The notes below the pieces were generated by a model. The model was not told the origin of the DNA. It saw nothing but the letters and a program-made list of their open reading frames with translations, and did not search any database. A DNA stretch of 64,000 bases from an uncultured Eubacteriales bacterium. GTDB taxonomy: Bacteria; Bacillota; Clostridia; Christensenellales; Aristaeellaceae. Below, piece by piece: positions 1 to 64,000 of this stretch; the first letter of the stretch is position 1; each line of letters begins with the position of its first letter. The stretch spans positions 1 to 64,000 of the forward strand of contig CACXHB010000030.1 in NCBI GenBank assembly GCA_902767315.1, given 5' to 3'. The translations under genes and the position numbers were made by a program.

Positions 1-629
1 CCGGAAATCTGGCTGAAGGTCAGCCCTTCGAAAATCGCGCCAACACCCCCCAAAATGGCGCATACGCCGAACTGAATGGCGCACATCAGCGTGGAATCCA
101 GCTGCTGCGCCCGGTGATCCACATAGAGAATGTGCAATGAAAACACCAGCGCACAGCCGAAGGTCAGCGCCTCGCCGGGGCCGGGCAGGAGACTTTCGGA
201 AAAATCCAGGGACAGAAGCGCCGCGCCCATCAGGGCGATGGCCACCGCAAGCCACACCTTCAGCCCGGGCTTTTTGCCGAAAAACAGCCCCAGCAGCGGT
301 ACCAGCACGATGTACAGCGCCGTAACAAAGCCGGATTTGCTGGCGGAGGTATATTCCATGCCCCATTGCTGCAGGGAGATGGCCCCGAAGGTGAGCACGC
401 CCATCACCAGTCCCCGACGCAGAGCGGGGCCCAGGGGCGCGTAACGCTTGAGGCCCTTGCCGCGAATCAGGCACAGGGGAATCAGCACCGCACAGGTGAC
501 CACGGAACGGCACATTATATAGGAAAAAACGCCGATGGAACCCGCGGCGTTTTTCTGGGCCACAAAGGCCAGGCCCCAAACCAGGGCGGCGGAAATGAGA
601 AAAAGACTTCCCTTGAAATTTCTGCTTAT
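1..629 (-). CDS. DMT-family (EamA) transporter, C-terminus cut by window edge
   Basis: Reading the minus strand from about 629 to 1 gives an open frame of roughly 209 codons that runs off the window. It is strongly hydrophobic and contains ISAALVWGLAFVAQ, then QQWGMEYTSASKSGFVTALY, both typical of the EamA half-repeat of drug/metabolite transporters, so it is a membrane permease or exporter of unknown substrate. It lies immediately after mscL on the same strand and its start would overlap the mscL stop. The start is odd: the frame is closed by a TGA ten bases upstream, and no ATG, GTG or TTG occurs before the first membrane segment. An ATA codon (629-627) sits where the initiator would be expected. 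The coordinate of the start is therefore provisional; the family call is secure. Confidence 0.75.
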   Translation of the reverse strand, partial: MSRNFKGSLFLISAALVWGLAFVAQKNAAGSIGVFSYIMCRSVVTCAVLIPLCLIRGKGLKRYAPLGPALRRGLVMGVLTFGAISLQQWGMEYTSASKSGFVTALYIVLVPLLGLFFGKKPGLKVWLAVAIALMGAALLSLDFSESLLPGPGEALTFGCALVFSLHILYVDHRAQQLDSTLMCAIQFGVCAILGGVGAIFEGLTFSQIS

Positions 630-1054
630 TTTACGTCAAGCATGCTGGTGCAATGAGGGCAACGGGTAGCGTCGTCGGCAATTTCGCTTTTGCAATAGGG
701 GCAGAGGCGCTTTTCCTTGGCGGGGGCTTCGGGCTTGGCGTGAATGTGGGTGTTGCGCAGCTTATTGATGCCCTTCACAAACCAGAAAATGCAGAAGGCC
801 ACCAGGAAGAAATTGATGACGGCCTGGATGAAGTTGCCGTAAGCCAGAACGGCGGCGTTTTCGCCTTCGCCCAGCTTCAGGCCCAGGGAAGAAAAGTTGA
901 CGCCACTGGTCAAAAGGGAGAACAGGGGCGTAAACAGATCGTTGACCACGGAATTGACGATGGAGGTGAACGCCGAGCCGATCATCACGCCCACGGCCAG
1001 GTCGATCACGTTTCCTTTGAAGGCAAATTCTTTGAACTCTTTCCAGAATTTCAT
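626..1054 (-). CDS. mscL: Large-conductance mechanosensitive channel MscL with C-terminal zinc ribbon
   Basis: A 142-residue protein that opens under membrane tension to release solutes during osmotic downshock. The N-terminus (MKFWKEFKEFAFKGNVIDLA, then VGVMIGSAFTSIVNSVV) is the classic MscL amphipathic helix and TM1, and a second membrane segment lies near residues 78-96. After the usual cytoplasmic helix region the protein ends with CPYC and CPHC pairs 11 residues apart (about residues 118-136), a rubredoxin-like zinc ribbon not found in E. coli MscL. The start at 1054 is set by an AGGAGG site eight bases upstream; a longer upstream extension of the frame has no support. It is divergent from the BMP operon. 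Confidence 0.93.
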   Translation of the reverse strand: MKFWKEFKEFAFKGNVIDLAVGVMIGSAFTSIVNSVVNDLFTPLFSLLTSGVNFSSLGLKLGEGENAAVLAYGNFIQAVINFFLVAFCIFWFVKGINKLRNTHIHAKPEAPAKEKRLCPYCKSEIADDATRCPHCTSMLDVK

Positions 1055-1078
1055 GCAGATCCCTCCTTGTATGTGAAA

Positions 1079-1107
1079 ATTATAGCATAAAATAAGACGG
1101 AAATCAA
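1079..1107 (-). promoter_or_regulatory. Promoter of mscL
   Basis: On the minus strand TTGATT (1107-1102) and TATAAT (1084-1079) are separated by exactly 17 bases, and the -10 lies 25 bases upstream of the mscL start. This is a good sigma-A type promoter. Confidence 0.75.
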
Positions 1108-1138
1108 TGGATTTTTGCTTCCATTTTGTAAACGAATC

Positions 1139-1147
1139 TGTTATAAT
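1139..1147 (+). promoter_or_regulatory. Extended -10 promoter of the nucleoside importer operon
   Basis: TGTTATAAT (TGn plus a perfect TATAAT at 1142-1147) lies about 50 bases before the binding-protein start. The -35 is poor: TTGCTT is present but 21 bases upstream. The extended -10 probably compensates. It is divergent from the mscL promoter. Confidence 0.6.
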
Positions 1148-1196
1148 ATATACGTATGGGTGCGTCCCGTTCAAATTAACATTTAGGAGGATCACT

Positions 1197-2264
1197 ATGA
1201 AGAAGCTTCTGTCTGCACTGCTGGTTGTCGCCATGCTGCTGATGGGCGCCGCGGCCTTCGCCGAGGACACCTTTGAGATCGCGCTGGTTACCGACGTCGG
1301 CAACATTGACGACCAGTCCTTCAACCAGAGCGCCTGGGAAGGCGTGGTGGAATTCGCTGAGGCCAACGGCTACACCAAGGCCTACTATCGTCCTTCCGAG
1401 GACTCTACCACCGCTCGCATGGAGAGCATCAAGACCGCCGTTGAAAAGGGCGCGAAGGTCATCGTGTGCCCCGGCTACCTGTTCGAAGAGGCCATCTACA
1501 ACGTTCAGGACGAGTATCCGGAAGTGAACTTCCTGCTGCTGGACGGCGAGCCCCACAACGCGGATTATTCCGATTATAAGACCGGCTCCAACGTGCACAA
1601 CATCCTCTATCAGGAGGAGCAGGCCGGTTACCTGGCCGGTTACGCCGCCGTGAAGGACGGCTACACCAAGCTGGGCTTCCTGGGCGGCATGGCCGTTCCC
1701 GCCGTTATCCGCTATGGCTACGGCTTCGTGCAGGGCGCGGACGCCGCTGCTGCCGAGATGAACGAGCAGATCGAGATCAAGTACTGGTACTGCGGCGCTT
1801 TCTCTCCCTCTGACGACATCAAGGTGAAGATGAGCGGCTGGTATTCCGAGGGCACCGAGGTTGTCTTCTCCTGCGGCGGCGGCATTTACCTGTCTGCCTG
1901 CGCGGCGGCCGAAGAAGCCGGCGCCAAGGTCATCGGCGTGGACGTGGACCAGTACTACGTATCCGACACCGTGATCACCTCCGCCATGAAGGAGCTGAAG
2001 CACTCCGTGGTGCTGGCTCTGACCGATCTGTACGCCAACGATTGCGTGTGGCCCGAGGCTTATGCCGGCACCACCGCCACCCTGGGCGCCGCCGACAACT
2101 GCGTTGGTCTGCCCACCGCTGACACCTCCTGGCGTCTGAACAACTTCACTGTGGAAGAGTACGAGCAGCTGTTCGAGGCCATCAAGTCCGGCGAAATCGT
2201 TGTTTCCAACGACACCACCGAGGCCCCCGCTGTGACCAATTCCACCGTGGACTATCAGGAATAA
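1197..2264 (+). CDS. BMP-family nucleoside-binding protein of an ABC importer
   Basis: A 355-residue extracytoplasmic substrate-binding protein of the basic membrane protein (BMP/PnrA/NupN) family, which binds purine or pyrimidine nucleosides. Residues 1-21 form a signal peptide (MKKLLSALLVVAMLL, then GAAAFA-ED), followed directly by the family signature LVTDVGNIDDQSFNQSAWEG. KLGFLGGMAVPAVIRYG matches the usual ligand-cleft region. The start at 1197 is preceded by AGGAGG; the reading frame extends further upstream without a ribosome site. It is the first gene of an operon with ATPase and permeases. Unlike most Gram-positive BMP proteins there is no lipobox cysteine in the signal peptide, so it may be cleaved by signal peptidase I and not lipid-anchored. 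Confidence 0.92.
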   Translation: MKKLLSALLVVAMLLMGAAAFAEDTFEIALVTDVGNIDDQSFNQSAWEGVVEFAEANGYTKAYYRPSEDSTTARMESIKTAVEKGAKVIVCPGYLFEEAIYNVQDEYPEVNFLLLDGEPHNADYSDYKTGSNVHNILYQEEQAGYLAGYAAVKDGYTKLGFLGGMAVPAVIRYGYGFVQGADAAAAEMNEQIEIKYWYCGAFSPSDDIKVKMSGWYSEGTEVVFSCGGGIYLSACAAAEEAGAKVIGVDVDQYYVSDTVITSAMKELKHSVVLALTDLYANDCVWPEAYAGTTATLGAADNCVGLPTADTSWRLNNFTVEEYEQLFEAIKSGEIVVSNDTTEAPAVTNSTVDYQE

Positions 2265-2277
2265 TTTCCCGATTTTC

Positions 2278-2307
2278 CGAGGGGCCGGGCAACTGCCCGG
2301 CCCCTCG
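2278..2307 (+). terminator. Strong GC hairpin between binding protein and ATPase genes
   Basis: A perfect 14-base inverted repeat (arms 2278-2291 and 2294-2307) starts 13 bases after the BMP stop codon. There is no U-tract, so it more likely acts as an mRNA-stabilising or partial-termination element giving excess binding protein over the transporter than as a full terminator. The downstream genes have no obvious promoter of their own in the 113-base gap. Confidence 0.65.
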
Positions 2308-2420
2308 GGATGCAGACGGAACCTTTTCGGATGCTTCCCATACAGAGCAGATCGAATTTTTCCCGGCCGCGGGCCGGTTGATTAACGGGGCGCGTCCCCG
2401 CAGCGGAGAGGAATGGAGCC

Positions 2421-3953
2421 ATGAGCGATTATGTCATTGAGATGCTCCACATAACCAAGGAATTTCCGGGCATCAAGGCCAACGACGATATTACCCTGCA
2501 ATTGAAAAAGGGAGAAATCCACGCGCTGCTGGGCGAAAACGGCGCGGGCAAGAGCACGCTGATGAGCGTGTTGTTCGGCATGTACAAGCCGGAAAAGGGC
2601 AGGATTCTCAAAAACGGCCAGGAGGTCAAAATCAACGACCCCAACGACGCCAACGCCCTGGGCATCGGCATGGTGCACCAGCATTTCAAGCTGGTGGAGG
2701 TCTTCTCCGTGCTGGACAACATCATTCTGGGAGCGGAGGACACCCGGGGCGGCTTCCTTTTGAAGAAGGAGGCCCGGCGCAAGGTGATGGAACTCAGCGA
2801 GCGCTACGGCCTGCGGGTGGATCCGGACGCGAAGATCGAAGATATTTCCGTGGGCATGCAGCAGCGGGTGGAGATTCTGAAAATGCTCTACCGGGACAAT
2901 GAGATCCTCATTCTGGATGAGCCCACCGCCGTTTTGACCCCCCAGGAAATCGACGAGCTGATGGAAATCATGCGCTCCTTTGCCAGGGAGGGCAAGTCCA
3001 TTCTGTTTATTACCCACAAGCTCAACGAGATCATGGCCGTGGCGGACCGGTGCACGGTGCTGCGCAAGGGTAAGCTCATGGGCACGGTGGAGATTCAGAA
3101 CACCACCAAGGAGGAGCTTTCCCGGATGATGGTAGGCCGGGATGTGAACTTCGTGGTGGAGAAAAAGCAGCAGAAGCCCGGCGACGTGGTGCTGAGCGTG
3201 CGGAATTTTTCCGTGAAAAGCCGCGTGCACAAAAACGATGCGGTGAAAAACGTTTCGCTGGACGTGCGGGCGGGAGAAATCGTGTGCCTGGCGGGCATCG
3301 AGGGCAACGGCCAGACGGAATTCATTTCCGCGCTGACGGGGCTGGAAAAGGCCCGCAGCGGTCACGTAACGCTCTGCGGCAAGGACATTTCCAAGGCCAG
3401 CATTCGCCAGCGGAGCATCGCCGGCATGAGCCACGTGCCGGAGGATCGGCATAAGCATGGCCTGGTGCTGGATTACACCCTGGCGGAGAACATGGTTTTG
3501 CAGAAATACTGGCAACAGCCCTTCCAGAAGCATGGATTTATCCAGTTTGGCGAGGTGCGGCGCTACGCCGAAAGGCTCATCGAGCAATACGACGTGCGCA
3601 GCGGTCAGGGGGCGGACACCATCGTGCGCTCCATGTCCGGCGGCAACCAGCAGAAGGCCATTGTGGGCCGGGAAATCGACACCGATTCGCCGCTGCTGGT
3701 GGCGGTGCAGCCCACCCGCGGTTTGGACGTGGGCGCGATTGAATACATTCACCGGCAGATCGTGGGCCAGCGGGACGCGGGCAAGGCGGTTTTGCTGGTT
3801 TCCCTGGAGCTGGACGAGGTAATGAACGTTTCGGACCGGATTCTGGTAATGTACGAAGGCGAAATCGTGGGCCAGTTCGATCCCCATGAGATCACCGTGC
3901 AGGAGCTGGGGCTTTACATGTCCGGCGCGAAGCGGCAGGAGGTGCTTTTGTGA
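2421..3953 (+). CDS. Nucleoside ABC importer, double ATP-binding subunit (NupO-like)
   Basis: A 510-residue protein with two fused ABC ATPase domains, which powers uptake of the nucleoside delivered by the upstream binding protein. The first domain has Walker A GENGAGKST near residue 40, a variant signature SVGMQQRVE, and Walker B ILILDEPTAVLTP. The second has the degenerate GIEGNGQTE in place of Walker A, signature MSGGNQQKAIVGRE, and LLVAVQPTRGLDVG in place of the usual DEPT. This asymmetric pattern is normal for the RbsA/NupO/MglA class. A GGAG site precedes the ATG at 2421. The end overlaps the first permease by 4 bases (GTGA), implying translational coupling. Confidence 0.93.
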   Translation: MSDYVIEMLHITKEFPGIKANDDITLQLKKGEIHALLGENGAGKSTLMSVLFGMYKPEKGRILKNGQEVKINDPNDANALGIGMVHQHFKLVEVFSVLDNIILGAEDTRGGFLLKKEARRKVMELSERYGLRVDPDAKIEDISVGMQQRVEILKMLYRDNEILILDEPTAVLTPQEIDELMEIMRSFAREGKSILFITHKLNEIMAVADRCTVLRKGKLMGTVEIQNTTKEELSRMMVGRDVNFVVEKKQQKPGDVVLSVRNFSVKSRVHKNDAVKNVSLDVRAGEIVCLAGIEGNGQTEFISALTGLEKARSGHVTLCGKDISKASIRQRSIAGMSHVPEDRHKHGLVLDYTLAENMVLQKYWQQPFQKHGFIQFGEVRRYAERLIEQYDVRSGQGADTIVRSMSGGNQQKAIVGREIDTDSPLLVAVQPTRGLDVGAIEYIHRQIVGQRDAGKAVLLVSLELDEVMNVSDRILVMYEGEIVGQFDPHEITVQELGLYMSGAKRQEVLL

Positions 3954-5050
3954 ACAAGCGTGGTTTGGTCAACGTAGCGGCGTCCATCATCTCCATACTC
4001 CTGGGCATGCTCTTTGGCTTTATTCTGCTGGAAATTTTCAATCCTTCGGCGGCGCTGAACGGATTAAACAACATTCTGACCACCGGCCTGCGCACGCCGG
4101 AGAAGTTCGGCAAGGTGCTTTACACCGCCGCGCCCCTTTTGATGACGGGCCTTTCCGTGGGCTTCGCCTTCAAAACCGGTCTGTTTAACATCGGCGCATC
4201 CGGCCAGTATACTGTGGGCGCGTTCTTCGCGCTGGTGGCGGGCATTCAGTTTGGATTGCCCTGGTACGTGTGCATTCTGGCAGCCATGGTGGGCGGCGCC
4301 ATCTGGGGGGCGATTCCCGGCCTGTTCAAGGCATTTTTCAACGTCAACGAGGTTATTACCGCCATTATGTTCAACTGGATCGGCCTTTTCGGCGTGAACC
4401 TGGCTTTGAACAACATGCCCAAAATGCTGGCCAGCTTCTGGGGCGCACCTTATAAAAACAAGACCGCGGCCATCAGCGCCGCCAACAAATCCGCCCTGCT
4501 GCCCAAGCTGGGGCTGGACGAGGTGCTGAATTCTCCCTACATTAATATCGGCATTTTCATCGCCATCCTTTTTGCGATCATCACCTGGGTGGTGCTGAAC
4601 CGGACCACCTTCGGCTACGAGCTGAAGGCCTGCGGCTACAACCGCAACGCCAGCCAGTACGCGGGCATCAACGCCAAAAAGAACATCGTGCTTTCCATGG
4701 TGATTGCCGGTGCGCTCTCCGGCGTGGGCGGCGCGCTTTACTACCTGAGCGGCACGGCGCAGTACGTCATTGAAAAGACGCTGCTGGGCATGGGCTTCAA
4801 CGGCATTCCCGTGGCGCTGCTGGCTTCCTCCAATCCTCTGGGCACCATTTTCTCGGCCATGTTCATTTCCTACATTCAGGTGGGCGGCGACGCGCTGCAG
4901 CCACAGTTTGCCAAGGAGATTATCGACATTATCATCGCCGTGATTATCTACCTCAGCGCCTTCTCGCTGCTGATTCGGGAAATCATCACCCGCGTGGGCG
5001 CGAAAAAGCACGCATTGCAGGAAAATGGAAAGGGGGCAGACGCCAAATGA
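3950..5050 (+). CDS. Nucleoside ABC importer, permease subunit 1 (NupP-like)
   Basis: A 366-residue multi-span membrane protein of the BPD_transp_2 (RbsC-like) class. It starts at GTG 3950, overlapping the ATPase stop by 4 bases. The motif GFAFKTGLFNIGASGQYTVG (about residues 67-86) is the conserved signature of nucleoside-type permeases, and GYELKACGYNRNASQYAGIN (about 222-241) is the cytoplasmic coupling segment contacting the ATPase. There are roughly nine to ten hydrophobic spans. It should form a heterodimeric channel with the next gene product. Confidence 0.92.
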   Translation: MNKRGLVNVAASIISILLGMLFGFILLEIFNPSAALNGLNNILTTGLRTPEKFGKVLYTAAPLLMTGLSVGFAFKTGLFNIGASGQYTVGAFFALVAGIQFGLPWYVCILAAMVGGAIWGAIPGLFKAFFNVNEVITAIMFNWIGLFGVNLALNNMPKMLASFWGAPYKNKTAAISAANKSALLPKLGLDEVLNSPYINIGIFIAILFAIITWVVLNRTTFGYELKACGYNRNASQYAGINAKKNIVLSMVIAGALSGVGGALYYLSGTAQYVIEKTLLGMGFNGIPVALLASSNPLGTIFSAMFISYIQVGGDALQPQFAKEIIDIIIAVIIYLSAFSLLIREIITRVGAKKHALQENGKGADAK

Positions 5051-6120
5051 TGCTTCTTGCGGATATTCTTTCCTCCACGCTGCTGTTCGCCATTCCGCTA
5101 TTGCTGGTGGCACTGGGCGGCATGTGCTCGGAGCGCAGCGGTATTATCAACATTGCCCTGGAGGGCGTGATGATTATCGGCGCGCTGATCAGCTGCCTGA
5201 TTCTGGGCCAGCTGAACAACGCCTATCAGACGGCCTGCAAAATGCTGGAGGCGGGGGAGGGCCTGTCCGGATGGTGGGCGCTTGTCTACCGGCTGATTCA
5301 CGACGCGCCCCAGCTGGCGGTGTTTGCGGCGATTCTGGCCGCGGCGCTGGCGGGCGTGCTGTACTCGCTGCTTTTGGCCTTTGCCTCCATTAACCTGATG
5401 GCGGATCAGACCATCGGCGGCACGGCGCTGAACATGCTGGCTCCCGCCTTTGCGGTGGTGCTCACCTGGGCGATTCAGGGCCAGGGCAATACCACCATTC
5501 TGATTCCCAACTGGACGCGAATCACCGTGGAATCCTCCGGCGCGGTTTATGGCGCGGGCTTTGGCCAGAGCGTGCAGGCGTTTTTCGAGAAATTCCTGTT
5601 CAAAAGCATGTATCTGACCACGCCCATCGCTATCGTGCTGCTGATCGCGGTTTCGGTGCTGATTTATAAAACCCGGCTGGGGCTGCGGCTGCGGGCCTGC
5701 GGCGAACATCCTCAGGCGGCGGATTCCGTGGGCATCAACGTGTACAAAATGCGCTATATCGGCGTGTGTATTTCCGGATTCCTGGCGGGCATCGGCGGCC
5801 TGGCCTTCACGGTGGCGGCCGGTTCCGGCTTCCAGTCCACGGTGGCGGGCTACGGCTTTTTGGCTCTGGCGGTGATGATCTTCGGCAACTGGAAGCCCCT
5901 GAGCATTCTGGGCGCATCCCTGTTCTTCGCCTTTTTCAAGATCATTGGCTCCTACAGCTCCTCCATTCCCTTCCTGCCCAGCTTCGAAGGGGTGAAGTCC
6001 AGCGAATATATTTATCTGATGCTGCCCTACCTGGTGACCATGATTCTGCTGGTGCTGACCAGCAAAAAATCCCGGGCGCCCAAGGCGGAGGGCATTCCCT
6101 ACGACAAATCCACCCGATAA
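5047..6120 (+). CDS. Nucleoside ABC importer, permease subunit 2 (NupQ-like)
   Basis: A 357-residue membrane permease starting at ATG 5047 inside the stop of the previous gene (ATGA overlap). GGMCSERSGIINIALEGVMI (about residues 18-37) is the counterpart of the signature in subunit 1, and GLRLRACGEHPQAADSVGIN (about 213-232) is the ATPase-coupling loop. It completes a four-gene operon: binding protein, double ATPase, permease, permease. This order matches the Bacillus nupNOPQ guanosine/nucleoside system, so nucleosides are the likely cargo. Confidence 0.92.
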   Translation: MMLLADILSSTLLFAIPLLLVALGGMCSERSGIINIALEGVMIIGALISCLILGQLNNAYQTACKMLEAGEGLSGWWALVYRLIHDAPQLAVFAAILAAALAGVLYSLLLAFASINLMADQTIGGTALNMLAPAFAVVLTWAIQGQGNTTILIPNWTRITVESSGAVYGAGFGQSVQAFFEKFLFKSMYLTTPIAIVLLIAVSVLIYKTRLGLRLRACGEHPQAADSVGINVYKMRYIGVCISGFLAGIGGLAFTVAAGSGFQSTVAGYGFLALAVMIFGNWKPLSILGASLFFAFFKIIGSYSSSIPFLPSFEGVKSSEYIYLMLPYLVTMILLVLTSKKSRAPKAEGIPYDKSTR

Positions 6121-6125
6121 ACACA

Positions 6126-6152
6126 GGGGCTGCCGAATTTCGCGGCGGCCCC
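6126..6152 (+). terminator. Hairpin at the end of the nucleoside importer operon
   Basis: Inverted repeat GGGGCTGCCG / CGGCGGCCCC with one mismatch around a 7-base loop, located 5 bases after the last permease stop. There is no real U-tract, so termination strength is uncertain. Confidence 0.5.
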
Positions 6153-6237
6153 AACCTTTGGTTTTCGCGGAATTTTCATGGAACAACCTGGGAAAAACTG
6201 CGTCTAAAGGACAAATCCCATAAGGAGGAAAAGGGCA

Positions 6238-9200
6238 ATGAAGAAAAGGTTCGCGGCGCTTCTGACAGCGGTGTTGCTTTGCCTGTCGTGCACAGGCCTG
6301 GCGGACGTCGTGGTTCAGAACGATCATATTTCCGCCTATCTGGACAGCACCGGCGGCGTAATCCTTACCGGATACGATACCAGGATCAACGCCACGGATG
6401 CCTACACCCTGGTGGCCATCGACGCCACGCGGGTGGTGTACCTGGTGGAGACGGGCACAGACGGAGTTTATAATCTGGTCTGCGCCGATTTTGCCACCTC
6501 TACGGAAACCGTTATGGCCCAGGGCGTGACCCTGGCATGCGGTTACGGCGGCGAAGGCATCTATTTCGTCACCGCCCAGGAGCCTGCCAAGGTGCAGTAT
6601 CTCACCTATGGCGGTGCGCTGAAGGAAATCTATTCCTCGGAAGAAAACGTGGAGGATTTGCAGATTTCCTATCACGGGCTGATGATTTGCTTTGCCCAGG
6701 ACGCCGGCGCGGTGGTGCTGGACGGCACCTTCGGCATGGTCAGCGAATTCAACGGCCAATTGGGCGTGGAACGCCGGGTTATGAACGGCAAAGATCTGAT
6801 CCTGACCGCCAGCGGCGATCTGTATCTGGACGATCCCACGCAGATTTTTACCTCTAAAATCGCCGGAGACGTGGATCAGTTTGAGACCATGGACGGCTAT
6901 GTTTATTACATTACCGAAGCCAAGGAAGGCCGGGTGCTGCGGCAGTATTCCCCGGACACCCTTTCCTGGCAGGACGTGAACATGAACGGCCTGGGCCAGC
7001 CCCAGTGCCTCACCGCCAGTTACGACCAGGCGCTGGTCATGGCCGACACGGGCAAGGTTTACGCCATTCGCGGGGAAAGCTGCACGGTGACGGAATTTGC
7101 CACGGTGACGGTGCCCCAGGGCGTGGACATGAAAAACGTGTCCATCCGCGGCGTCAGCGGCCAGTTGAACGTGTACGCTCAGGAGCCTGAGGACGCGGGA
7201 TATGTGCTGGCCTTCAACTTCAATTTTGTTTCCGATTCCGGAAACGGCATCTACGACGAGGCGGCTCAGGCCAACGAGAAGACCAAGATCACCCTGCTGG
7301 CCATGACGCCCCTGTCTTCGGAAATCAATACCTTTGATATTCTCACCCCGGCCCGGAAGTATCAGGTGCTCAGCTACGGCAGCCGCGGCGACGCGGTGAG
7401 CGAGCTGCAGCAGGCGTTGACGGATCTGGGATACCTCAACGACAAGGTGGACGGCATTTTCGGGCCCCGCACCCGTTACGCCGTGCGGCTTTTCCAGGAT
7501 TTCAACGGCTTTAAGGTGACGGGCATTGCCGACAAGGACACCCAGGAATACCTGTTCGACGGCAATCCCCCGGTATACGACAAGTATCGCCAGATTTCCT
7601 ATGGCGCCCGCGGCCTGCGGGTGACCGAGATGCAGGAACGGCTGCGTTACCTGGGCTACATGGCCGACCCGGCCGACGGCATTTACGGCCCCTACACCCG
7701 GGAAGGCGTGCGCCTGTTCCAGGAGGAAAACGGCCTGAACCAGAGCGGCGTGGCGGACGCGAAAACGCTGAAGGCCATCTACAGCGTCACCGCTCCCAAG
7801 TGCTCTTCCTATTTTGAAATGAATTACGGCGACAGCGGCTGGCGGGTTCGTGCCATGAACCGGCGGCTGAAGGAGCTGTATTATCTGGAAGGCACCGCCG
7901 GCTCCACCTACAATTCCGCCACCAAGGCCGCCGTGAAGCTGTTCCAGCGGGAGTGCGGCATGGTGCAGAGCGGCGTTGCCAGCGCTTACATGCAGCAGAA
8001 GCTGTTCTCCCGGAATGCGCCTACCTACAGCGGATATATCACCCTGCGCCGCGGCGACAACAACGACCGTGTGGCCGAACTGCAGCGGCGGCTGCGGGAT
8101 CTGGGATATCTGGACAGCGGCGACGTGGACGGCTATTATGGCCGCAGAACCGCGGCGGCGGTGAAGGAATTCCAGAAGATGGCGGGCCTGCCCATTACCG
8201 GCGTGGCCGATCCGGTGACCCAGGAGCTGCTCTTCGGTCCGGACGCGCCCTATAAGCCCGTGATTGCGGAAATCTCCGCGCCCAAGTTCTACATTTCCAA
8301 TTATTCCGACGAGACTCAGCCCGGCCGTTATACGGTGAACGAGGGCAGCGTGACCATCGGCTGGCAGGTAACCGGATCGGTGGACGGATATTATATGGAA
8401 ATCACGGACGGCTCCGGCTGCCTGGTGCGCAACGGCTATCTGTACGACACGGAAATCAAGCTGGACGTGACGGCTCTGCATGCCAACGAGGCCTATACCA
8501 TCACCATTTCCGCCATTCCGGAAAACGGCACCATGAAGAACGCCAAGACCAGCTCCATTACCATCGTGACCCCCGTGCGGGAAGAGCCGACGCCTGAACC
8601 GACCCCGGTGCCCACGCCGGAGGTGCTGCCCACCGTGGAGCCTACGCCCACGCCGGAAGTGACCCCCGTGCCGCCGGTGGACGTTCCTGTAATCAGCGTA
8701 AGCGGCGATTACGCCATGGATGGCAACGTGTACGTGGTGGGCGCGGAAGGCGCGCGCTTTGCCTGGACCCGCGTTGAGGGCGTAAGCTACAATCTGACGC
8801 TGAAGGACGCGGAAGGCAACGCAGTGAAAACCCTGGAGGACGTGTCCGACAACTTCGTGACGCTCCAGTCCGCCGACCTGACCGAGGGCGTGACCTACAC
8901 GCTGGAGGTGCGGGCCTATTACACCGGCACCGACGCAAATGCGGGTCGTGCCACCAACATTCAGCTGACCGCGGCTTCCACGCAGCCGGATCCCACCGAG
9001 CCTCCGGCCACGGAAGCGCCCGTGCAGCCCATCGTCATCAACATCACCGTGATTAACGCCGACAAGATTGGCGACACCTGGTATCTGGGTCAGGACGCCC
9101 GGGTAGAATGGCAGGCGGACGGCGATGTGAAGGATTACAGCGTCGAAATGATCGACGGCCAGGGCAACGTGCTCAGCGGCGAATATAACACGGCGGAAAT

Positions 9201-11454
9201 GGCCATGAACGTGGACGAAAACGCCATGGTCCCCGGCGAAACCTACGGATTGCGCATCACGGCCAACGGCGAGGGCGAAACGGTGGACGAAACCGTCTAC
9301 CTGGCCGCGCCTGAGGAAGCGACTCCCGAACCCACTCAGGAGATTACGCCCGAACCTACGGAAGCGGTAACGGAAGAGCCCACCGTGGAACCCACGGAAG
9401 AGCCTACCGTGGAACCGACGGAGGAGCCTACGCCCGAACCGACGGAGGAGCCTACGCCTGAACCCACGGAGGAGCCTACGCCCGAACCCACGGTCGAGCC
9501 CACGCCCGAACCCACAGTCGAGCCGACGCCCGTGCAGGTGCAGGTAACGGTGGACGACGCGACGCTGGCGGACGATGTGTATTACATCGGCGAGGAAACC
9601 ACGGCGCTGATTTCCTGGAGCAGCACCGGCGAGGCCACCAGTTACACCCTCTATCTGAAGGATGCGGAGGGCAACGTGCTGCAGCAGGCGGACAACACCG
9701 AATATACAGCCATGTACATGGCGGGCGCGAACCTGCCGGAAGGCAATGTATACAGCGTGACCGTAGTGGCCCACGAACCCAGCGGCGATGTGGAATCTAC
9801 GATCTATATCGCGCGGGCGGCGGCCCAGACGGAAGCCCCTGCCGAACCCGCGAAAGCTCCCGCAGAACAGAACCCCGAAGTTACGCCGGAGCCTGTGGAA
9901 GAACCGGCGCACACCGTAAGCCAGCCCACGGTCAACGTGGAAAATTACGCCAATTTCGACGGCAATGTCTACTGGATTGACGGCGACAGCGTGACCATTA
10001 CCTGGAGCACGGAAGGCGATCTGGCTTACTACAACGTGTACCTTTACGGCGCGGACGGCACGATGATCAATTCCGCGGCGGAGGTTACCACCAATTCCCT
10101 GAACCTGAATGCCGGCGCCTTTGAGGCGGGCAGCGTTTACACCCTGACGATCTGCGCGGTGCCGGTGGACGGCACGGAGGAAACCGGCGCTTCTGCCAGC
10201 GTGAATCTGGCCAAGGCCGCCCAGCAGCCCACGGAACCGGAGATTACCCCCGAACCCGAGCAGCCCGCGGAACCGGAGATTACCCCCGAACCCGAGCAGC
10301 CCGCGGAGCCTGTGTACAACGTGAGCGCACCGGTGGTGAACATCGAAGGCAGCGACGCATACGACGGCGTAAACTGCGCATTCACTGGCGATTTGAGCGT
10401 CAGCTGGTATGCGGAGGGCGACGTGGGAAGCTATGACCTGTATCTGTATGATCAGGACGGCAATGTGGTTTCACAGGCGGCCGGCGTAACCCAGACCAGC
10501 GTGAACCTGGCGGCGGACAACTTCGCCGAGGGCGCGGCGTACACCCTGGAAATCGTGGCGATTCCGGTAAACGGCACGGCTGAAAACGGCGCGTCCACCC
10601 GGATTACCCTGACCCGCACGGCCCCGGCTCAGCCGGAACAGCCTGCGGAACCGGAGATCACCCCCGAGCCCCAGCAGCCCGCGGAGCCTGTGTACAACGT
10701 GAGCGCACCGGTGGTGAACATCGAAGGCAGCGACGCATTTGACGGCGCATATTGCACTTTCAGCAATGATCTGAGCGTCAGCTGGTATGCGGAGGGCGAC
10801 GTGGGAAGCTATGACCTGTATCTGTACGATCAGGACGGCGATCCCCTGTCGCAGGTGAACGGCGTGACCCAGACCAGCATGAACCTGGCGGCGGACAATT
10901 TCGCCGAGGGCGCGGCGTACACCCTGGAAATCGTGGCGATTCCGGTAAACGGCACGGCCGAAAACGGCGCGTCTACCCGGATCACCCTGACCCGCACGGC
11001 TCCGGCTCAGCCGGAACAGCCTGCGGAACCCGATTATACCGAACCGGAACAGCCCGCGGAACCTGATTATACCGAACCGGAACAGCCCACCGAGCCCGAT
11101 GATTCTGAGCCCGACTATTCCGAGCCGGTGCAGCAGGGCATGTGGGATACGCCCATGGACGGTACTTCCGATTGGGAGAAGATTTCCAACTATCAGCGCA
11201 AGCTGGTGGAATGGGGCTGGATGAGCTTCGAGGGTGAAGGCGCGGCCACGGAAGGTGTGTTCGACCAGACCACCATGATTGCCACCCGGAACCTGCAGGA
11301 GTACATCAACAGCCTGTATGTGAGCGATTCCGGATTTGTGCCGCTGGAGGTCATTGATCTGAACGCAGACGCGCCGTATGTGGGCGTGGATACCCTGCAG
11401 ATGATCATGCCCGATACCGCAACGCAGACCTTCGTGAATCCCGACATGATGTAA
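6238..11454 (+). CDS. Giant exported protein: peptidoglycan-binding modules, Ig-like repeats and Pro/Glu/Thr linkers
   Basis: A 1738-residue secreted or wall-associated protein. A signal peptide ends near residue 22 (GLA-D). Residues about 25-340 look like a beta-propeller (repeated short strands such as TRVVYLVETG). Four PG_binding_1 modules follow at roughly 373-440, 450-516, 525-590 and 598-668; each has an LGYL.. and DGIFGPRT-like core, with the third degenerate. About seven Ig/fibronectin-like modules fill 680-1590, separated by linkers rich in PTPEPTEEPT (notably 1028-1098). The C-terminal 90 residues resemble another peptidoglycan-binding fold. No catalytic domain or LPXTG anchor is visible, so wall attachment through the binding modules is inferred. 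An AAGGAGG site precedes the ATG. It may act in adhesion or wall architecture; the true function is unknown. Confidence 0.85.
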   Translation: MKKRFAALLTAVLLCLSCTGLADVVVQNDHISAYLDSTGGVILTGYDTRINATDAYTLVAIDATRVVYLVETGTDGVYNLVCADFATSTETVMAQGVTLACGYGGEGIYFVTAQEPAKVQYLTYGGALKEIYSSEENVEDLQISYHGLMICFAQDAGAVVLDGTFGMVSEFNGQLGVERRVMNGKDLILTASGDLYLDDPTQIFTSKIAGDVDQFETMDGYVYYITEAKEGRVLRQYSPDTLSWQDVNMNGLGQPQCLTASYDQALVMADTGKVYAIRGESCTVTEFATVTVPQGVDMKNVSIRGVSGQLNVYAQEPEDAGYVLAFNFNFVSDSGNGIYDEAAQANEKTKITLLAMTPLSSEINTFDILTPARKYQVLSYGSRGDAVSELQQALTDLGYLNDKVDGIFGPRTRYAVRLFQDFNGFKVTGIADKDTQEYLFDGNPPVYDKYRQISYGARGLRVTEMQERLRYLGYMADPADGIYGPYTREGVRLFQEENGLNQSGVADAKTLKAIYSVTAPKCSSYFEMNYGDSGWRVRAMNRRLKELYYLEGTAGSTYNSATKAAVKLFQRECGMVQSGVASAYMQQKLFSRNAPTYSGYITLRRGDNNDRVAELQRRLRDLGYLDSGDVDGYYGRRTAAAVKEFQKMAGLPITGVADPVTQELLFGPDAPYKPVIAEISAPKFYISNYSDETQPGRYTVNEGSVTIGWQVTGSVDGYYMEITDGSGCLVRNGYLYDTEIKLDVTALHANEAYTITISAIPENGTMKNAKTSSITIVTPVREEPTPEPTPVPTPEVLPTVEPTPTPEVTPVPPVDVPVISVSGDYAMDGNVYVVGAEGARFAWTRVEGVSYNLTLKDAEGNAVKTLEDVSDNFVTLQSADLTEGVTYTLEVRAYYTGTDANAGRATNIQLTAASTQPDPTEPPATEAPVQPIVINITVINADKIGDTWYLGQDARVEWQADGDVKDYSVEMIDGQGNVLSGEYNTAEMAMNVDENAMVPGETYGLRITANGEGETVDETVYLAAPEEATPEPTQEITPEPTEAVTEEPTVEPTEEPTVEPTEEPTPEPTEEPTPEPTEEPTPEPTVEPTPEPTVEPTPVQVQVTVDDATLADDVYYIGEETTALISWSSTGEATSYTLYLKDAEGNVLQQADNTEYTAMYMAGANLPEGNVYSVTVVAHEPSGDVESTIYIARAAAQTEAPAEPAKAPAEQNPEVTPEPVEEPAHTVSQPTVNVENYANFDGNVYWIDGDSVTITWSTEGDLAYYNVYLYGADGTMINSAAEVTTNSLNLNAGAFEAGSVYTLTICAVPVDGTEETGASASVNLAKAAQQPTEPEITPEPEQPAEPEITPEPEQPAEPVYNVSAPVVNIEGSDAYDGVNCAFTGDLSVSWYAEGDVGSYDLYLYDQDGNVVSQAAGVTQTSVNLAADNFAEGAAYTLEIVAIPVNGTAENGASTRITLTRTAPAQPEQPAEPEITPEPQQPAEPVYNVSAPVVNIEGSDAFDGAYCTFSNDLSVSWYAEGDVGSYDLYLYDQDGDPLSQVNGVTQTSMNLAADNFAEGAAYTLEIVAIPVNGTAENGASTRITLTRTAPAQPEQPAEPDYTEPEQPAEPDYTEPEQPTEPDDSEPDYSEPVQQGMWDTPMDGTSDWEKISNYQRKLVEWGWMSFEGEGAATEGVFDQTTMIATRNLQEYINSLYVSDSGFVPLEVIDLNADAPYVGVDTLQMIMPDTATQTFVNPDMM
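9330..9535 (+). repeat. Low-complexity repeat encoding PTPEPTEEPT-type linker
   Basis: About 200 bases of tandem near-copies of a 12-15 base unit coding for alternating Pro, Thr and Glu, inside the giant exoprotein gene. It encodes an extended acidic linker, is a likely site of replication slippage, and should vary in length between strains. Confidence 0.8.
10303..11035 (+). repeat. Two near-identical tandem 378-base repeats encoding Ig-like modules
   Basis: The segment beginning GCGGAGCCTGTGTACAAC at 10303 recurs at 10681, an offset of exactly 378 bases (126 codons). The copies agree over nearly all of their length, including synonymous positions, differing mainly around 10361-10400 versus 10739-10778 and around 10465-10485 versus 10843-10863. 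Synonymous-site identity points to a recent duplication or ongoing gene conversion. Confidence 0.88.
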
Positions 11455-11463
11455 CAGAACCAT

Positions 11464-11543
11464 GGGGCGGCCTTGCCGAAAAGCGAGTGCCGCCCCGATC
11501 TTCTATCGTTTCAACAATTGAGAGCTGTCCGGCGGGCAGCTCT
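11464..11543 (+). terminator. Two consecutive hairpins after the giant exoprotein gene
   Basis: The first is GGGGCGGC (11464-11471) pairing perfectly with GCCGCCCC (11489-11496). The second is AGAGCTGTCC (11521-11530) pairing with GGGCAGCTCT (11534-11543) through one G-U, followed by TCTCTTGT. Together they probably separate the exoprotein transcript from the LysR gene. Confidence 0.6.
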
Positions 11544-11575
11544 TCTCTTGTAAAGGGGTCGCGCCGCGTGATACA

Positions 11576-12478
11576 ATGGAGCGTGAGGCGATAAAGAAGG
11601 AATTGCGGGTGCTGAAATATTTTCTGGCGGTGGCCAGGGAGGAGAACATTACCCGTGCCGCGGAACAGCTGCACGTTTCCCGGCCCGCCGTATCCCGGCA
11701 GATTGCTCAATTGGAGGAGAAACTGGGCATCCGGGCCTTTGAACGCAAGGGCAAGCGGGTGACACTGACGGAGGAGGGGCGGCTGCTCCGGCGGAGGGCC
11801 CAGGAAATGTTGGATCTGGCGGAGAAAACCGCCCGGGATTTTCGACGGGAGCCCCATCAACTGACCGGAGAAATCGCCATCGGCAGCGGGGAACTGATGG
11901 GCTTTTCCCAATTTGCCGAACTGCTGGGGCGCTTTGCCGGGGAACATCCCGGCGTGCGATACACGCTGTTCAGCGCGGGCGCGGATCTGATTCGGGAGCG
12001 GATTGACAACGGTACCCTGGATTTGGGCATTTTCTCCCTGCCGGCGGAATTGGAGCGATATGATTTTCTGAAATTTCCATCGGAAGAGGAATTCGGAATT
12101 TTAACGCCTGAGGACGGCGCGTTGGCGAATAAACAGGCGATAGCCCCGGAGGATTTGGTGGACGTGCCGCTGATATTGCCGGAACGGACGCTGGTGCAGC
12201 GGGAACTGGCCCGATGGTTTGGCGATTCTTATCACCGGCTGCGGGTGACGGCTACCTATAATCTTCTGTACAACGCCGCGATACTGGTGCAGAAGGGGAT
12301 GGGCGCGGCGCTGTGTCTGCGGTTGGAGTGCAATTACGAGGGGCTGAAGTTTGTGCCGCTAGCCCCGCCGTCTCTGGAATTGGGGGCGGCGTTGGCATGG
12401 AAAAAACAGCAGGCGTATCCTCCGGCGGTGAGTGCGTTGATCGATTTTGCCCGGCTGAAAAATAACTTTTTGTTATAA
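11576..12478 (+). CDS. LysR-family transcriptional regulator
   Basis: A 300-residue regulator with an N-terminal winged helix-turn-helix (VAREENITRAAEQLHVSR, then PAVSRQIAQLEEKLG, about residues 17-50) and a C-terminal periplasmic-binding-like effector domain. It lies just upstream of, and on the same strand as, the reductase/flavodoxin/CMD cluster, which is its most likely target. The start is debatable. ATG 11576 keeps the family-conserved ELRVLKYF beginning but has no ribosome site, and a possible promoter (TTGTAA, 18 bases, TACAAT at 11572-11577) overlaps it. GTG 11609 has AAGAAGGAA six bases upstream and would give 289 residues. Confidence 0.88.
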   Translation: MEREAIKKELRVLKYFLAVAREENITRAAEQLHVSRPAVSRQIAQLEEKLGIRAFERKGKRVTLTEEGRLLRRRAQEMLDLAEKTARDFRREPHQLTGEIAIGSGELMGFSQFAELLGRFAGEHPGVRYTLFSAGADLIRERIDNGTLDLGIFSLPAELERYDFLKFPSEEEFGILTPEDGALANKQAIAPEDLVDVPLILPERTLVQRELARWFGDSYHRLRVTATYNLLYNAAILVQKGMGAALCLRLECNYEGLKFVPLAPPSLELGAALAWKKQQAYPPAVSALIDFARLKNNFLL

Positions 12479-12498
12479 TGAACGATGATGGATAAGCA

Positions 12499-12527
12499 TT
12501 AGACATTTTAGGGGAAAAACGTATAAT
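12499..12527 (+). promoter_or_regulatory. Promoter of the aldo/keto reductase gene cluster
   Basis: TTAGAC (12499-12504), a 17-base spacer and a perfect TATAAT (12522-12527) lie 45 bases before the reductase start, in the gap downstream of the LysR gene where a LysR-regulated promoter would be expected. Confidence 0.65.
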
Positions 12528-12571
12528 AGAGGCAGAGACGGTTTTTCAGAAAAACGGCAGGAGGCGGAAAG

Positions 12572-13609
12572 ATGCGATACGGCAATTTGGGCAATACGGA
12601 TTTGCGGGTTTCTCGGATTTGCATGGGCTGCATGGGATTTGGCGATCCCGGCCGCGGTCAGCACGCCTGGACGCTGCAGGAAGAGGATTCCCGGAAGATT
12701 ATCCGCCGGGGCTTGGAAAGCGGAATCAACTTTTACGACACGGCCATCGGTTATCAGGGAGGCACCAGCGAACAGTTTGTGGGCCGGGCCCTGCGAGATT
12801 TCAGCCGGCGGGAGGACGTGGTGGTGGCCACGAAATTTCCGCCCCGCACCCAGGAGGAAATTCAGAAGGGCGTTACTGGGCAGCAGCACGTGCTGAACCG
12901 GCTGGACACCAGCCTGAAAAATCTGGGTATGGATTATGTGGATCTGTACATCTGCCACATGTGGGACTACCTTACGCCTATTGAGGAGATTCTGGAGGGC
13001 ATGACCCAGGCGGTGAAGGCGGGCAAGGCCCGGTATATCGGCATTTCCAACTGCTTTGCATGGCAGCTGTGCAAGGCCAACGCCCTGGCGGAGAGGGAAG
13101 GATTTGAAAAATTTATTTCGATTCAGGGGCACTACAACCTGATTTTCCGGGAGGAAGAGCGGGAGATGATTCCCTACTGTCAGAAGGAGCACATCGCCGT
13201 GACTCCCTACAGTCCCCTGGCGGGGGGCCGCCTTTCCCGAAAACCGGGGCAGACCACCCGGCGGCTGGAGCAGGATGCTTACGCCCACCTGAAATACGAC
13301 GCGACCCAGGAAACCGACGGGCAGATCATTGCCCGGGTGGCGGAAATTGCCGAAAAGCGCGGGGTATCCATGGCGGCAGTTTCCCTGGCATGGCTGCTGG
13401 AAAAGGGCGCGTTCCCGGTGACGGGCATGACCAGGGAAAGCCATTTGCAGGGCGCGGTGCAGGCGGCCGAGATGCAGCTTACGCCGGAGGAAACGGCCTA
13501 TCTGGAGGCGCCGTACGTGCCCCACGCCCTGGTGGGGGTAATGGCCCAGAACACCCGGGCCGCCGCCGGGGAAAAGCAGGTATGGACCGTGGAGGACAAA
13601 AAAGCATAA
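12572..13609 (+). CDS. Aldo/keto reductase
   Basis: A 345-residue NADPH-dependent oxidoreductase with the (beta/alpha)8 aldo/keto reductase fold. The catalytic tetrad is recognisable: Asp and Tyr in YDTAIGYQGGTSEQ (about residues 54-67), Lys in VVVATKFPPR (about 84-93) and His in YICHMWD (about 127-133). The C-terminal part carries a cofactor-binding segment (ISNCFAWQ) and PVTGMTRESHLQGA near the end. An AGGAGG site precedes ATG 12572. The gene is followed by flavodoxin and CMD-type genes, suggesting a small redox operon whose substrate cannot be read from sequence. Confidence 0.9.
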   Translation: MRYGNLGNTDLRVSRICMGCMGFGDPGRGQHAWTLQEEDSRKIIRRGLESGINFYDTAIGYQGGTSEQFVGRALRDFSRREDVVVATKFPPRTQEEIQKGVTGQQHVLNRLDTSLKNLGMDYVDLYICHMWDYLTPIEEILEGMTQAVKAGKARYIGISNCFAWQLCKANALAEREGFEKFISIQGHYNLIFREEEREMIPYCQKEHIAVTPYSPLAGGRLSRKPGQTTRRLEQDAYAHLKYDATQETDGQIIARVAEIAEKRGVSMAAVSLAWLLEKGAFPVTGMTRESHLQGAVQAAEMQLTPEETAYLEAPYVPHALVGVMAQNTRAAAGEKQVWTVEDKKA

Positions 13610-13628
13610 CGAAAACGGAGGGTACAGG

Positions 13629-14140
13629 ATGAAACGAGCGTTGACGCTTATGGTGCTGGCGGCGCTGATTTTGCCGGCGAGTCTGGCCATGGCGGAAGAA
13701 GAAGCGGCCTTTGCGCCCACGGATTCCAAAATACTGGTGGCGTGCTTTTCCGCCACGGGGAACACCTGGCCCCTGGCCCAGGCGGCCGCGGAATATCTGA
13801 ACGCGGAGCTGTTCCGCATTCAGCCGGAAACGCCGTATACCGCCGAGGATCTGGATTACAACAACGACGAATGCCGGGCCAATCAGGAGATGTCAGATGA
13901 AACCTGCCGCCCGACGCTGGCGGAAACGGTGCCGAACATGGAGCAATATGACGTCGTGATTCTGGCGTTTCCCATCTGGTGGGGACAGGCCCCCCGAATC
14001 GTAGAAACCTTTGTGGAGGCCCACGATCTTTCTGGGAGGACGTTATCTGGCTGGAGGGAGCGCGTTTTTCCGCCGATACCGGGGCGGAGGAGCTGGCGGA
14101 ATGGTTCCGGGAAATGGGCATAGCACCGTATCAGAAATAA
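13629..14140 (+). pseudogene. Flavodoxin, disrupted by an internal frameshifting deletion
   Basis: The N-terminal part is a normal exported-type flavodoxin: signal-like MKRALTLMVLAALILPASLA, then the FMN phosphate loop CFSATGNTWPLAQ (about residues 40-52) and AFPIWWGQAPRIVETF (about 116-131). After DLSG (about residue 139) the frame changes. The original C-terminus continues in a different frame from about 14036: GAG GAC GTT ATC TGG encodes EDVIWLEGARFSADT, then EELAEWFREMG, and stops at TAA 14138-14140. Compared with intact family members, about 25-30 residues holding the second FMN loop are missing at the junction. The unshifted frame instead runs to a nonsense tail ending at 14123. It is probably inactive. 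Confidence 0.8.
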
Positions 14141-14159
14141 AAACAGGAGGAGAAATAAT

Positions 14160-14463
14160 ATGGCGATCAAGCAGACGGCGGGCAGAGACGCCCTGGGAGA
14201 ATTTGCACCGAAATTTGCGGAACTGAACGACGACGTTCTTTTCGGCCAGGTATGGAGCCGGGAGGACAAGCTTTCCCTGCGGGACCGGTCTGTTGTGACG
14301 GTGACGGCGCTGATGGCCCAGGGGTTGGTGGATTATTTCTTCCGTTATCACCTGGAAAGCGCCCGTGAAAACGGTATTACCCGTGAAGAAATTGCGGAAG
14401 CGCTGGTCCAAGGCCTGGGCGGCATTTATTATGGTCAAAGAAGTCTGGAAGGACGAGGAATAA
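14160..14463 (+). pseudogene. Carboxymuconolactone decarboxylase-type protein, disrupted by a short frameshifting deletion
   Basis: The first 85 codons match the CMD/AhpD-like family (AGRDALGEFAPKFAELNDDV, then LSLRDRSVVTVTALMAQGL and NGITREEIAEAL). The family continues with a His-Ala-Ala-Phe-Tyr-Ala-Gly-Trp-type motif and a KAWAAF helix. Here that His-containing stretch is absent, and WSKAWAAFIMVKEVWKDEE follows in a different frame, beginning at about 14403 and stopping at TAA 14461-14463. Roughly 25 bases appear to be lost. The unshifted frame reads on through the terminator and promoter to 14567, which is not plausible as protein. A GGAGGAG site precedes ATG 14160. Confidence 0.8.
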
Positions 14464-14467
14464 AGCA

Positions 14468-14524
14468 CCCCGATCCCTTCGGGGAAAACAGCCTTCGGCG
14501 ATTGACAAACCGCCGGAGGCTGTT
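14468..14524 (+). terminator. Double hairpin after the CMD-type gene
   Basis: A small hairpin, CCCCGA (14468-14473) with TCGGGG (14479-14484), is followed by a larger one, AACAGCCTTCGGCG (14487-14500) with CGCCGGAGGCTGTT (14511-14524), with one G-U pair. The larger stem contains the -35 and spacer of the next gene's promoter. Confidence 0.65.
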
Positions 14525-14530
14525 TATAAT
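14502..14530 (+). promoter_or_regulatory. Perfect consensus sigma-A promoter of the MBL-fold gene
   Basis: TTGACA (14502-14507), exactly 17 bases, then TATAAT (14525-14530), 33 bases before the ATG at 14564. Both hexamers match the consensus exactly, which is rare, and the element overlaps the terminator stem of the upstream cluster. Confidence 0.9.
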
Positions 14531-14563
14531 GATGGGCAAAAGCGTATTGGAAGGAGAGACTCC

Positions 14564-15427
14564 ATGAAACTGAAATACCTGGGAACCGCGGCTGCGGAGG
14601 GCATTCCCGCGCTGTTTTGCCGGTGTGAAATGTGCGCCTATGCCCGCAAGGCCGGCGGCAAGGAGATTCGACGCAGGGCGGGCGCGCTGCTGGACGGCAC
14701 GCTGAAGCTGGATTTCGGCCCGGATTCCTATTGGCAGATGATTTCTGAAAACCTGGATTACACGGACATTCACGCGGTGCTGATTACTCACAGCCACGAA
14801 GACCATCTGGAGCCCTGCGACGTGACCTATCGTCGGCCCGGCTTTGCCAACAAATTGGACGGCGACCGCCCCATGACCGTTTACGGCAACGGCAAGGTGA
14901 TGCAGGTATTGGAGAAATACAGCGTAGGCCCCTGGCAGAACAAAAAGCAGCTGCAGGCCTTTGAAACCGTGGAAATCGAGGGCTATCAGGTGACGCCTTT
15001 GGAGGCGGTGCATTGCCTCAGCTGGGAACCGGACGCTCGTTGGCCCGTGGTTTTCGAAAATCGGGCGTATCTGCGGGGGGAAGAGGCGTTTATCTATCTC
15101 ATTGAAAAGGATGGAAAAAAGCTGCTGTATGCCCACGACACCGATGAACTTACCCCGGCGGACATGGACTATCTGGCAGGAAAGAAAATCGACCTGATCT
15201 CGCTGGACTGCACCAACGGCGTGATTCAGGCGGAATACATCGGCCACATGGGCGCGGCGGACAACCTGCGCATGCGGGAAAAGCTGCTTGCCTGCGGCGC
15301 GGCGGATGCGCATACCATTTTTGTGGCCAATCATTTTTCCCACAATGGCGCGGCCCCCATGGCGGAACTGCAGAAGCAGCTGCCGGGCTTTATCGTGGCC
15401 TACGACGGCATGGAAATCGAATTCTGA
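14564..15427 (+). CDS. MBL-fold metallo-hydrolase (PhnP-like)
   Basis: A 287-residue metal-dependent hydrolase. The metal-binding signature ITHSHEDHLEPCD lies near residues 74-86, and further ligands are expected at VHCLSW (about 148) and YAHDTDEL (about 187). The N-terminus (LGTAAAEGIPALFCRCEMC) resembles PhnP-type phosphodiesterases, which often begin with such a Cys-rich loop. A GGAGAG site precedes the start. It has its own consensus promoter and so is probably a constitutively expressed single gene. The natural substrate is not deducible; phosphodiesters are a reasonable guess. Confidence 0.85.
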   Translation: MKLKYLGTAAAEGIPALFCRCEMCAYARKAGGKEIRRRAGALLDGTLKLDFGPDSYWQMISENLDYTDIHAVLITHSHEDHLEPCDVTYRRPGFANKLDGDRPMTVYGNGKVMQVLEKYSVGPWQNKKQLQAFETVEIEGYQVTPLEAVHCLSWEPDARWPVVFENRAYLRGEEAFIYLIEKDGKKLLYAHDTDELTPADMDYLAGKKIDLISLDCTNGVIQAEYIGHMGAADNLRMREKLLACGAADAHTIFVANHFSHNGAAPMAELQKQLPGFIVAYDGMEIEF

Positions 15428-15441
15428 CAAGCGCATAAAAA

Positions 15442-15473
15442 CGCCCCGGCAGAGAAAATTCTTTGCCGGGGCG
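15442..15473 (-). terminator. Bidirectional terminator between convergent genes
   Basis: CGCCCCGGCA and TGCCGGGGCG pair perfectly around an AT-rich loop. On the minus strand the stem is followed by TTTTTA, so it mainly terminates the small minus-strand gene, and it can also stop the MBL-fold transcript. Confidence 0.8.
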
Positions 15474-15480
15474 CGTCTGT

Positions 15481-15732
15481 TCATCCCTGCAGGCCCTGTT
15501 CCTGACGCTCCATGTTTTCGATGACCACGTCGTAAATTTCGCCCTGAGAGGCGGCGAATTCCAACAGCTGCCAGGGCTCGTTGGTGTGGAAATGAATCTT
15601 GAAAAATTCCGAATCGCCCACGGCCAGCAGGCAGTCTCCCTTGAAATGCTCGGTGATGTACTGAACCATGGCTTCTTCCGAAAGCTTGCAGCCTTCGATG
15701 AGCATCTGTGTATCAAATTTGAATTCCAACAT
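15481..15732 (-). CDS. Small protein resembling a C-terminal segment of DAK2/FakA (YloV-type) kinases
   Basis: An 83-residue protein. GDCLLAVGDSEFFKIHFHTN (about residues 32-51) and IYDVVIENMERQE near the end match the stretch of FakA/YloV fatty-acid-kinase proteins that usually reads GDxLxVVGD..KIHVHTN and ends ENMREQ. Standing alone it lacks the kinase (DhaL) domain, so catalysis is unlikely; it may be a ligand-binding or regulatory remnant, or an independent small family. The start at 15732 is set by AAAGGAGGAATTTTC; a longer frame begins inside that ribosome site. It sits 24 bases after the MATE gene, probably in the same transcript. Confidence 0.7.
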   Translation of the reverse strand: MLEFKFDTQMLIEGCKLSEEAMVQYITEHFKGDCLLAVGDSEFFKIHFHTNEPWQLLEFAASQGEIYDVVIENMERQEQGLQG

Positions 15733-15756
15733 GAAAATTCCTCCTTTGAGCAATGA

Positions 15757-17163
15757 TTACAGGCGAATATTCAGCCACTTGCCCTGGCGGATGCGATGGT
15801 ACAGGAGAATTTCCCGCACAAAAGCATCCAGCACAAAGGCGATCCAGGGGCCGGTCATGGCCATTTGCAGGTGCGGAAACGCCTCGTTTACAGGATAGCA
15901 CAGAACATAGGTAAAAATGGGGCGGAGAATGGCCACGCTGATGAGGGAGCAGACGGCTACGTACTTTACGTCGCCCGCGCCCCGCAGACAGCCGGAATAC
16001 ACCACGCGGCCGTTCTGCGGCAGAATGCCCACCACCACCACCAGGAAGGCCAGGGTCGCGCCGTAGATAATGGCCTCGTCGGTGGTGAACAACGCCGCCA
16101 GGGAACGGCGGAACACCAGAATCAGCGCCATCAGCACCAGAGAGGTGACCACGGAAAGCTTGCGGCTGATGCGCACGTTGGCCATGGCCAGGTCCTTTCG
16201 CTTGGCGCCCAGGGACTGACCTACCATGGTAGCCCCTGCGGCGGCGATGCCGTCGCCCAGGGTGAAGGAAAGACCGGTGGTCTGCTGCACGATCTGATAG
16301 GTGGCCATGGCGCTGGTACCGATGCCGGCGATGAGCCGGGCATTAATCAGAAAGCCCAGGCGCAGGAAGACGGATTCCGCCATGGAGGAGGAACCCACCT
16401 TGAACAGGCCGCCCAGGGTAACCCGGTCGAATTTCGGAATGCGGAACCGGAACTGCAGATAACCGTCCGGGCGCATGGAAAACCAGAAGGCGATGACGCA
16501 GGCCACGCAGGTGCCGATGGTGGTGGCCAGGGCCGCGCCCCTGACCCCCATGGCCGGGAAGCCCAGATGGCCGCCGATGAGGCAGTAATTGAAGCAGACG
16601 TTTACCAGATTGGCGGTGATGTTGGTCACCATGGTGATGCGGGTCTGGCCGATGGCCCGCATGGCGGCGCAGAGACAGAGGTTCCAGTAACTGCAGGGGA
16701 AGCCCAGGGCGATGATTTTGAAATAATCCGTAGCCAGGCCTAGGGTTTCTTCATTGGCGCCGGCAAAGCGCATGAAAGGTTCGGCGAAAATGTAGCCCAC
16801 CGCGGCCATGAGGAAGCCCAGCAGCGTCACCACGAACATGGACTGCATCAGGGTGGAATTGGCCCCCGCCCGGTCGTCCGCGCCCTTGCGCCGGGCCACC
16901 AGCGCCGTGGTGCCCACGCACAGGGCCTGGGCCAGAATCAGCAAAATCATGCGGGGCTGGCCGGTGATGCCCACGGCGGCGATGGCCTCCGAACCCAGGG
17001 TGCCCACCATCATGGTGTCCACCGAGCCGATGATGGCCATGAGCGCGCCTTCCACCGTGGCGGGCCAGGCAATGGAGAGATTCTCTTTGTACAGCTCCAT
17101 AAGCGTGGGCTGACTGTTTTCCGGATAATCCTTGATGCCAAAGCAGCGCCTGACAAGATTCAT
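15757..17163 (-). CDS. MATE-family multidrug/organic cation efflux protein
   Basis: A 468-residue membrane protein with about twelve hydrophobic segments. The N-terminal repeat contains ENLSIAWPATVEGALMAIIG and SVDTMMVGTLGSEAIAAVGI; the second contains the equivalent GDGIAAAGATMVGQSLGAKR. These are hallmark MATE (NorM/DinF) sequences, so it exports cationic compounds using a Na+ or H+ gradient. The start at 17163 has GGAAG upstream; the frame extends further upstream without support. Its promoter is divergent from that of the PucR-type regulator, but whether that protein controls it is unknown. Confidence 0.93.
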   Translation of the reverse strand: MNLVRRCFGIKDYPENSQPTLMELYKENLSIAWPATVEGALMAIIGSVDTMMVGTLGSEAIAAVGITGQPRMILLILAQALCVGTTALVARRKGADDRAGANSTLMQSMFVVTLLGFLMAAVGYIFAEPFMRFAGANEETLGLATDYFKIIALGFPCSYWNLCLCAAMRAIGQTRITMVTNITANLVNVCFNYCLIGGHLGFPAMGVRGAALATTIGTCVACVIAFWFSMRPDGYLQFRFRIPKFDRVTLGGLFKVGSSSMAESVFLRLGFLINARLIAGIGTSAMATYQIVQQTTGLSFTLGDGIAAAGATMVGQSLGAKRKDLAMANVRISRKLSVVTSLVLMALILVFRRSLAALFTTDEAIIYGATLAFLVVVVGILPQNGRVVYSGCLRGAGDVKYVAVCSLISVAILRPIFTYVLCYPVNEAFPHLQMAMTGPWIAFVLDAFVREILLYHRIRQGKWLNIRL

Positions 17164-17200
17164 GAAATGGAACACTTCCGTTCGTATACGTATTGTCAAC

Positions 17201-17229
17201 AGTATAACACTTAGCGCATTAACAATCAA
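17201..17229 (-). promoter_or_regulatory. Promoter of the MATE gene
   Basis: Minus strand: TTGATT (17229-17224), 17 bases, TATACT (17206-17201), located 38 bases before the MATE start. Confidence 0.75.
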
Positions 17230-17290
17230 GCGCCGAGGCCCATGGAATTTGGGGCGTACTGATGAATGTTTACAAATAACGATTACAGAG

Positions 17291-17319
17291 TTGACAGGTT
17301 GCACAAAAAATAGTATCAT
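17291..17319 (+). promoter_or_regulatory. Promoter of the PucR-type regulator gene
   Basis: TTGACA (17291-17296), 17 bases, TATCAT (17314-17319). The leader to the gene start at 17437 is about 110 bases, long enough for regulation, but I see no riboswitch-like fold in it. Confidence 0.75.
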
Positions 17320-17436
17320 ATATCAGAAGGAAAGAAAGACAACAGGCCCCGAATGGGGCAAACTCCCGGCTGGAACGCGCGGCGATGGGGAATGGGGACG
17401 CGCGGAAGCGGACAGACGCGGAAAACGGAGGATCAG

Positions 17437-18522
17437 ATGTATCTGGATCACCACGCAGTGCAGCGAATTGCACATATCTTGGAACAAATTGACAACCCCG
17501 CCCTTCTAATGGACGACGGAGGAAACGTGCTTTACCCTGAAGGCGACCAGCGCCACCTGACGCTGCCGGAGGCGGTGCGCAACGATCCTTCCCGGCCCCT
17601 GATTTACGGCGGCGTGACGCTGATCGGCATTCGCCCGGAGCATCTGCCCGGGGAAGAGGGAAGGCTGTATCTCTGCCTTACCGGAGACAGCGGCGACGTG
17701 CGCAATTGCGCGGTGCTGGCCTCGGAATTGATCGGCATGATTTTGAAGGTGGACATCGGCGCGACGGATCGTTCCCAGGCGCTGCGGCTGATTCTGCGGG
17801 GCGAAAACGACGCCGCGGAAATGGAATCTCTGGCGGCGGCGCATGGCTTTGAAATGGACGGGGAACGATGTGTGGTGTGCCTGTATTCCCGCACGCTGAC
17901 CTGCGACCAGATTTCCCAGCAGCTTTCCGAGGTGTTGGACGCGGAAAGGGATATGTTTACGGACATGAGCCGGCACAGCGTGGCGGTGGTGCGCCAGCTG
18001 CCCCGGGAAAGCAGCTTTGAGGATTTGCAGAAATTGCCCGCGGATTTGGAAAACGCGTTTGCCGAGGCGGATATGGACGTGCTCATCGGCGTATCCGATC
18101 CCCGGGAGAACCTGACCCAGCTGCCGGCGGCCATGGCCGAGGCACGGGAGGCCATCAACGTGGGCAGTCATTTTCGGGCGGACGAGCGGGTGTTTCTGTA
18201 TCGCAGGCTTCTGCTGGAACGCTTTCTGGCCACCATTCCCAACGAAGCCGGAGCCGCTTACGGCGCGCGAATCTTCAACGTGCAGACGGCGCGGCTGTTC
18301 AACGAGGAAATGGTGCACACCATAGAGGTGTTTTTCAAAAACAACCTGAACCTTTCCGAAGCCGCCCGGAAGCTGTATATTCACAGAAACACGCTGGTTT
18401 ACCGGCTGGAAAAGGTGCAGCGGCTCACGGGATTTGACCTGCGCCAGTTCGACGACGCGGTGACCTTTAAACTGATGATGCTGCTCAACCGCAGCGGCAA
18501 CGCCCCGAAGATACGAATCTGA
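17437..18522 (+). CDS. PucR/CdaR-type helix-turn-helix regulator
   Basis: A 361-residue putative transcription factor. The C-terminal 60 residues (FFKNNLNLSEAARKLYIHR, then NTLVYRLEKVQRLTGFDLRQ) are the HTH_30 domain found in PucR, CdaR and related activators of catabolic genes. The central region (about 110-290) resembles the GGDEF-like fold common in this class, and the N-terminal 100 residues are a possible ligand-sensing domain. The start at 17437 is supported by GGAGG five bases upstream; earlier in-frame starts lack a site. It is followed after 28 bases by the S41 protease gene. Confidence 0.85.
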   Translation: MYLDHHAVQRIAHILEQIDNPALLMDDGGNVLYPEGDQRHLTLPEAVRNDPSRPLIYGGVTLIGIRPEHLPGEEGRLYLCLTGDSGDVRNCAVLASELIGMILKVDIGATDRSQALRLILRGENDAAEMESLAAAHGFEMDGERCVVCLYSRTLTCDQISQQLSEVLDAERDMFTDMSRHSVAVVRQLPRESSFEDLQKLPADLENAFAEADMDVLIGVSDPRENLTQLPAAMAEAREAINVGSHFRADERVFLYRRLLLERFLATIPNEAGAAYGARIFNVQTARLFNEEMVHTIEVFFKNNLNLSEAARKLYIHRNTLVYRLEKVQRLTGFDLRQFDDAVTFKLMMLLNRSGNAPKIRI

Positions 18523-18550
18523 CCAGACACAAAAGGGAGGACGACGGAAA

Positions 18551-19774
18551 ATGAAAAGACGCTTGACAGCGGTGGCCGCGGTGATTTGGGCGCTGGTTCT
18601 GGTGGCGGTGGCTTCCTCCACCATTACGATGATGGCCACCGGCGGCGTGGGCAACGCCTCCGGCCGCGCCATTACCGACGAGGAACAGGCGATATTGGAT
18701 CGCTATTCCCGGTTGGAGGACGTGCGCAAGACCATTACCGACCAATATTATGAAGAAGTGGACCAGGATACCCTGGTGCAGGGCGCCATCGACGGCATGC
18801 TGGCCTCGCTGGACGACCCCTACACCTTCTATTACACCGTGGACGACATGGCCGCCCGGGAGGAATCCACCTACGGCAATTACAAGGGCGTGGGCATGAG
18901 CGTGCAGATGGACGGCGAAGGTGCCATTAACGTGGTGCGGGTGTTCGCCAATTCTCCCGCGGAAAAGGCGGGCGTGCTTTCCGGCGACAAGCTTATCGCC
19001 ATCGACGGCGTGACGCTGAACATTCAGAATTACAAGGATCTGGACGAAGCGGTGGACATGATCCGCGGCGTGGCGGACACGGAAGTCACCCTGTCCTTCC
19101 TGCGGAACGGCGAGCCTTTGGAGCTGCAGGTTACCCGCGGCGACGTGCAGATCAATTACGTGGAATATCAGCTCATCGACGATATCGGATATGTGCGGAT
19201 TTACGAATTCGAATCCACCACGGCCCAGGATTTCATCAAGGCGCTGGACTATTTCAAGGAGCAGAAGGTTTCCGGCGTGATAATCGACTTGCGGGATAAC
19301 CCCGGCGGGCTGCTGTCCTCCGTGGTGACCATTGCCGACCAGATTCTGCCCAAGGGCCGCATTGTGTACACCGAGGACCGGGCGGGCGACGTGTCTTCCT
19401 ATTATTCCTCCGACGAATATTGGGACATTCCGCTGGCAGTGCTGATTAACGGCAATTCCGCCTCCGCTTCCGAAATTCTGGCGGCCTCCGTGCAGGATTA
19501 TGAGCGGGGCACCCTGGTGGGCACCACTTCCTTCGGCAAGGGCATCGTGCAATTGCTGGTGACCTATCCCGACGGCGCGGGCATGCAGTACACCGAATCC
19601 CGTTATTTCACCCCCAGCGGCCGCAGTATCCACAAAGTGGGCGTGGAGCCGGACGTGACGGTGGAATTGGACGAGGATTACGACGCGTCCATCCGCGGGG
19701 TGAACGTGGAAAACGACAACCAGCTGGAAACCGCGCTGGAGACCCTGCGCAAGGAAATTGAATCCGGAAAATAA
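18551..19774 (+). CDS. S41-family C-terminal processing protease (CtpA-like)
   Basis: A 407-residue membrane-anchored serine protease. One N-terminal membrane helix (about residues 9-30) is followed by a PDZ domain (about 100-185, with SPAEKAGVLSGDKLIAIDGV) and the peptidase core. IDLRDNPGGLLSSVV (about 244-258) is the substrate-binding strand, the catalytic Ser lies in NGNSASASEILAA (about 302-314) and the catalytic Lys in SFGKGIVQ (about 330). Such proteases cleave the C-termini of exported proteins. Its GGAGG site is 8 bases from ATG. Confidence 0.93.
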   Translation: MKRRLTAVAAVIWALVLVAVASSTITMMATGGVGNASGRAITDEEQAILDRYSRLEDVRKTITDQYYEEVDQDTLVQGAIDGMLASLDDPYTFYYTVDDMAAREESTYGNYKGVGMSVQMDGEGAINVVRVFANSPAEKAGVLSGDKLIAIDGVTLNIQNYKDLDEAVDMIRGVADTEVTLSFLRNGEPLELQVTRGDVQINYVEYQLIDDIGYVRIYEFESTTAQDFIKALDYFKEQKVSGVIIDLRDNPGGLLSSVVTIADQILPKGRIVYTEDRAGDVSSYYSSDEYWDIPLAVLINGNSASASEILAASVQDYERGTLVGTTSFGKGIVQLLVTYPDGAGMQYTESRYFTPSGRSIHKVGVEPDVTVELDEDYDASIRGVNVENDNQLETALETLRKEIESGK

Positions 19775-19785
19775 AAAGGCTTTCA

Positions 19786-19821
19786 GGGCCGCGCTTGAAA
19801 TGGAATGTTCAGGCGCGGCCC
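19786..19821 (+). terminator. GC-rich hairpin after the protease gene
   Basis: GGGCCGCGC plus TTGAA pairs with TTCAG plus GCGCGGCCC around an 8-base loop. There is no U-tract. It excludes ATG 19805 as the start of the next gene because that codon lies inside the loop. Confidence 0.65.
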
Positions 19822-19846
19822 GGATACTATATGGGAGGCGGACTGT

Positions 19847-20599
19847 TTGAAGGATACCTGGAATCCATGGCACGGATGCAGGAAAATCAGCGAAGGCTGC
19901 GCCCATTGCTATATGTACCGAAGAGATTTGTCCGTGGGACGGGATCCCACGCAGATCGAAAAGACGGCGGATTTTGCGCTGCCCATGAAAAAGGGCAAAA
20001 ACGGATGGAAAATTCCGGACGGCAGCAGCATTTTCACCTGCATGACCTCGGATTTTTTTCTGGAACAGGCCGATTCCTGGCGGGCGGAGGCCTGGGAGAT
20101 GATACGCGTCCGGAAAAGCGTGCATTTTTTCATCATCACCAAGCGGGTGCTGCGCATTGGCGCGTGCCTGCCGCCGGACTGGGGAGAAGGTTGGGAGAAC
20201 GTTTCCATCGGCGCAACGGCCGAAAATCAGAAACGGCTGGATCAGCGGCTGGACGAATTTCTGGCGCTGCCCCTGAAGCATCGATTCCTCGTTTGCGAGC
20301 CCATGCTGGGGAACATGGACGCGGAAAAATATCTGGCCACGGGGAAAATTCGGCGGGTCATCGCCGGGGGTGAATCCGGCCCGGAGGCCCAGGAGCTGGA
20401 CTACGACTGGGTGCTGAACTTGCGGGAACAATGCCTGCGCACCCGCACGGATTTTCACTTCAAGCAAACCGGCGCGAATTTTATCAAGGATGGGAAACGA
20501 TATCGCCTGGAGCGGGCGCTGCAAATGCCTCAGGCCCGGCGGGCGAGGATTGATTTATCATGGGAAAAGGACGACGAAGGAGGAACACGCATGGGGTAA
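19847..20599 (+). CDS. DUF5131 (phage Gp37/Gp68-like) family protein
   Basis: A 250-residue protein of the family first noted as phage Gp37/Gp68. The N-terminal WNPWHGCRKISEGCAHCY (about residues 5-22) carries three cysteines in an arrangement that recalls radical-SAM-like metal sites, but a role is not established. Downstream, TCMTSDFFLEQ, FFIITKR and IAGGESGPEAQELDYDWV are further conserved blocks of the family. I chose TTG 19847 because GGGAGG lies seven bases upstream; the earlier ATG at 19805 lies in a terminator loop. It stops at 20599 in the sequence ATG GGG TAA just after an AAGGAGG site. Confidence 0.8.
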   Translation: MKDTWNPWHGCRKISEGCAHCYMYRRDLSVGRDPTQIEKTADFALPMKKGKNGWKIPDGSSIFTCMTSDFFLEQADSWRAEAWEMIRVRKSVHFFIITKRVLRIGACLPPDWGEGWENVSIGATAENQKRLDQRLDEFLALPLKHRFLVCEPMLGNMDAEKYLATGKIRRVIAGGESGPEAQELDYDWVLNLREQCLRTRTDFHFKQTGANFIKDGKRYRLERALQMPQARRARIDLSWEKDDEGGTRMG

Positions 20600-21420
20600 T
20601 ATCGCATCTGGAGATTCTTCACACAGACACCCTGGAGGTCACGCCGGTGGCGGATTTCCCGGAACGAATCGAGGCGCCCAACTGGCTGGCGGACGATCGG
20701 CTGCTTTACAACGCGGAGGGACGGCTTTTCACCATTGAGATTGCCACCGGCAGGGTTGCGCCGGTGGACACGGGCAGCTGCGTCCGGTGCAACAACGACC
20801 ACGTGGTTTCCCGGGATGGGCGCACGCTGGGCATCAGCTGCGCCGGAGCGCAGGGCCATTCTCAGGTGTATGTGCTGCCCCTGTCCGGCGGCGAGCCGCG
20901 ATTGGTGACGGAAAAGGCGCCTTCCTATCTCCACGGCATTTCTCCGGACGGCAGGCGGCTGGCCTATTGCGCCAGCAGAGACGGGGAATTCGACGTGTAT
21001 GACATTGCCGTTTCCGGCGGCGAGGAGCGGCGGCTGACCACGGCTCCGGGGCTGGACGACGGCCCGGAATATACTCCGGACGGCAAGTACATCTGGTTTA
21101 ATTCCGTGCGGGCGGGTAAGATGCAGATTTTCCGCATGACCGCCGATGGAGAACAGCAGACGCGGATGACCTTTACCCAGCGCAACGAATGGTTCCCGCA
21201 CATTTCCCCGGACGGGCAGCGAGTGGCGTATCTTTCCTACGGGCCGGAAGTGGACCCAGGGGCGCACCCGCCGGGAAAGGACGTGGAATTGCACGTGATG
21301 AACATCGACGGCACCGGCGACCGGAAGCTGCGCTCGCTCTTCGGCGGCCAGGGAACGCTGAATGTGAATTCCTGGGCCCCCGACAGCGCGCGGATCGCCT
21401 ACGTCCGTTACGAAGAATAA
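20560..21420 (+). CDS. TolB-like WD40/PD40 beta-propeller protein
   Basis: About 287 residues containing repeated propeller blades: CAGAQGHSQVYVLPLSGGEP, GISPDGRRLAYCASRDGEFD, and YTPDGKYIWFNSVRAGKMQI. These are PD40 motifs as in TolB and prolyl-oligopeptidase propellers. No signal peptide is visible, so a cytoplasmic protein is likely; partners are unknown. The start is unresolved: ATG 20560 overlaps the DUF5131 gene by 40 bases and has no ribosome site, while the good AAGGAGG site at 20577-20583 points to ATG 20591, which is in the wrong frame and stops after two codons. Confidence 0.8.
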   Translation: MGKGRRRRNTHGVISHLEILHTDTLEVTPVADFPERIEAPNWLADDRLLYNAEGRLFTIEIATGRVAPVDTGSCVRCNNDHVVSRDGRTLGISCAGAQGHSQVYVLPLSGGEPRLVTEKAPSYLHGISPDGRRLAYCASRDGEFDVYDIAVSGGEERRLTTAPGLDDGPEYTPDGKYIWFNSVRAGKMQIFRMTADGEQQTRMTFTQRNEWFPHISPDGQRVAYLSYGPEVDPGAHPPGKDVELHVMNIDGTGDRKLRSLFGGQGTLNVNSWAPDSARIAYVRYEE

Positions 21421-21500
21421 TCGCGGAAAACTGCATAGGCGGGGGCTTTTGCGGGCAAGATAGGAGAGCCGAAAGGCAGAGAAAACTGGAGGTGGAGATC

Positions 21501-21677
21501 ATGTCTCAGAAAAAGCCCAACAATAACATTCGCTGCCGGGTTCAGAGCTGCGAATACCATTGCGAAAACTGCGATTACTGCTCCCTGAGTTCCATTCAGG
21601 TGGAGCCCTGTCAGGATTGCCATACGGGCAACGCGGCAGGCGAAAGCATGTGCGGCAGCTATCATTGCTGCAAGTAA
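21501..21677 (+). CDS. DUF1540 cysteine-rich small protein
   Basis: A 58-residue protein with ten cysteines in CRVQSCEYHCENCDYC, EPCQDC and CGSYHCC, the layout of DUF1540 proteins of Clostridia and Bacilli, which are thought to bind metal. The start at 21501 is chosen on GGAGGTGGAGATC upstream; the frame is open much further upstream but only as the shadow of the propeller gene. A strong terminator follows, so it is probably the last gene of its transcript. Confidence 0.85.
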   Translation: MSQKKPNNNIRCRVQSCEYHCENCDYCSLSSIQVEPCQDCHTGNAAGESMCGSYHCCK

Positions 21678-21684
21678 ATGAAAA

Positions 21685-21717
21685 GGGCGCGGGGGTAAAA
21701 CCTCGCGCCTGTTTTTT
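21685..21717 (+). terminator. Rho-independent terminator after the DUF1540 gene
   Basis: GGCGCG (21686-21691) and CGCGCC (21704-21709), extended by inner G-C pairs around a TAAAA loop, followed by TGTTTTTT. Confidence 0.85.
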
Positions 21718-21727
21718 GCGTAAAAAA

Positions 21728-22417
21728 TTATTCGCCCATGAGATCCCGCACCACGGCTCCGGCCAGAACGAGCCCCGCGGCGGAGGGCACAAAGGAGATG
21801 CTGGAAGGAAGCCGGGGATCGCCGGCGGGAACGGCGGGGGATTCCTGGGAATAAACCACCTTCAGGTGTTCCACGCCGCGCTTTTTCAATTCCCGGCGCA
21901 TAACCCGGGCAAGGGGACAGACGCTGGTTTTGGAAATGTCCGATACCTGAAACCGGGTGGGATCCAGTTTATTGCCGGCTCCCATGGCGCTGATTACCGG
22001 CACGCCTGCGGCGGCGCAGCGGGTGATGAGCAGAATTTTGGAGGTCACGCTGTCGATGGCGTCCACCACATAATCAAATTTGGACAGATCGATTTCGTCG
22101 GCGGTCTGCGCGTCGTAAAACATTTGAAGCGCAGTCACGTCCGCGTGGGGGTTGATGTCCAGGGCGCGGCGGGCCATGACCTGGCACTTGGGCTGGCCCA
22201 CGGTGGAATGGGTGGCAACCAGCTGCCGGTTGATATTGGTCACGTCCACCACATCCGCATCGATGAACGTCAGTTTCCCTACGCCGGCGCGGCACAACGC
22301 CTCTGCCACAAAGGAGCCCACGCCGCCCACCCCAAAGATGGCCACGGCGGAATCCAGCAGGCGGCGCTGACGCGTTTCGCCAATCAGCCGAACCGTGCGT
22401 TCAAATTGCTTTTCCAA
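21728..22417 (-). CDS. tcdA: tRNA threonylcarbamoyladenosine dehydratase
   Basis: A 229-residue E1/ThiF-like enzyme that cyclises the t6A base at position 37 of tRNAs using ATP. The nucleotide-binding loop GVGGVGSFVAEAL lies at about residues 29-41, followed by IDADVVDVTNINRQL (about 51-65) and VVDAIDSVTSKILLI (about 116-130), all typical of TcdA/YgdL. The C-terminus contains DPTRFQVSDISKTSVCPLAR, as in the family. It starts at TTG 22417, supported by the strong AGAGGTGATC site. It lies 34 bases after the AraC-type gene on the same strand. Confidence 0.9.
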   Translation of the reverse strand: MEKQFERTVRLIGETRQRRLLDSAVAIFGVGGVGSFVAEALCRAGVGKLTFIDADVVDVTNINRQLVATHSTVGQPKCQVMARRALDINPHADVTALQMFYDAQTADEIDLSKFDYVVDAIDSVTSKILLITRCAAAGVPVISAMGAGNKLDPTRFQVSDISKTSVCPLARVMRRELKKRGVEHLKVVYSQESPAVPAGDPRLPSSISFVPSAAGLVLAGAVVRDLMGE

Positions 22418-22451
22418 GGAAGATCACCTCTTTTTCAGTATAACAGGCCTG

Positions 22452-23360
22452 TCAAGAATCCGGTCGCTCCTGGGGCGGCAGCACGGTCATGGACTGCACT
22501 GAGCGCAGATATTCCCGAGGGGACATGCCCACCAGCGCCCGAAAGGTGCGGGAAAAATAGTGCACCGAGGAAAAACCCGTGGCGGCGGCGATGGTGGTCA
22601 TGCTCATGCGCCCTTCGCGAATCAGCTCCCGGGCCCGTTCCACCCGGCGTTCCCGGCAGTAGGCGGCCACGCTTTTCCCCGTGGCCCGGCGGCAGAGCCG
22701 TTCCAGATGGGCGGGGCTGACTCCGGCGCAGGCGGAGAGAATTTCCAGACTCAGGTACGCGTCCATATGACGTTCGATATATTGCGCCGCCGGCGTGAAG
22801 TATTCCACCCCCAGGTCCCGATCCCGCTGCTCCCAGGGGCGCGGGGCCTTCAGCCGGGTCAGCCGCAGCATCTGAATCAGAAAGGTCTCCAGCAACAGTA
22901 CGATGTATTCCTCCGCGCCGAATTCTCCGCCGCCGGAGGGAATCAGCTTCAGAAAGCCCGGATCCCCCAGATCGTTGGCGTAGGCCTCCCGGGCCTCGGT
23001 GATGATGGAAGAGAGCAATTGGCGCTGGGTTACGCCGATGCTCCGGGGCCCGCCGGCCAGAGACGCCAGGACGGGGGAGGAACAGGAGAAGGAAATCACG
23101 ATGGCATTGGCCGCCCGGTTTGCGTCGGCCTCCACGGCGTGAAACTGCCCCGGGGGATGGAAAAAAATCTGCCCCTGCCGAAGCGGATAACGTTCCTCTC
23201 CGGCGGTGACGGTCATTTCCCCCCGATCGGCGTAGATGAATTCCCAAAAGGGATGGCTTTCCCCCTGAAAACGGTATCCGGCGTAATATTCGAGATAGTG
23301 AATGGTATACAGCTCCTGCACGACGATTTCCCGTGCGACGGGCGTTGGCGCGTAACGCAT
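22452..23360 (-). CDS. AraC-family transcriptional regulator with cupin sensor domain
   Basis: A 302-residue regulator. The N-terminal half has a cupin sensor (YHLEYYAGYRFQGESHPF-like region read as IHYLEYYAGYRF, then RQGQIFFHPPGQFHAVEA), which normally binds sugars. The C-terminal 100 residues are two helix-turn-helix motifs (LEILSACAGVSPAHLERLCR and MTTIAAATGFSSVHYFSRTF). GGAGGAGCGCC precedes ATG 23360. It is divergent from the ROK kinase gene, which is its likely target. Confidence 0.92.
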   Translation of the reverse strand: MRYAPTPVAREIVVQELYTIHYLEYYAGYRFQGESHPFWEFIYADRGEMTVTAGEERYPLRQGQIFFHPPGQFHAVEADANRAANAIVISFSCSSPVLASLAGGPRSIGVTQRQLLSSIITEAREAYANDLGDPGFLKLIPSGGGEFGAEEYIVLLLETFLIQMLRLTRLKAPRPWEQRDRDLGVEYFTPAAQYIERHMDAYLSLEILSACAGVSPAHLERLCRRATGKSVAAYCRERRVERARELIREGRMSMTTIAAATGFSSVHYFSRTFRALVGMSPREYLRSVQSMTVLPPQERPDS

Positions 23361-23481
23361 GGCGCTCCTCCAAGAATGCGCAAAAAAGGCAACTATATGC
23401 GCGGATTATGCAACGACAGAATAACACATTCCGGTTAAAATGGTACTGACAAAAGCGTTATCAATGCGGGAGGAAACGAAT

Positions 23482-24360
23482 ATGCGGATCGCGGGAATCG
23501 ACATCGGCGGCACCAGCATTAAATTGGGCGTGTTCGATACCAGCCTGGGTCTGGTGGCCACGGAAAAGATCATGACCGGCGACGCCGACCCCGAAAAGAT
23601 GGCCGACGGCATTGCGGAATTTGTGAACCGTTCTCAGGTGGAATTGTGCGGCGTGGGCACGGCGGGCAACGTCAATTCCCGGGAAGGACTGGTCACGGCG
23701 GACAACCTGCGCTGGAACCGGGTGCCCCTGCGAGACATGCTGGCGGAACGGGTGAACATGCGCGTGTGGGTGGACAACGACGCAAACGCCGCGCTGATGG
23801 CGGAATTTTACGACGGTGCGTGTCGGGGCGTGGAAACGGCGGTACAGATCACTCTGGGCACCGGCGTAGGCGGCGCGGCCATTATCAACGGCCATCCCTG
23901 GCGGGGACACACCAACACCGCCTGCGAATTCGGCCATATTATTACCCACGCGGACGGATTGCAGTGCGCCTGCGGCCACAAAGGATGCTTTGAGGCCTAT
24001 GCCTCCGCCAAGGCGCTTTTGCGGATCACCGGGGCAGAAACCGTGCCCCAGATCATGAGCGCCCTGGACGCGGGAGACGAAACCATGCGGAAACGGTTCG
24101 CGGAGTACATTCACGAACTGAGCATCGGCATGACCTCCATCATCATGACCTTTGCCCCTCAGGTGTTCGTCATCGGCGGCGGACTGGCGGGCATGGGCGA
24201 CCGGCTGCTGCTGCCCATTCGCGCGGAGCTGGATCGAACTTTCGCCCATCATCCGGAATACCTCACCTGCGGCATTCATCTGGCGAAGCATGGCAACGAC
24301 GCGGGCATGATCGGCGCGGCCATGCTGGCCCTGGAAATGGGCGGCAGCACCGCACGATAA
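23482..24360 (+). CDS. ROK-family sugar kinase
   Basis: A 292-residue protein. The ATP phosphate loop GIDIGGTSIKLGVFD (about residues 4-18) opens the sequence, VWVDNDANAAL (about 95-105) provides the catalytic Asp, and CACGHKGCFEAYAS (about 163-176) is the zinc-binding ROK signature preceded by CEFGHIIT. With no N-terminal helix-turn-helix it is a kinase and not a repressor; glucose, N-acetylmannosamine or another hexose could be the substrate. The start at 23482 follows GGGAGGAAACGAAT; the earlier ATG at 23440 lacks a site. It is probably controlled by the divergent AraC protein. Confidence 0.9.
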   Translation: MRIAGIDIGGTSIKLGVFDTSLGLVATEKIMTGDADPEKMADGIAEFVNRSQVELCGVGTAGNVNSREGLVTADNLRWNRVPLRDMLAERVNMRVWVDNDANAALMAEFYDGACRGVETAVQITLGTGVGGAAIINGHPWRGHTNTACEFGHIITHADGLQCACGHKGCFEAYASAKALLRITGAETVPQIMSALDAGDETMRKRFAEYIHELSIGMTSIIMTFAPQVFVIGGGLAGMGDRLLLPIRAELDRTFAHHPEYLTCGIHLAKHGNDAGMIGAAMLALEMGGSTAR

Positions 24361-24378
24361 AAAAAGAATAAAAATTTC

Positions 24379-24407
24379 AAGGGCGTATGCGGTTGGCATA
24401 CGCCCTT
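24379..24407. terminator. Bidirectional terminator between ROK kinase and ABC exporter genes
   Basis: AAGGGCGTATGC (24379-24390) pairs perfectly with GCATACGCCCTT (24396-24407). On the minus strand it is followed by GAAATTTTTATTCTTTTTT, giving a good U-rich tail for the ABC operon. Confidence 0.88.
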
Positions 24408-24427
24408 TACGATGGGGAAAAACGATT

Positions 24428-26251
24428 TCATTCGGTTTTTCCCGGCGTGTAATACTGGGCCTGGGCGTTCCAGAGAGTTGCATATTCGCCGTCCTTTTCG
24501 GACAGCAGCGCGGAATGGTTGCCCCGCTGCACGATGCGCCCCTGGTCGAACACCAGAATTTCATCGCAGAAGCGGCAGGAAGCCAGCCGGTGGCTGATGT
24601 AAAGCGCCGTTTTGCCCCCGGAAATTTCGCTGAAGCTGCGATAGACCTGATATTCGGAAACTGGATCCAGGGCCGAGGTGGGTTCGTCCAGCACCATGAA
24701 GGGCGCGCCCTTGTAAAGGGCCCGGGCCAGGGCGATTTTCTGGGCCTCGCCGCCGGAAATTTCTACGCCCTGAGAATCGAAATCCTGATAAAGGGCGGTG
24801 TTCAGTCCCTGGGGCAGGGTATCCGCCCGGGGCGCAAAGCCCGCTTCCTTCAGGCATGCGGCGACCTTCCGGGGGTCAAAGGCGGCGCTGGCGGCGACGT
24901 TTTGCCCGAGGGAGAAGGAAAACAACCGGAAATCCTGAAAGACAACGGAGAACAGCGCCAGATATTGATGGTAATCATATTTGCGAATGTCTACGCCGTT
25001 CAGCAGAATTTCGCCCTCTGTGGGGTCGTACAGCCGGCACAGGAGCTTGATGAAGGTGGTTTTGCCGCTGCCGTTTTTGCCCACCACCGCCAGGCGTTCG
25101 CCGATGTTGAACTTCATGCTCACGCTGCGAAGGGCGTCGGATTCGGCCCCCGGATACCGGAAGGAAACGTTCCGGAATTCGATTTCGTATTGATTGTCCT
25201 CCCGCTTTTCCACGGAAAGGCTGCCCTGGTACATGGGGTTGGGAAGATCAAAGTAGGAAAAATACCGCTGGGTATAGACGTGATTCACCAGCGAAAGCTG
25301 CACGGCGCTCACCAGGCCGGAAACCGCGGTGAGCAGCAGCATCACCGAGGAGACATATTGGGCGATGGAGCCCACGGAAATGCCGCCGGACAGGGCGGAG
25401 GAGACGAGCAACAGATAAATCCCCAGCCGCAGCGCGTAGTTCATCAGGGTGGAAATCAATTCCAGTCCCGCGCAGCGCAGGTTTGTGTGCCTTTCACGCA
25501 TCCAGTAGGTATGATAAAGATCGGCGGCCAGGCCGGACAGCGGCGCTTCCATGGCGTACAGGCGGATGTCCTTTCCGCTGGTGTAATGCTCCAGATAGCG
25601 GTTGTATTTTTCCAGCAGCACGTTGCCGTCCACATAGGAGGCGAAGAGGCGGTTTTTCAACTGTTCGGACTTTCGATTTGTCGCCACAATCACCGCGATA
25701 GTGACCGCGACGCCGGCAAGAAACGCCATTTTTCCCGGAAGCGCAACGCTTTTCGCGGCGAAAAAGGAGGCCGTCAGCGAAAGAGAGGCGATGATCTGCA
25801 CCCCATAGGTGAGGATATTCCGGAGGCACCGTTGCAGGTAAAACAGGCCGTAACCGGTCTGGTTTTCCATTTTGATGCGTTCCCGCAAAAGCGCCACGCT
25901 CCGGTCCTCGATGGAGGCATAGGAAAGCGACATGGCCTTTTCGCCATAACGCCAGGCGTGGGCGGCGTAAGTTTCCCGGAAGCCGATTTCCGCCTGGGCG
26001 TTCAAATAGCCCACGGCCAGGTTTAAAACAGCGGCAAGGCCCACCGTCAGGGCGGCGTACAGCGTCAGGACGGCGCCGCTTTGCCCATGGGCCAGCGCGT
26101 CGATGAGCCGGGCGGAGAAATAGATGGGCACATAGGGAAGCAGCGCGTAAAGAACGCTGTTCAGGGCAAGGCTGACCAGATGGCGACGGCTGAGCTGGGC
26201 CAGCAGCCCAATGGAGCGCCGGGAAATTTGCACATGTTGCTTCAGGGTCAT
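24428..26251 (-). CDS. ABC exporter half-transporter (second gene of LytTR-linked pair)
   Basis: A 607-residue fused membrane and ATPase protein. About six membrane spans occupy residues 15-310. The ATPase has Walker A GKNGSGKTTFIK, signature ISGGEAQKIALARALYKG, Walker B FMVLDEPTSALDP and the switch His in YISHRLAS, all intact. SGKDIRLYAMEAP in the membrane domain is a subfamily mark shared with its partner. The ATG overlaps the stop of the partner gene by 4 bases, so they form a heterodimer by inference. AAGGAGG is correctly placed. A peptide or drug is the likely cargo; the gene lies downstream of a LytTR/kinase pair. Confidence 0.9.
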   Translation of the reverse strand: MTLKQHVQISRRSIGLLAQLSRRHLVSLALNSVLYALLPYVPIYFSARLIDALAHGQSGAVLTLYAALTVGLAAVLNLAVGYLNAQAEIGFRETYAAHAWRYGEKAMSLSYASIEDRSVALLRERIKMENQTGYGLFYLQRCLRNILTYGVQIIASLSLTASFFAAKSVALPGKMAFLAGVAVTIAVIVATNRKSEQLKNRLFASYVDGNVLLEKYNRYLEHYTSGKDIRLYAMEAPLSGLAADLYHTYWMRERHTNLRCAGLELISTLMNYALRLGIYLLLVSSALSGGISVGSIAQYVSSVMLLLTAVSGLVSAVQLSLVNHVYTQRYFSYFDLPNPMYQGSLSVEKREDNQYEIEFRNVSFRYPGAESDALRSVSMKFNIGERLAVVGKNGSGKTTFIKLLCRLYDPTEGEILLNGVDIRKYDYHQYLALFSVVFQDFRLFSFSLGQNVAASAAFDPRKVAACLKEAGFAPRADTLPQGLNTALYQDFDSQGVEISGGEAQKIALARALYKGAPFMVLDEPTSALDPVSEYQVYRSFSEISGGKTALYISHRLASCRFCDEILVFDQGRIVQRGNHSALLSEKDGEYATLWNAQAQYYTPGKTE

Positions 26252-28083
26252 GCCGATTCGCCTCCTTTGTAGTCATCCCGATACCAGCAGCTTTGGATTT
26301 CATAGAGCTTTGCGTAAACGCCGCCCTTTTCCATCAATTGAGAATGCGTGCCTTCTTCGACGATTTTTCCATCCTGCAAAAAGAGAATACGATGGCAGAA
26401 CCGGGTGGAGGCCAGCCGGTGGGAGATGAACAGGGAGGTTTTGCCCTGGGTCATGTCCCGATAGCGCAGATAAATCTCGTTTTCGGCAATGGGGTCCAGG
26501 GCGGAGGTGGGTTCGTCCAGCACCAGCACCGGCGCGTCCTTGTAAAGCGCCCGAGCCATCATCACCTTCTGGGCCTCGCCGCCGGAGAGGCGTATTCCCT
26601 GGGGATGCACCTGGGGGTCCAGCTTCGTGTCCATGCCCTGGGGCAGGCTGTCCAGTTTTTCCCCCAGGCCCGCACGGCGCAGGCAGTCCTCCGCCCGGGC
26701 CCTGTCTACCTCCGGGCCAAAGCAGCCGGCCACGGTTTCCGCCAGAGAGAAAAACGCCGTTTGAATATCCTGAAAAACAGGGGAGAACAGCCGGTAATAA
26801 TCCTGCCGCAGGAACTGGTTCACCGGCACGCCGTCGATGCGGATTTCGCCGGAGGTGGGCCGGTACAGCCCGCACAAAAGTTTCACCAGCGTGGTTTTGC
26901 CCGCGCCGTTCATGCCCACCAGCGCCAGACGTTCCCCGGCGCAGAGGGTGAAGCTCACGTCGTCCAGGGTGTTCTTCTCCGCGTCCTCATAGCGGAAGGA
27001 GACGTGGTCGAAGGTAATTTCCGGGGCGTGGTCTAAAAAATCCTCCGCATGGGCCGCGCCGGAGCCGTCGCCGTCCGGCAGATCCAGAAATTCCCGGTAA
27101 TCGCAGACCTTCAGGCTGGCGGTGTGCATCTGACTCCAGGCGGAGACGACGTTTCCCACGTAGGTGGCGAAATTGGAAATGGCGGCGAAATACAGCACGA
27201 ATTCTCCAGGCGAAATTTCACCCCGCAGGGCCATGGAAATCAAAAGGGCGTAGGCGGCCCCGTCCCGCAGCAGGATGATTCCCAGGTCCGCCAGATGGAC
27301 GCAGAACCGGCGAAGGCTCAGGCGTTTTTGCCAGGCAATGGTCTGCCCGAACAAATCCCCATAGAGATGCCGCAGCCAGTCGGCCATGCCGTACAGGCGG
27401 ATATCCTTGGCGGCGGCAAAATCTCCGGCGCTGCCGGTGACGTAGTCCCGCTTTTTGTCGACGTCCGCGCGCAGCGGCCGGGTGCGGTATTCATAGCGAT
27501 TGTACGCCCGGAGGCAGAACCAGTTGACCAGCGGCGCAAGGGTCATAAAAAGCGTAAGCAGCGGGCTGACAAAGGAAATCACCGCGCCGAAAAGCAGATA
27601 GCACAGGGCGTTTTGCACCAGATCCAGCGTATTTTGCGGCATGTCCCACAGAGGCTGCCCTCCATCCCACATTTCGGTGGCGTGGCTCGCCCGGGTCTGG
27701 AGATCCCGGGTGGCCTTCTTTTCGAAGGTCTGATAAAAACAGCGCATGCTCTTCCGGTTCAGCTCCAGCATCGCCTGGTAACGATACTGGGTCAGGTGGA
27801 CGGAAAGCATAGTGGTGCAGAAATTCCGCAGGGCCATGGCGGCAAAGGTCGCCCCCAGCAGAAGGCTCAGGCCCAGCGCCGCGTGGGCAAAGGTCTGGCC
27901 GGAGGAGACTTCCGAAACCACCAGAGCCGGCAGTTTGATTTCCGCCCAGGCCAGAAAAACGGCCAGCGGCACGACGGCACACATCAGCCAGAAGGATTTC
28001 GGCGCGTTTTTCAGCATTGCGCGAAAGCTCCACAGGGCGTTATTCCAGACGGAGCGGTAGGGACGGTTTGCCTGTTTTTTCAA
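26248..28083 (-). CDS. ABC exporter half-transporter (first gene of LytTR-linked pair)
   Basis: About 611 residues: six-span exporter domain, then ATPase with Walker A GMNGAGKTTLVK, signature LSGGEAQKVMMARALYKD, Walker B VLVLDEPTSALDP and ISHRLAS. I placed the start at TTG 28083 because AAAGGAG lies nine bases upstream; the frame is open to 28125 but without another site. The motif AAKDIRLYGMADWLRHL in the membrane domain closely resembles DIRIYSLADWL in the exporter encoded at 51.9 kb. It is separated from the upstream kinase gene by a strong terminator-like hairpin. Confidence 0.9.
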   Translation of the reverse strand: MKKQANRPYRSVWNNALWSFRAMLKNAPKSFWLMCAVVPLAVFLAWAEIKLPALVVSEVSSGQTFAHAALGLSLLLGATFAAMALRNFCTTMLSVHLTQYRYQAMLELNRKSMRCFYQTFEKKATRDLQTRASHATEMWDGGQPLWDMPQNTLDLVQNALCYLLFGAVISFVSPLLTLFMTLAPLVNWFCLRAYNRYEYRTRPLRADVDKKRDYVTGSAGDFAAAKDIRLYGMADWLRHLYGDLFGQTIAWQKRLSLRRFCVHLADLGIILLRDGAAYALLISMALRGEISPGEFVLYFAAISNFATYVGNVVSAWSQMHTASLKVCDYREFLDLPDGDGSGAAHAEDFLDHAPEITFDHVSFRYEDAEKNTLDDVSFTLCAGERLALVGMNGAGKTTLVKLLCGLYRPTSGEIRIDGVPVNQFLRQDYYRLFSPVFQDIQTAFFSLAETVAGCFGPEVDRARAEDCLRRAGLGEKLDSLPQGMDTKLDPQVHPQGIRLSGGEAQKVMMARALYKDAPVLVLDEPTSALDPIAENEIYLRYRDMTQGKTSLFISHRLASTRFCHRILFLQDGKIVEEGTHSQLMEKGGVYAKLYEIQSCWYRDDYKGGESA

Positions 28084-28143
28084 AGGAATCGCGCTCCTTT
28101 CTTTTTGTTGGCATAAGGATAGCACGGATGCGGGCCAAAAACA

Positions 28144-28184
28144 GCAATTCGCGCACCAACGGTCGCTGTCGGTGCACGAATTGC
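28144..28184 (-). terminator. Terminator/attenuator between kinase and ABC exporter genes
   Basis: GCAATTCGCGCACC and GGTGCACGAATTGC form a 14-base stem with one mismatch. On the minus strand the stem is followed by TGTTTTTGG. It lies immediately after the kinase stop and so limits read-through into the ABC pair, which may have its own TGC-extended TATCCT promoter (about 28120). Confidence 0.8.
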
Positions 28185-28186
28185 AT

Positions 28187-28837
28187 TTATTCTACGGCGG
28201 GCACCAGAAATTCGGAGGTGAAAGCGCCGTCCTCGCTGTTGAATTTTACCCAGCCATCGTGGCGCTTCAGAATAGCCTCCGCCCGGTACAGCCCAAAGCC
28301 GTGAACGCCCCGTTTTCCCGAGGGAAACAGACTACCCCGCTTGGGCTTCTTTTTCCCGGCGGCGTTCAGAAGATAGCCGTAGAGCATATTTCCCTTGAGG
28401 GAAAGGGTCAGGCGGAGAAATTTTTCGCCCTCCGCCTCCCGGCAGGCCTCGATGGCGTTATCCAGCAGATTGCCCAGCAGTATGCTCAGTTCCATATCGG
28501 TCAGCAGCAGTTTTTCCGGCAGACTGGCCTGCACCGTTACGGAAACGCCCTGGGCTTTTGCCTGGGCGATTTTGGAAGAGAGAATCGCGTCCACGGTGAT
28601 GTTGCCGGTTTTCAGCAGCGCGTCCAGTCCCCGAAGACTTTCGTCCAGTTGGGAAATGTAGTCCAGCGCCCGCTGCACCTGCCCGGCCTCCAGCTGGCCC
28701 TTCAGGGTTTGCAGATGATGATGAAAGTCGTGCTTATAGCCCCGCATTTCCCGGTATGCTCCGCGCACTTCCGCCAGATGCCGCTGGGCCTGTTCCTCCT
28801 GCAGCTCCATAAGCCGCAGATATGTCTTTTTCCGCAT
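28187..28837 (-). CDS. Soluble GHKL-type sensor histidine kinase
   Basis: A 216-residue kinase of the AgrC/VirS-like HPK10 class reduced to its catalytic part. The phosphoacceptor motif is YKHDFHHHLQTLKG (about residues 33-46), and the ATPase domain has LLGNLLDNAIEACREA (N box) and HGFGLYRAEAILKRHDG (G box). No membrane-spanning segment precedes the H box; only a predicted coiled-coil helix does. The start at 28837 follows GAGGAAACGCCC and lies 10 bases after the LytTR stop, so the pair is translationally close. It presumably phosphorylates the LytTR regulator in response to a cytoplasmic or partner-delivered cue. Confidence 0.87.
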   Translation of the reverse strand: MRKKTYLRLMELQEEQAQRHLAEVRGAYREMRGYKHDFHHHLQTLKGQLEAGQVQRALDYISQLDESLRGLDALLKTGNITVDAILSSKIAQAKAQGVSVTVQASLPEKLLLTDMELSILLGNLLDNAIEACREAEGEKFLRLTLSLKGNMLYGYLLNAAGKKKPKRGSLFPSGKRGVHGFGLYRAEAILKRHDGWVKFNSEDGAFTSEFLVPAVE

Positions 28838-28847
28838 GGGCGTTTCC

Positions 28848-29549
28848 TCAATTTCTCGCGATAAACGCGCGGTGAATTTCCTCATATTTGCCCCGGGACA
28901 GGGGAAGCTCCGCACCGCTTTCCAACCGGACCTGTCCGCGGCCGATGGAACGCACGGCCTTCAGATTCACCAGAAAAGAGCGGTGACACTGGAAAAAATC
29001 CGGGCTGAGCTTCCGGGCAAAGACGGACAGGGGCTCCCGCAGGCGGATTTCGCCCTGCCGGGTATGCAAAACGATTTCGTGGAGAAAAGCCTCCACGTAG
29101 ATCAGCTCCGATTCGTAGAGCCGGAAGGTTTCGCCTTCCCGGGTGACGAGGACAAAGGGCGGCTCCACCGCCAGACGCTGGGCGGCCCGGGACAACACCC
29201 GAAAAAGGGCCTCATCCGCAACGGGCTTAATCAGATAATGCAGCGCGTCCACCTCGTAGCCCTCGCCGGCGAATTCAAAATGGGAGGTGATGAAGACAAT
29301 TTCCGAACGGCAGCCCTCCGCCCGCAGCCGCCTGGCCAGGTCGAGTCCCGTCATGCCGGGCATTTCCACGTCCAGCAGCAGAATATCCCAATCGCCGGCG
29401 GTTTCCCGGGCAAAGAGCAGAGCTTCCCCGCTGGGGAAGATTTCGACGCTGCACTGCGCCGAGGTCTGCCGGGCCCAGGCGGCGACCTGCCGGTTCAGCG
29501 ACTGGGCCTGGGTCAGGTCGTCGTCACAGAGGGCGATGCGATAGGACAT
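28848..29549 (-). CDS. LytTR-family response regulator
   Basis: A 233-residue regulator. The receiver domain has the acidic pair in ALCDDDL (residues 6-12) and the phosphorylated Asp in ILLLDVEMPGMTGLDLA (about residue 59), with the conserved Lys in LIKPV (about 109). The C-terminal LytTR DNA-binding domain carries YVEAFLHEIVLHTRQGE and FFQCHRSFLVNLKAVRSI, as in AgrA. AAGGAGT precedes the ATG. Upstream lies a TGT-TATAAT extended -10. Probable targets are its own operon and the ABC pair downstream. Confidence 0.93.
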   Translation of the reverse strand: MSYRIALCDDDLTQAQSLNRQVAAWARQTSAQCSVEIFPSGEALLFARETAGDWDILLLDVEMPGMTGLDLARRLRAEGCRSEIVFITSHFEFAGEGYEVDALHYLIKPVADEALFRVLSRAAQRLAVEPPFVLVTREGETFRLYESELIYVEAFLHEIVLHTRQGEIRLREPLSVFARKLSPDFFQCHRSFLVNLKAVRSIGRGQVRLESGAELPLSRGKYEEIHRAFIARN

Positions 29550-29600
29550 GGAACGGACTCCTTTGCAGATGAATTCTCATTCATTATAACATGTTTTGCG

Positions 29601-30407
29601 TCACGCGGGGTACATTTGCGACAAAATTTCGATGGCCTGGACGATTCCGTCTTTTTCGCAGGAGGGAATGCGCTTACCGGCGCAGGCCAGGGCGGCGCTG
29701 TCGCCGTCTTCGGGCACGAAGGCCAGGCGGGCCGCCCGCAGCATTTCCGCGTCGTTGTAGCCGTCTCCGGCGGCGTATACATGCTCCGGCGCGACGCCCA
29801 GGCGCTGGGCCAGGCGCATCAGCCCCGTGCCCTTGTCTACCCCCGGGGCCAGAAGTTCCAGAAAGCAGCCGTCCGTGGGCAGAAAATGCAGCGGGGTTTC
29901 GCGGCCTTTCAGAAAGCTTTGAACCCGGGCGATTTCTTCCGGCGCACCGGTTAGCATGATTTTTGCCAGGGGGAAGGGGCTGCGTTCGGGATTTTCCAAA
30001 ATGCGAAAGGGAATCTGCTGACTGGTGAAGTGGCGCAGGGAGAGGGGATGGGGGTGAATGCAGGCGCACTGGTCCGCCCCGTACAGCTCCATGGAAAGAT
30101 GGGGGAAAAGCCGCAGGATTTCCCCCAGCAGGGGAGCGGCCTTCGGACCAATACCGCGAACTTCCACCGGGCGACCCAGGGAAAAATCGTAGAGCATGCC
30201 GCCGTTGACCAGCAGGGCGGGGGCGTTGAACCAGCAAGGCTCCAGATCCTTCAGCGCCAGGGGATGGCGGCCGGTGGCCAGGGTGAAATATCCGCCGTTT
30301 TGAATGAAAAAATGGATGGCCCGCAGAACCGCCGGGCGCAGACGCTTATCGGAAGGCGCCAGCGTGCCGTCGAAATCGCTGGCAAAGAGAACGCCCTGAA
30401 AACGCAT
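29601..30407 (-). CDS. Cof-type HAD-superfamily hydrolase
   Basis: A 268-residue phosphatase of the IIB class. Motif I is FASDFDGTLAP (Asp nucleophile at about residue 11), motif II lies near LATGRHP, and motif IV is AAGDGYNDAEMLRAA (about 216-230). Such enzymes dephosphorylate sugar phosphates, nucleotides or vitamin precursors; the substrate is not evident. The start at 30407 follows CGGAGGAGCGATTC; the upstream open frame has no site. TGC-TATAAT about 35 bases upstream is a likely extended -10. Confidence 0.9.
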   Translation of the reverse strand: MRFQGVLFASDFDGTLAPSDKRLRPAVLRAIHFFIQNGGYFTLATGRHPLALKDLEPCWFNAPALLVNGGMLYDFSLGRPVEVRGIGPKAAPLLGEILRLFPHLSMELYGADQCACIHPHPLSLRHFTSQQIPFRILENPERSPFPLAKIMLTGAPEEIARVQSFLKGRETPLHFLPTDGCFLELLAPGVDKGTGLMRLAQRLGVAPEHVYAAGDGYNDAEMLRAARLAFVPEDGDSAALACAGKRIPSCEKDGIVQAIEILSQMYPA

Positions 30408-30594
30408 GAATCGCTCCTCCGTTTTTTCTTTATTATAGCATACATGTCCTTTCGGAAAAGACAAAATTGCGCGGAGATTTATGAATAACTCAAGTTTAAA
30501 AGAAACGTTACAAAAAACCGGTGACATAAACGGGCAGATTGGCGTATCCTATGCGAAAGTCGGACGGAAAGCCCGACAAGAAAGGAAGAGCAAA

Positions 30595-32352
30595 ATGGAT
30601 ACAACAAAACGCCTTGTCGGCTTGATGAAGCCGTACAAATGGCGAATTGCAATGGCCATGCTGCTGCAGCTGGTGGTAATCGCCAGCAGAATGATCGCCC
30701 CCCTGATACAAAAATCCATCGTCAACGACGTGATTCCTCATCAGGATCTGGATCGGCTGCTGCCCCTGTGCGGAGGGTTGATGGCGCTGGTGCTGATGCG
30801 GGCGGTCTGTACCTACCGACGAGGGCTGACGCTGGAAAAGGTTTCCCAGAACGTGGTGTACGATTTGCGCACGGGGCTTTACCGGCACATGCAGGAATTG
30901 CCCTATCAGTTCTACGATAAGCACCGGATCGGCGAGATCATGTCCCGCATGACCGGCGATATCGAAGGCATTCGAAACCTCATCGCCGGCGGACTGGTTT
31001 CCGTGTTCGACAATTTGCTGAATTTTGTCGGCGCGTTGATTTTTCTTACATTCCTCAGCTGGCAATTGATGCTGGCGCTTCTGATTTCCGCTCCTATTCT
31101 GGCCTATACTGCCTGGCAATTCCGCAAGCGCATCCATCCCGCCTTTGTGAATATTCGCGAACAAAACGCCGTTTTGAACACCAGAACCACCGAAAACCTG
31201 GCCGGTATGCGGGTGGTGAAGGCTTTTGCGCGGGAACCGTATGAATTTGAGCAGTTTGAGAAGGACAATCGCAAGCTGTTGAAATTGAACCTGAAGGCCA
31301 CCTGGATCTGGTCGGACTTTGTGCCGCTGATGGAGCTGCTCAGCGGGCTGTGCTATCCGGTGATGCTCATCGCCGGCGCGGTGCTGATCTTCTATAATAA
31401 GATGGACATCGGCACGCTGGTGGCGGTCAACGGATACGTATGGCTGATTACCAACCCCATGCGCCAGCTGGCCAACCTGGTGAACATGGTGACCAACGCC
31501 GTGACCTCCGCCGAAAAACTGTTCTATTATGCGGACTTCGGCGCGGCCATTAAGGAAAAACCCCAGGCCGTGGAGCCGAAGGAATTTAAGGGCAAGGTGG
31601 AATTCGATCACGTGAATTTCGCCTATGGAGACACCGAGGTATTGCACGACATCAGCTTTACCGCCGAGCCGGGCCAGACCATCGCCGTAATGGGCGCCAC
31701 CGGCGCTGGCAAATCCACACTGACCCTTCTGATGGGCCGGTTCTACGACGTAAGCGGCGGCAGCGTGCGGGTAGACGGCGTGGACGTGCGGGATCAGAAG
31801 CTGGCTCCCCTGCGCAGTCATATCGGTTATGTGCCCCAGGAGACGTTCCTGTTCTCGGATTCGCTGTTTGAAAACATTCGTTTCGGCCGGCCGGACGCAG
31901 ATGCGGCCCGGGTGGAAAACGCCGCGGATGTGGCCCAGGCCACGGAATTCATCGACGCCATGCCCGACGGATACGAAACCGTGGTGGGCGAGCGGGGCAT
32001 GGGCCTTTCCGGCGGACAGAAGCAGCGCACGGCCATCGCCCGGGCGGTGCTGATCGATCCTACCATTCTGGTGATGGACGATTCCACCTCCGCCGTGGAC
32101 ATGGAGACGGAATATGTCATCCAGCAGAAGCTGAAGAAGGTGCTGGCCGGACGCACTACCTTCATCATCGCCCATCGAATTTCTTCCGTGAAAAACGCGG
32201 ATCAGATTCTGGTGATGAAGGACGGCGCAATCGCCGAGCGGGGCACGCATAAAGAACTGCTGGCGAAAAAGGGCATTTACTATCAGATGGTGCAGGACCA
32301 ATATCGCGACCTGAAAAACGTGCAGGGGCAGGAGGTGACGGCAAATGGCTAA
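30595..32352 (+). CDS. Heterodimeric ABC exporter, degenerate-site subunit (BmrC/YheI-like)
   Basis: A 585-residue half-transporter: six-span membrane domain (GLMKPYKWRIAMAMLLQLVV onward), then ATPase with Walker A GATGAGKSTLTL, signature LSGGQKQRTAIA and Walker B followed by Asp, not Glu (LVMDDSTSAVD). A missing catalytic Glu marks the non-hydrolysing partner in heterodimeric exporters such as BmrCD. The start at 30595 follows AAAGGAAGAGCAAA; the frame is open from 30481 without support. It overlaps the next gene by 8 bases. It probably exports drugs or lipophilic compounds. Confidence 0.92.
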   Translation: MDTTKRLVGLMKPYKWRIAMAMLLQLVVIASRMIAPLIQKSIVNDVIPHQDLDRLLPLCGGLMALVLMRAVCTYRRGLTLEKVSQNVVYDLRTGLYRHMQELPYQFYDKHRIGEIMSRMTGDIEGIRNLIAGGLVSVFDNLLNFVGALIFLTFLSWQLMLALLISAPILAYTAWQFRKRIHPAFVNIREQNAVLNTRTTENLAGMRVVKAFAREPYEFEQFEKDNRKLLKLNLKATWIWSDFVPLMELLSGLCYPVMLIAGAVLIFYNKMDIGTLVAVNGYVWLITNPMRQLANLVNMVTNAVTSAEKLFYYADFGAAIKEKPQAVEPKEFKGKVEFDHVNFAYGDTEVLHDISFTAEPGQTIAVMGATGAGKSTLTLLMGRFYDVSGGSVRVDGVDVRDQKLAPLRSHIGYVPQETFLFSDSLFENIRFGRPDADAARVENAADVAQATEFIDAMPDGYETVVGERGMGLSGGQKQRTAIARAVLIDPTILVMDDSTSAVDMETEYVIQQKLKKVLAGRTTFIIAHRISSVKNADQILVMKDGAIAERGTHKELLAKKGIYYQMVQDQYRDLKNVQGQEVTANG

Positions 32353-34141
32353 GGTGCTGAAGCAGATTGACGACGAGGCGCTGGAGCGGCCGTTTGACAA
32401 AGGGCAGTTTATCCGCCTGATTCGCTATCTGGGGCCTTACAAAAAGAACATCGCCATCGCCCTGGTGCTGATGATCTGCGCGACCCTGTGCTCCCTGGCC
32501 AGCACGTTCCTTTTGAGCAACGCCATCGAGGAATTGCAGATTCGCCGGGGAACATATCTGCCCTGGCTCATCGGGGCCATGGTAGCCACTTCCGTCATCG
32601 GTGCGCTGTGCACCCGTTACAGGGTGCGGCTGATGGACACCTCCGGCCGCAGCGCTCTGGCGAAGCTGCGCGAGGATTTGTTCCGGCACATTCAGGGACT
32701 ATCCTTCTCCTTTTTTGACACCCGAAGCGCCGGCAAAATTCTGGTGCGCGTCATTAACGACGTGAATTCCCTGAACGATCTGTTCACCAACGGCATTGTG
32801 AACGTGTTGGTGGACTGCATGACGCTGGTGCTTTTGATGGTCATCATGCTGGCGGTGAACTGGAAATTGACGCTGATATCCATGTGCATCATGCCGCTTC
32901 TGATCCTGATTCTGTTCAAACTGAAGCGGCAGATGCGGCTGCGCTGGCAGCGGGTGCGGGTGAAGACCTCCTCCATGAACGGCTATCTGCACGAATCCCT
33001 GGCGGGCATGCGGGTGACCGAAGCCTTCGTCCGGGAGGATGAAAATTTCGACACCTTCAAAAACGTCAACGACGACATCCGCTCCACCTGGATGCGGGCC
33101 ATTCAGATCAACAACGCCTTCTGGCCGGCGCTGGATATTACCGGCACCATCGGTACGGTTCTGGTTTATTATTTCGGTGTGCGGATGATGGGGCTGGAAC
33201 ACAATCCCCTGAGTCTGGCGAACCTTTTGCTGATTCTGTGGTATCTGGGCCGGTTCTGGGAGCCGCTGAACACCCTTTCCAACTTCTACAATTCCATTCT
33301 CTCGGCCATGGCTTCCGTGGAGCGCATTTTCGAGATTATGGATACCCAGTCCGACATTCAGGACAAGCCCGAAGCGAAAGACCTGCCGCCCATTGAGGGC
33401 AGGGTGGATTTCGAGCATGTGGATTTCTGGTATTCGCCGGATAAGGTGGTTTTGAAGGACCTGTCCTTCTCCGTCAAGCCCGGACAGACCATTGCCCTGG
33501 TGGGCCCCACCGGCGCGGGCAAGTCCACGGTGGTGAACCTGATCAGCCGGTTTTACGACGTGTGCGGCGGCAGCGTGAAGGTGGACGGCCACGACGTGCG
33601 GGATGTGAAGCTGCGTTCCCTGCGGGAGCAGATGAGCGTCATGATGCAGGATTCCTTCATCTTCTCCGGCACCATTATGGATAACATCCGCTACGGCAAG
33701 CTGGACGCCACCGACGAAGAGGTAATCGCCGCGGCCAAGGCCGTTTCCGCCCACGATTTCATCATGGGCATGGAAAAGGGCTATCAGACCGAGGTCAACG
33801 AACGGGGCTCCTCCCTTTCTGTGGGCCAGAAGCAGCTGATCTCCTTTGCCCGGGCGTTGTTGAACGACCCGAAGATTCTGATTCTGGACGAGGCTACCTC
33901 CTCCATCGACACCCACACGGAGCTGCTGATTCAGAAGGCATTGGACGTGCTTTTGAAGGGACGCACCAGCTTCGTCATCGCCCACCGGCTTTCCACCATT
34001 CGCAGCGCGGACTGCATCATGGTGATTCAGGACAAGAACATCGCCGAAAAGGGCACTCACGAGGAACTGATTCGCCTGGAAGGCGGCCATTACAAGGCCC
34101 TTTGCGACGCGCAGTATCGGTTCCTGTTGGAAGACAATTGA
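32345..34141 (+). CDS. Heterodimeric ABC exporter, catalytic subunit (BmrD/YheH-like)
   Basis: A 598-residue partner of the preceding gene. Membrane domain, then ATPase with Walker A GPTGAGKSTVVN, variant signature LSVGQKQLISFA and intact Walker B LILDEATSSIDTHTE, with switch His in IAHRLST. The variant LSVGQ signature together with the Asp-for-Glu change in the partner gives one consensus and one degenerate ATP site, as expected for this family. The last gene of a two-gene operon, followed by a clear terminator. Confidence 0.92.
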   Translation: MAKVLKQIDDEALERPFDKGQFIRLIRYLGPYKKNIAIALVLMICATLCSLASTFLLSNAIEELQIRRGTYLPWLIGAMVATSVIGALCTRYRVRLMDTSGRSALAKLREDLFRHIQGLSFSFFDTRSAGKILVRVINDVNSLNDLFTNGIVNVLVDCMTLVLLMVIMLAVNWKLTLISMCIMPLLILILFKLKRQMRLRWQRVRVKTSSMNGYLHESLAGMRVTEAFVREDENFDTFKNVNDDIRSTWMRAIQINNAFWPALDITGTIGTVLVYYFGVRMMGLEHNPLSLANLLLILWYLGRFWEPLNTLSNFYNSILSAMASVERIFEIMDTQSDIQDKPEAKDLPPIEGRVDFEHVDFWYSPDKVVLKDLSFSVKPGQTIALVGPTGAGKSTVVNLISRFYDVCGGSVKVDGHDVRDVKLRSLREQMSVMMQDSFIFSGTIMDNIRYGKLDATDEEVIAAAKAVSAHDFIMGMEKGYQTEVNERGSSLSVGQKQLISFARALLNDPKILILDEATSSIDTHTELLIQKALDVLLKGRTSFVIAHRLSTIRSADCIMVIQDKNIAEKGTHEELIRLEGGHYKALCDAQYRFLLEDN

Positions 34142-34153
34142 TTTTTATACACG

Positions 34154-34188
34154 GACTGTCGCTTCTTTTGAGGCGGCAGTCTCTTTTT
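34154..34188 (+). terminator. Rho-independent terminator after the BmrCD-like operon
   Basis: GACTGTCGC and GCGGCAGTC pair with one G-U around a 10-base loop, followed by TCTTTTTA. Confidence 0.85.
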
Positions 34189-34274
34189 ATGCAGGAAATA
34201 TTGCAAAATCGGACACAAAAAAAAGAAGTGATACGATTTAACTGGGAAAATTTGTGTAAAACTGTGCGGGTTCG

Positions 34275-34303
34275 TTGCAAAATTGCCGCTAACGCGATAC
34301 AAT
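34275..34303 (+). promoter_or_regulatory. Promoter of the PilT-like ATPase gene
   Basis: TTGCAA (34275-34280), 17 bases, TACAAT (34298-34303), with a leader of about 105 bases. It indicates that the ATPase gene is transcribed on its own. Confidence 0.65.
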
Positions 34304-34414
34304 AGAGGCAGTGAAAAAAGATACGCTTTTCAGCCGGAAGGGGACCGGTGTAAAAGCAATTTATTTCAAAAGAAAACGCTGCCGCGGGGAATGGGCAGAC
34401 AGGGGGAAACGGGT

Positions 34415-35464
34415 ATGGAATTATACGAAATCATTGCCAGAACGGTCAATATGGGCGGATCGGATATTTTTGTAATTCCCGGTTCGCCGGTGATTGTGAA
34501 ATGCCGGGGACAGTATCTTCAGCTGGACAATGAGAAAATGATGCCCGCGGACACGGAGATGATACTGCGGGAAATTTATGACATGAACGCCAGCCGGACG
34601 CTGGACGATTTGATGTACAGCGGCGACGACGACTTTTCCTTTTCCATTCAGAACGTGGGCCGGTTCCGCTGCAACGCCTTCCGCCAGCGGGGTTCTCTGG
34701 CGGCGGTGCTGCGGGTGGTGAGTTACGGCGTGCCGGATCCAGAAAAGATCGGCATTTCGGAAGAAGTGATGGAACTTTGCAACCTGAAATCGGGCATCGT
34801 GCTGGTCACCGGCCCGGCAGGCGGCGGCAAAACCACCACCCTGGCCTGCATGGTAGACCGGATCAACCGCACCCGGAACGGCCACATCGTCACCATCGAA
34901 GATCCCATCGAATACCTGCATCCTCACGGAAGCTGCATCGTCAGCCAGCGGGAGGTGCGCACGGATACCGGCACCTTTGCCGGGGCGCTGCATTCCGCTC
35001 TGCGCCAGGGCGCGGACGTGATCATGCTGGGGGAAATTCCTGATAACGACACCGTGGCCACGGCCATTACCGCGGCGGAAACGGGGCATCTGGTGCTTTC
35101 GGCCATGAACACCATCGGCACCATGCGCACGGTGGAGCACGTGGTGGAGGGTTTCCCGGCCAATCAGCAGCAGCTCATGGGCGTGCGGCTGGGCACGGCG
35201 CTGGAGGCGGTGATTTCCCAGGAACTGGTGCCCACCATGGATGGAACGGTGATCCCCGTGTTCGATGTTTTGCGGGTGGACGACGAAATGCGCACGGTGC
35301 TGCGCAGCGGCGTACTTTCCGACAAATGGGCAAATTTCAGCCAGGGACTGATGCTGAGCAACCTGGACAAGGAGATTTTGCATCTCTATCACGAAAAGCG
35401 GATTACCCGGGAAACGGCGCTGACCTATGCCGTGCGCCCGGACGCCGTGAGCAAGCTTCTATAA
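34415..35464 (+). CDS. PilT-like type II/IV secretion family ATPase (orphan)
   Basis: A 349-residue hexameric-type ATPase related to the twitching motility retraction motor PilT. The N-terminal domain has FRCNAFRQRGSLAAVLRVVS; the ATPase core has Walker A GPAGGGKTTT (about residues 132-141), the Asp box VTIEDPIEYLHPHGS, and AITAAETGHLVLSAMNT. Two positions usually strict in PilT differ: Walker B is followed by EIPDND where E-M-R-D is usual, and the His box THTNSA is replaced by SAMNTIGT. No pilin, PilB or PilC gene is in the window, and it has its own promoter and terminator. Motor activity for an elsewhere-encoded pilus, or another role, cannot be decided. Start at 34415 after GGGGGAAACGGGT. 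Confidence 0.87.
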   Translation: MELYEIIARTVNMGGSDIFVIPGSPVIVKCRGQYLQLDNEKMMPADTEMILREIYDMNASRTLDDLMYSGDDDFSFSIQNVGRFRCNAFRQRGSLAAVLRVVSYGVPDPEKIGISEEVMELCNLKSGIVLVTGPAGGGKTTTLACMVDRINRTRNGHIVTIEDPIEYLHPHGSCIVSQREVRTDTGTFAGALHSALRQGADVIMLGEIPDNDTVATAITAAETGHLVLSAMNTIGTMRTVEHVVEGFPANQQQLMGVRLGTALEAVISQELVPTMDGTVIPVFDVLRVDDEMRTVLRSGVLSDKWANFSQGLMLSNLDKEILHLYHEKRITRETALTYAVRPDAVSKLL

Positions 35465-35468
35465 AAGA

Positions 35469-35505
35469 AACAGCGTCTTCCGCAAAGAGGAAGGCGCTGT
35501 TTTTC
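35469..35505 (+). terminator. Rho-independent terminator after the PilT-like gene
   Basis: AACAGCGTCTTCC and GGAAGGCGCTGTT pair with one G-U, followed by TTTTCC. Confidence 0.85.
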
Positions 35506-35516
35506 CGCCCGGGGAC

Positions 35517-35545
35517 TGGACAGAAATGGGCGGGGGATGTATACT
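35517..35545 (+). promoter_or_regulatory. Promoter of the glycosidase pair
   Basis: TGGACA (35517-35522), 17 bases, TATACT (35540-35545), 54 bases before the glycosidase start. The -35 is weak. Confidence 0.55.
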
Positions 35546-35598
35546 TACAATAGGGCGACAGAGTGCGCCTTTGCATGGACAAAAGGAGGAAACGCTTT

Positions 35599-38490
35599 AT
35601 GATTCCCGAAAAGGAACTGAAGAATTATCAATCCATTCCCTTTTGGAGCTGGAACGATAAGCTGGAGCCCGAAGAGCTCCGCAGGCAGATTCGGAACATG
35701 AAAAAGGCCGGTATCGGCGGATTTTTCATGCATGCCCGGGGCGGCCTGCTTACCGAATACATGGGCGAGGACTGGATGAAAGCGGTGGAAACCTGCATCG
35801 ACGAGGCCGAAAAGCAGGACATGAACGCCTGGTGCTACGATGAAAACGGCTGGCCCAGCGGCTTTGCCGGAATGAAGCTGCTGGAAGACCCGGCGAACTT
35901 TGCCCATTATCTCACCTGCGAAGAAAAGCCGGCCTTCGATCCCGAGGCCCTGGCCTGCTATCGCCTGGCGGCGGGACACATCCTGCGGATTTTCAAGGAC
36001 GACGGCAAGGCCTGCTATTGCCTGTACGACCGCACCAATTCCTCTGTGGTGGACATTTTGAACCCCGACGTCGTGCACAAGTTCATCCGGGAAACCCATG
36101 AAAAGTACTATGAGCGCTTCGGCAAGGACTTTGGCAAATACATGGCCGGCTTCTTTACGGACGAGCCTCAGTATTTCCGCTGGGACACCGCCTATTCGCC
36201 CATGATGCTCTCCGCTTACCGGGGACGTTATGGCGAGGATCTGCTGGAGGATCTGGGCGCGCTGTTTATCGAGTGCGAAGAATCTCACCGGCTGCGCTAT
36301 CGCTATTGGCGCATGATGTGCGAACTGTTCACGGAGAATTTCGCCGGACAGATTTACGAATGGTGTGACGAGCACGATTGCAAGCTCACCGGCCATGCCA
36401 TCGAGGAAAGCAGCCTCTTTGGACAGATGATCGCCTGCGCGGGCATCATGCCCTTCTATGAGTATGAGCACATTCCCGGCATGGACTGGCTGGGCCGGGA
36501 TATTTCCACGGAAATGGCCCCCCGTCAGGTGTATTCCGCCGCGACGCAGCTGGGCAAAAAGCACGTGCTCACTGAGACCTTCGCCTGCGCCGGCTGGGAC
36601 GTGACCCCCAAGGAGCTCAAGCGCATCGCCGAATGGCAGTATGTCAACGGCGTGAACCTCATGTGCCAGCACCTGTATCCCTATTCCATCCGGGGTCAGC
36701 GCAAGCGGGATTATCCGGCCTTCTATTCCGAGCACAATCCCTGGACCACGGAGTTTAAGCACTTCAACGATTACTTCACCCGCCTGGGCTACATGCTGGC
36801 GGAAAGCGACGAGGAAGCGGAAGTGGCCGTGATTCATCCCATTCATTCCGCTTATTTCGATTACAAGCGCAACGACCACAAGACCCTGGACACCCTGGAA
36901 AAGAGCTTCCGTTCCCTGATCGAGACCCTGGGCGCCATGGGCGTGGGCCATCAGTTTGTGGACGAGTATCTGCTGGAGAAGTACGGCTATGTGGAAGGCG
37001 ACGCGCTGGTGATGGGCGAAAAGAAGTATCACTGCGTGGTGCTGCCGGATATGGCCGGTCTGGACGGATACACGGCGGAGCTGCTGGACGAGTACGTCAT
37101 GAACGGCGGCAAGATCTGGCTGCAGGGCAAGTGCCCGGATTATGTGGACGGCGAAAAGGTGGAACTGGGCTATCAGTCCAATATTTCTGTGGACGATCTG
37201 CTGAACCCCGCCTGCCTGATTTCCGACCGCACCACGGAAATTCGTTCCACCCTGCGCCGCTGGAAGGAAGGCGACTTCCTCTACGCCGTGAACCTTTCCA
37301 AGGACAAGACCTACAGCGTGAATTATCGCATCAAGGCCCAGGGCGTTTCCCGGTTCGACCTGGAAACCGGCGAAAAGCGGCCGCTGTTCTTCCAGAAGGA
37401 AGGCGAATATGTGAACCTGCCCCTGACCTTTGCCCCTGGCGCATCCTTCGTAGTGATGCTGGACGGCGCTGCGGCGGCGGATGCCCCGGTGAAGGAAAAG
37501 AAGCTGCGCAGCCTGGGCACCCAGACGAAGATCGTCAACGGCGACGACAACATTCTCACCGTGGACATGGCCGCCCTTTCCTATGACGGCGTGGAATACA
37601 CTGCCCAGATGCCCATTATGGCCATCAGCGACCGGCTGCTGCGGGAGCGCACCAACCGGAAGGTTTATCTGAAGTACGTGTTCACCGTGAAGGAGACGCC
37701 CGCCAGCCTGCGTCTGGAAGCGGAAAAGATGGGTGCTGTTTCCGTGAAGGTGAACGGCCAGCCGGTGGAAATGATTCCCGGCGGCAGCGTGGACATTTCC
37801 GACGGCGTGTGCGACGTGCTGCCCCTGGTGAAGGTGGGCGAAAACGAAGTGGTGTTCGAAATCGAATACTACCAGAGCGAGCACAATTACCAGGTGTTCA
37901 ACGGCGTGTATTATGACCACGACGGCACCACCGAGAGCATGATCAACTGCCTGAGCTACCTTACGGACGTGGAAGCCATTTACCTGCTGGGAGATTTCGG
38001 CGTGGAATGCGCCCTGGAAAAGGGCGAGAAGAACACCCGCATCTGCCAGGACGGCAAGTTCGCCATCGTGAAATCCAACAAGGACGTGGACGCGGCCCAT
38101 CTGGCGGAGACGGGCTATCCCTTCTTCTCCGGCAGCGTGACCTTCGAAAAGGAAATCGAAGCCGACGGCACGGAAACTGTGCTGGAGCTGCCCGGCCGTT
38201 ATGCCGTGGCCAAGGTGGAGATTGGCGGCGAAACCCGGCTGACCATGTTTGACGACAAGGTGGACGTGACGGGCCTTCTGAAGCCGGGCAAGAACGCGGT
38301 GAAGATTACCCTGATCTGCGCCCGCAGAAATTCCCTGGGGCCCCATCACAGCGCGGGCGACCCCGAACCCTTCGCCGTGGGCCCGGATTCCTTCACCCTG
38401 TACGGCACGTGGAAGGACGGCAAGAGCCCCCGTTACGCGGAACGGTATGCCTTCACCTTCTTCGGCCTGGAGGATATCCGCATCGGTTAA
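35599..38490 (+). CDS. Large glycoside hydrolase, probably GH106-like rhamnosidase
   Basis: A 963-residue cytoplasmic enzyme without signal peptide. The N-terminal TIM-barrel has FWSWNDKLEPEELRRQI, MKKAGIGGFFMHARGG and AWCYDENGWPSGFAG (about residues 70-85), followed by YMAGFFTDEPQYFRWD, with acidic residues in the expected catalytic positions. A middle flavodoxin-like segment (VLPDMAGLDGYTAELLDEYV) and C-terminal beta-sandwich modules follow. These blocks match large proteins annotated as GH106-like or simply as glycosyl hydrolases. Next to a GH78 alpha-L-rhamnosidase, a role in rhamnoside degradation is likely, but another sugar is possible. AAAGGAGG precedes ATG 35599. Confidence 0.72.
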   Translation: MIPEKELKNYQSIPFWSWNDKLEPEELRRQIRNMKKAGIGGFFMHARGGLLTEYMGEDWMKAVETCIDEAEKQDMNAWCYDENGWPSGFAGMKLLEDPANFAHYLTCEEKPAFDPEALACYRLAAGHILRIFKDDGKACYCLYDRTNSSVVDILNPDVVHKFIRETHEKYYERFGKDFGKYMAGFFTDEPQYFRWDTAYSPMMLSAYRGRYGEDLLEDLGALFIECEESHRLRYRYWRMMCELFTENFAGQIYEWCDEHDCKLTGHAIEESSLFGQMIACAGIMPFYEYEHIPGMDWLGRDISTEMAPRQVYSAATQLGKKHVLTETFACAGWDVTPKELKRIAEWQYVNGVNLMCQHLYPYSIRGQRKRDYPAFYSEHNPWTTEFKHFNDYFTRLGYMLAESDEEAEVAVIHPIHSAYFDYKRNDHKTLDTLEKSFRSLIETLGAMGVGHQFVDEYLLEKYGYVEGDALVMGEKKYHCVVLPDMAGLDGYTAELLDEYVMNGGKIWLQGKCPDYVDGEKVELGYQSNISVDDLLNPACLISDRTTEIRSTLRRWKEGDFLYAVNLSKDKTYSVNYRIKAQGVSRFDLETGEKRPLFFQKEGEYVNLPLTFAPGASFVVMLDGAAAADAPVKEKKLRSLGTQTKIVNGDDNILTVDMAALSYDGVEYTAQMPIMAISDRLLRERTNRKVYLKYVFTVKETPASLRLEAEKMGAVSVKVNGQPVEMIPGGSVDISDGVCDVLPLVKVGENEVVFEIEYYQSEHNYQVFNGVYYDHDGTTESMINCLSYLTDVEAIYLLGDFGVECALEKGEKNTRICQDGKFAIVKSNKDVDAAHLAETGYPFFSGSVTFEKEIEADGTETVLELPGRYAVAKVEIGGETRLTMFDDKVDVTGLLKPGKNAVKITLICARRNSLGPHHSAGDPEPFAVGPDSFTLYGTWKDGKSPRYAERYAFTFFGLEDIRIG

Positions 38491-38577
38491 TTCGGCATCC
38501 ATCATCAAATTTCATGGGGGCACCCGGAAGCCAGCGCGGTTTTCGGGTGCCCCTTTTATCAAAAAGGAGGCGACAGC

Positions 38578-40878
38578 ATGCAGCCGGTATGGATTACGGA
38601 GGGCGCGGCCCGGCCGTTTTATGCCCGAACCCGGGCGAAGATGCGCGGAAAGGCGGTTTCCGCGGTGGCGGAGGTCTGCGGCCTGGGACAGTTTAATTTT
38701 TACATCAACGGGCAAAAGGTGGGGGATCACGTGCTGGACCCCGGCTGGACGGATTACAACAAGCTGGTGCAATTCGTGACCTTTGACGTGACCTCCCTTT
38801 TGCGGGAGGGGGAAAACGTGCTGGCTGCGGAGGTGGGCAACGGCTGGTATCATCTGGACGAGGAGGGATACGTCTTCCATTTTCCCAAATTCGCGCCCCC
38901 GAACCCCAATCCCTACCGGCCCTTCGGGCCCTGTCTGGTGTTGGCGGCGGAGGTGAAAATCACTTATGCAGACGGCAGCGTTCAGCGCATTTGCACGGGC
39001 GAGGACTGGAAGGTGGCGGCCCATCCAGTGGTTGCTTCCAATGTGTACGGTTCGGAAACCATTGACCATCGCCTGTCCCAGCCGGGCTGGAACGCCGGGG
39101 GATTCGACGATGGGGCATGGGCAAGCGCCCAATTGGTATCCCCGGAAAACGCGCCGAAGGGAAGGCTTATTCCCCAGATCCAGCCGGCCATTCGTGCATT
39201 GCGAACCTATGCCGGGCGGTATCTGCATACCGTAAACGGCCGCAAAATCTACGATCTGGGGCAGAACCTTTCCGGCATGCTGCACATTCGGCTGAAGGGC
39301 AGGGCTGGAGAGGCAATTCGCGTATACCCGGCGGAAAAGCTGGACGCGGCGGGGGACGCGGATCAGATGGCCAAGAACTGGCTCGAAATCGACAGCCGCA
39401 TGACCTGCATTCCGGCAAAAGACGGGGAATGGGAGGACTTCGATTCCGTATTTGCCTACGTCGCCGGGCGGTATCTGGCCGTTGAGGGAAATGCGGAAGT
39501 GGCGGAGGTATCCGCGCAGGCGATTTCCAGCGCAGGAAAGGACGACGGCGAGTTCTGGTGTGACGACGACCGGTATTTGAAAATTTATCAGATGATACAG
39601 CGGGCGGTGGAGGCCAATTTGCTGAGCGTGCACACCGACTGCCCCACCATCGAACGCTTCGCCTGGCAGGAACCCAACCACCTGATGGCCCCTTCCATCT
39701 TCTATATGAAGGACGGCCGGAAGCTGTGGGAGAAATTCCTGATGGACATGCGGGCGGCCCAGCACACAGGAAAAGAAGCCTTCCACGACGGAAAAGGCGG
39801 GTTGTTCTATCCTGGCGCGGGGCTGGTGCCATCCCAGGCTCCCTGTTACATGCCCAGCGTGCTGCCGAACCCCGGCATGGGCAGCTTTTACGACACCATT
39901 GCCTGGGGCAGCGCCAGCATTCTGGCGGCCTGGTGGCATTACTGGTTCTATGGCGATGAGGGGATTCTGCGGGATAATTACGAAATGGGTCTGAGGTATC
40001 TGGAATACCTGAAGACCCGGGTTACCCCCGAGGGATTTATCAATCATGGCCTGGGAGACTGGGGCAATCCGGAGCGGCAATATGCCCGGGAGAACGTGGA
40101 AACGGCGTTTCTCTATGCGGACGCGGTGACGCTGGCCAGGATGGCGAAGATTCTGCAAAAGCCCCGGGACGAAGAGGCGCTTTTGGCCTACGCGGCGGCC
40201 GTAAGGGACAATTATAATCAGAAACTGATGCAGATCAACCCCGCAACGGGGCTGTGGTGCTATCGAGCCTGGGAGAGCGGGGACGAATTCTACACCACGC
40301 AGGTGTGTCTGGCCCTGCCCCTTTATTGGGACATGGCGCCTGAGGAACAGAAGGCGCAGCTGGAGGAATCCTTCCGCCGGGCGCTTCGGGAAAAGGGCGC
40401 GTTTGTCAGCGGAGAAATCGGCCTGCCCTATATTATCCAGACCGCCCGACAGCTGGGCATGAACCGGGAAATTGCGGAATTCATCACCCGGGAACAGCAT
40501 CCCAGTTATTACGCCTTTGTGCTGGACGGGGAAACCACCCTGGGCGAATATTGGGAACAGAACCCCCGCAGCCATTGCCACGACATGATGGGGCATATTA
40601 TCGAATGGTATTACAACGGTGTCGCCGGCATTCAGCCCCAGACGGCGGGCTTTGGGGAAGTGCTGGTGCAGCCATATCTGCCGGAGCGCATGCGGCGGGT
40701 GGATTGCAGCTATCGATCTGCCAGCGGGAAAATTCGCGTGGAAATGGAAGAGACAGAGGCGGAGATTCGCGTGAGAATTACCGCGCCGGAGAAGATGCAG
40801 GTGCGCTTTGATTCCCAAAATCTGGAGAATCGAAACAAAAAGATTACGCTGGAGCTGCTTCGAAAAAAGGGAAATTGA
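38578..40878 (+). CDS. GH78 alpha-L-rhamnosidase
   Basis: A 766-residue enzyme that removes terminal L-rhamnose from glycans or plant glycosides. The N-terminal beta-sandwich has CGLGQFNFYINGQKVGDHVL and DPGWTDYNK (about residues 35-65), the Bac_rhamnosid_N signature. The (alpha/alpha)6 barrel contains HTDCPTIERFAWQEPNHL (about 351-368), equivalent to the family acid-residue motif DCPQRER, and ends with GVAGIQPQTAGFGEVLVQP. No signal peptide, so it acts on imported oligosaccharides. It follows the other glycosidase by 87 bases with AAGGAGG; no sugar transporter is adjacent. Confidence 0.9.
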   Translation: MQPVWITEGAARPFYARTRAKMRGKAVSAVAEVCGLGQFNFYINGQKVGDHVLDPGWTDYNKLVQFVTFDVTSLLREGENVLAAEVGNGWYHLDEEGYVFHFPKFAPPNPNPYRPFGPCLVLAAEVKITYADGSVQRICTGEDWKVAAHPVVASNVYGSETIDHRLSQPGWNAGGFDDGAWASAQLVSPENAPKGRLIPQIQPAIRALRTYAGRYLHTVNGRKIYDLGQNLSGMLHIRLKGRAGEAIRVYPAEKLDAAGDADQMAKNWLEIDSRMTCIPAKDGEWEDFDSVFAYVAGRYLAVEGNAEVAEVSAQAISSAGKDDGEFWCDDDRYLKIYQMIQRAVEANLLSVHTDCPTIERFAWQEPNHLMAPSIFYMKDGRKLWEKFLMDMRAAQHTGKEAFHDGKGGLFYPGAGLVPSQAPCYMPSVLPNPGMGSFYDTIAWGSASILAAWWHYWFYGDEGILRDNYEMGLRYLEYLKTRVTPEGFINHGLGDWGNPERQYARENVETAFLYADAVTLARMAKILQKPRDEEALLAYAAAVRDNYNQKLMQINPATGLWCYRAWESGDEFYTTQVCLALPLYWDMAPEEQKAQLEESFRRALREKGAFVSGEIGLPYIIQTARQLGMNREIAEFITREQHPSYYAFVLDGETTLGEYWEQNPRSHCHDMMGHIIEWYYNGVAGIQPQTAGFGEVLVQPYLPERMRRVDCSYRSASGKIRVEMEETEAEIRVRITAPEKMQVRFDSQNLENRNKKITLELLRKKGN

Positions 40879-40887
40879 TCGAACAAA

Positions 40888-40920
40888 ATCCCCCTCCTGC
40901 AAAGACGCGGGAGGGGGATT
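40888..40920. terminator. Bidirectional terminator between GH78 and the reductase genes
   Basis: AATCCCCCTCC and GGGAGGGGGATT pair around a loop. On the minus strand the stem is followed by TTGTTCG after TTT, on the plus strand there is no U-tract, so it mainly serves the minus-strand operon. Confidence 0.75.
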
Positions 40921-40934
40921 GAATTCGCGGCCCA

Positions 40935-42056
40935 TTACGGCTTGACGCGCTTCATGATTTCGGCAAGCTCGGCCATATAGGCGGGAATATCGAAGCTCTG
41001 GGGACAGTGGCCGGTGCACGCGCCGCAGCAAATGCAGCTGTCGGGGCGCTTGCCCTCCGGCAGGGAATAGAGCAGACTGGCGCGCCATTCAGAATCCAGC
41101 TTGATGGCGTTGTAGATATTCAGAATGCGGGGAATATCCAGCCCCATGGGGCAATCGTCGGTGCAATAGCGGCAGCCGGTGCAGGCCGCGGCCACGCTGG
41201 CGCGATATTCCTGACAGGCCTGCATCAGCAGCGCACTTTCTTCCTCGGACAGAGGTTTCCCTTCCGAGAAGGTGGCGATGTTGTCCTGGGCCTGATCCGG
41301 GTTGGACATGCCGCTGAGCACCACAGCTACCCGGGGCAGCCGCATCAGCCAGCGCATGCCCCAGGAAGCCAGGGATTTCCCCGGCTGGGCCGCCAGCAGT
41401 TTTTCGGCGGTCTGCGGGTTCAGCGACGCCAGACGACCGCCCCGCAGAGGCTCCATAACCAGAATGGGAATGCCTGCCTGATCCAGAATTTCGTACAGTT
41501 CTTTCGCGTCTTCAAACAGCCAGTCCATATAATTCAACTGAATCTGCACAAAATCCCAGGGCCCGGCGGCCAGGAGGCGGCGCAGCGAATCCGGCGATCC
41601 ATGGAAGGAGAAGCCGAAATGGCGAATCTTTCCCTGAGCCTTCATTTCCCGGAAATATTCGATGCAGCCGCTTTGGAGCATGGGCTCCTCCCAACTGTCC
41701 TGAATGCCGTGGAGCAGATAGAAATCGATATAATCCGTGTTCAGGCGTTCCAGCTGCTGAGCAAACTGGGCGCGGAAATCCGGATTGGCCTGAAGATTGA
41801 ACTTATCCGCCAGAAAATAGCTGTCCCGGGGATATTCCGCCAGGGCTTTGGCCAGAAAGGTTTCCGAATGGCCGCCGTGATAAATGTAGGCGGTGTCGAA
41901 GTAATTGATTCCGCCCTCGATACAGCGGCGGATGATTTCCCGGGCGGCTTCGAAATCAAGGGGCTTGCCCTCCTGATTTTCCTGCACGGGCAGACGCATG
42001 GCCCCCATGCCCAGCCGGGAGACGGAAAGGCCCTCAAAGGCCTGGGTATATTTCAT
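40935..42056 (-). CDS. Aldo/keto reductase with C-terminal 4Fe-4S ferredoxin domain
   Basis: A 373-residue oxidoreductase. The N-terminal barrel has GMGAMRLP, then FDTAYIYHGGHSETFLAKAL (catalytic Asp and Tyr), LADKFNLQ (Lys) and FYLLHGIQDSWEE (His). The C-terminal part has two cysteine clusters, CTGCRYCTDDCP (about residue 291) and CICCGACTGHCP (about 347), giving ferredoxin-like iron-sulfur centres as in other clostridial reductases of this type. Start at 42056, as AGGAGG lies inside the longer frame. It forms an operon with a second such gene upstream, under the divergent HxlR promoter region. Confidence 0.9.
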   Translation of the reverse strand: MKYTQAFEGLSVSRLGMGAMRLPVQENQEGKPLDFEAAREIIRRCIEGGINYFDTAYIYHGGHSETFLAKALAEYPRDSYFLADKFNLQANPDFRAQFAQQLERLNTDYIDFYLLHGIQDSWEEPMLQSGCIEYFREMKAQGKIRHFGFSFHGSPDSLRRLLAAGPWDFVQIQLNYMDWLFEDAKELYEILDQAGIPILVMEPLRGGRLASLNPQTAEKLLAAQPGKSLASWGMRWLMRLPRVAVVLSGMSNPDQAQDNIATFSEGKPLSEEESALLMQACQEYRASVAAACTGCRYCTDDCPMGLDIPRILNIYNAIKLDSEWRASLLYSLPEGKRPDSCICCGACTGHCPQSFDIPAYMAELAEIMKRVKP

Positions 42057-42084
42057 CAAAACTCCTCCTGACATATTTTTGATA

Positions 42085-43193
42085 TTACAGATTCCCGAAA
42101 TACCGGGCGATTTCCTGCATGCGCTGGGATTGCTTTACCCCGAAGGGGCAGCGGCTGTCGCAGTGGCCGCAGCGAATGCAGGCCTCCGCGTGAACCTCCA
42201 GCTTTCGGTAATGATCGGCGGCCAGCACGTCGCCGCCCCGGGCCAGGTCGTAATATTTGTTCATCAGGCCGATCTGGATTCCTTTGGAGCAGGGCTGACA
42301 ATGGGCGCAGTAGACGCAGCTGCCGACGGCGTGCTCCGGGAGAGCGCTGCCGATGACCGAGTAATCTTTTTCCTGGGGCGTGGCGCCAAGGGCATCCAGC
42401 AGGAGATTGAGATCAGCCAGGCCGCGTACTCCCGGCAGAACCGTGAGAACGCCCGGGCGGTCGAAGGCGTACTGCAGGAGCTGAGGAATGGTAAGCTGGA
42501 ATCGAAAGGGGGACATCTCAGAGGAAAGCAGCTTTCCTCCGTGGAAGGGCTTCATTACGGAGATCCCCACGCCCTCCGCCTGACAACGTTCCAACAGCCG
42601 CCGACGGGCGCTGACGGTGCCGATGCCCAGTTCGTCGCCTTTTTCCAGATCGTACGCCGGATTCAGGGAGAACATCATCATGTCCATCAACTTTGTGTCC
42701 AGCAGCATTTCGGCCACTTCCGGATTGTGGGAGGAAAAGCCGATGTGCCGAACCGTGCCCTTTTTCTTCAGGGCGCGGATGTAATCCAACACGCCGCTTT
42801 CTACCAGGTCTTCCACGTCCTTTTTTCGTCCACGCAGTGCAGAAAGCCCATGTCCACATAATTGGTGCCCAGCTGCATCAGTTCCCAATTGAAGGTCTGC
42901 TGAATTTTTGCCAGGTCCCGGCTCCAGCCGTATTCGCCCTTGTCGTTATACACCGCGCCGAAATGCAATTGGAAAAACACCTGGTTCCGTCTGCCGGCGA
43001 TGGCCCGGCCGAAGGGGGCGTAGACATTGGCTCCGCCGGCGCCCAGGTCGAAGAAGTTGATGCCGTGGTCGAGGGCCTTGCGCACCACGGTTTCGATTTC
43101 CGCGGGCGAGCTGTTCTGAATGCCGTCCATGCCGATGCCCAGCACGCTGAATTTTTCCTGGGGCAGGCCGTGGGGAAGCTGACGATATTCCAT
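42085..43193 (-). pseudogene. Second ferredoxin-type aldo/keto reductase, frameshifted at an A6 run
   Basis: Two overlapping frames together encode one complete reductase. The first (start ATG 43193 after AAGGAG) reads LGIGMDGIQNSS, HGINFFDLGAGGANVYAPFG and NYVDMGFLHCVDEK, then hits a premature stop near 42801. The second continues from the same point as KKDVEDLVESGVLDYIRALK and ends with iron-sulfur clusters CVYCAHCQPCSKG and CIRCGHCDSRCP at 42085. The join is the homopolymer at 42821-42826 (T6 on the plus strand); seven bases would restore one frame. This may be a true mutation, transcriptional slippage or a sequencing error. Confidence 0.8.
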
Positions 43194-43237
43194 GATAACT
43201 CTCCTTGTTGCGATAAAGATCGATATGTGATGATTTG

Positions 43238-43266
43238 ACTATAGACCAATATTGGAAACACGTCAA
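43238..43266 (-). promoter_or_regulatory. Promoter of the reductase operon
   Basis: Minus strand: TTGACG (43266-43261), 17 bases, TATAGT (43243-43238), 45 bases before the reductase start. Confidence 0.75.
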
Positions 43267-43306
43267 GTATGCACTTTTAAAACGTATACTATCATAAAAT
43301 ATAGTA
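43266..43306. promoter_or_regulatory. Candidate HxlR operator between divergent promoters
   Basis: An AT-rich imperfect palindrome lies at 43266-43290 (AGTATGCACTTT against AAAACGTATACT, 9 of 12 matching), followed by ACTAT and ATAGT arms at 43288-43305. It sits between the two divergent promoters, where a dimeric HxlR protein would be expected to bind. This is inference from position and symmetry. Confidence 0.45.
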
Positions 43307-43312
43307 TTGGGG

Positions 43313-43341
43313 TTGAAATCTGTATGAGATTTTGCTATACT
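43313..43341 (+). promoter_or_regulatory. Promoter of the HxlR gene
   Basis: TTGAAA (43313-43318), 17 bases, TATACT (43336-43341), 29 bases before ATG 43370. Confidence 0.8.
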
Positions 43342-43369
43342 ATGGGGCAGACACAACGGAGGTGTTAAA

Positions 43370-43741
43370 ATGGCTTCGAATACCGAAAAAAAGAATAACG
43401 ATCTGGCGAGCACGCCCTACGGATATACCCTCAGCGTCATTGGCGGCAAGTGGAAGATGATCCTGTTGTACCTGCTGTACGATCACAAGGTGGTGCGCTA
43501 CAACGAGCTGCAGCGGCTGGCGGGGGGCATCACCTACAAAACCCTCAGCGTGCAGTTGAAGGAATTGGAGGCCGACGGGCTGATTTTGCGGAAGGAATAT
43601 CCCCAGATTCCCCCCAAGGTGGAATACAGCCTTTCCCCCAAGGGGAAGTCGCTGATTCCCATTATGGACGCCATGTGCGACTGGGGGTATCATAACGGCG
43701 ACCGGGAATATGATTGCTGCGGCGAGGATTGCGACGAATAG
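43370..43741 (+). CDS. HxlR-family winged helix regulator
   Basis: A 123-residue regulator. TLSVIGGKWKMILLYLLYD (about residues 20-38), ITYKTLSVQLKELEADGLIL (about 53-72) and VEYSLSPKGKSL are the conserved DNA-binding helix and wing of HxlR/YodB/HypR proteins, many of which sense electrophiles or redox stress through a cysteine. Here cysteines occur near the C-terminus (CDWGYH and CCGEDC). It is divergent from the two aldo/keto reductase genes, which it likely controls. Confidence 0.92.
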   Translation: MASNTEKKNNDLASTPYGYTLSVIGGKWKMILLYLLYDHKVVRYNELQRLAGGITYKTLSVQLKELEADGLILRKEYPQIPPKVEYSLSPKGKSLIPIMDAMCDWGYHNGDREYDCCGEDCDE

Positions 43742-43826
43742 GTGCATTTTTAATATAAAGGCAGTGCAACAGAGGCGCGGTTCTGGTATAATTACAGTGG
43801 AAATATGTCATATGGAGACGGAACCA

Positions 43827-44633
43827 ATGCTGAAAACTCTGTATCATACCCGTCCGGGCGGATACGTGCTGAAACTGATCACCCGCCCCGGATTCTCCCG
43901 CACCTGTGCGGGCATATTGGATTCCCGGTATTCCCGGATGTATATCAAGCGCTTTATTCGCAGAAACGGCATTGACATGTCGGATTACGAATGGGAGCGT
44001 TGGCGTTCCTTCAACGCCTTTTTCATTCGAAAGATTCGTCCCGGCGCACGGCCGGTGGACATGGATCCCCGGGCGCTGGTGAGCCCCTGCGACAGCGTGC
44101 TCAGTGCCTACACCATCAATCAGGACAGCGTGTTTACCGTAAAGGGCACAAAGTATACCCTGGACACCCTGCTGACGGATCGGTGCGTGGCGGAAAAGTA
44201 CGCCGGGGGACTGTGCCTGATTTTCCGGATGATGCCGGTGAATTACCATCGGTATATCTATCCCGACGACGGGGTTAAGGGCGTGAACATTCCCATCCCG
44301 GGCAAGCTGCACACCGTTCGTCCGGTGGCCCAGGAAAAATATTCCATCTATGCCACCAATAGCCGGGAATTTACAACCCTGCACACCACGCACTTTGGCG
44401 ACGTGGTGTTTATGGAGGTGGGAGCGCTGATGGTGGGGCGCATTTGCAATCATCACCAGCAGCATGCCTTCCGGCGCGGGGAGGAAAAGGGCTATTTTGA
44501 ATACGGCGGCTCCACCATCATCCTGCTTTTGCAGAAGGATCGGGCAGAATTGAGCGAGGAGTTTCTGCCGGCGCTGAATTCCGGGGTGGAAATTCCCGTG
44601 CAGCTGGGCCATCGCATCGGGAGCGCCATATGA
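43827..44633 (+). CDS. psd: Phosphatidylserine decarboxylase
   Basis: A 268-residue membrane-associated enzyme that makes phosphatidylethanolamine. MMPVNYHRYIYPDDG (about residues 138-152) and TTLHTTHFGDVVFMEVGALM are family blocks, and YGGSTIILL (about 225-233) is the self-cleavage site in which Ser becomes the pyruvoyl cofactor (GGST, where LGST is usual). The start at 43827 follows GGAGACGGAACCA; the open frame upstream is not supported. A TGG-TATAAT extended -10 lies at 43784-43792. It overlaps the PAP2 gene by 4 bases. No phosphatidylserine synthase gene is nearby. Confidence 0.93.
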   Translation: MLKTLYHTRPGGYVLKLITRPGFSRTCAGILDSRYSRMYIKRFIRRNGIDMSDYEWERWRSFNAFFIRKIRPGARPVDMDPRALVSPCDSVLSAYTINQDSVFTVKGTKYTLDTLLTDRCVAEKYAGGLCLIFRMMPVNYHRYIYPDDGVKGVNIPIPGKLHTVRPVAQEKYSIYATNSREFTTLHTTHFGDVVFMEVGALMVGRICNHHQQHAFRRGEEKGYFEYGGSTIILLLQKDRAELSEEFLPALNSGVEIPVQLGHRIGSAI

Positions 44634-45262
44634 TAAAACGGCTGTGGAACCGATTCCCACGGTATGCCTGGGCCCCCATGCTGGCCATGTGGGCGGCGCA
44701 GTTTCAGGCCTATTATTTCAGCAAGGTGTTCGCACACAGGCCGATTGTGGATATGGCCCTGCCCATTGACAGCCGGATTCCGCTGGTCCCGGGGTGGATT
44801 TTGCCCTATGTGGGAGCGTATGTTTACTGGATTGCGGGCTATGGCTATCTTTGCGCGGTGGATAAAAAATACGGCCGGCAGATCGCCTTTGCGGATGTGC
44901 TGGGCAAAACCGTCGCCGCGCTGTTTTTCATCCTTTTGCCCACGACCATCGTCCGGCCGGACGCTTCCGGAGGGGGCGTTTGCCGGTGGATGGTGCGGAT
45001 GATTTACGCGCTGGACGAGCCCAGAAATCTGTTTCCCTCGCTGCACTGCTTTTGCAGCTGGATCATCGCCCGGGGGCTGATGCCCCTGAAGCAGGTGAAG
45101 CCCTGGGTGAAGTTTTCGGCGGCGGCGTTCAGTCTGCTGGTTTGCGCGTCCACCCTTTTCACCCGGCAGCATCTGTTTCTGGACGTGCCGGGGGGCATTC
45201 TGCTGGCGGAGGGCTGCCTGCTGCTGGCGCGGCTTTGGGGGAAAAAGCGCAAAGAGGCCTGA
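44630..45262 (+). CDS. PAP2-family membrane phosphatase-like protein
   Basis: A 210-residue membrane protein with about five spans. RNLFPSLHCFCSWI (about residues 135-148) and TRQHLFLDVPGGILLAEG (about 176-193) match the second and third PAP2 phosphatase motifs (SxxSxH/PSxH and SR..HxxxD). The first motif, KxxxxxxRP, is only loosely matched by the TTIVRPDA segment. It probably acts on phospholipid-type substrates. The ATGA overlap with psd implies a joint lipid function. Confidence 0.85.
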   Translation: MIKRLWNRFPRYAWAPMLAMWAAQFQAYYFSKVFAHRPIVDMALPIDSRIPLVPGWILPYVGAYVYWIAGYGYLCAVDKKYGRQIAFADVLGKTVAALFFILLPTTIVRPDASGGGVCRWMVRMIYALDEPRNLFPSLHCFCSWIIARGLMPLKQVKPWVKFSAAAFSLLVCASTLFTRQHLFLDVPGGILLAEGCLLLARLWGKKRKEA

Positions 45263-45277
45263 AGGGAGGCGCGGCGG

Positions 45278-46336
45278 ATGAAATTCAAAAATTCATTGGC
45301 CTTTCGGCTGATCGTATACATCTTTCTGATTATGTCGGCGGCGAATTTTCTCGCCGGTGCGTGGTATCTTTTTCTGTCCAGACGGACGGGGATTGTGCCG
45401 GAACGGTGGTTTGAACTGTTTCGTTCGCCGGTGCAGCTGCTGATTCTGAGCCTGATTTTAGGCACGCTTTTGTCCACGCTTCTGTCCCGGATGCTGGTTC
45501 GACCCATTAACCGGCTGGTGGAGGCCACGAAGAAGGTGGCCCAGGGGGATTTCTCCGTGCGGGTGCATCTGGACGAGGGGGAGGACGAAATCGCCGAGCT
45601 GGTGGGCAGCTTCAACGACATGACCCAGGAATTGGGCAACAACGAAATCTTCAAAAAGGATTTTATCAACAGCTTCAGCCATGAATTCAAGACCCCCATC
45701 GTGTCCATCCGGGGCTTTGCCCGGCAATTGCAGCGGGAAGACCTGACGGAGGAGCAGAAGAAGGAATATGTGGATATTATCGTTCGGGAATCCGAGCGGC
45801 TGGCCAACATGTCCTCGAACATTCTGCTGCTGACCCGGTTGGAGAACCAGCAGATTATGCCCGATTTGCGGAAATATCGGCTGGACGAGCAATTGCGGGA
45901 GGCGGTGCTGCTGCTGGAGCGGCAGTGGAGCGAAAAGGAACTGGAGCTGGAAATCGACCTGACTGATTTGAGCGTTACCGCCAACGAGGAAATGCTTTCC
46001 CACGTATGGATTAATCTCATCGGAAACGCTGTGAAATTTTCAAACCCCGGGGGCAAACTGGGGGTTTCCTGCCGGATGGAAGGAACCAGCGCGGTGGTGA
46101 AGATTTCCGACAGCGGCGTCGGCATGGACGAGGCCACCCAGAAGCGCATTTTTGATAAATTTTATCAGGGCGACGTTTCGGGCTCCGCCAGTCCTTCCCA
46201 CGCCACCGAGGGAAACGGCCTGGGGCTTCCCCTGGCGAAGCGGATTGTGGAATTGTCCGGCGGATGCATCCGGGTGGAAAGCCGGCCGGGTCAGGGCTCC
46301 GTTTTCACGGTGGAATTGCCCATGAACAACGGCTGA
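45278..46336 (+). CDS. Membrane sensor histidine kinase (orphan)
   Basis: A 352-residue kinase. Two membrane segments (about residues 8-28 and 48-66) enclose only about 20 residues outside, so the sensor is very small. A HAMP domain follows (about 68-122, RPINRLVEATKKVAQGDFSV), then the phosphoacceptor box NSFSHEFKTPIVSIRG (about 128-143) and ATPase motifs INLIGNAVKFSNPGG (N), DSGVGMDEATQKRIF (G1) and GNGLGLPLAKRIVE (G2). No response regulator gene is adjacent, which is unusual. It lies 15 bases after the PAP2 gene, GGAGG at the start. Confidence 0.92.
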   Translation: MKFKNSLAFRLIVYIFLIMSAANFLAGAWYLFLSRRTGIVPERWFELFRSPVQLLILSLILGTLLSTLLSRMLVRPINRLVEATKKVAQGDFSVRVHLDEGEDEIAELVGSFNDMTQELGNNEIFKKDFINSFSHEFKTPIVSIRGFARQLQREDLTEEQKKEYVDIIVRESERLANMSSNILLLTRLENQQIMPDLRKYRLDEQLREAVLLLERQWSEKELELEIDLTDLSVTANEEMLSHVWINLIGNAVKFSNPGGKLGVSCRMEGTSAVVKISDSGVGMDEATQKRIFDKFYQGDVSGSASPSHATEGNGLGLPLAKRIVELSGGCIRVESRPGQGSVFTVELPMNNG

Positions 46337-46342
46337 AGATTG

Positions 46343-46388
46343 CCCCGGCCTGTCGGGAAAAGGACGGACAGGCCGGGGACGCTTTTTT
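46343..46388 (+). terminator. Rho-independent terminator after the kinase gene
   Basis: CCCCGGCCTGTC (46343-46354) pairs perfectly with GACAGGCCGGGG (46367-46378), followed by ACGCTTTTTT. Confidence 0.9.
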
Positions 46389-46396
46389 GCGCCGCG

Positions 46397-46425
46397 TTGC
46401 AAATGGAAACGGCGTGTGATAAAAT
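46397..46425 (+). promoter_or_regulatory. Promoter of the DnaD/DnaI replication operon
   Basis: TTGCAA (46397-46402), 17 bases, TAAAAT (46420-46425), 30 bases before ATG 46456. Confidence 0.7.
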
Positions 46426-46455
46426 TTTGATGACCTTACAAGGGAGGAAATGTGC

Positions 46456-47919
46456 ATGCCCTTTCTGAGCTTTGCAGACAACAGCGCCATGTATGACGCC
46501 ACGCCGCTGGACAATATGTTCATCATTGAGAACCTGCCCACAGCGCCGGAAAATTTTCTGAAGGTGTATATTTATGCGCGCATGCTCTGCCTGCATCCCG
46601 AAATCGGAAATGGGGAAGAGCTGGAGCGGGCGTTGGGCATCGACGAGGCCACGGTGGAAAACGCCATGAATTACTGGGAACGCCAGGGGCTGGTGCGCCG
46701 GGTGGCGGATCAGCCGCCGGAATATGTATTTTTGCCGGTGCGCGGCGGTCAGGTCAACGAAATGGAGCGGGATTATTATAAATTCCGGGATTTCGACGCG
46801 TCGCTGCAGGCGCTGTTCCCCGGGGATAAAATGGTGCACGGGGCCCAGTACGCCCTGGCCAACGATTGGGTCGAGACCCTGCATTTCACCCAGGAGGCGG
46901 CGCTGGAACTGGTACGGGGCACCATTCAGCGTTCCCGTTCTAAAAGCCCCACCCCTTCCAGCATTTTCAAAACCGCAGACCGCACGGCGGCAAAGCTGGC
47001 GGACGCGGGCATTACCGACGCGGAGGGGGTGCGCCGGGCGATGCAGGGGGACGAGCAGGCCAGCTCCACGGCCCGAAAGGTGCTGTTCCGGCTGGGACTG
47101 CGGCGCAATCCCACCGGCCCGGAGGAACAGATGGCGGCCAAGTGGTTAGGCGAATGGCAGTTAACGCCGGAAGAGATTCTGGCGGCCTGCGACGAGACGG
47201 TGAAGGCCACCAACCCCTCCTTTGCTTATCTGGACAAAATCATCGAATCCAGTCGGCAGAATGACGGCTCCTTTGACGCGGTGAAGGAACTTCTGGAAAC
47301 CCTGGGGAATTATCAGAAACCCAACCGGGAGCAGCGCACCTGGTACGCCGCCCGGATGCAGGAAGGCTTTCAGCCGGAAACCCTGCGCCTGGCCGCGGCT
47401 CAGCGGGCCAAGCGGGGCGGCAGCTTTGAGGGGCTGGAAAAGATGGTTACTCAGTGGAAGGAACTGGGCCTGACCCGACTGGCGGACGCGGAGGCCTTTG
47501 TCAGCCGCAACGAGGCGCTTCTGGAGGAATTTTCCGCCATATTGCGGGGCGCGGAAATTCAGATGCGGCCCACGGTGGATGATCTGGCCGCATACGAAGA
47601 TTGGAAAAGCTGCTTCCAGAGTGGGGTGGTGGAATTTGCCGCCCAGTGCGCCCGGGGCAAGCGGTATCCCATCAGCTATATGCGGGGGCTGCTGGAAACC
47701 TGGCGGGAGGCGAACGTCACCAGTCTGGAGGCCGCGCAGGAATATCAGCAGCGGCCCCGGGAGAGCGGAACCCGGCCGCAGTCCAATGCGCCCAAGAATC
47801 CGGCGTTGAATTACGAGCAGCGTGAATATCGGAATGAGGACTTTGAGGACGACTCTTATATCGAAATGGCGAAGGCCTATCTGGCCCGGCAGCAGGCGGA
47901 AGAAAACGGGGGTGACTGA
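46456..47919 (+). CDS. DnaD-domain replication initiation protein
   Basis: A 487-residue protein with an N-terminal DnaD-like winged helix (YIYARMLCLHPEIGNGEELE, ERALGIDEATVENAMNYWER, GLVRRV) and two DnaB/DnaD C-terminal type segments containing WLGEWQLTPEEILAACDETV (about 215-260) and the later related segment GLLETWREANVTSLEAAQEY (about 412-431). Such proteins help load the replicative helicase and PriA-dependent primosome. The start at 46456 is favoured by the 8-base spacing to GGGAGG; ATG 46450 is too close. Two bases separate it from the DnaI-like gene, as expected for partners. Confidence 0.85.
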   Translation: MPFLSFADNSAMYDATPLDNMFIIENLPTAPENFLKVYIYARMLCLHPEIGNGEELERALGIDEATVENAMNYWERQGLVRRVADQPPEYVFLPVRGGQVNEMERDYYKFRDFDASLQALFPGDKMVHGAQYALANDWVETLHFTQEAALELVRGTIQRSRSKSPTPSSIFKTADRTAAKLADAGITDAEGVRRAMQGDEQASSTARKVLFRLGLRRNPTGPEEQMAAKWLGEWQLTPEEILAACDETVKATNPSFAYLDKIIESSRQNDGSFDAVKELLETLGNYQKPNREQRTWYAARMQEGFQPETLRLAAAQRAKRGGSFEGLEKMVTQWKELGLTRLADAEAFVSRNEALLEEFSAILRGAEIQMRPTVDDLAAYEDWKSCFQSGVVEFAAQCARGKRYPISYMRGLLETWREANVTSLEAAQEYQQRPRESGTRPQSNAPKNPALNYEQREYRNEDFEDDSYIEMAKAYLARQQAEENGGD

Positions 47920-47921
47920 AG

Positions 47922-48929
47922 ATGGATCGAGCCGAACACATTCGGGCGCTGCAGGCGGAATACGCCCAGCTTCAGGCACAGGATCGCCGGGAGGCGGAGG
48001 CACGGCTGCGGGAAGTGTTGGCCCGGGATCCGGAAATCGGCGTGCTCAGAACCCGGGGCGCGGCCATCGCCCTGGAAGCCATGCGGGAGATGATGCGCCA
48101 GACGGATCTGGAAAAACGGCGGCAGGCGGCGGAAAAAATGCGCCGGGACGGGCTGGAAAACAACAGGCAGCTGCGGCTGCGGCTTACGGCCCTGGGACTG
48201 CCGGAGGATTATCTGGAGGAGAAGCATCGCTGCGAAAAGTGTCGGGATACGGGCTATACCGACGACATCCCCGCCCGGTTCTGTGAATGCTTTCAGAAGG
48301 CGCTGCGGCTGAGAATGTTCGAGGACGGTACCATGGCGGGGCTGGATCGACAGAATTTCGCCCATTTTTCGGATGAACTGGTGAGAAAATGCAATACGCC
48401 GCAGGAGGCACAAAATCTTTTGTTTGCAAAAACAATCTGCCAGCAATTCGCTCAGGAATATCCCCGGGTGGAGCGGCCGAATCTGCTGTTGTACGGCCCG
48501 GGCGGCGTGGGGAAGACCTTCCTTCTGAACTGCGTCTTCGCCCGGCTGCTGGAAAGGGGCTTTTCCGGCGTGCGCATTACTGCCTATCGGATGCACGAGA
48601 CCATGCGCCAGAAACATATCGGCGCACAGGAAGAGGCCCAGGGCTTTGAGGAGCTGATTCAGACGCCGATTCTGGTAATCGACGATCTGGGTACGGAGCC
48701 CATGCTGCGCAACATTACCGTGGAATATCTGTTTACGCTGCTGAACGAGCGCTGCGCCGCCGGCCGGGCGACGCTGATCGCCACGAACCTTTCCCCGGCC
48801 GAATTAAAGGAGCGCTATGGCGAGCGGGTGGCTTCCCGCCTGCTGGACAGAAGCAGGTGCGTGACGGTGCGCATGGCCGGCGCGGATCTCAGACAGGGAA
48901 AGCCCAGAAACGGAGGAGAAGAAGCATGA
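47922..48929 (+). CDS. DnaI/DnaC-like helicase loader ATPase
   Basis: A 335-residue AAA+ ATPase. The N-terminal 95 residues are a charged helical region, followed by a zinc-binding segment CEKCRDTGYTDDIPARFCEC (about residues 103-122), as in DnaI. The ATPase core has Walker A YGPGGVGKTFLLN (about 189-201), Walker B ILVIDDLGTEPM (about 249-260) and sensor region LIATNLSPAELKERYGERV (about 285-303) with RLLDRS. It loads the replicative helicase with the DnaD-like protein. It overlaps the next gene by 4 bases (ATGA). Confidence 0.92.
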   Translation: MDRAEHIRALQAEYAQLQAQDRREAEARLREVLARDPEIGVLRTRGAAIALEAMREMMRQTDLEKRRQAAEKMRRDGLENNRQLRLRLTALGLPEDYLEEKHRCEKCRDTGYTDDIPARFCECFQKALRLRMFEDGTMAGLDRQNFAHFSDELVRKCNTPQEAQNLLFAKTICQQFAQEYPRVERPNLLLYGPGGVGKTFLLNCVFARLLERGFSGVRITAYRMHETMRQKHIGAQEEAQGFEELIQTPILVIDDLGTEPMLRNITVEYLFTLLNERCAAGRATLIATNLSPAELKERYGERVASRLLDRSRCVTVRMAGADLRQGKPRNGGEEA

Positions 48930-49450
48930 TGAATCCGGTTGCCCGGGAGGTATTTGAACTGATTTCGGCCATGGGCATTGGCTATCAGTACGTGGAGCAT
49001 CCTCCGGTGGAGACCATCGAGGACTGTTTTGCCCCGGCGGAGGCGCTGAACGCCGTGATTCCCAAGAATCTGTTTCTCTGCCCCCGGAATCAGAGCAGCT
49101 TCCATCTTTTGCTGGTGCGGCCCGATGCGGTGTATCGCACGGCGGACATTTCCAAGCAGCTGGGCGTCTCCCGGCTGAGCTTCGGCCCTTCCGAAAAGCT
49201 GTATGAATATCTGCAGACCCTGCCCGGGGCGATTTCCCCCATGGGCCTGTTGTTCGACGAGGAGAAAAAGGTGCATCTGGCGGTGGATTCCGCCCTGCGG
49301 CAGGTTCCTCGGCTGGGGTTCCATCCCTGCATCAACACCATGTCGCTGGCCATGAGCGGGGAGGATTTCTTCGGGAAATTCCTGCCTGCCCTGGAGATTG
49401 AGCCTACTTTTGTGGAAATTCACGATTTTAAGCATGAAGACGAGGCATAA
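48926..49450 (+). CDS. YbaK/ProX-type aminoacyl-tRNA deacylase
   Basis: A 174-residue editing protein related to ProXp/YbaK domains, which hydrolyse mischarged tRNAs. The opening REVFELISAMGIGYQYVEHP, PVETIEDC and then KNLFLCPRNQSSFHLLLV are the family blocks, with GAISPMGLLFDEEKKVHLAVD near the middle (about 104-124). The start at 48926 follows GGAGGAGAAGAAGC and overlaps the DnaI-like stop. The next gene starts 17 bases before its end, so the operon is tightly packed. Confidence 0.88.
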   Translation: MMNPVAREVFELISAMGIGYQYVEHPPVETIEDCFAPAEALNAVIPKNLFLCPRNQSSFHLLLVRPDAVYRTADISKQLGVSRLSFGPSEKLYEYLQTLPGAISPMGLLFDEEKKVHLAVDSALRQVPRLGFHPCINTMSLAMSGEDFFGKFLPALEIEPTFVEIHDFKHEDEA

Positions 49451-50588
49451 TAGGATTTGGGCGGCGCTGCTTCTGCTGGCGGCGCTGCTGGTCAGCACCC
49501 TTTCCCCGGCTCTGGCGGAAGCGCACATGCCCCAGGTGGCGGACGTCGCCCGAAAAAGCGTGCATATTCGGGCGGTGGGGGATCTGATGATGCATCAGCG
49601 ACAGCTGGATCTCGCCTGGCGGGAGGGGGGAGCCTATGATTTTGACCCCCAATATGCGCTGGTAAAGGATTCCCTTTCCGATGCGGATTACACCATTGCC
49701 AACCTGGAAACCACGATAGGCCTATACGGAAACCAGCCCTATTCCGGCTATCCCCGGTTTAACGCCCCGGAGAGCCTGCTGGATACCATTCGGGCGGCGG
49801 GGGTGGATTTTCTGACCCTGGCCAATAACCACATGCTGGACCGGTATTTTGAAGGCATGCTCACCACGGTGGAGCGGGTGGATCAGTGGGGCTTCGATCA
49901 TGGCGGCGCGTATCGCACCCCGAAAGAGGCCGCCACACCGGTGGCGGTGGAGGTAAACGGCGTAAAAATCGGCTTTCTGTGCTACACGGCCCACACCAAC
50001 GGCATGGAACGCTACTGCGACGCGGGCGCTACGGAATACGGGATTTCCTATCTGAAGGATGCGGATTTCGCGGCGGACGTGGAGGCGCTGCGGGCGGCAG
50101 GGGCGGAATTCATCGTCTGTCTGCCCCATTGGGGTACGGAATATCAGCGCAGGCCGGACGCGGATGTGCGCCAGACAGCCCTGAAAATGGCGGAAGCCGG
50201 CGTAGACGTGATTCTGGGCAGCCATCCTCACATGGTGCAGCCCATGGAATGGCTGGAGGTGGACACGCCCCAGGGCGCCCGGCGCACGCTGGTGGTCTGG
50301 TCCATGGGCAACTTCATTTCCAACATGAAGATTCAATACACGGATTCGGGCGTGATCGTGGATTTCACCATTGTGGAACAGCCGGACGGCAGCTACGCGG
50401 TGGAAGACGTGGGCTATGTGCCCATCTATTGCTGGCGACAGGAAAACTGCATTCAGGCGCTGTGCTCCGGGGAATATCTGGAGACGCCGCCCTCGGGCAT
50501 GGCGGACAGCACCTGGGCGCGGCTGAAAAAAAGCCATGCCGAACTGGTGGAACTGATGGGCGACGAATTCCGCCTGCTGGAAAAATGA
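49434..50588 (+). CDS. CapA-family exported protein (poly-gamma-glutamate biosynthesis-like)
   Basis: A 384-residue exported metallophosphatase-fold protein. Residues 1-28 form a signal peptide (IWAALLLLAALLVSTLSPALA-EA). The CapA core has IRAVGDLMMH (about 45-54), YTIANLETTIG, FLTLANNHMLDR, VCLPHWGTEYQ and ILGSHPHMVQPM, whose Asp, Asn and His residues bind metal in this family. Homologues act in polyglutamate capsule synthesis, but no capB or capC gene is nearby, so a different surface role is possible. The start overlaps the previous gene by 17 bases. Confidence 0.88.
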   Translation: MKTRHNRIWAALLLLAALLVSTLSPALAEAHMPQVADVARKSVHIRAVGDLMMHQRQLDLAWREGGAYDFDPQYALVKDSLSDADYTIANLETTIGLYGNQPYSGYPRFNAPESLLDTIRAAGVDFLTLANNHMLDRYFEGMLTTVERVDQWGFDHGGAYRTPKEAATPVAVEVNGVKIGFLCYTAHTNGMERYCDAGATEYGISYLKDADFAADVEALRAAGAEFIVCLPHWGTEYQRRPDADVRQTALKMAEAGVDVILGSHPHMVQPMEWLEVDTPQGARRTLVVWSMGNFISNMKIQYTDSGVIVDFTIVEQPDGSYAVEDVGYVPIYCWRQENCIQALCSGEYLETPPSGMADSTWARLKKSHAELVELMGDEFRLLEK

Positions 50589-50644
50589 ATCCAAACGGCG
50601 CTTACCCGGGCCGGGCTTTCTGGGGAATTCGCCTGGCAGTATGC

Positions 50645-50673
50645 TTTACAGACGCAGGGGAACGTGGTATAAT
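50645..50673 (+). promoter_or_regulatory. Promoter of smpB
   Basis: TTTACA (50645-50650), 17 bases, TATAAT (50668-50673), 35 bases before the GTG start of smpB. Confidence 0.8.
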
Positions 50674-50708
50674 AGCAGATGCAGAAGGAGCGAAAGGGGG
50701 AAAGCATC

Positions 50709-51173
50709 GTGCCAAAGCAGACGGGAACGAAGATTGTTGCGCAGAACAAGCGCGCCCGGCACGATTATTTCGTCCTGGAAACCTGGGAAGCGGGCATCGA
50801 GCTCAAGGGGACGGAAGTGAAGTCCATTCGCCTGGGCCAGTGCAATCTGAAGGATTGCTATGGCACGGTGAAGGACGGCGAACTTTGGGTGTATGGCATG
50901 CACATCAGTCCCTATGAGAAGGGCAGCTTTTCCAACACGGATCCCATTCGCCCTAAGCGCATGCTGATGCACAAGGCGGAAATCCGCAAGCTGCAGGCCA
51001 GCGTGATGCAGAAGGGCCTGGCGATCGTTCCCCTGAACGTCTATCTGAAGGACGGCCGCGTGAAGGCGGAAATCGGCCTGTGCAAGGGCAAAAAGCTCTA
51101 CGACAAGCGGGACGACATGGCCAAGCGCGACGCGCAGCGGGATATCGAGCGCTCCTTTGCCGGCCGGGAATGA
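50709..51173 (+). CDS. smpB: SsrA-binding protein SmpB
   Basis: A 154-residue RNA-binding protein that delivers alanylated tmRNA to stalled ribosomes. NKRARHDYFVLETWEAGIEL, GTEVKSIRLGQCNLKDC and LYDKRDDMAKRDAQRDIERS match the oligonucleotide-binding barrel and the C-terminal tail of SmpB, KGKKLYDKR included. It starts at GTG 50709 after AGGGGGAAAGCATC; the ATG at 50679 would lie too close to the promoter. The tmRNA gene follows 24 bases downstream, the common partner arrangement. Confidence 0.95.
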   Translation: MPKQTGTKIVAQNKRARHDYFVLETWEAGIELKGTEVKSIRLGQCNLKDCYGTVKDGELWVYGMHISPYEKGSFSNTDPIRPKRMLMHKAEIRKLQASVMQKGLAIVPLNVYLKDGRVKAEIGLCKGKKLYDKRDDMAKRDAQRDIERSFAGRE

Positions 51174-51197
51174 TCCGCCGGCGGCGAATTTCAACAT

Positions 51198-51548
51198 GGG
51201 GGTGTACTGGTTTCGACGGGGACACGGAAGGCAGGATAAGCGTGCGGCGGCCCTGCACCGCCTCAAAAACGGGAACTTAAAATGAACTGACAACTACGAA
51301 AACGTAGCTTTCGCGGCTTAATCCGCGATCGTCGACCCTAAGCCTCCTGCGGCGTAGGCCATCGGCGTCATAAAAGCAGGGAACCAGTCCGCTTAAGCTT
51401 TGCGGCGGACGGGACTTTATGAAGCTACTGAAACCGCAACGCCTTCTACGGCGGCGCGGCAGAGGGAATGTTAAAACGTAGAATGCGCACGGAGAAAGTC
51501 CTGTGGTCCGGTTTTCGGACTGGGGTTCGACTCCCCACACCTCCACCA
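51198..51548 (+). ncRNA. ssrA: Transfer-messenger RNA (tmRNA)
   Basis: A 351-base RNA for rescue of stalled ribosomes. The 5' end GGGGGTGTACTGGTTTCGAC and the 3' end GGTTCGACTCCCCACACC, then TCCACCA, form the tRNA-Ala-like acceptor with a G-U wobble and encoded CCA. The peptide tag frame reads GAC AAC TAC GAA AAC GTA then GCT TTC GCG GCT TAA at 51289-51321, giving DNYENVAFAA, close to the known xxNYxxALAA-type degradation tags. The resume codon just before it (ACT) is a guess. Confidence 0.95.
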
Positions 51549-51590
51549 AACAGGTATTGGACGAACACCTAAGAGTTCGCTCTGATCCAC

Positions 51591-51640
51591 AACAGAAAAA
51601 CGTCGTCTTGGGAGTGATCCCCAGGCGACGCTTTTCTGTT
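51591..51640 (+). terminator. Terminator after tmRNA
   Basis: A long inverted repeat: AACAGAAAAACGTCGTCTTGG pairs with CCAGGCGACGCTTTTCTGTT-type arm with a few mismatches. It is followed by ATAATTG. Confidence 0.8.
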
Positions 51641-51718
51641 ATAATTGTTATAATATTGATTGCTTATATTTGTAAGCTTGCGTCTGGTACATAAAAAAAC
51701 TATAAAATATTTACCATG

Positions 51719-51805
51719 TTGATCTTACTTCTATTGCGATACTATAATAAATGACTCAATTCAGCCTTAAATATGTTGACAATGTAATTAAATGTGTGAT
51801 ATAGT
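51719..51805 (+). promoter_or_regulatory. Tandem promoters upstream of the third ABC exporter pair
   Basis: P1 is TTGATC (51719-51724), 18 bases, TATAAT (51743-51748). P2 is TTGACA (51776-51781), 18 bases, TGA-extended TATAGT (51800-51805). The 250 bases from 51641 to 51894 are clearly AT-rich compared with their surroundings. GTGCTA (51804-51809) and TAGCAC, about 35 bases downstream, form an inverted repeat that could be an operator. Confidence 0.7.
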
Positions 51806-51894
51806 GCTAATAATTGAGAAGCAAGTGTTTTGCGAAAACGACTAGCACTGCCGGGTTACTTTGGCGTAAGCTTATTGAAAAGGGAGGTTTTCTT

Positions 51895-53697
51895 TTGCAC
51901 AATCTCTTGTGGGCGCTTCGAGATATGCTGCGCTGGCGGCGAAGTCTTGCTGTGTGGCTTCTGCTGGCGGTGCTGACCACGGTGGCGGATTCCTATCTGG
52001 CGGCATTTTTCCCTGCAGTACTGATCGACCGGTTGACGACGAATTCCACCGGGCACGCGCTGTTTTCCGTTATTGTTGCGTATTGCGGGCTATGGGTGGC
52101 CGTAAAGCTCACCCAGAAATATTCGGACGCAACGATAAACGGAAGCGATTTGCTGTTGACCTTTCGTTACGGCGCACGCATCAGTCAGGCGGCAATGAAC
52201 CTGCCCTATGCCGACTGGCAGACGACGGCCTGCCGCGACCAGGAGCAGCGGGCAAAGAACGCCGTGGCCAATAACTCCACGGCGGCAATGAAGCTGCTTG
52301 CCACGTTGAAGGATTTCTGCACCGGGTTGGCAGGCTTTCTGGTATATGTCGTCACGCTGAGCCAGCTGCATCCCCTGGTAGCAGTTCTGCTGACGGCAGG
52401 CTGCGCGCTCAACTGGGGTGCACAGCGCTGGGCTATCCGCAAAACCCGCGAGGTTCGGGAAGGCAAGCTGGCCGACGACAGGGAGCTGCGCTACCTGCAG
52501 CGGATTCTGCGTGATTTTTCCGGTGCGGGCGATATACGTATCTATTCGTTGGCAGACTGGCTGTGCGCACGGTTTCGCGCCGCCGCAGGACGCGATCTCA
52601 AAAACGAGCGGCGCATAAACGGCTATACCTTCCGTGCCTCCTGGATAGACCTGCTGGTGCTGCTGGCGCGGGACGGCGCGGCCTATGCTTATCTGATCTA
52701 TCTGATGGGCCGGGGGCAGATTACCGTGGCGGAATTCGTGTTATATGTGGGACTGATTGCCACGTTTGCCGGCTGGATTCAGGGTATCGCCCAATCCGGC
52801 AATATGCTGCATGCCTCGGCGCTGGAATGGATGGACATTCGGACTTTCATTGATCGAAAGCCGGAGCAGGACGTGCGGCCGCGGGTGGGCGAAGCCGCCC
52901 TGCCCAAACCGCTTCGGTTTGAGAAAGTAAGCTTTTCCTACGGGGATTCGTCCCGGAAGATCCTCGATTCGGCGTCTTTGACGGTGCGTCCGGGGGAAAA
53001 GGTGGCCATTGTGGGTCTGAACGGCGCGGGCAAGACGACGCTGTTAAAGCTGATGTGCGGTTTGCTCACCCCAACGGAAGGGAAAATTTTCGTAGGCGAA
53101 GCCCCGCTGGACGGCGAGACGCTGGAGGACTATCAGGCGTCCCTGGCCGCCATCTGGCAGGATTCTGCGCTGCTGCCGGTGACCATCGCGGAAAACGTAT
53201 CCTGTCTGCCTCTGGCGGAGACGGATCTGCAGCGTGTAGAGGCGAGTCTGGAGCGGGCGGGGTTGCTGGACTTTGTTCGGAACCTGCGCGAAGGCGTGCA
53301 AACGCGGCTGATGGCGCAGCTTTCTCCGAATGGTGTAAATCTGTCCGGCGGCGAAAAGCAAAAGCTCTTTCTGGCCAGAGCGCTGTATGGAAACGCCGCT
53401 TACCTGGTGCTGGATGAACCCACGGCTCAGTTGGACCCCATCGCGGAGCGGCAGATGTATCTCAATTATTTGAATATGGCGCCGGAAGCCACGATCTTTT
53501 TCGTCTCCCATCGCCTGGCAAGCACCTCTTTTTGCGATACCATTGTGCTGGTTGAGGACGGAAAGATTCTGGAGCATGGCACCCATGCAGAGCTGATGCA
53601 ATTGAACGGTCGCTATGCACAACTCTACCAAATTCAAAGTCAGTATTATGAGAACGAGGAGGCTGCGCATGTTGAAGTCGATGCTGTGGGGAATTAA
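51895..53697 (+). CDS. ABC exporter half-transporter (first gene of third pair)
   Basis: A 600-residue fused exporter. Membrane spans fill roughly residues 20-310; the ATPase has Walker A GLNGAGKTTLLK, signature LSGGEKQKLFLARALYGN, Walker B YLVLDEPTAQLDP and switch His in VSHRLAS. GAGDIRIYSLADWLC in the membrane domain is close to the sequence of the first gene of the LytTR-linked pair. I chose TTG 51895 because GGGAGG lies six bases upstream; the ATG at 51814 would fall just after the -10 at 51800-51805. It overlaps its partner by 29 bases. Its cargo is unknown; there is no adjacent regulator. Confidence 0.9.
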   Translation: MHNLLWALRDMLRWRRSLAVWLLLAVLTTVADSYLAAFFPAVLIDRLTTNSTGHALFSVIVAYCGLWVAVKLTQKYSDATINGSDLLLTFRYGARISQAAMNLPYADWQTTACRDQEQRAKNAVANNSTAAMKLLATLKDFCTGLAGFLVYVVTLSQLHPLVAVLLTAGCALNWGAQRWAIRKTREVREGKLADDRELRYLQRILRDFSGAGDIRIYSLADWLCARFRAAAGRDLKNERRINGYTFRASWIDLLVLLARDGAAYAYLIYLMGRGQITVAEFVLYVGLIATFAGWIQGIAQSGNMLHASALEWMDIRTFIDRKPEQDVRPRVGEAALPKPLRFEKVSFSYGDSSRKILDSASLTVRPGEKVAIVGLNGAGKTTLLKLMCGLLTPTEGKIFVGEAPLDGETLEDYQASLAAIWQDSALLPVTIAENVSCLPLAETDLQRVEASLERAGLLDFVRNLREGVQTRLMAQLSPNGVNLSGGEKQKLFLARALYGNAAYLVLDEPTAQLDPIAERQMYLNYLNMAPEATIFFVSHRLASTSFCDTIVLVEDGKILEHGTHAELMQLNGRYAQLYQIQSQYYENEEAAHVEVDAVGN

Positions 53698-55486
53698 AAT
53701 GACCCGGCGACTTTCCCGGGGCTTGTATCTGTGCGCCATTCTGGGCGAGGTATGCCTGCGACTCCAGACGCTTTTGAATCTGTTCCTTTCCGCGCGGCTG
53801 ATCGATATGCTTCTCCGTCAGCGCTGGCAGGATGCGCTGACGCTGGCACTGGTTCTAGCGGTGATTAATCCTGTCCTGCGGCTGATCAGCACGGCGTTGC
53901 AAAACGCGGCGAAGCTGCGAACTCAGGCGCTGAACAACGCGCTGGAATTGCAGCTGGGGCAAAAGGGCATGCATATTCCCTTTGCCAGTACGCAGGACGC
54001 GGCCGTTACGGAGCAGCGACAGCGCATCCATCATGTATTGGGTGCATTTGGCGGCGGCCTGACGTGGCTGGAGCATACGTTGACGACGCTGGTGGGCGCG
54101 ATTTTTTCTGTTGGTCTGGCCATCTATCTGGCGCTGGATCTGCTGCTGCCGGTACAGACGGCGCAATCCGACGCGCTGGCGGTGTTTTTCTGTTCGCCCT
54201 GGGCACTGGCGGTATTTCTCGGCCTGTTTGCGCTGAATCTCTGCTCCTCGGGGCTGTCTAATCGCTGGCTCAGCCGCCAGTTGAAGCGCGCGATGGAGGT
54301 TTTGCCGCGGGTGAACGGGCTGGCGGTTTACTATATGGACGAATACATCCCCCAGAGCCTTCCCGATATCAAAATCGCCCGGCAGCAACGGCTGATCAAC
54401 CAGGAACTGGATGCGCTGATTCAGGGGCCGCCGGTGCTGGATCGACTGGCCCGGGCGCAGGCGACAAACGGAGTCATTATGACGCTGGCTTCCATAGGCG
54501 TAGAGGTCTGGGCATATCTGATGGTAGGCACGCGCGTATTGCTGGGGAAGATGCCCATTGGCGGCGTGGTGCAGGCCGTCGGAGCCATCCGCCAGATGTG
54601 CGCCAGCTGCGGCGAGCTGAACCGCACGCTCCATGAATTGAAATCTCATACGGAGACCCGCATCAGTCCCTACAGGGATTTTATGGAGCTGGGAGAGGAC
54701 AGCCAGGCAGGCGATGCCGCGCCGCAGCCGCCGCTGGAAATTACCTTTGAAAACGTCAGCTTCCGTTACCCCAATGGCGACAGGGACGCGCTGGTGAATT
54801 TTTCACATACGTTTCCGTGGAATCGACGCACGGCCATTGTGGGCCGCAATGGCGGCGGAAAGAGCACGCTAATTAAGTTGATCACAGGACTGTATACGCC
54901 CACATCCGGTCGAATTCTGGTAAACGGCGTGGACATACAGTCGATTCGCAAGGCGGATTATTGGCGACAATTCCGCACCGTATTCCAGGATTTTACTCTG
55001 TTCGACCTGTCGGTGGGCGAAAATATCGGCGGCGCAGTGGATTTCGACCGCGCTCGCGCCGAAGAGAGCCTGCAGAAGGTATGGCTGGACGGCGTTTCCG
55101 TCGACAGCGTCATCGGCAAGGGGACTCGCGAGGACGGCGTGGACTATTCAGGCGGCGAGCGCCAGCGCATTGCTTTGGCGAGGGCTTTCTATCACCGCGC
55201 ACCGGTAACCATCCTCGACGAGCCCACCAGCGCCCTCGATCCGATTGCGGAAATGGAACTGTACCAGCGCATGGACGCGTTGGCAGGCGAAGGCATGGCG
55301 ATTTATGTTTCCCACCGGCTTTCTTCCTGCCGTTTCTGCGATGAAATTCTGGTGTTGGACCAGGGCAGACTCGTGCAGCGCGGCGACCATGCGAAGTTGT
55401 ATCAGGACGAGGAGGGTTGCTATCGCCAGCTATGGGACGCACAGACGGAGCTGTATCAGGACGAAGAAATCTGCGAGACGGTATAG
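53669..55486 (+). CDS. ABC exporter half-transporter (second gene of third pair)
   Basis: A 605-residue partner. Walker A GRNGGGKSTLIK, signature YSGGERQRIALARAFYHR, Walker B VTILDEPTSALDP and VSHRLSS are present; the signature begins with Tyr where Leu is usual. Its C-terminus RFCDEILVLDQGRLVQRGDH is nearly the same as RFCDEILVFDQGRIVQRGNH in the second gene of the LytTR-linked pair, indicating that the two operons derive from a shared ancestor. GAGGAGGCTGCGC precedes ATG 53669, inside the end of the first gene. Confidence 0.9.
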   Translation: MLKSMLWGIKMTRRLSRGLYLCAILGEVCLRLQTLLNLFLSARLIDMLLRQRWQDALTLALVLAVINPVLRLISTALQNAAKLRTQALNNALELQLGQKGMHIPFASTQDAAVTEQRQRIHHVLGAFGGGLTWLEHTLTTLVGAIFSVGLAIYLALDLLLPVQTAQSDALAVFFCSPWALAVFLGLFALNLCSSGLSNRWLSRQLKRAMEVLPRVNGLAVYYMDEYIPQSLPDIKIARQQRLINQELDALIQGPPVLDRLARAQATNGVIMTLASIGVEVWAYLMVGTRVLLGKMPIGGVVQAVGAIRQMCASCGELNRTLHELKSHTETRISPYRDFMELGEDSQAGDAAPQPPLEITFENVSFRYPNGDRDALVNFSHTFPWNRRTAIVGRNGGGKSTLIKLITGLYTPTSGRILVNGVDIQSIRKADYWRQFRTVFQDFTLFDLSVGENIGGAVDFDRARAEESLQKVWLDGVSVDSVIGKGTREDGVDYSGGERQRIALARAFYHRAPVTILDEPTSALDPIAEMELYQRMDALAGEGMAIYVSHRLSSCRFCDEILVLDQGRLVQRGDHAKLYQDEEGCYRQLWDAQTELYQDEEICETV

Positions 55487-56017
55487 GCAATTCGATGGGA
55501 TACTTCCTGCTCTCTCGAATAAAATTGGCCAGATAGGTTTTCGTGCGGGGACTCAGAGCGCAGCGAAACGAAAGAAAAATGACTTTTGCGATTCATGTAT
55601 GATCAGCTGCGTACCGGTATGGAAATCCTTAATGGGACGTTTCCGGATAAAGGCGGTGTTATCATCTTTATATTGGATGAGTCACATTCCTCATCAATGT
55701 TGTAAGAATATACATCATCTGAAAAATCAGGGACAATATTTCGAACGTTGGTTTGCTATCTTCGCCAGTATACGTCTTCCACTACGTGCTTTTGCAAATC
55801 CATCAATTCCGGCGATTTCATATGCATGCAGTATTTCACGCCCCACTGCGTGCCGGTGACGTGGCAGAGTCTCGCGTTAACCGGCGTCGGCGACAATGTG
55901 CCTTATCCCTTTTCCGGCTTCCTTTCAAAAACTTCAGGCCGCACGCCCCATGTGTCGATGGGGAGTGCGGCCTGAATGGATGTTCTGTCACAATGCTTTC
56001 GCGGATAAACCCCAAGC
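55487..56017. other. Gene-less spacer between converging ABC exporter operons
   Basis: These 531 bases contain no intact gene that I recognise. On the minus strand a short frame ending near 55769 reads LCHVTGTQWGVKYCMHMKS then PELMDLQKHVVEDVYW and may be the remains of a lost gene, but I cannot name a family. The right end holds the terminator described separately. Confidence 0.6.
55933..55976. terminator. Long bidirectional terminator in the convergent spacer
   Basis: TTCAGGCCGCAC (55933-55944) pairs perfectly with GTGCGGCCTGAA (55965-55976), with further CCCCAT/ATGGGG pairing inside. On the minus strand GTTTTTGAAAGG follows, so it terminates the fourth ABC pair. Confidence 0.88.
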
Positions 56018-57823
56018 TCACGCCTCTGTGCCGATTGCCGGGCTTTTGTACCGTTTCGCCTGTGCAAGGAATGCCTCGGCATAACGGCCGTCTATCTTCA
56101 TGAGCTCGTCGTGAACGCCGCTTTCGATGATGCGCCCATTCGCAAGCACGAGGATTCTGCTGGCGTCGCGGGTGGTAGAAAGGCGATGGGAGATGATAAA
56201 GACCGTCTGGTCTTTGTCGCCCTCAAATACATGGCCCTTGATTCGGGCTTCGGCCAGCGGATCCAGTGCGCTGGAGGGTTCATCCATTACCATAATATCC
56301 GCCTGTTTGAACCGCGCCCGGGCGATGGCCACCTTCTGCTGTTCGCCGCCGGACAGGTTCACGCCCTCGTCGTCAAATTCCCGCGAGAGCACAGTGTCCG
56401 CCCCATGCGCAAGGCCTTCGACCTTGCTGCGCAGATCGGCAAATTCAATCGCCTGGGCAAAATGCAATCGGGCTTCTTCTCCTGCCGCCCCGCAGGCGAC
56501 ATTGTCGTAGACCGACTGTGCATAAACGGCATAATCCTGGAATACAACGCCGAAACGCTCTCTGTACAGCCTGGGGTCAAATTCCCGTATATCCACCCCA
56601 TTGTACAGCACTGCGCCGCTCCTGGGGGTATAAAGTCCCAGCATGAGCTTGATCAGCGTACTCTTGCCCGCACCATTTTCGCCGACAAGCGCGGTTTTCT
56701 CTCCCCGCTGGAAGCGGAAGGACACGTCCTTGAGCACATCTTCGCCATCGCCATAACCAAAGGATACGTTGCGCATTTCAAAGTTCTCGAACTGCGGCGG
56801 TACCGCCTTCCCGGCAGGCGTGGCGGGCTGATAGTGAATAAACATGCGCACTTTGTCCATATGCATGCTCTGTTCCGGCAAACTGGATACCGCGCCGACG
56901 AATTCCTCCAATGCTTCACGGAAGCGCCAGTTGGCGCTGACCACGATGACAAATTGTGAAAGCGCCACACTGCCTACAACAATTACCCGATAAAGCACCA
57001 GAATGATTACGGACATATATACGCTGTCGCCGTTGAGGCCCGAGAGCATGCTCCATAGGAACTTGCGCTTGCCATACTTCTTTTCTACCTCAGCGGCCTG
57101 GCGCATATTGTCATCGTAGTCGTCCGTCAGTACTTTGCCCATGCCGCTCAGCCGCAGCAGCGCCGCGTGCTCTCTGAGCCGAAAAACACGGCTTATGTAG
57201 GAGGCGCGCTTGGAAGTGGGAATCAGCGCCTGTTCCCGTTCGAAGGAGATTTTCCGAATGCGGGAGGTAAACACCGCAGACAGCACCGTACTTGCGACGA
57301 TAATCAGCATGGCCGTCACATCAACGTACGACAACACACCCACCATTGCGATAATGGTAAACGTGAATTTGATGACGGCGGAAAGATTGCTCATCGCGCC
57401 CATGGCGAAGCTGCCCGTATTGCCCATGGCCATGATGAAACTATCGTAGAATTCCGGATCGTCATAGCGCTCAAGCTCCATCTGGACAGACTTGTCAAAC
57501 AGCTGCTTCTGTACCTTTGCCTGCAGCTTTTCGCTGAGCAGGGGCTTCAGCACCGTATTGTACAGCTGCGACCAGGCGATGCGCACCGCCAGCATGGCCG
57601 CCATGATGCCGATCACCTTCAGCGCGTCGATAAACGCCCCCTGTATCTCCAGCTCATGAAACAGCGCCGCGGTAACGAGCAGGTATACGGGGTCAAAAAG
57701 ACCGCCGAACAGAATGTCAAATAAATTCGCAAAGAAAAGCCCTTTGGCATTGCGCCAGCAGAAAACAAGGGAATAGAGATTGCTTTGCAGCGTATGCGCT
57801 ATGCCGGCCATGCGTTTTTTCAA
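56018..57823 (-). CDS. ABC exporter half-transporter (second gene of fourth pair)
   Basis: About 601 residues: six-span exporter domain, then ATPase with Walker A GENGAGKSTLIK, signature LSGGEQQKVAIARARFKQ, Walker B IMVMDEPSSALDP and ISHRLST. It lacks the DIRLY-type mark of the other pairs, so it belongs to a different exporter subgroup. The start is placed at TTG 57823, eight bases after AAGGAGG; ATG 57811 is the alternative. It lies 13 bases after its partner. The terminator at 55933-55976 ends the operon. Confidence 0.88.
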   Translation of the reverse strand: MKKRMAGIAHTLQSNLYSLVFCWRNAKGLFFANLFDILFGGLFDPVYLLVTAALFHELEIQGAFIDALKVIGIMAAMLAVRIAWSQLYNTVLKPLLSEKLQAKVQKQLFDKSVQMELERYDDPEFYDSFIMAMGNTGSFAMGAMSNLSAVIKFTFTIIAMVGVLSYVDVTAMLIIVASTVLSAVFTSRIRKISFEREQALIPTSKRASYISRVFRLREHAALLRLSGMGKVLTDDYDDNMRQAAEVEKKYGKRKFLWSMLSGLNGDSVYMSVIILVLYRVIVVGSVALSQFVIVVSANWRFREALEEFVGAVSSLPEQSMHMDKVRMFIHYQPATPAGKAVPPQFENFEMRNVSFGYGDGEDVLKDVSFRFQRGEKTALVGENGAGKSTLIKLMLGLYTPRSGAVLYNGVDIREFDPRLYRERFGVVFQDYAVYAQSVYDNVACGAAGEEARLHFAQAIEFADLRSKVEGLAHGADTVLSREFDDEGVNLSGGEQQKVAIARARFKQADIMVMDEPSSALDPLAEARIKGHVFEGDKDQTVFIISHRLSTTRDASRILVLANGRIIESGVHDELMKIDGRYAEAFLAQAKRYKSPAIGTEA

Positions 57824-57836
57824 TGTAATGCCCTCC

Positions 57837-59630
57837 TTACAATCTGTATGCCGCCGCCTGTGCGCTGAACATGTGTGCGTATTTCCCATTTCGCGCCATA
57901 AGCTGTGCGTGCGTGCCTTCCTCCAGGATCGCGCCATGCTCGCACAGGAGGATTCTGTCCGCATCCTGCACGCTGGAGAGGCGATGCGTTATGAATATCA
58001 CGGTTTTTCCCTGACATGCCTTCAGCATCGTTTCGTACATATCCCGTTCCGCGATGGGGTCCAGCGCACTGGAGGGTTCGTCCAAAACGATGACGTCGCA
58101 ATCCCTGGCGTAGATGCCGGCGATGGACAAAAGCTGCTGCTGGCCCACGGAGAAGTTTGCTCCGTCCGCGGAAAATTCGCGGGTAAGCGGCGTGTCGATT
58201 CCCCGGGGCAGTTGACGGACCGCTTCCCACAGCCCCACCTTTTCAAGGGCATCTTGCACACGGAGCGCGTCGTCGGGCGTGCAGCGCCTGCCCAGCACAT
58301 TGTCGGCAATGGATACCGCCAGCAGCGGGTGTTCCTGCAATACGACGGCGAAGCGTTCCCTGTATTGTCGGGGGTCATATCGCCGGATATTCGTTCCACC
58401 CACATTCACGCTGCCGGCCTGCACATCGTAAAGCCGCAGAAGGAGCTTGACCAGCGTGGTTTTGCCCGCGCCGTTCTCGCCCACCAGGGCGATTTTTTCT
58501 CCCTTGCGTATGTCCAGATTCATATCGTCAATGACGTTGGCTTTGGCTCCGTCATAGGCAAAGCAGGCGTCTGACACATGAATGTCGGCAAGGGCCGGAA
58601 CCGGTTTGGGCGTACCCTGGGCAACGATCGTCTGTTGTTTTTCTATAAACGAACGATAATCCTCAACATGCAGTGCCGTCTCGTCGATCCAGCTGAACAT
58701 TCTCGCCATGTTCTGAATGTTATCAGCCACGTCGCCAAACATGTTAAGCACGATAAGGCAGTCGCCAAGCAGCATCGTATGAGAGACCAGCGTATGATAC
58801 ACTGCGTAGATCATCGCCAGCAGAACCGATGCGTTGGTGATAAACGCCAGAACAAAGAACAGCGAAGCCAGCTTTCGGCCATAGACGACCCGCAGCTTTT
58901 GACAGCGTTCAACGGCGCTTTGGAATTCCCGCAGCATGACCCGGGGCATGCTGGTCATGCGCATGTCGCAGGCGTATTCCTTCTGGTAAAAAGTACGGCT
59001 CACGTAATCCTTTTTCCGGGTAACGCCCTGCTGTTTGCGCATCATTTCGATATAGAGCCGGTCAATTTTAAGATTGAGCGGGTTGAGCAGCAGCGGGATG
59101 ACGGGGAAGATGAGCAGCCACGGATCGATCTCAATGATGAGGAATACGGACAGCGCCAGCTGCACCAGCGCCGCCAGCATTTCGCCCACCACTTCCAGAA
59201 CACCATCCACGGACGCCTGCCCCATGGACGCCGCCCGCATGGCAAGGTCGTATGCTTCGGGATCCTCATAATTGGCAAGGTCGATTCCAAGCAGCTTGTT
59301 CATGATCTGCTTCTCAAGCTTCGCCTCGCTCAGGCGGGAAATCAGCGGATTCACCAGCGTCGAATACGCCGCGTCAATGCACTTGAACAGGATGTTTGCC
59401 CCCAGCATCAGCAACATAAACGCGATCAGCGAGCGGAAGGGCACCCCGTTTGTTGCACCGTTGATGACATAGCGCAGCATATACTGCAGCGAAAAAAAGC
59501 TGATGACCCCTTTGAGCACCGTCAGCACGATGGTGCAAATCAGTTTTTGCGGATAAAACCGCCGGGTCAACTGCAGCGCATAGCCGAAGTTTTCCAATCT
59601 GCTCCGCATTTGAGATTTTTTTCTGCTCAT
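57837..59630 (-). CDS. ABC exporter half-transporter (first gene of fourth pair)
   Basis: A 597-residue half-transporter. The ATPase has Walker A GENGAGKTTLVK, a variant signature FSVGQQQLLSIAGIYARD and Walker B VIVLDEPSSALDP, with ITHRLSS. The changed signature (FSVGQ for LSGGQ) suggests an asymmetric heterodimer with its partner. Start at 59630 after GAGGAGAATGTTGAT; the earlier ATG (59651) is inside that region. Its promoter lies about 110 bases upstream. The cargo and trigger are unknown; no regulator gene is next to it. Confidence 0.88.
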   Translation of the reverse strand: MSRKKSQMRSRLENFGYALQLTRRFYPQKLICTIVLTVLKGVISFFSLQYMLRYVINGATNGVPFRSLIAFMLLMLGANILFKCIDAAYSTLVNPLISRLSEAKLEKQIMNKLLGIDLANYEDPEAYDLAMRAASMGQASVDGVLEVVGEMLAALVQLALSVFLIIEIDPWLLIFPVIPLLLNPLNLKIDRLYIEMMRKQQGVTRKKDYVSRTFYQKEYACDMRMTSMPRVMLREFQSAVERCQKLRVVYGRKLASLFFVLAFITNASVLLAMIYAVYHTLVSHTMLLGDCLIVLNMFGDVADNIQNMARMFSWIDETALHVEDYRSFIEKQQTIVAQGTPKPVPALADIHVSDACFAYDGAKANVIDDMNLDIRKGEKIALVGENGAGKTTLVKLLLRLYDVQAGSVNVGGTNIRRYDPRQYRERFAVVLQEHPLLAVSIADNVLGRRCTPDDALRVQDALEKVGLWEAVRQLPRGIDTPLTREFSADGANFSVGQQQLLSIAGIYARDCDVIVLDEPSSALDPIAERDMYETMLKACQGKTVIFITHRLSSVQDADRILLCEHGAILEEGTHAQLMARNGKYAHMFSAQAAAYRL

Positions 59631-59739
59631 ATCAACATTCTCCTCATGCACGGGATTTTCTGGTGAAGCAACACATATTCTTTCGTCACCGTAGGGCGCT
59701 GTGACGCCGGATGTTCTGCATCAAAATGACACTGCGCTT

Positions 59740-59769
59740 ATTTTAATATAAATGGCGTAATGTTGTCAA
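59740..59769 (-). promoter_or_regulatory. Promoter of the fourth ABC exporter pair
   Basis: Minus strand: TTGACA (59769-59764), 18 bases, TAAAAT (59745-59740), with a leader of about 105 bases. Confidence 0.7.
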
Positions 59770-59938
59770 CGACTTTGCTTTATTGTGCCGTTATACCTGT
59801 CGTATAATATTTACTGAAACAAAAATAAAATGGGTGTTTTTTTTGAGGCGGCGTGGGGTTTCCGGCCATGAACGGGGGCGCAAATGACTTGATCTGTGAA
59901 GCGGAAAAGGAGATATCCTCAACGAACACAGGCTGGTT

Positions 59939-60400
59939 ATGACAAAAGATTTTTCTGAACGGGTTCGTTCCGTATTGCAGCTCAGTCGAAATACGCTGGT
60001 CCTTCATCTTCGCTTTATGGGACACTGCTATCAGCCGTTTGGAGTGGCCAGCGGCCTGCGTAACTGCCCCTGGGCTGTGCCCTTCGGCATTTCGATGCTT
60101 CGCCCACGGTACAGCAGGATCTGTGGAACCTTGCCTGCGACATGGCAGTGGAGGGCGTCATCAATCGCCTGCACATCTCCGCGGTAAGACTATCGCTTTT
60201 ATCGAGACGATGCGTTTCAGAAACGAGCCTTAATCTGGGCGCATGTCCGGAAGCGTTCCGCGGCGCCGGGAAGGTCTATCTGAGCATGCACGCCGGTGAG
60301 TCGGCGATTTCATTCATGGGAAAGCGTCTTCAGATTTTCGCCGAAGCCCTTGATTTTCTTCAGCGATTTTATTATATTAAAAGCGGAAAAACAGATTGTT
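59939..60400 (+). pseudogene. Decayed gene, probably a VWA-like/DUF2201 putative metallopeptidase
   Basis: A gene remnant spread over three frames. From ATG 59939 it reads KDFSERVRSVLQLSRNTLVL, then HLRFM; after a shift, DTAISRLEW; after another shift, from about 60089, FDASPTVQQDLWNLACDMAV and EGVINRLHISA. Read together these resemble the N-terminal domain of DUF2201/VWA-like proteins, which has RFLDxALSRL and W.LACDIAVE motifs. A short upstream frame ends in an ATGA overlap with it, as if it had been the second gene of an operon. The family call is from memory of motifs and should be tested. Confidence 0.55.
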
Positions 60401-60440
60401 CCCCAATGAGAGAATGAAACTTTGATTTGGAGCAGACATA

Positions 60441-62918
60441 ATGATCGATAAGATGCTGATTCGCGGGGCGAAGGTGCACAACCTGAAAAATATAGACGTA
60501 GAAATTCCCTTGGGGGAAATCGTCGGCATTGCGGGGGTGTCCGGCTCCGGCAAATCGTCGCTGGCGCTGGGCGTGTTGTACGCCGAGGGCTCTCGCCGCT
60601 ATCTGGAGGCGCTTTCCACCTACACCCGCCGCCGGATGACTCAGGCGGCCAAAGCCAGCGTGGAGGAGGCGCTGTACGTTCCCGCGGCGCTGGCGCTGCA
60701 TCAGCGGCCCGGGGTGCCGGGCATTCGCAGCACCTTCGGAACGGGAACGGAGCTGCTGAACAGTTTGCGGCTGATGTATTCCCGGCTTGCCAGCCATCGC
60801 TGCCCCAAAGGGCATTTTCTTTCTCCGTCGCTGTCCGTCGCCGCCGGAAAGGAGCTGGTCTGCCCGGAATGCGGCGCGCGTTTTTACGCGCCCTCCGCCG
60901 AGGAGCTGGCATTTAATTCCCAGGGCGCGTGCAAAACCTGCGGCGGCACGGGCAGCGTCCGCACCGTTGATCTGGACACGCTGGTGCCGGATGATTCCCT
61001 GACCATCGACCAGGGCGCGGTCGCTCCCTGGAACAGCCTGATGTGGTCGTTGATGGTGGATGTGTGCCGCGCCATGGGCGTGCGCACCGACGTGCCGTTT
61101 TGCGACCTGACCGAGCAGGAAAAGGAGATCGTCTATCACGGCCCCGCCGAGAAAAAACACATTTTCTACAAAGCGAAAAACTCCAATCAGGCGGGGGAAC
61201 TGGATTTTACCTATTATAACGCCGTCTACACCGTGGAAAACGCCCTGGCCAAGGTGAAGGACGAAAAGGGCATGAAACGGGTGGAAAAGTTTCTGAAGGA
61301 GGAGATTTGCCCGGATTGCCAGGGTACGCGGCTGTCCGCCGCCGCCCGCGCCCCGAAGCTGCGGGGCATTTCCCTGGATAAGGCCTGCACCATGGCCCTT
61401 TCCGAACTGGTGGCGTGGGTACGGGGCGTTCCCGGCAGTCTGCCGGAGGAAATGCGCCCCATGGCGGAGCGCATCTGCGAAGCTTTTCTCGACACCGCCA
61501 GGCGGCTGATGGACCTGGGGCTGGGCTATCTGGCCCTTGACCGATCGGCGGCCACCCTTTCCACCGGCGAGCGCCAGCGGATGCAGCTGGCCCGGGCCGT
61601 CCGCAACCGCACGACAGGCGTGCTGTATGTGCTGGACGAACCGTCCATCGGCCTGCACCCTTCCAATATCGTGGGACTTACCGGCGTGATGCGCGATCTT
61701 GTGGCCGACGGCAACTCCGTCATTTTAGTGGATCACGACACGCAGATTTTGAAAGAGGCGGACTGGATCATCGAGATGGGGCCGGAGGCGGGCGCAAAGG
61801 GCGGTTCTGTAATCGCCCAGGGAACCATTCCGGACATTGAAAAAAATCCCTCGTCGCAGATTGGGCCGTTTCTTTCCGGCAAAGCCGAGACAAAATTGCG
61901 AAGCTGCGCCCCCGGGGAAGCGTTGTTTGCAAAGGGCGCCATTCACCTGGCGACTTCCCAGATTCATACGGTCAAGCCGCTGGAGGTGGACATTCCCAAA
62001 GGCCGGCTTACGGTTGTCACCGGTGTGTCCGGCTCCGGCAAGACCACCCTGGTGCTGGAAAGCCTTGTCCCGGCGCTGGAGGCGCGGATAACCGGCGGCG
62101 GGCTGCCGGGGCACATCCGCGCAATTGCCGCCGAGGGCATTGGGCACATCAAACTCATCGACGCAGCGCCCATCGGCATCAACGTCCGTTCCACGGTGGC
62201 AACCTACGCGGGCGTGCATGACGAACTGCGAAAGCTTTACGCCAAATCTCCTGATGCGAAAGAGCGCGGCTATAAGGCCAGCGATTTTTCCTACAACACT
62301 GGCGCTTTACGCTGCCCCGGCTGCGACGGAACGGGGGTGGTCAGTCTGGATGTGCAGTTCCTGCCGGATGTGAACATTCCCTGCCCGGACTGCCGCGGAT
62401 CCCGGTATGCCCGCGCCGCCTATGATGTGAAGCTGATGAACCGGGCGGGACGGCGCGTTTCTCTGCCGGAACTGATGGATATGGACGTGAATTCCGCCAT
62501 CGATTTCTGCCGGGAGATGAAAACCGTCTGTCAGCGGCTGAACGTTCTGAAGCAGCTCGGCCTGGGGTATCTGACCCTGGGCGAGGAAACCCCCAGTCTT
62601 TCCGGCGGGGAGGCGCAGCGGCTGAAGCTGGCCAGCGAAATCGGCAAGACCCAGGAGGATTCCGTGTTCGTGTTTGACGAGCCGTCCATCGGCCTGCACC
62701 CGCTGGATGTGCAGGTGCTGCTGGGCGTTTTTCAGGCGCTTCTGGACAACGGCGCTACGGTCGTGGTCATCGAACACGACCTCGACGTGATCCGCAACGC
62801 GGACTATGTGATCGACATGGGGCCTGGCGGCGGCGAAGCGGGGGGACGAATCGTGGCGCGGGGAACGCCCAAAGAGATTCGAAACGACGAAAACAGCATT
62901 ACCGGAAAGTATTTATGA
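60441..62918 (+). CDS. UvrA paralogue (UvrA2-like, without UvrB-binding domain)
   Basis: An 825-residue double ABC ATPase of the excinuclease A family. The first ATPase has Walker A GVSGSGKSSLALG (about residues 33-45), signature LSTGERQRMQLA and Walker B VLYVLDEPSIGLHPSN; the second has GVSGSGKTTLVLE, LSGGEAQRLKLA and VFVFDEPSIGLHPLD. Zinc-binding pairs occur at CPEC..CKTC, CPDC and CPGC..CPDC. It is over 100 residues shorter than ordinary UvrA (about 940), and the stretch between the first Walker region and the zinc motif, where UvrB binds, is only about 60 residues. Such paralogues often confer tolerance to DNA-binding drugs. GGAG precedes ATG 60441. Confidence 0.85.
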   Translation: MIDKMLIRGAKVHNLKNIDVEIPLGEIVGIAGVSGSGKSSLALGVLYAEGSRRYLEALSTYTRRRMTQAAKASVEEALYVPAALALHQRPGVPGIRSTFGTGTELLNSLRLMYSRLASHRCPKGHFLSPSLSVAAGKELVCPECGARFYAPSAEELAFNSQGACKTCGGTGSVRTVDLDTLVPDDSLTIDQGAVAPWNSLMWSLMVDVCRAMGVRTDVPFCDLTEQEKEIVYHGPAEKKHIFYKAKNSNQAGELDFTYYNAVYTVENALAKVKDEKGMKRVEKFLKEEICPDCQGTRLSAAARAPKLRGISLDKACTMALSELVAWVRGVPGSLPEEMRPMAERICEAFLDTARRLMDLGLGYLALDRSAATLSTGERQRMQLARAVRNRTTGVLYVLDEPSIGLHPSNIVGLTGVMRDLVADGNSVILVDHDTQILKEADWIIEMGPEAGAKGGSVIAQGTIPDIEKNPSSQIGPFLSGKAETKLRSCAPGEALFAKGAIHLATSQIHTVKPLEVDIPKGRLTVVTGVSGSGKTTLVLESLVPALEARITGGGLPGHIRAIAAEGIGHIKLIDAAPIGINVRSTVATYAGVHDELRKLYAKSPDAKERGYKASDFSYNTGALRCPGCDGTGVVSLDVQFLPDVNIPCPDCRGSRYARAAYDVKLMNRAGRRVSLPELMDMDVNSAIDFCREMKTVCQRLNVLKQLGLGYLTLGEETPSLSGGEAQRLKLASEIGKTQEDSVFVFDEPSIGLHPLDVQVLLGVFQALLDNGATVVVIEHDLDVIRNADYVIDMGPGGGEAGGRIVARGTPKEIRNDENSITGKYL

Positions 62919-63196
62919 TTTTTTAGCCGAAGAGGATATCAGAGCCATGAGCCATGAATTTTTCCGGCTGCACGGTGAAGCGGATCGCAATCACCCTTTC
63001 CAACACCACGACGGCCGCGGCTGTCAGTCTTTCGACCCATCCTCTTTGCGCCCGTTGATTGGCCTTTTGCAACAAACTCTATTGCGGTGTTGGGCATTTA
63101 CCACACTATGAAAGTACGCTTCTTTGCGGTTTGTTTTTGATTGCGGGAATTGCGGTGGAAAGGAGCACAGGCTGTTTTCTTATAAAGCATATGACG
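62919..63196. other. Gene-less region with a possible pseudogene fragment
   Basis: No intact gene. In one plus frame from about 62929, LAEEDIRAMSHEFFRLHGEA can be read before a junk extension. It could be the continuation of the decayed gene at 59939-60400, interrupted by the UvrA paralogue, but this is speculative. The remainder shows nothing I recognise. Confidence 0.4.
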
Positions 63197-63239
63197 AAAG
63201 CGTTTCCCTTTCGATTGGCTATTGAAAGGGAAACGCTTT
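63197..63239. terminator. Bidirectional terminator before the Gph-like gene
   Basis: AAAGCGTTTCCCTTTC (63197-63212) pairs with GAAAGGGAAACGCTTT (63224-63239) without mismatch and ends in TTTTCTGC on the plus strand. On the minus strand it follows the phosphatase gene. Confidence 0.88.
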
Positions 63240-63254
63240 TCTGCATGGGGATAA

Positions 63255-63908
63255 TCAGCGGCCCAGGATGTAATCGGCGAGGGCCTGGGTGGTATCGAAG
63301 GCGGCCTCGGGCAAGTCGGACGCCATGTCTTCCCGGCTGCGGAAGCCCCAGGAGACCCAGGCGCAGGACATGCCAGCGTTTCGGGCGGTGTTTACGTCCA
63401 CGGCGCTGTCGCCCACGTAGAGGGTTTTCTCAGGAGCCGCACCGGCGGCCCGGGCCAGGGTCAGGGCGGCGGTGGGGTCGGGCTTGCGGGGACAGGCGTC
63501 ACTTTCGCCGGCGGCCCGGAAATACAGGTTCGGGAAATGGCACTTTACCAATTCCTGAAGAGCGGCGTCGTATTTGTTGGAATTGACCATCACGGGAAGG
63601 CCGGCGGCCTTCAAATCTTTCAGCATGGAAATTACGCCGGGATAGGGGACGGTTTCCACGTTCAGGTGGGCGTTGTAATAGGCGCGGAAGGCCGCCAGCG
63701 CCTGAGCGAGGGTTTCCTCGGAGGAACCGGCGGGCATGGCGCGACGAATCAGGTTGGCGACGCCGTTGCCCACGAAGGCGCGTACCTCCTCAAGGGTGCG
63801 GGGCGGAAGGCCGAAGGTGGAAAGCGCATGATTGACGGCGTTGCGCAGATCGCCCAGGGTGTTGAGCAGCGTGCCGTCCAGATCAAAAATCACCGCGTCG
63901 AATTTCAT
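63255..63908 (-). CDS. HAD-family phosphatase (phosphoglycolate phosphatase-like)
   Basis: A 217-residue hydrolase. Motif I is VIFDLDGTLLNT (nucleophile Asp at about residue 9), motif II is in MVNSNKYDA (about 110), motif III the Lys in CPRKPDP (about 143-149), and motif IV is YVGDSAVDVNTARNAG (about 166-181). The cap domain sits in between. This is the layout of Gph/PpaX-type phosphatases, which remove phosphate from phosphoglycolate or pyrophosphate. Start at 63908 after AAAGGAGATGCTGCTT. It appears to stand alone. Confidence 0.9.
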   Translation of the reverse strand: MKFDAVIFDLDGTLLNTLGDLRNAVNHALSTFGLPPRTLEEVRAFVGNGVANLIRRAMPAGSSEETLAQALAAFRAYYNAHLNVETVPYPGVISMLKDLKAAGLPVMVNSNKYDAALQELVKCHFPNLYFRAAGESDACPRKPDPTAALTLARAAGAAPEKTLYVGDSAVDVNTARNAGMSCAWVSWGFRSREDMASDLPEAAFDTTQALADYILGR

Positions 63909-64000
63909 AAGCAGCATCTCCTTTTTACGGGAACATGCTACCATATCCCGGGGGAAGGGGCATTGCGCCGGGGTTGATTTTGCGTTACGCGGTCGGGGGA

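Follow-up and report, generated by a model that had tools for sequence, protein, structure and literature searches.

A lineage-specific, putatively wall-binding exoprotein of uncultured Clostridia with an ECF-type promoter shared by an anti-sigma factor gene

Introduction

The window, a 64,000-nucleotide stretch of DNA from an uncultured member of the Clostridia, encodes a predicted exoprotein in which peptidoglycan-binding (PG) and Ig-like modules are joined in a combination that a preliminary description of the locus, made from the sequence, did not recognise. The locus raises the question of what such a protein does for its host, and when it is made. Literature searches for the domain combination returned nothing on point, and no instance of the full architecture with a known function was found; it occurs in many uncultured relatives for which the literature searched gives no function. 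These hosts are uncultured gut and rumen Clostridia, the envelope biology of which is essentially unstudied.

Domain architecture of the exoprotein

The exoprotein gene (6238–11454, + strand, stop included), delimited from the list of open reading frames and the family alignments, starts with an ATG, has a Shine-Dalgarno sequence close by upstream (AAGGAGG; 6222–6228, + strand; direct reading of the sequence), and runs for 1738 codons without interruption. A Shine-Dalgarno sequence was also found upstream of nearly all relatives of the gene. The frame, the order of its domains, and the numbers of modules are found again in more than 20 relatives, and therefore do not reflect chance or a prediction artefact; with its start codon, ribosome-binding site, Pfam domains, and relatives, the 1738-residue exoprotein put forward in the preliminary description is real. 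A 1604-aa open frame lies antisense to the gene (window 5098–9912, − strand), with long antisense frames in relatives too, and appears to be a by-product of GC-rich codon use.

All features of the protein are encoded on the + strand. A predicted signal peptide (~residues 1–22; 6238–6303), judged from a basic start and a hydrophobic stretch that are conserved in relatives, is followed by a predicted beta-propeller (residues 23–361; 6304–7320) and by four tandem PG_binding_1 modules (residues 375–444, 450–519, 525–594, and 600–670; 7360–7569, 7585–7794, 7810–8019, and 8035–8247), which were detected with both Pfam (3e-67; 223 bits compared to a cut-off of 23, residues 375–670) and an HMM built for this analysis. 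The same two approaches delimited seven FN3/Ig-like modules (Pfam fn3, seven stretches, 2.4e-26) at residues 681–768 (8278–8541), 816–902 (8683–8943), 933–1018 (9034–9291), 1100–1187 (9535–9798), 1229–1316 (9922–10185), 1364–1450 (10327–10587), and 1490–1576 (10705–10965), where about seven had been described. The last two are 87% identical over 95 aa, which identifies module 7 as a recent duplicate of module 6 and suggests that the stalk grew by duplication. Sequence reading further placed a PTPEPTEEPT-type linker at residues 1019–1099 (9292–9534), for which the PF04886 ‘PT’ repeat is slightly under its cut-off, and an acidic Pro-rich linker of EPEQPAEPDYTEP repeats (10966–11157) ahead of a C-terminal module (11155–11451). 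PG module 3 and the C-terminal PG module are degenerate.

Structure prediction for residues 1–670 from a 21-sequence alignment (mean pLDDT, 86; pTM, 0.52, so that the arrangement between domains is uncertain) returned a beta-propeller at ~23–361 (AlphaFold2 model m3a8b5be7e75c; block pLDDT about 80–93), then four small helical modules. The best solved match to the propeller (Foldseek) was 3s25, a 7-bladed propeller from Eubacterium rectale, and VIA-align comparisons to propellers reached a Z of up to 19. PF16472 (DUF5050) matches 10 of 21 relatives at this position but not the window protein, and the exact number of blades is not proven. Residues 23–361 are thus confidently predicted to form a DUF5050-like beta-propeller, in agreement with the earlier reading.

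No catalytic family was detected in the exoprotein with Pfam or NCBIfam, as the preliminary description had noted, so that the protein is not a peptidoglycan hydrolase of the SleB kind; NCBIfam gave sub-threshold matches only, through the PG modules. An LPXTG or LPXTA motif was absent from the last 60 residues of all 26 family proteins taken as complete, despite the five sortases encoded in the genome that carries the window, and Pfam detected no SLH domain in the exoprotein. The signal peptide, the 4 + 1 PG-type modules, and the lack of LPXTG and SLH fit the proposed fixation to the wall by the binding modules. To judge from what is known of their family, the PG modules would bind peptidoglycan; in some cases, modules of the PG_binding_1 type bind wall polymers of other kinds, or show no demonstrable binding.

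The C-terminal domain (~1640–1738), described previously as a final binding-like domain, is without a Pfam match in the window protein, though PF01471 occurs at this place in 16 of 19 relatives and a profile-profile comparison (hhalign) to the four upstream PG modules gave a probability of 97%. The domain is confidently modelled as three-helix (pLDDT, 90), and its top PDB match is weak (Foldseek E, 2.0) and falls on the Zn DD-peptidase 1lbu, an enzyme with an N-terminal PG-binding domain. Because the structural matches are weak, the assignment rests on sequence profiles, by which the domain is a divergent fifth PG_binding_1 module. Accordingly, the four PG_binding_1 modules of the preliminary description stand as the tandem array, and the PG-type modules number five in all, placed on both sides of the Ig stalk.

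This layout makes the earlier suggestion of a surface stalk, adhesin, or scaffold too loose, as the PG modules bracket the stalk and no dockerin, cohesin, or enzyme-docking domain was found; modules at both stalk ends argue against a free-ended adhesin. A surface adhesin or display stalk would be anchored by the PG modules, with the Ig stalk lifting a C-terminal ligand-binding tip away from the cell, and under the ECF-type promoter described below it would be niche-responsive. The succession of PG modules, Ig stalk, and tip is the usual adhesin layout, the number of Ig copies varies, and the linkers evolve fast, all of which agree with this possibility, but the tip has a PG_binding_1-like fold in most relatives, making the wall a more plausible ligand than the host, and the propeller, the other candidate ligand binder, is located on the side of the PG array nearer the wall. 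The C-terminal PG module was not recognised in some relatives (e.g. L095, L087, L122), which weakens the two-anchor reading and leaves room for a free-ended stalk. Overall, an adhesin is considered unlikely.

Distribution of the family and gene neighbourhood

Of 150 genomes sampled from the same bacterial family, 28 gave strong matches to the exoprotein family (E ≤ 1e-150, alignment-based search), and a single-sequence search recovered the N-terminal domain in 24. No relative emerged when contigs were scanned with the N-terminal sequence by itself, while the alignment-based scan did find relatives. Outside the bacterial family, no match was found among 297 genomes sampled at order level and 391 at class level (thresholds of 1e-60 and 1e-90). 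The relatives belong to uncultured Clostridia, including Candidatus Pullichristensenella, Faecivicinus, and Faecaligallichristensenella, and are 51–59% identical to the window protein in the PG modules and 25% in the propeller. Four tandem PG modules are present in the family members examined, where the sequence is long enough, and most members possess 3–7 Ig copies, with none of the Ig modules recognised in a distant branch (L121, L114). On the basis of these searches, the exoprotein family is conserved and lineage-specific.

Shorter proteins (about 650–710 aa) consisting of the propeller and two to three PG modules (G048:C48, G040:C492, G076:C71, G023:C141, and G031:C6) are a wider superfamily without the long stalk. 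The genome of the window also encodes several further PG_binding_1 proteins, some with Pro-rich linkers (L039 on C60, L038 on C37, and L041 on C154).

Within the window, the exoprotein gene lies between a BMP/nucleoside-type ABC transporter (upstream) and a LysR gene (downstream), neither of which travels with it in relatives; a functional link to the ABC operon was rejected, as the synteny is not conserved. In a rumen clade (genus g17) the gene is divergent from spoIIIA, with spoIIIAA as its neighbour, and in other clades it occurs beside dinB and/or ssb. As the neighbours are not conserved, the gene stands alone, and clues to its regulation must come from the sequence upstream of it.

An ECF-type promoter upstream of the exoprotein genes

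A motif scan identified a candidate ECF sigma-factor promoter, GGAAC-N16-CGTCTAA, at 6180–6207 (+ strand), ending 30 nt before the ATG; it is the only match in the 64-kb window, with 0 expected in shuffles. Comparison of the upstream regions of the family revealed the form GGAAC-(16 or 17)-CGTC, mostly CGTCTAA, ending about 20–60 nt before the start codon, and the exact motif (GGAAC-N16/17-CGTC) precedes 40 of 45 family genes compared to 0.13% of shuffled sequences. Identity among the 17-nt spacers that separate the two boxes is only 30%, so that the boxes are conserved against a saturated background, and the promoter is kept although the adjacent genes differ (spoIIIA, dinB/ssb, or, in the window, the BMP-type transporter). 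Five genes lack the exact motif: the sequence is masked in L088, the -35 box is weakened in L077, L078, and L080 (genus g32 or its near relatives), and L082 has no site. Judged by its two-box form, the element is an ECF-type promoter. A constitutive sigma-A promoter was considered and rejected; good candidates are present in some relatives (e.g. L111, L102, and L085, about 90–130 nt upstream), but inconsistently so, and the window scores 7/12.

In the genome of the window, the relaxed pattern (CGTCNAA) returned 16 sites compared to 12 for the reversed control, indicating that relaxed sites are mostly chance, and the strict pattern returned 3 compared to 2, which is not significant in one genome; the evidence for the promoter therefore rests on its conservation across species. 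Across 12 genomes that carry the exoprotein gene, there were 41 perfect sites (reversed control, 8), compared to 1 in four genomes without the gene (reversed control, 5).

Two relaxed sites in the genome of the window precede exported proteins. The genome's only SLH match, an exported YcdB/YcdC-repeat protein on contig C123 (L175, about 2120–4200, + strand), has GGAAC-N16-CGTCAAA 31 nt before its start, and a second relaxed motif (L176; C82:20936–20963, − strand) lies directly before an exported protein with SH3-like sequence and may mark a regulon member or be due to chance.

The sigma/anti-sigma pair and other targets

Of the three perfect sites in the genome of the window, one lies upstream of the exoprotein gene, one on contig C134 between the genes of an ECF sigma and a zf-HC2 anti-sigma, and one before the gene of a 39-aa membrane protein (contig C99). 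The ECF sigma gene (L173:939–1655, − strand) adjoins the anti-sigma gene (L173:188–892, − strand), which is of the zf-HC2/DUF4349 type; the anti-sigma has a zf-HC2 domain, one transmembrane segment, and an outer domain that differs between clades. On C134, the sigma gene extends at its 3′ end into the -35 box of the anti-sigma promoter, and in most relatives the whole anti-sigma promoter is coding, contained in the last codons of the sigma gene and ending exactly at the sigma stop codon.

When anti-sigma genes were found by profile, and hence without bias toward the motif, a perfect site was present upstream in all 15 readable cases from genomes bearing the exoprotein gene (10 of 30 loci were not placeable by a zinc-finger regex), and the -10 box of the anti-sigma site was changed in 4 of 5 readable cases from genomes without the exoprotein. 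Two sigma-gene codons within the site, CTT and TTT (9% and 35% usage), were invariant in 10 of 10 sequences and were not fixed by the search pattern; as these 10 sites were chosen by the exact motif, GAA is fixed by that selection and only CTT and TTT count. Of the 28 genomes that encode the exoprotein, 23 have the anti-sigma (E ≤ 1e-24), compared to 21 of the 122 that do not, a contrast that is inflated because the genomes are phylogenetically related and the co-occurrence is not independent evidence.

The exoprotein and anti-sigma genes are the only two targets that recur across genomes, and the remaining targets with a well-placed start encode mostly exported or membrane proteins. Together, these comparisons provide good support for a regulatory link between the exoprotein and the ECF sigma system, in which the adjoining ECF sigma would be the factor that reads the exoprotein promoter. 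Four genomes of genus g39 (G038, G072, G097, and G117) possess the exoprotein, but an anti-sigma of this type was not detected in them and no SpoIIIAA exceeds the cut-off; one of these (G038) has a recognisable promoter site despite the missing anti-sigma, such that another regulator may read the site in this genus. A perfect motif was also observed before an exported protein of caspase-like appearance in a genome without the exoprotein (L184; G024:C2:59303–59331).

The pairing of targets also allows for the exoprotein as a feedback or gauge component of the circuit, in which the wall-bound protein, probably through its propeller, would touch the outer domain of the anti-sigma and report the state of the wall. 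That these are the only shared targets, and that both proteins are extracytoplasmic, would suit such a role, but no common domain or docking motif was found between the two, some genomes have one without the other, and the outer domain that would be touched varies between clades, all of which render a gauge improbable.

A role in sporulation, with the protein in the cortex or intermembrane space, was suggested by the position beside spoIIIA and the SleB-like PG modules, and SpoIIIAA is present in all ten genomes of at least 90% completeness with a strong single-sequence match; yet the exoprotein occurs in genus g39 without SpoIIIAA, its neighbours are unrelated in clades other than g17, sporulation sigma motifs (sigma-E/F/G/K) are not enriched upstream of the family genes, and the conserved promoter is ECF-type. 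The g39 genomes and the unenriched motifs indicate that the exoprotein is probably not specific to sporulation, and this role is considered highly improbable. A surface scaffold without catalytic function, on which wall enzymes or exoenzymes would be gathered, as might be imagined from the many repeated non-enzymatic modules and the propeller, a common protein-binding fold, is equally hard to credit, given that Pfam and NCBIfam detected no cohesin, dockerin, or other enzyme-docking domain in the exoprotein and that no enzyme gene is conserved beside its gene in relatives.

Proposed function and related systems

Sequence evidence establishes the domain architecture of the exoprotein and its family, as well as its promoter and the presence of that promoter at a sigma/anti-sigma pair. 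An ECF-type promoter common to the exoprotein and anti-sigma genes points to an inducible role in envelope stress, and the exoprotein is probably an envelope-stress-induced, secreted, non-catalytic cell-wall protein that braces the wall like a strut or covers it. In the proposed mechanism, the membrane anti-sigma would hold the ECF sigma inactive until an envelope signal, as expected from what is known of such families, frees the sigma for transcription from GGAAC-N16/17-CGTC. The two targets common to the genomes would then be the anti-sigma, providing negative feedback, and the exoprotein, which after export would grip peptidoglycan with the tandem array of four PG_binding_1 modules toward its N-terminus and with the fifth module at its C-terminus. 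By bridging the two anchors, the FN3/Pro-rich stalk, variable in length, would make the protein a strut or cover, and the propeller, next to the N-terminal anchor, would bind a partner. Bridging or covering of the wall under stress is suggested by the layout, with anchors at both ends of the stalk.

A stronger and more speculative version, held only tentatively and with doubt, is that of a minimal, lineage-specific ECF circuit with one giant, two-ended ‘wall staple’ made on demand as its main conserved output. Known envelope-stress regulons act through new synthesis or chemical modification; here, non-covalent cross-bridges would mend or strengthen the wall by mechanical means. If the exoprotein does cross-bridge the wall, this would constitute a mechanical answer to envelope stress, unlike the known ECF outputs of wall synthesis and wall or membrane modification. 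The parts are of known kinds; what appears to be new is how they are combined, that the combination is confined to one lineage, and that it is a main output of a small ECF circuit. An odd multi-domain protein is thereby turned into a testable pathway of one sigma, one anti-sigma, and one giant wall protein, and the promoter motif offers a direct route to listing the envelope-stress genes of the lineage.

Among known systems, sigma-E of Streptomyces coelicolor recognises the promoter xGGAAC-N16-CGTCT, and over half of its targets concern the cell envelope (PMC6767563). The exoprotein promoter is of nearly the same type, but where the S. coelicolor regulon is large and includes wall synthesis, the system described here has few perfect sites per genome, with a giant wall-binding protein and the anti-sigma as the common output. 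S. coelicolor sigma-E is also controlled differently. In Thermoanaerobacter tengcongensis RpoE1/TolB, the anti-sigma is encoded directly downstream of the sigma and has one transmembrane segment and an N-terminal sigma-binding part, and CGTC in the -10 region is needed for recognition by RpoE1 (PMC3397946). The downstream position of the anti-sigma, its single transmembrane segment, a putative N-terminal sigma-binding part, and the CGTC in the -10 region are shared with the present system, which differs in that the T. tengcongensis anti-sigma has a TolB-annotated outer domain and the sigma gene is autoregulated there, whereas here a zf-HC2 anti-sigma carries a DUF4349-like outer part, the promoter lies at the 3′ end of the sigma gene, and the propeller belongs to a separate target, the exoprotein. 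SleB-type and endolysin PG_binding_1 proteins possess the same PG-binding module family, through which the NCBIfam spore_SleB model was matched, but the exoprotein scores 195.8 compared to a cut-off of 236.5, has no hydrolase domain, and carries four tandem modules and one distant module. Likewise, DUF5050 propeller proteins (PF16472; PDB 3s25, Eubacterium rectale) share the propeller fold and an origin in gut Clostridia, and differ from the exoprotein, where wall-binding modules and a long stalk follow the propeller.

Follow-up and report, generated by a model that had tools for sequence, protein, structure and literature searches.

The window (the whole 64,000-nucleotide stretch analysed here) contains a PilT-like ATPase gene with unusual catalytic boxes and no pilus genes around it. 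PilT-type ATPases are known as motors, so what does this one do? It could still pull on something, it could have been given another job, or it could be decaying into a pseudogene.

The gene is read directly from the sequence as an ATG followed by an intact frame, 349 codons in all (Table 1). Its product is homologous over its whole length to the type 4a pilus ATPases of the PilT/PilU family: its top match among PilT structures is the solved A. aeolicus PilT, 2gsz (260 bits, residues 2-344). With NCBIfam TIGR01420, which describes the PilT/PilU family, it scores 316.3 bits (E 2.6e-94). This narrowly misses the curated cut-off of 319.1, but TIGR01420 is still its best family by far. (Six relatives score 394-427 bits.) Pfam PF00437 matches residues 83-276 with 117.6 bits. 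The family relatives listed are 45-55% identical to the window protein over nearly the full length, and no homologue above 55% identity was among the matches listed in the family search or in the order search, which covered 396 genomes drawn from a larger group. A wider locus search gave three loci, myxobacterial and from a deltaproteobacterial assembly, which are 35-38% identical, and no close relative. An AlphaFold2 model built from an input of three sequences had a mean pLDDT of 46.5.

Table 1. Features in and around the PilT-like gene (window coordinates; residues are those of its product).
Feature	Coordinates	Strand	Evidence or remark
Terminator-like hairpin after the upstream ABC-transporter gene	34153..34182	+	Separates the ABC gene from the PilT-like gene
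Possible sigma-70-type promoter, TTGCAA-17-TACAAT	34275..34303	+	9/12 consensus match; ends 112 nt before the start codon
Likely ribosome-binding site, AGGGGG	34401..34406	+	Direct reading of the sequence
PilT-like ATPase gene, 349 aa	34415..35464	+	ORF list, HMM scores, alignment with relatives
Walker A, GPAGGGKTT, residues 133-141, intact	34811..34837	+	Alignment with relatives
Asp box, IEDPIEY, residues 161-167, intact	34895..34915	+	Alignment with relatives
R193H	34991..34993	+	Arg in 136/136 relatives
Walker B end, GEIPD, residues 206-210; Glu207 kept, M208I, R209P	35030..35044	+	Alignment
His box, AMNT, residues 230-233, H232N	35102..35113	+	Alignment
AIRNLIRE-like motif, residues 291-298, reads EMRTVLRS	35285..35308	+	Direct comparison
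Intrinsic-terminator-like hairpin 3' of the PilT-like gene	35467..35503	+	-24.5 kcal/mol, z -4.4

The altered boxes that the original prediction described are real. The protein reads GEIPDND at residues 206-212 and SAMNTIGT at residues 229-236, and it is alone in having GEIPD and AMNT: GEMRD occurs together with SLHT or TLHT in all 136 of the family orthologues that we aligned, and together with LHT in 11/11 order-level homologues. (The 136, of which 107 were fetched separately and 29 are loci from the family search, come from 160 matching relatives; the other 24, which had weaker, partial or unlisted matches, are outside this census.) The alteration is far beyond chance. Such boxes in a related group with ordinary PilT function would have spoken against the original prediction, and so far the 136 family and 11 order-level homologues have yielded no such group. 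One detail needs correction. The His box had been compared with HTNSA, but the relatives read LHT[ILVT]GA, so the "IG" is normal for the family and the real changes are L231M, H232N, and A236T.

Besides these changes, much of the ATP-binding machinery is in place. Walker A, the Asp box, the catalytic Glu, and the first His-box His are common to the window protein and PilT/PilU; the residues kept include Walker A Lys139, Asp-box Glu162, Glu207, His225 (in TGH), and the N-domain arginines 83, 85, 92, and 100. The window protein differs from PilT/PilU by R209P, H232N, a degraded AIRNLIRE-like motif, and the lack of any pilus genes that we could find. Counting from the catalytic Glu, residue 209 corresponds to Arg206 of PilT, and we take residue 232 to be its His229. 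By the same count, residues 193 and 232 correspond to Arg221 and His260 of DotB (DotB numbers from an excerpt of PMC6153414). Arg221 of DotB points to the ligand of the neighbouring subunit, that is, it acts in trans (PMC6153414, excerpt). By motif, the H232N site equals His420 of PilB, which coordinates the gamma-phosphate (PMC5424180, excerpt). A pair of His-box histidines is stated for the PilT family (PMC6762196, excerpt); the second of the pair is Asn232 in the window protein. As for the AIRNLIRE motif, it is required for PilT retraction, and its mutation leaves hexamers in place while PilT function is lost in vivo (PMC6153414, excerpt). The window version shares only the two arginines with AIRNLIRE, versus 5-6 of 8 residues in the relatives, which mostly have AIQNMIRD, AIQNLIRE, or AVQNLIRD.

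The Walker-B-adjacent arginine is also replaced in a natural isolate: PilT of V. cholerae MO10 carries R206S, and the strain is hyperpiliated (PMC6762196, excerpt). That is a single point change with PilT and the pilus system otherwise intact, whereas the window protein has many changes and no system was found for it.

How unusual is the protein as a whole? Of the 110 near-invariant alignment columns (at least 97% conserved), it is altered at 24, against 6 for the next most altered sequence and a median of 0. In a tree of 148 tips, 11 of them from the order, it has the longest terminal branch (0.91; the next is 0.68 and the median is 0.07). These changes are not spread evenly. Among columns that are at least 95% conserved, it keeps 56/59 up to residue 192 and 37/61 after it (P = 5.5e-6, Fisher's exact test), so that 24 of the 27 changes fall after residue 192. 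As we had picked this boundary after viewing the alignment, we scanned all boundaries and permuted the changes: the best split is after residue 229, and none of 20,000 permutations reached the observed maximum.

Distance by itself does not produce this pattern in the order-level homologues. In a second alignment, which has 64 rather than 61 conserved C-half columns, the window protein (identity of 0.55 to the family consensus) keeps 37/64 C-half and 56/59 N-half columns, while the eleven order-level homologues (identity 0.53-0.63) keep 50-63/64 and 50-56/59. The nine of them with similar identity (0.53-0.58) keep 50-60 of the 64 C-half columns. Three distant homologues (L078, L080, and L083) also lose more in the C-half (13-14/64, versus 7-8/59 in the N-half), so part of the tendency is natural, but the loss in the window protein, 27/64, is about twice theirs. 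Its loss is one-sided: the C-half has been released, whereas canonical orthologues conserve their N-half no better than it does.

In the relatives, the orthologous PilT comes last in a seven-gene operon, after genes for a transglutaminase-like protein, PilC, a GspG-like protein, a DUF4860 protein, and two pilin-like proteins. The relatives have both the boxes and the operon, and the window copy has neither. Of 20 loci that we fetched (L036-L055; for example, L051 5849-10533 and L052 8726-13462), all 20 have PilC, the GspG-like protein of about 105 aa, DUF4860, and the two small pilin-like genes ahead of PilT, and 19 are headed by the transglutaminase-like protein. "GspG-like" and "pilin-like" are our own readings of the sequences: one or two examples of each small operon protein were compared with Pfam and NCBIfam and gave no significant family except DUF4860, for which a literature search found no paper. 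At E 1e-20, 161 of the 308 genomes of the family (the window's own included) have a match to the gene and 147 do not; among the more complete genomes, 59/120 lack one. Outside the family, DUF4860 and both pilin-like genes are adjacent in the 12/12 best-scoring loci of the order search. (At two deltaproteobacterial loci that we searched for the DUF4860 and pilin-like proteins, there were none.) The operon is thus widespread in the family and present elsewhere in the order. One genome, G305, has a second set of PilC, GspG-like, DUF4860, and pilin-like genes on its contigs C15 and C24, and four strong matches to the transglutaminase-like profile.

PilC is present in 29/31 and 77/78 PilT-bearing relatives in two sets of genomes. 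The exceptions are G090, G187, and G075, whose operon genes continue to the edge of a contig; their PilC could lie in sequence missing from the assembly. For 28 of the 31 relatives, we found neither a PilB-like ATPase scoring above 400 bits nor a prepilin peptidase above the PF01478 cut-off. Only G167, G222, and G236 have both, and these three probably have a classical type IV pilus in addition to the operon. Frames of about 310 aa with weak T2SSE matches (26-39 bits) also occur (G096:C4, G105:C134, G056:C21, G222:C11, and others); we assume that these are possibly the sporulation ATPase SpoIIIAA. Because the operon PilT is usually the only strong pilus ATPase, with no PF01478 protein over the cut-off, the operon may be an undescribed, PilT-only filament system. 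Among the matches listed in literature searches on PilB-less PilT systems, orphan PilT, transglutaminase-like proteins with pili, and PilT as the sole ATPase, seen in excerpt, the operon is undescribed. Operons for type IV pili in Gram-positive bacteria have been surveyed via a PilB-type ATPase plus PilC (PMC3244431, excerpt), an approach that could have missed a PilB-less operon. A possible model is CpaF of Tad pili, a single bifunctional ATPase that serves a filament system (PMC12019362, excerpt). CpaF belongs to another ATPase subfamily and does not serve as a model for the orphan in the window, for which no system was found.

Is any of this operon left in the window's genome? The assembly is a draft of 2.6 Mb in 168 contigs, 94.7% complete and with contamination listed at 0.3%. 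The PilT-like gene is its only strong T2SSE ATPase; the other T2SSE match, on contig C32, has 19.1 bits and is below the cut-off. Pfam's PilC finds no match in the assembly, and a family-specific PilC profile finds none on the contig. The GspG-like, DUF4860, and second pilin-like profiles have no match in the assembly, and the first pilin-like profile has only a partial match of 14 bits, inside a 626-aa frame. (As controls, the DUF4860 profile and both pilin-like profiles match strongly in 9/9 relatives.) The operon transglutaminase profile reaches 24 bits here, compared with 302-409 bits in 29/31 PilT-bearing relatives and 24-33 bits or nothing in 7/7 genomes without the gene. PF01478, the one profile used for prepilin peptidases, has no match over the cut-off in the assembly; a match below the cut-off at 15937-16164 (22.2 bits) lies inside a MATE transporter. 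Remnants of the six partners were sought in the window and in the remaining 8.3 kb of the 72-kb contig (C30), and none was convincing; one weak match in the window (E 0.52) was rejected. So the statement that no pilus gene is nearby holds for the contig, and the search for pilins and PilB elsewhere, which had been suggested as a check, extends the orphan status to the whole assembly, with no PilB and no convincing pilin: the PilT-like gene is the only gene of the relatives' operon that we found in it. As the assembly is 94.7% complete, partners could sit in the missing part.

Terminator-like hairpins flank the gene on both sides, with no other gene between them. Upstream is an ABC exporter pair and downstream are alpha-L-rhamnosidase genes, neighbours that suggest no new function for the protein. 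Codon-position GC is gene-like in both halves of the gene and resembles that of the neighbours. The gene had been credited with its own promoter and terminator. The promoter in Table 1 is plausible, but the scan that found it gave 3 sites versus 1.0 ± 1.2 in shuffled sequences, which is not clearly above chance. The highest-scoring promoter-like site in the region scanned is antisense and just inside the start of the gene (TTGACC-18-TATAAT, 34449-34420, minus strand, 11/12). The putative terminator folds well, but it is absent from the list of a consensus terminator scan. Farther away, a frame of 1738 aa (6238-11454, plus strand) probably encodes a repetitive surface protein; it contains several stretches of 71-85 aa that share 65-72% identity with a frame (L044 2-730) close to the operon of a relative.

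We propose that the gene descends from the PilT-type motor of the family's filament operon and that the rest of the operon is gone from this genome. By homology, its most likely fold is still that of a PilT-type N-domain with a RecA-type core, and it most likely still binds ATP-Mg. It has lost Arg193 (trans-acting in DotB), the Walker-B Arg209, the gamma-phosphate His232, and the AIRNLIRE-like helix motif. It would no longer turn a platform or retract a filament, and its ATP hydrolysis would be poor or nil, though the catalytic Glu207 remains. It may have been retained in a role other than that of a motor, as an ATP-binding and perhaps oligomeric switch or scaffold. That the window protein is such a repurposed ATP-binding protein with weak hydrolysis, orphaned from a PilT-type filament motor, seems to us somewhat probable.

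The main rival is that the gene is a decaying relic: the operon was lost, its last gene was left behind, and this gene, being unneeded, is heading to a pseudogene. The missing partners, the longest terminal branch, and the lost near-invariant residues would all be expected of a relic. Absence of the gene is common in the family, including its more complete genomes, and relaxed constraint on half a protein can also precede gene loss. However, a relic would not be expected to keep its N-half as conserved as canonical orthologues do while its C-half is released, nor does it readily account for the gene-like codon-position GC and the terminator-like hairpin. The intact frame cuts both ways. In a neutral simulation (300 frames, substitutions only, with one relative's gene as the start), no frame was stop-free at 54% identity, which is the window gene's distance to that relative, but 7/300 were at 70% identity and 13/300 at 80%, so the intact frame is weaker evidence if the relaxation is recent. 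Given the conserved N-half, the gene-like codon-position GC, and the simulation, we favour retention by selection, and hence reuse, unless the relaxation is recent. A relic seems unlikely to us, if less so than a working motor or a foreign contig.

A still-working, specialised motor would need an unrecognised and very divergent platform or membrane partner to drive. The intact Walker A, Asp box, catalytic Glu, and N-domain arginines would suit such a motor. Yet PilC is absent by both the Pfam and the family-specific profile, in the scopes given above, and the gamma-phosphate His, two conserved arginines, and the AIRNLIRE-like motif are lost together, the last being a motif whose mutation abolishes PilT function in vivo without breaking the hexamers (PMC6153414, excerpt). 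We consider this improbable. Retraction in particular is unlikely because neither PilC nor a pilin was found and because residues that are needed in known PilT are lost, which leaves the suggestion of a specialised retraction motor unsupported. Finally, the gene could come from another organism by an assembly artefact or a foreign contig. The assembly is a draft in many contigs, and no other genome of the genus was among the matches listed. But the gene lies inside a 72-kb contig, its codon-position GC is like that of its neighbours, the listed contamination is low, and the family itself supplies its best matches, so this explanation is very improbable. A repurposed ATPase, the other half of the original guess, is the better half: the frame has stayed open on the tree's longest branch, and the part that binds nucleotides is fully conserved. 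The repurposing itself is an inference.

More tentatively, and as a possible rather than a probable account, the protein would be a motor without a filament that has turned into a stand-alone ATP-binding switch, its nucleotide-binding half preserved by selection and its half for hydrolysis and force transmission rewritten. Its source would be a widespread and apparently undescribed PilT-only type IV filament system, usually without PilB or a recognisable prepilin peptidase, whose operon includes a transglutaminase-fold protein.

The window orphan can be viewed as a natural experiment on what a motor of the secretion superfamily becomes without its machine. The comparison with the relatives would show which residues are kept (those for ATP binding) and which are released (those for hydrolysis and transmission) once pulling is unneeded. 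Of the two, the operon of the relatives may hold the greater interest. It occurs in many families of the order, usually with a PilT-type protein as its one strong pilus ATPase, which bears on whether PilT-type motors can extend filaments, and also on how pilins may be matured without a recognisable prepilin peptidase.
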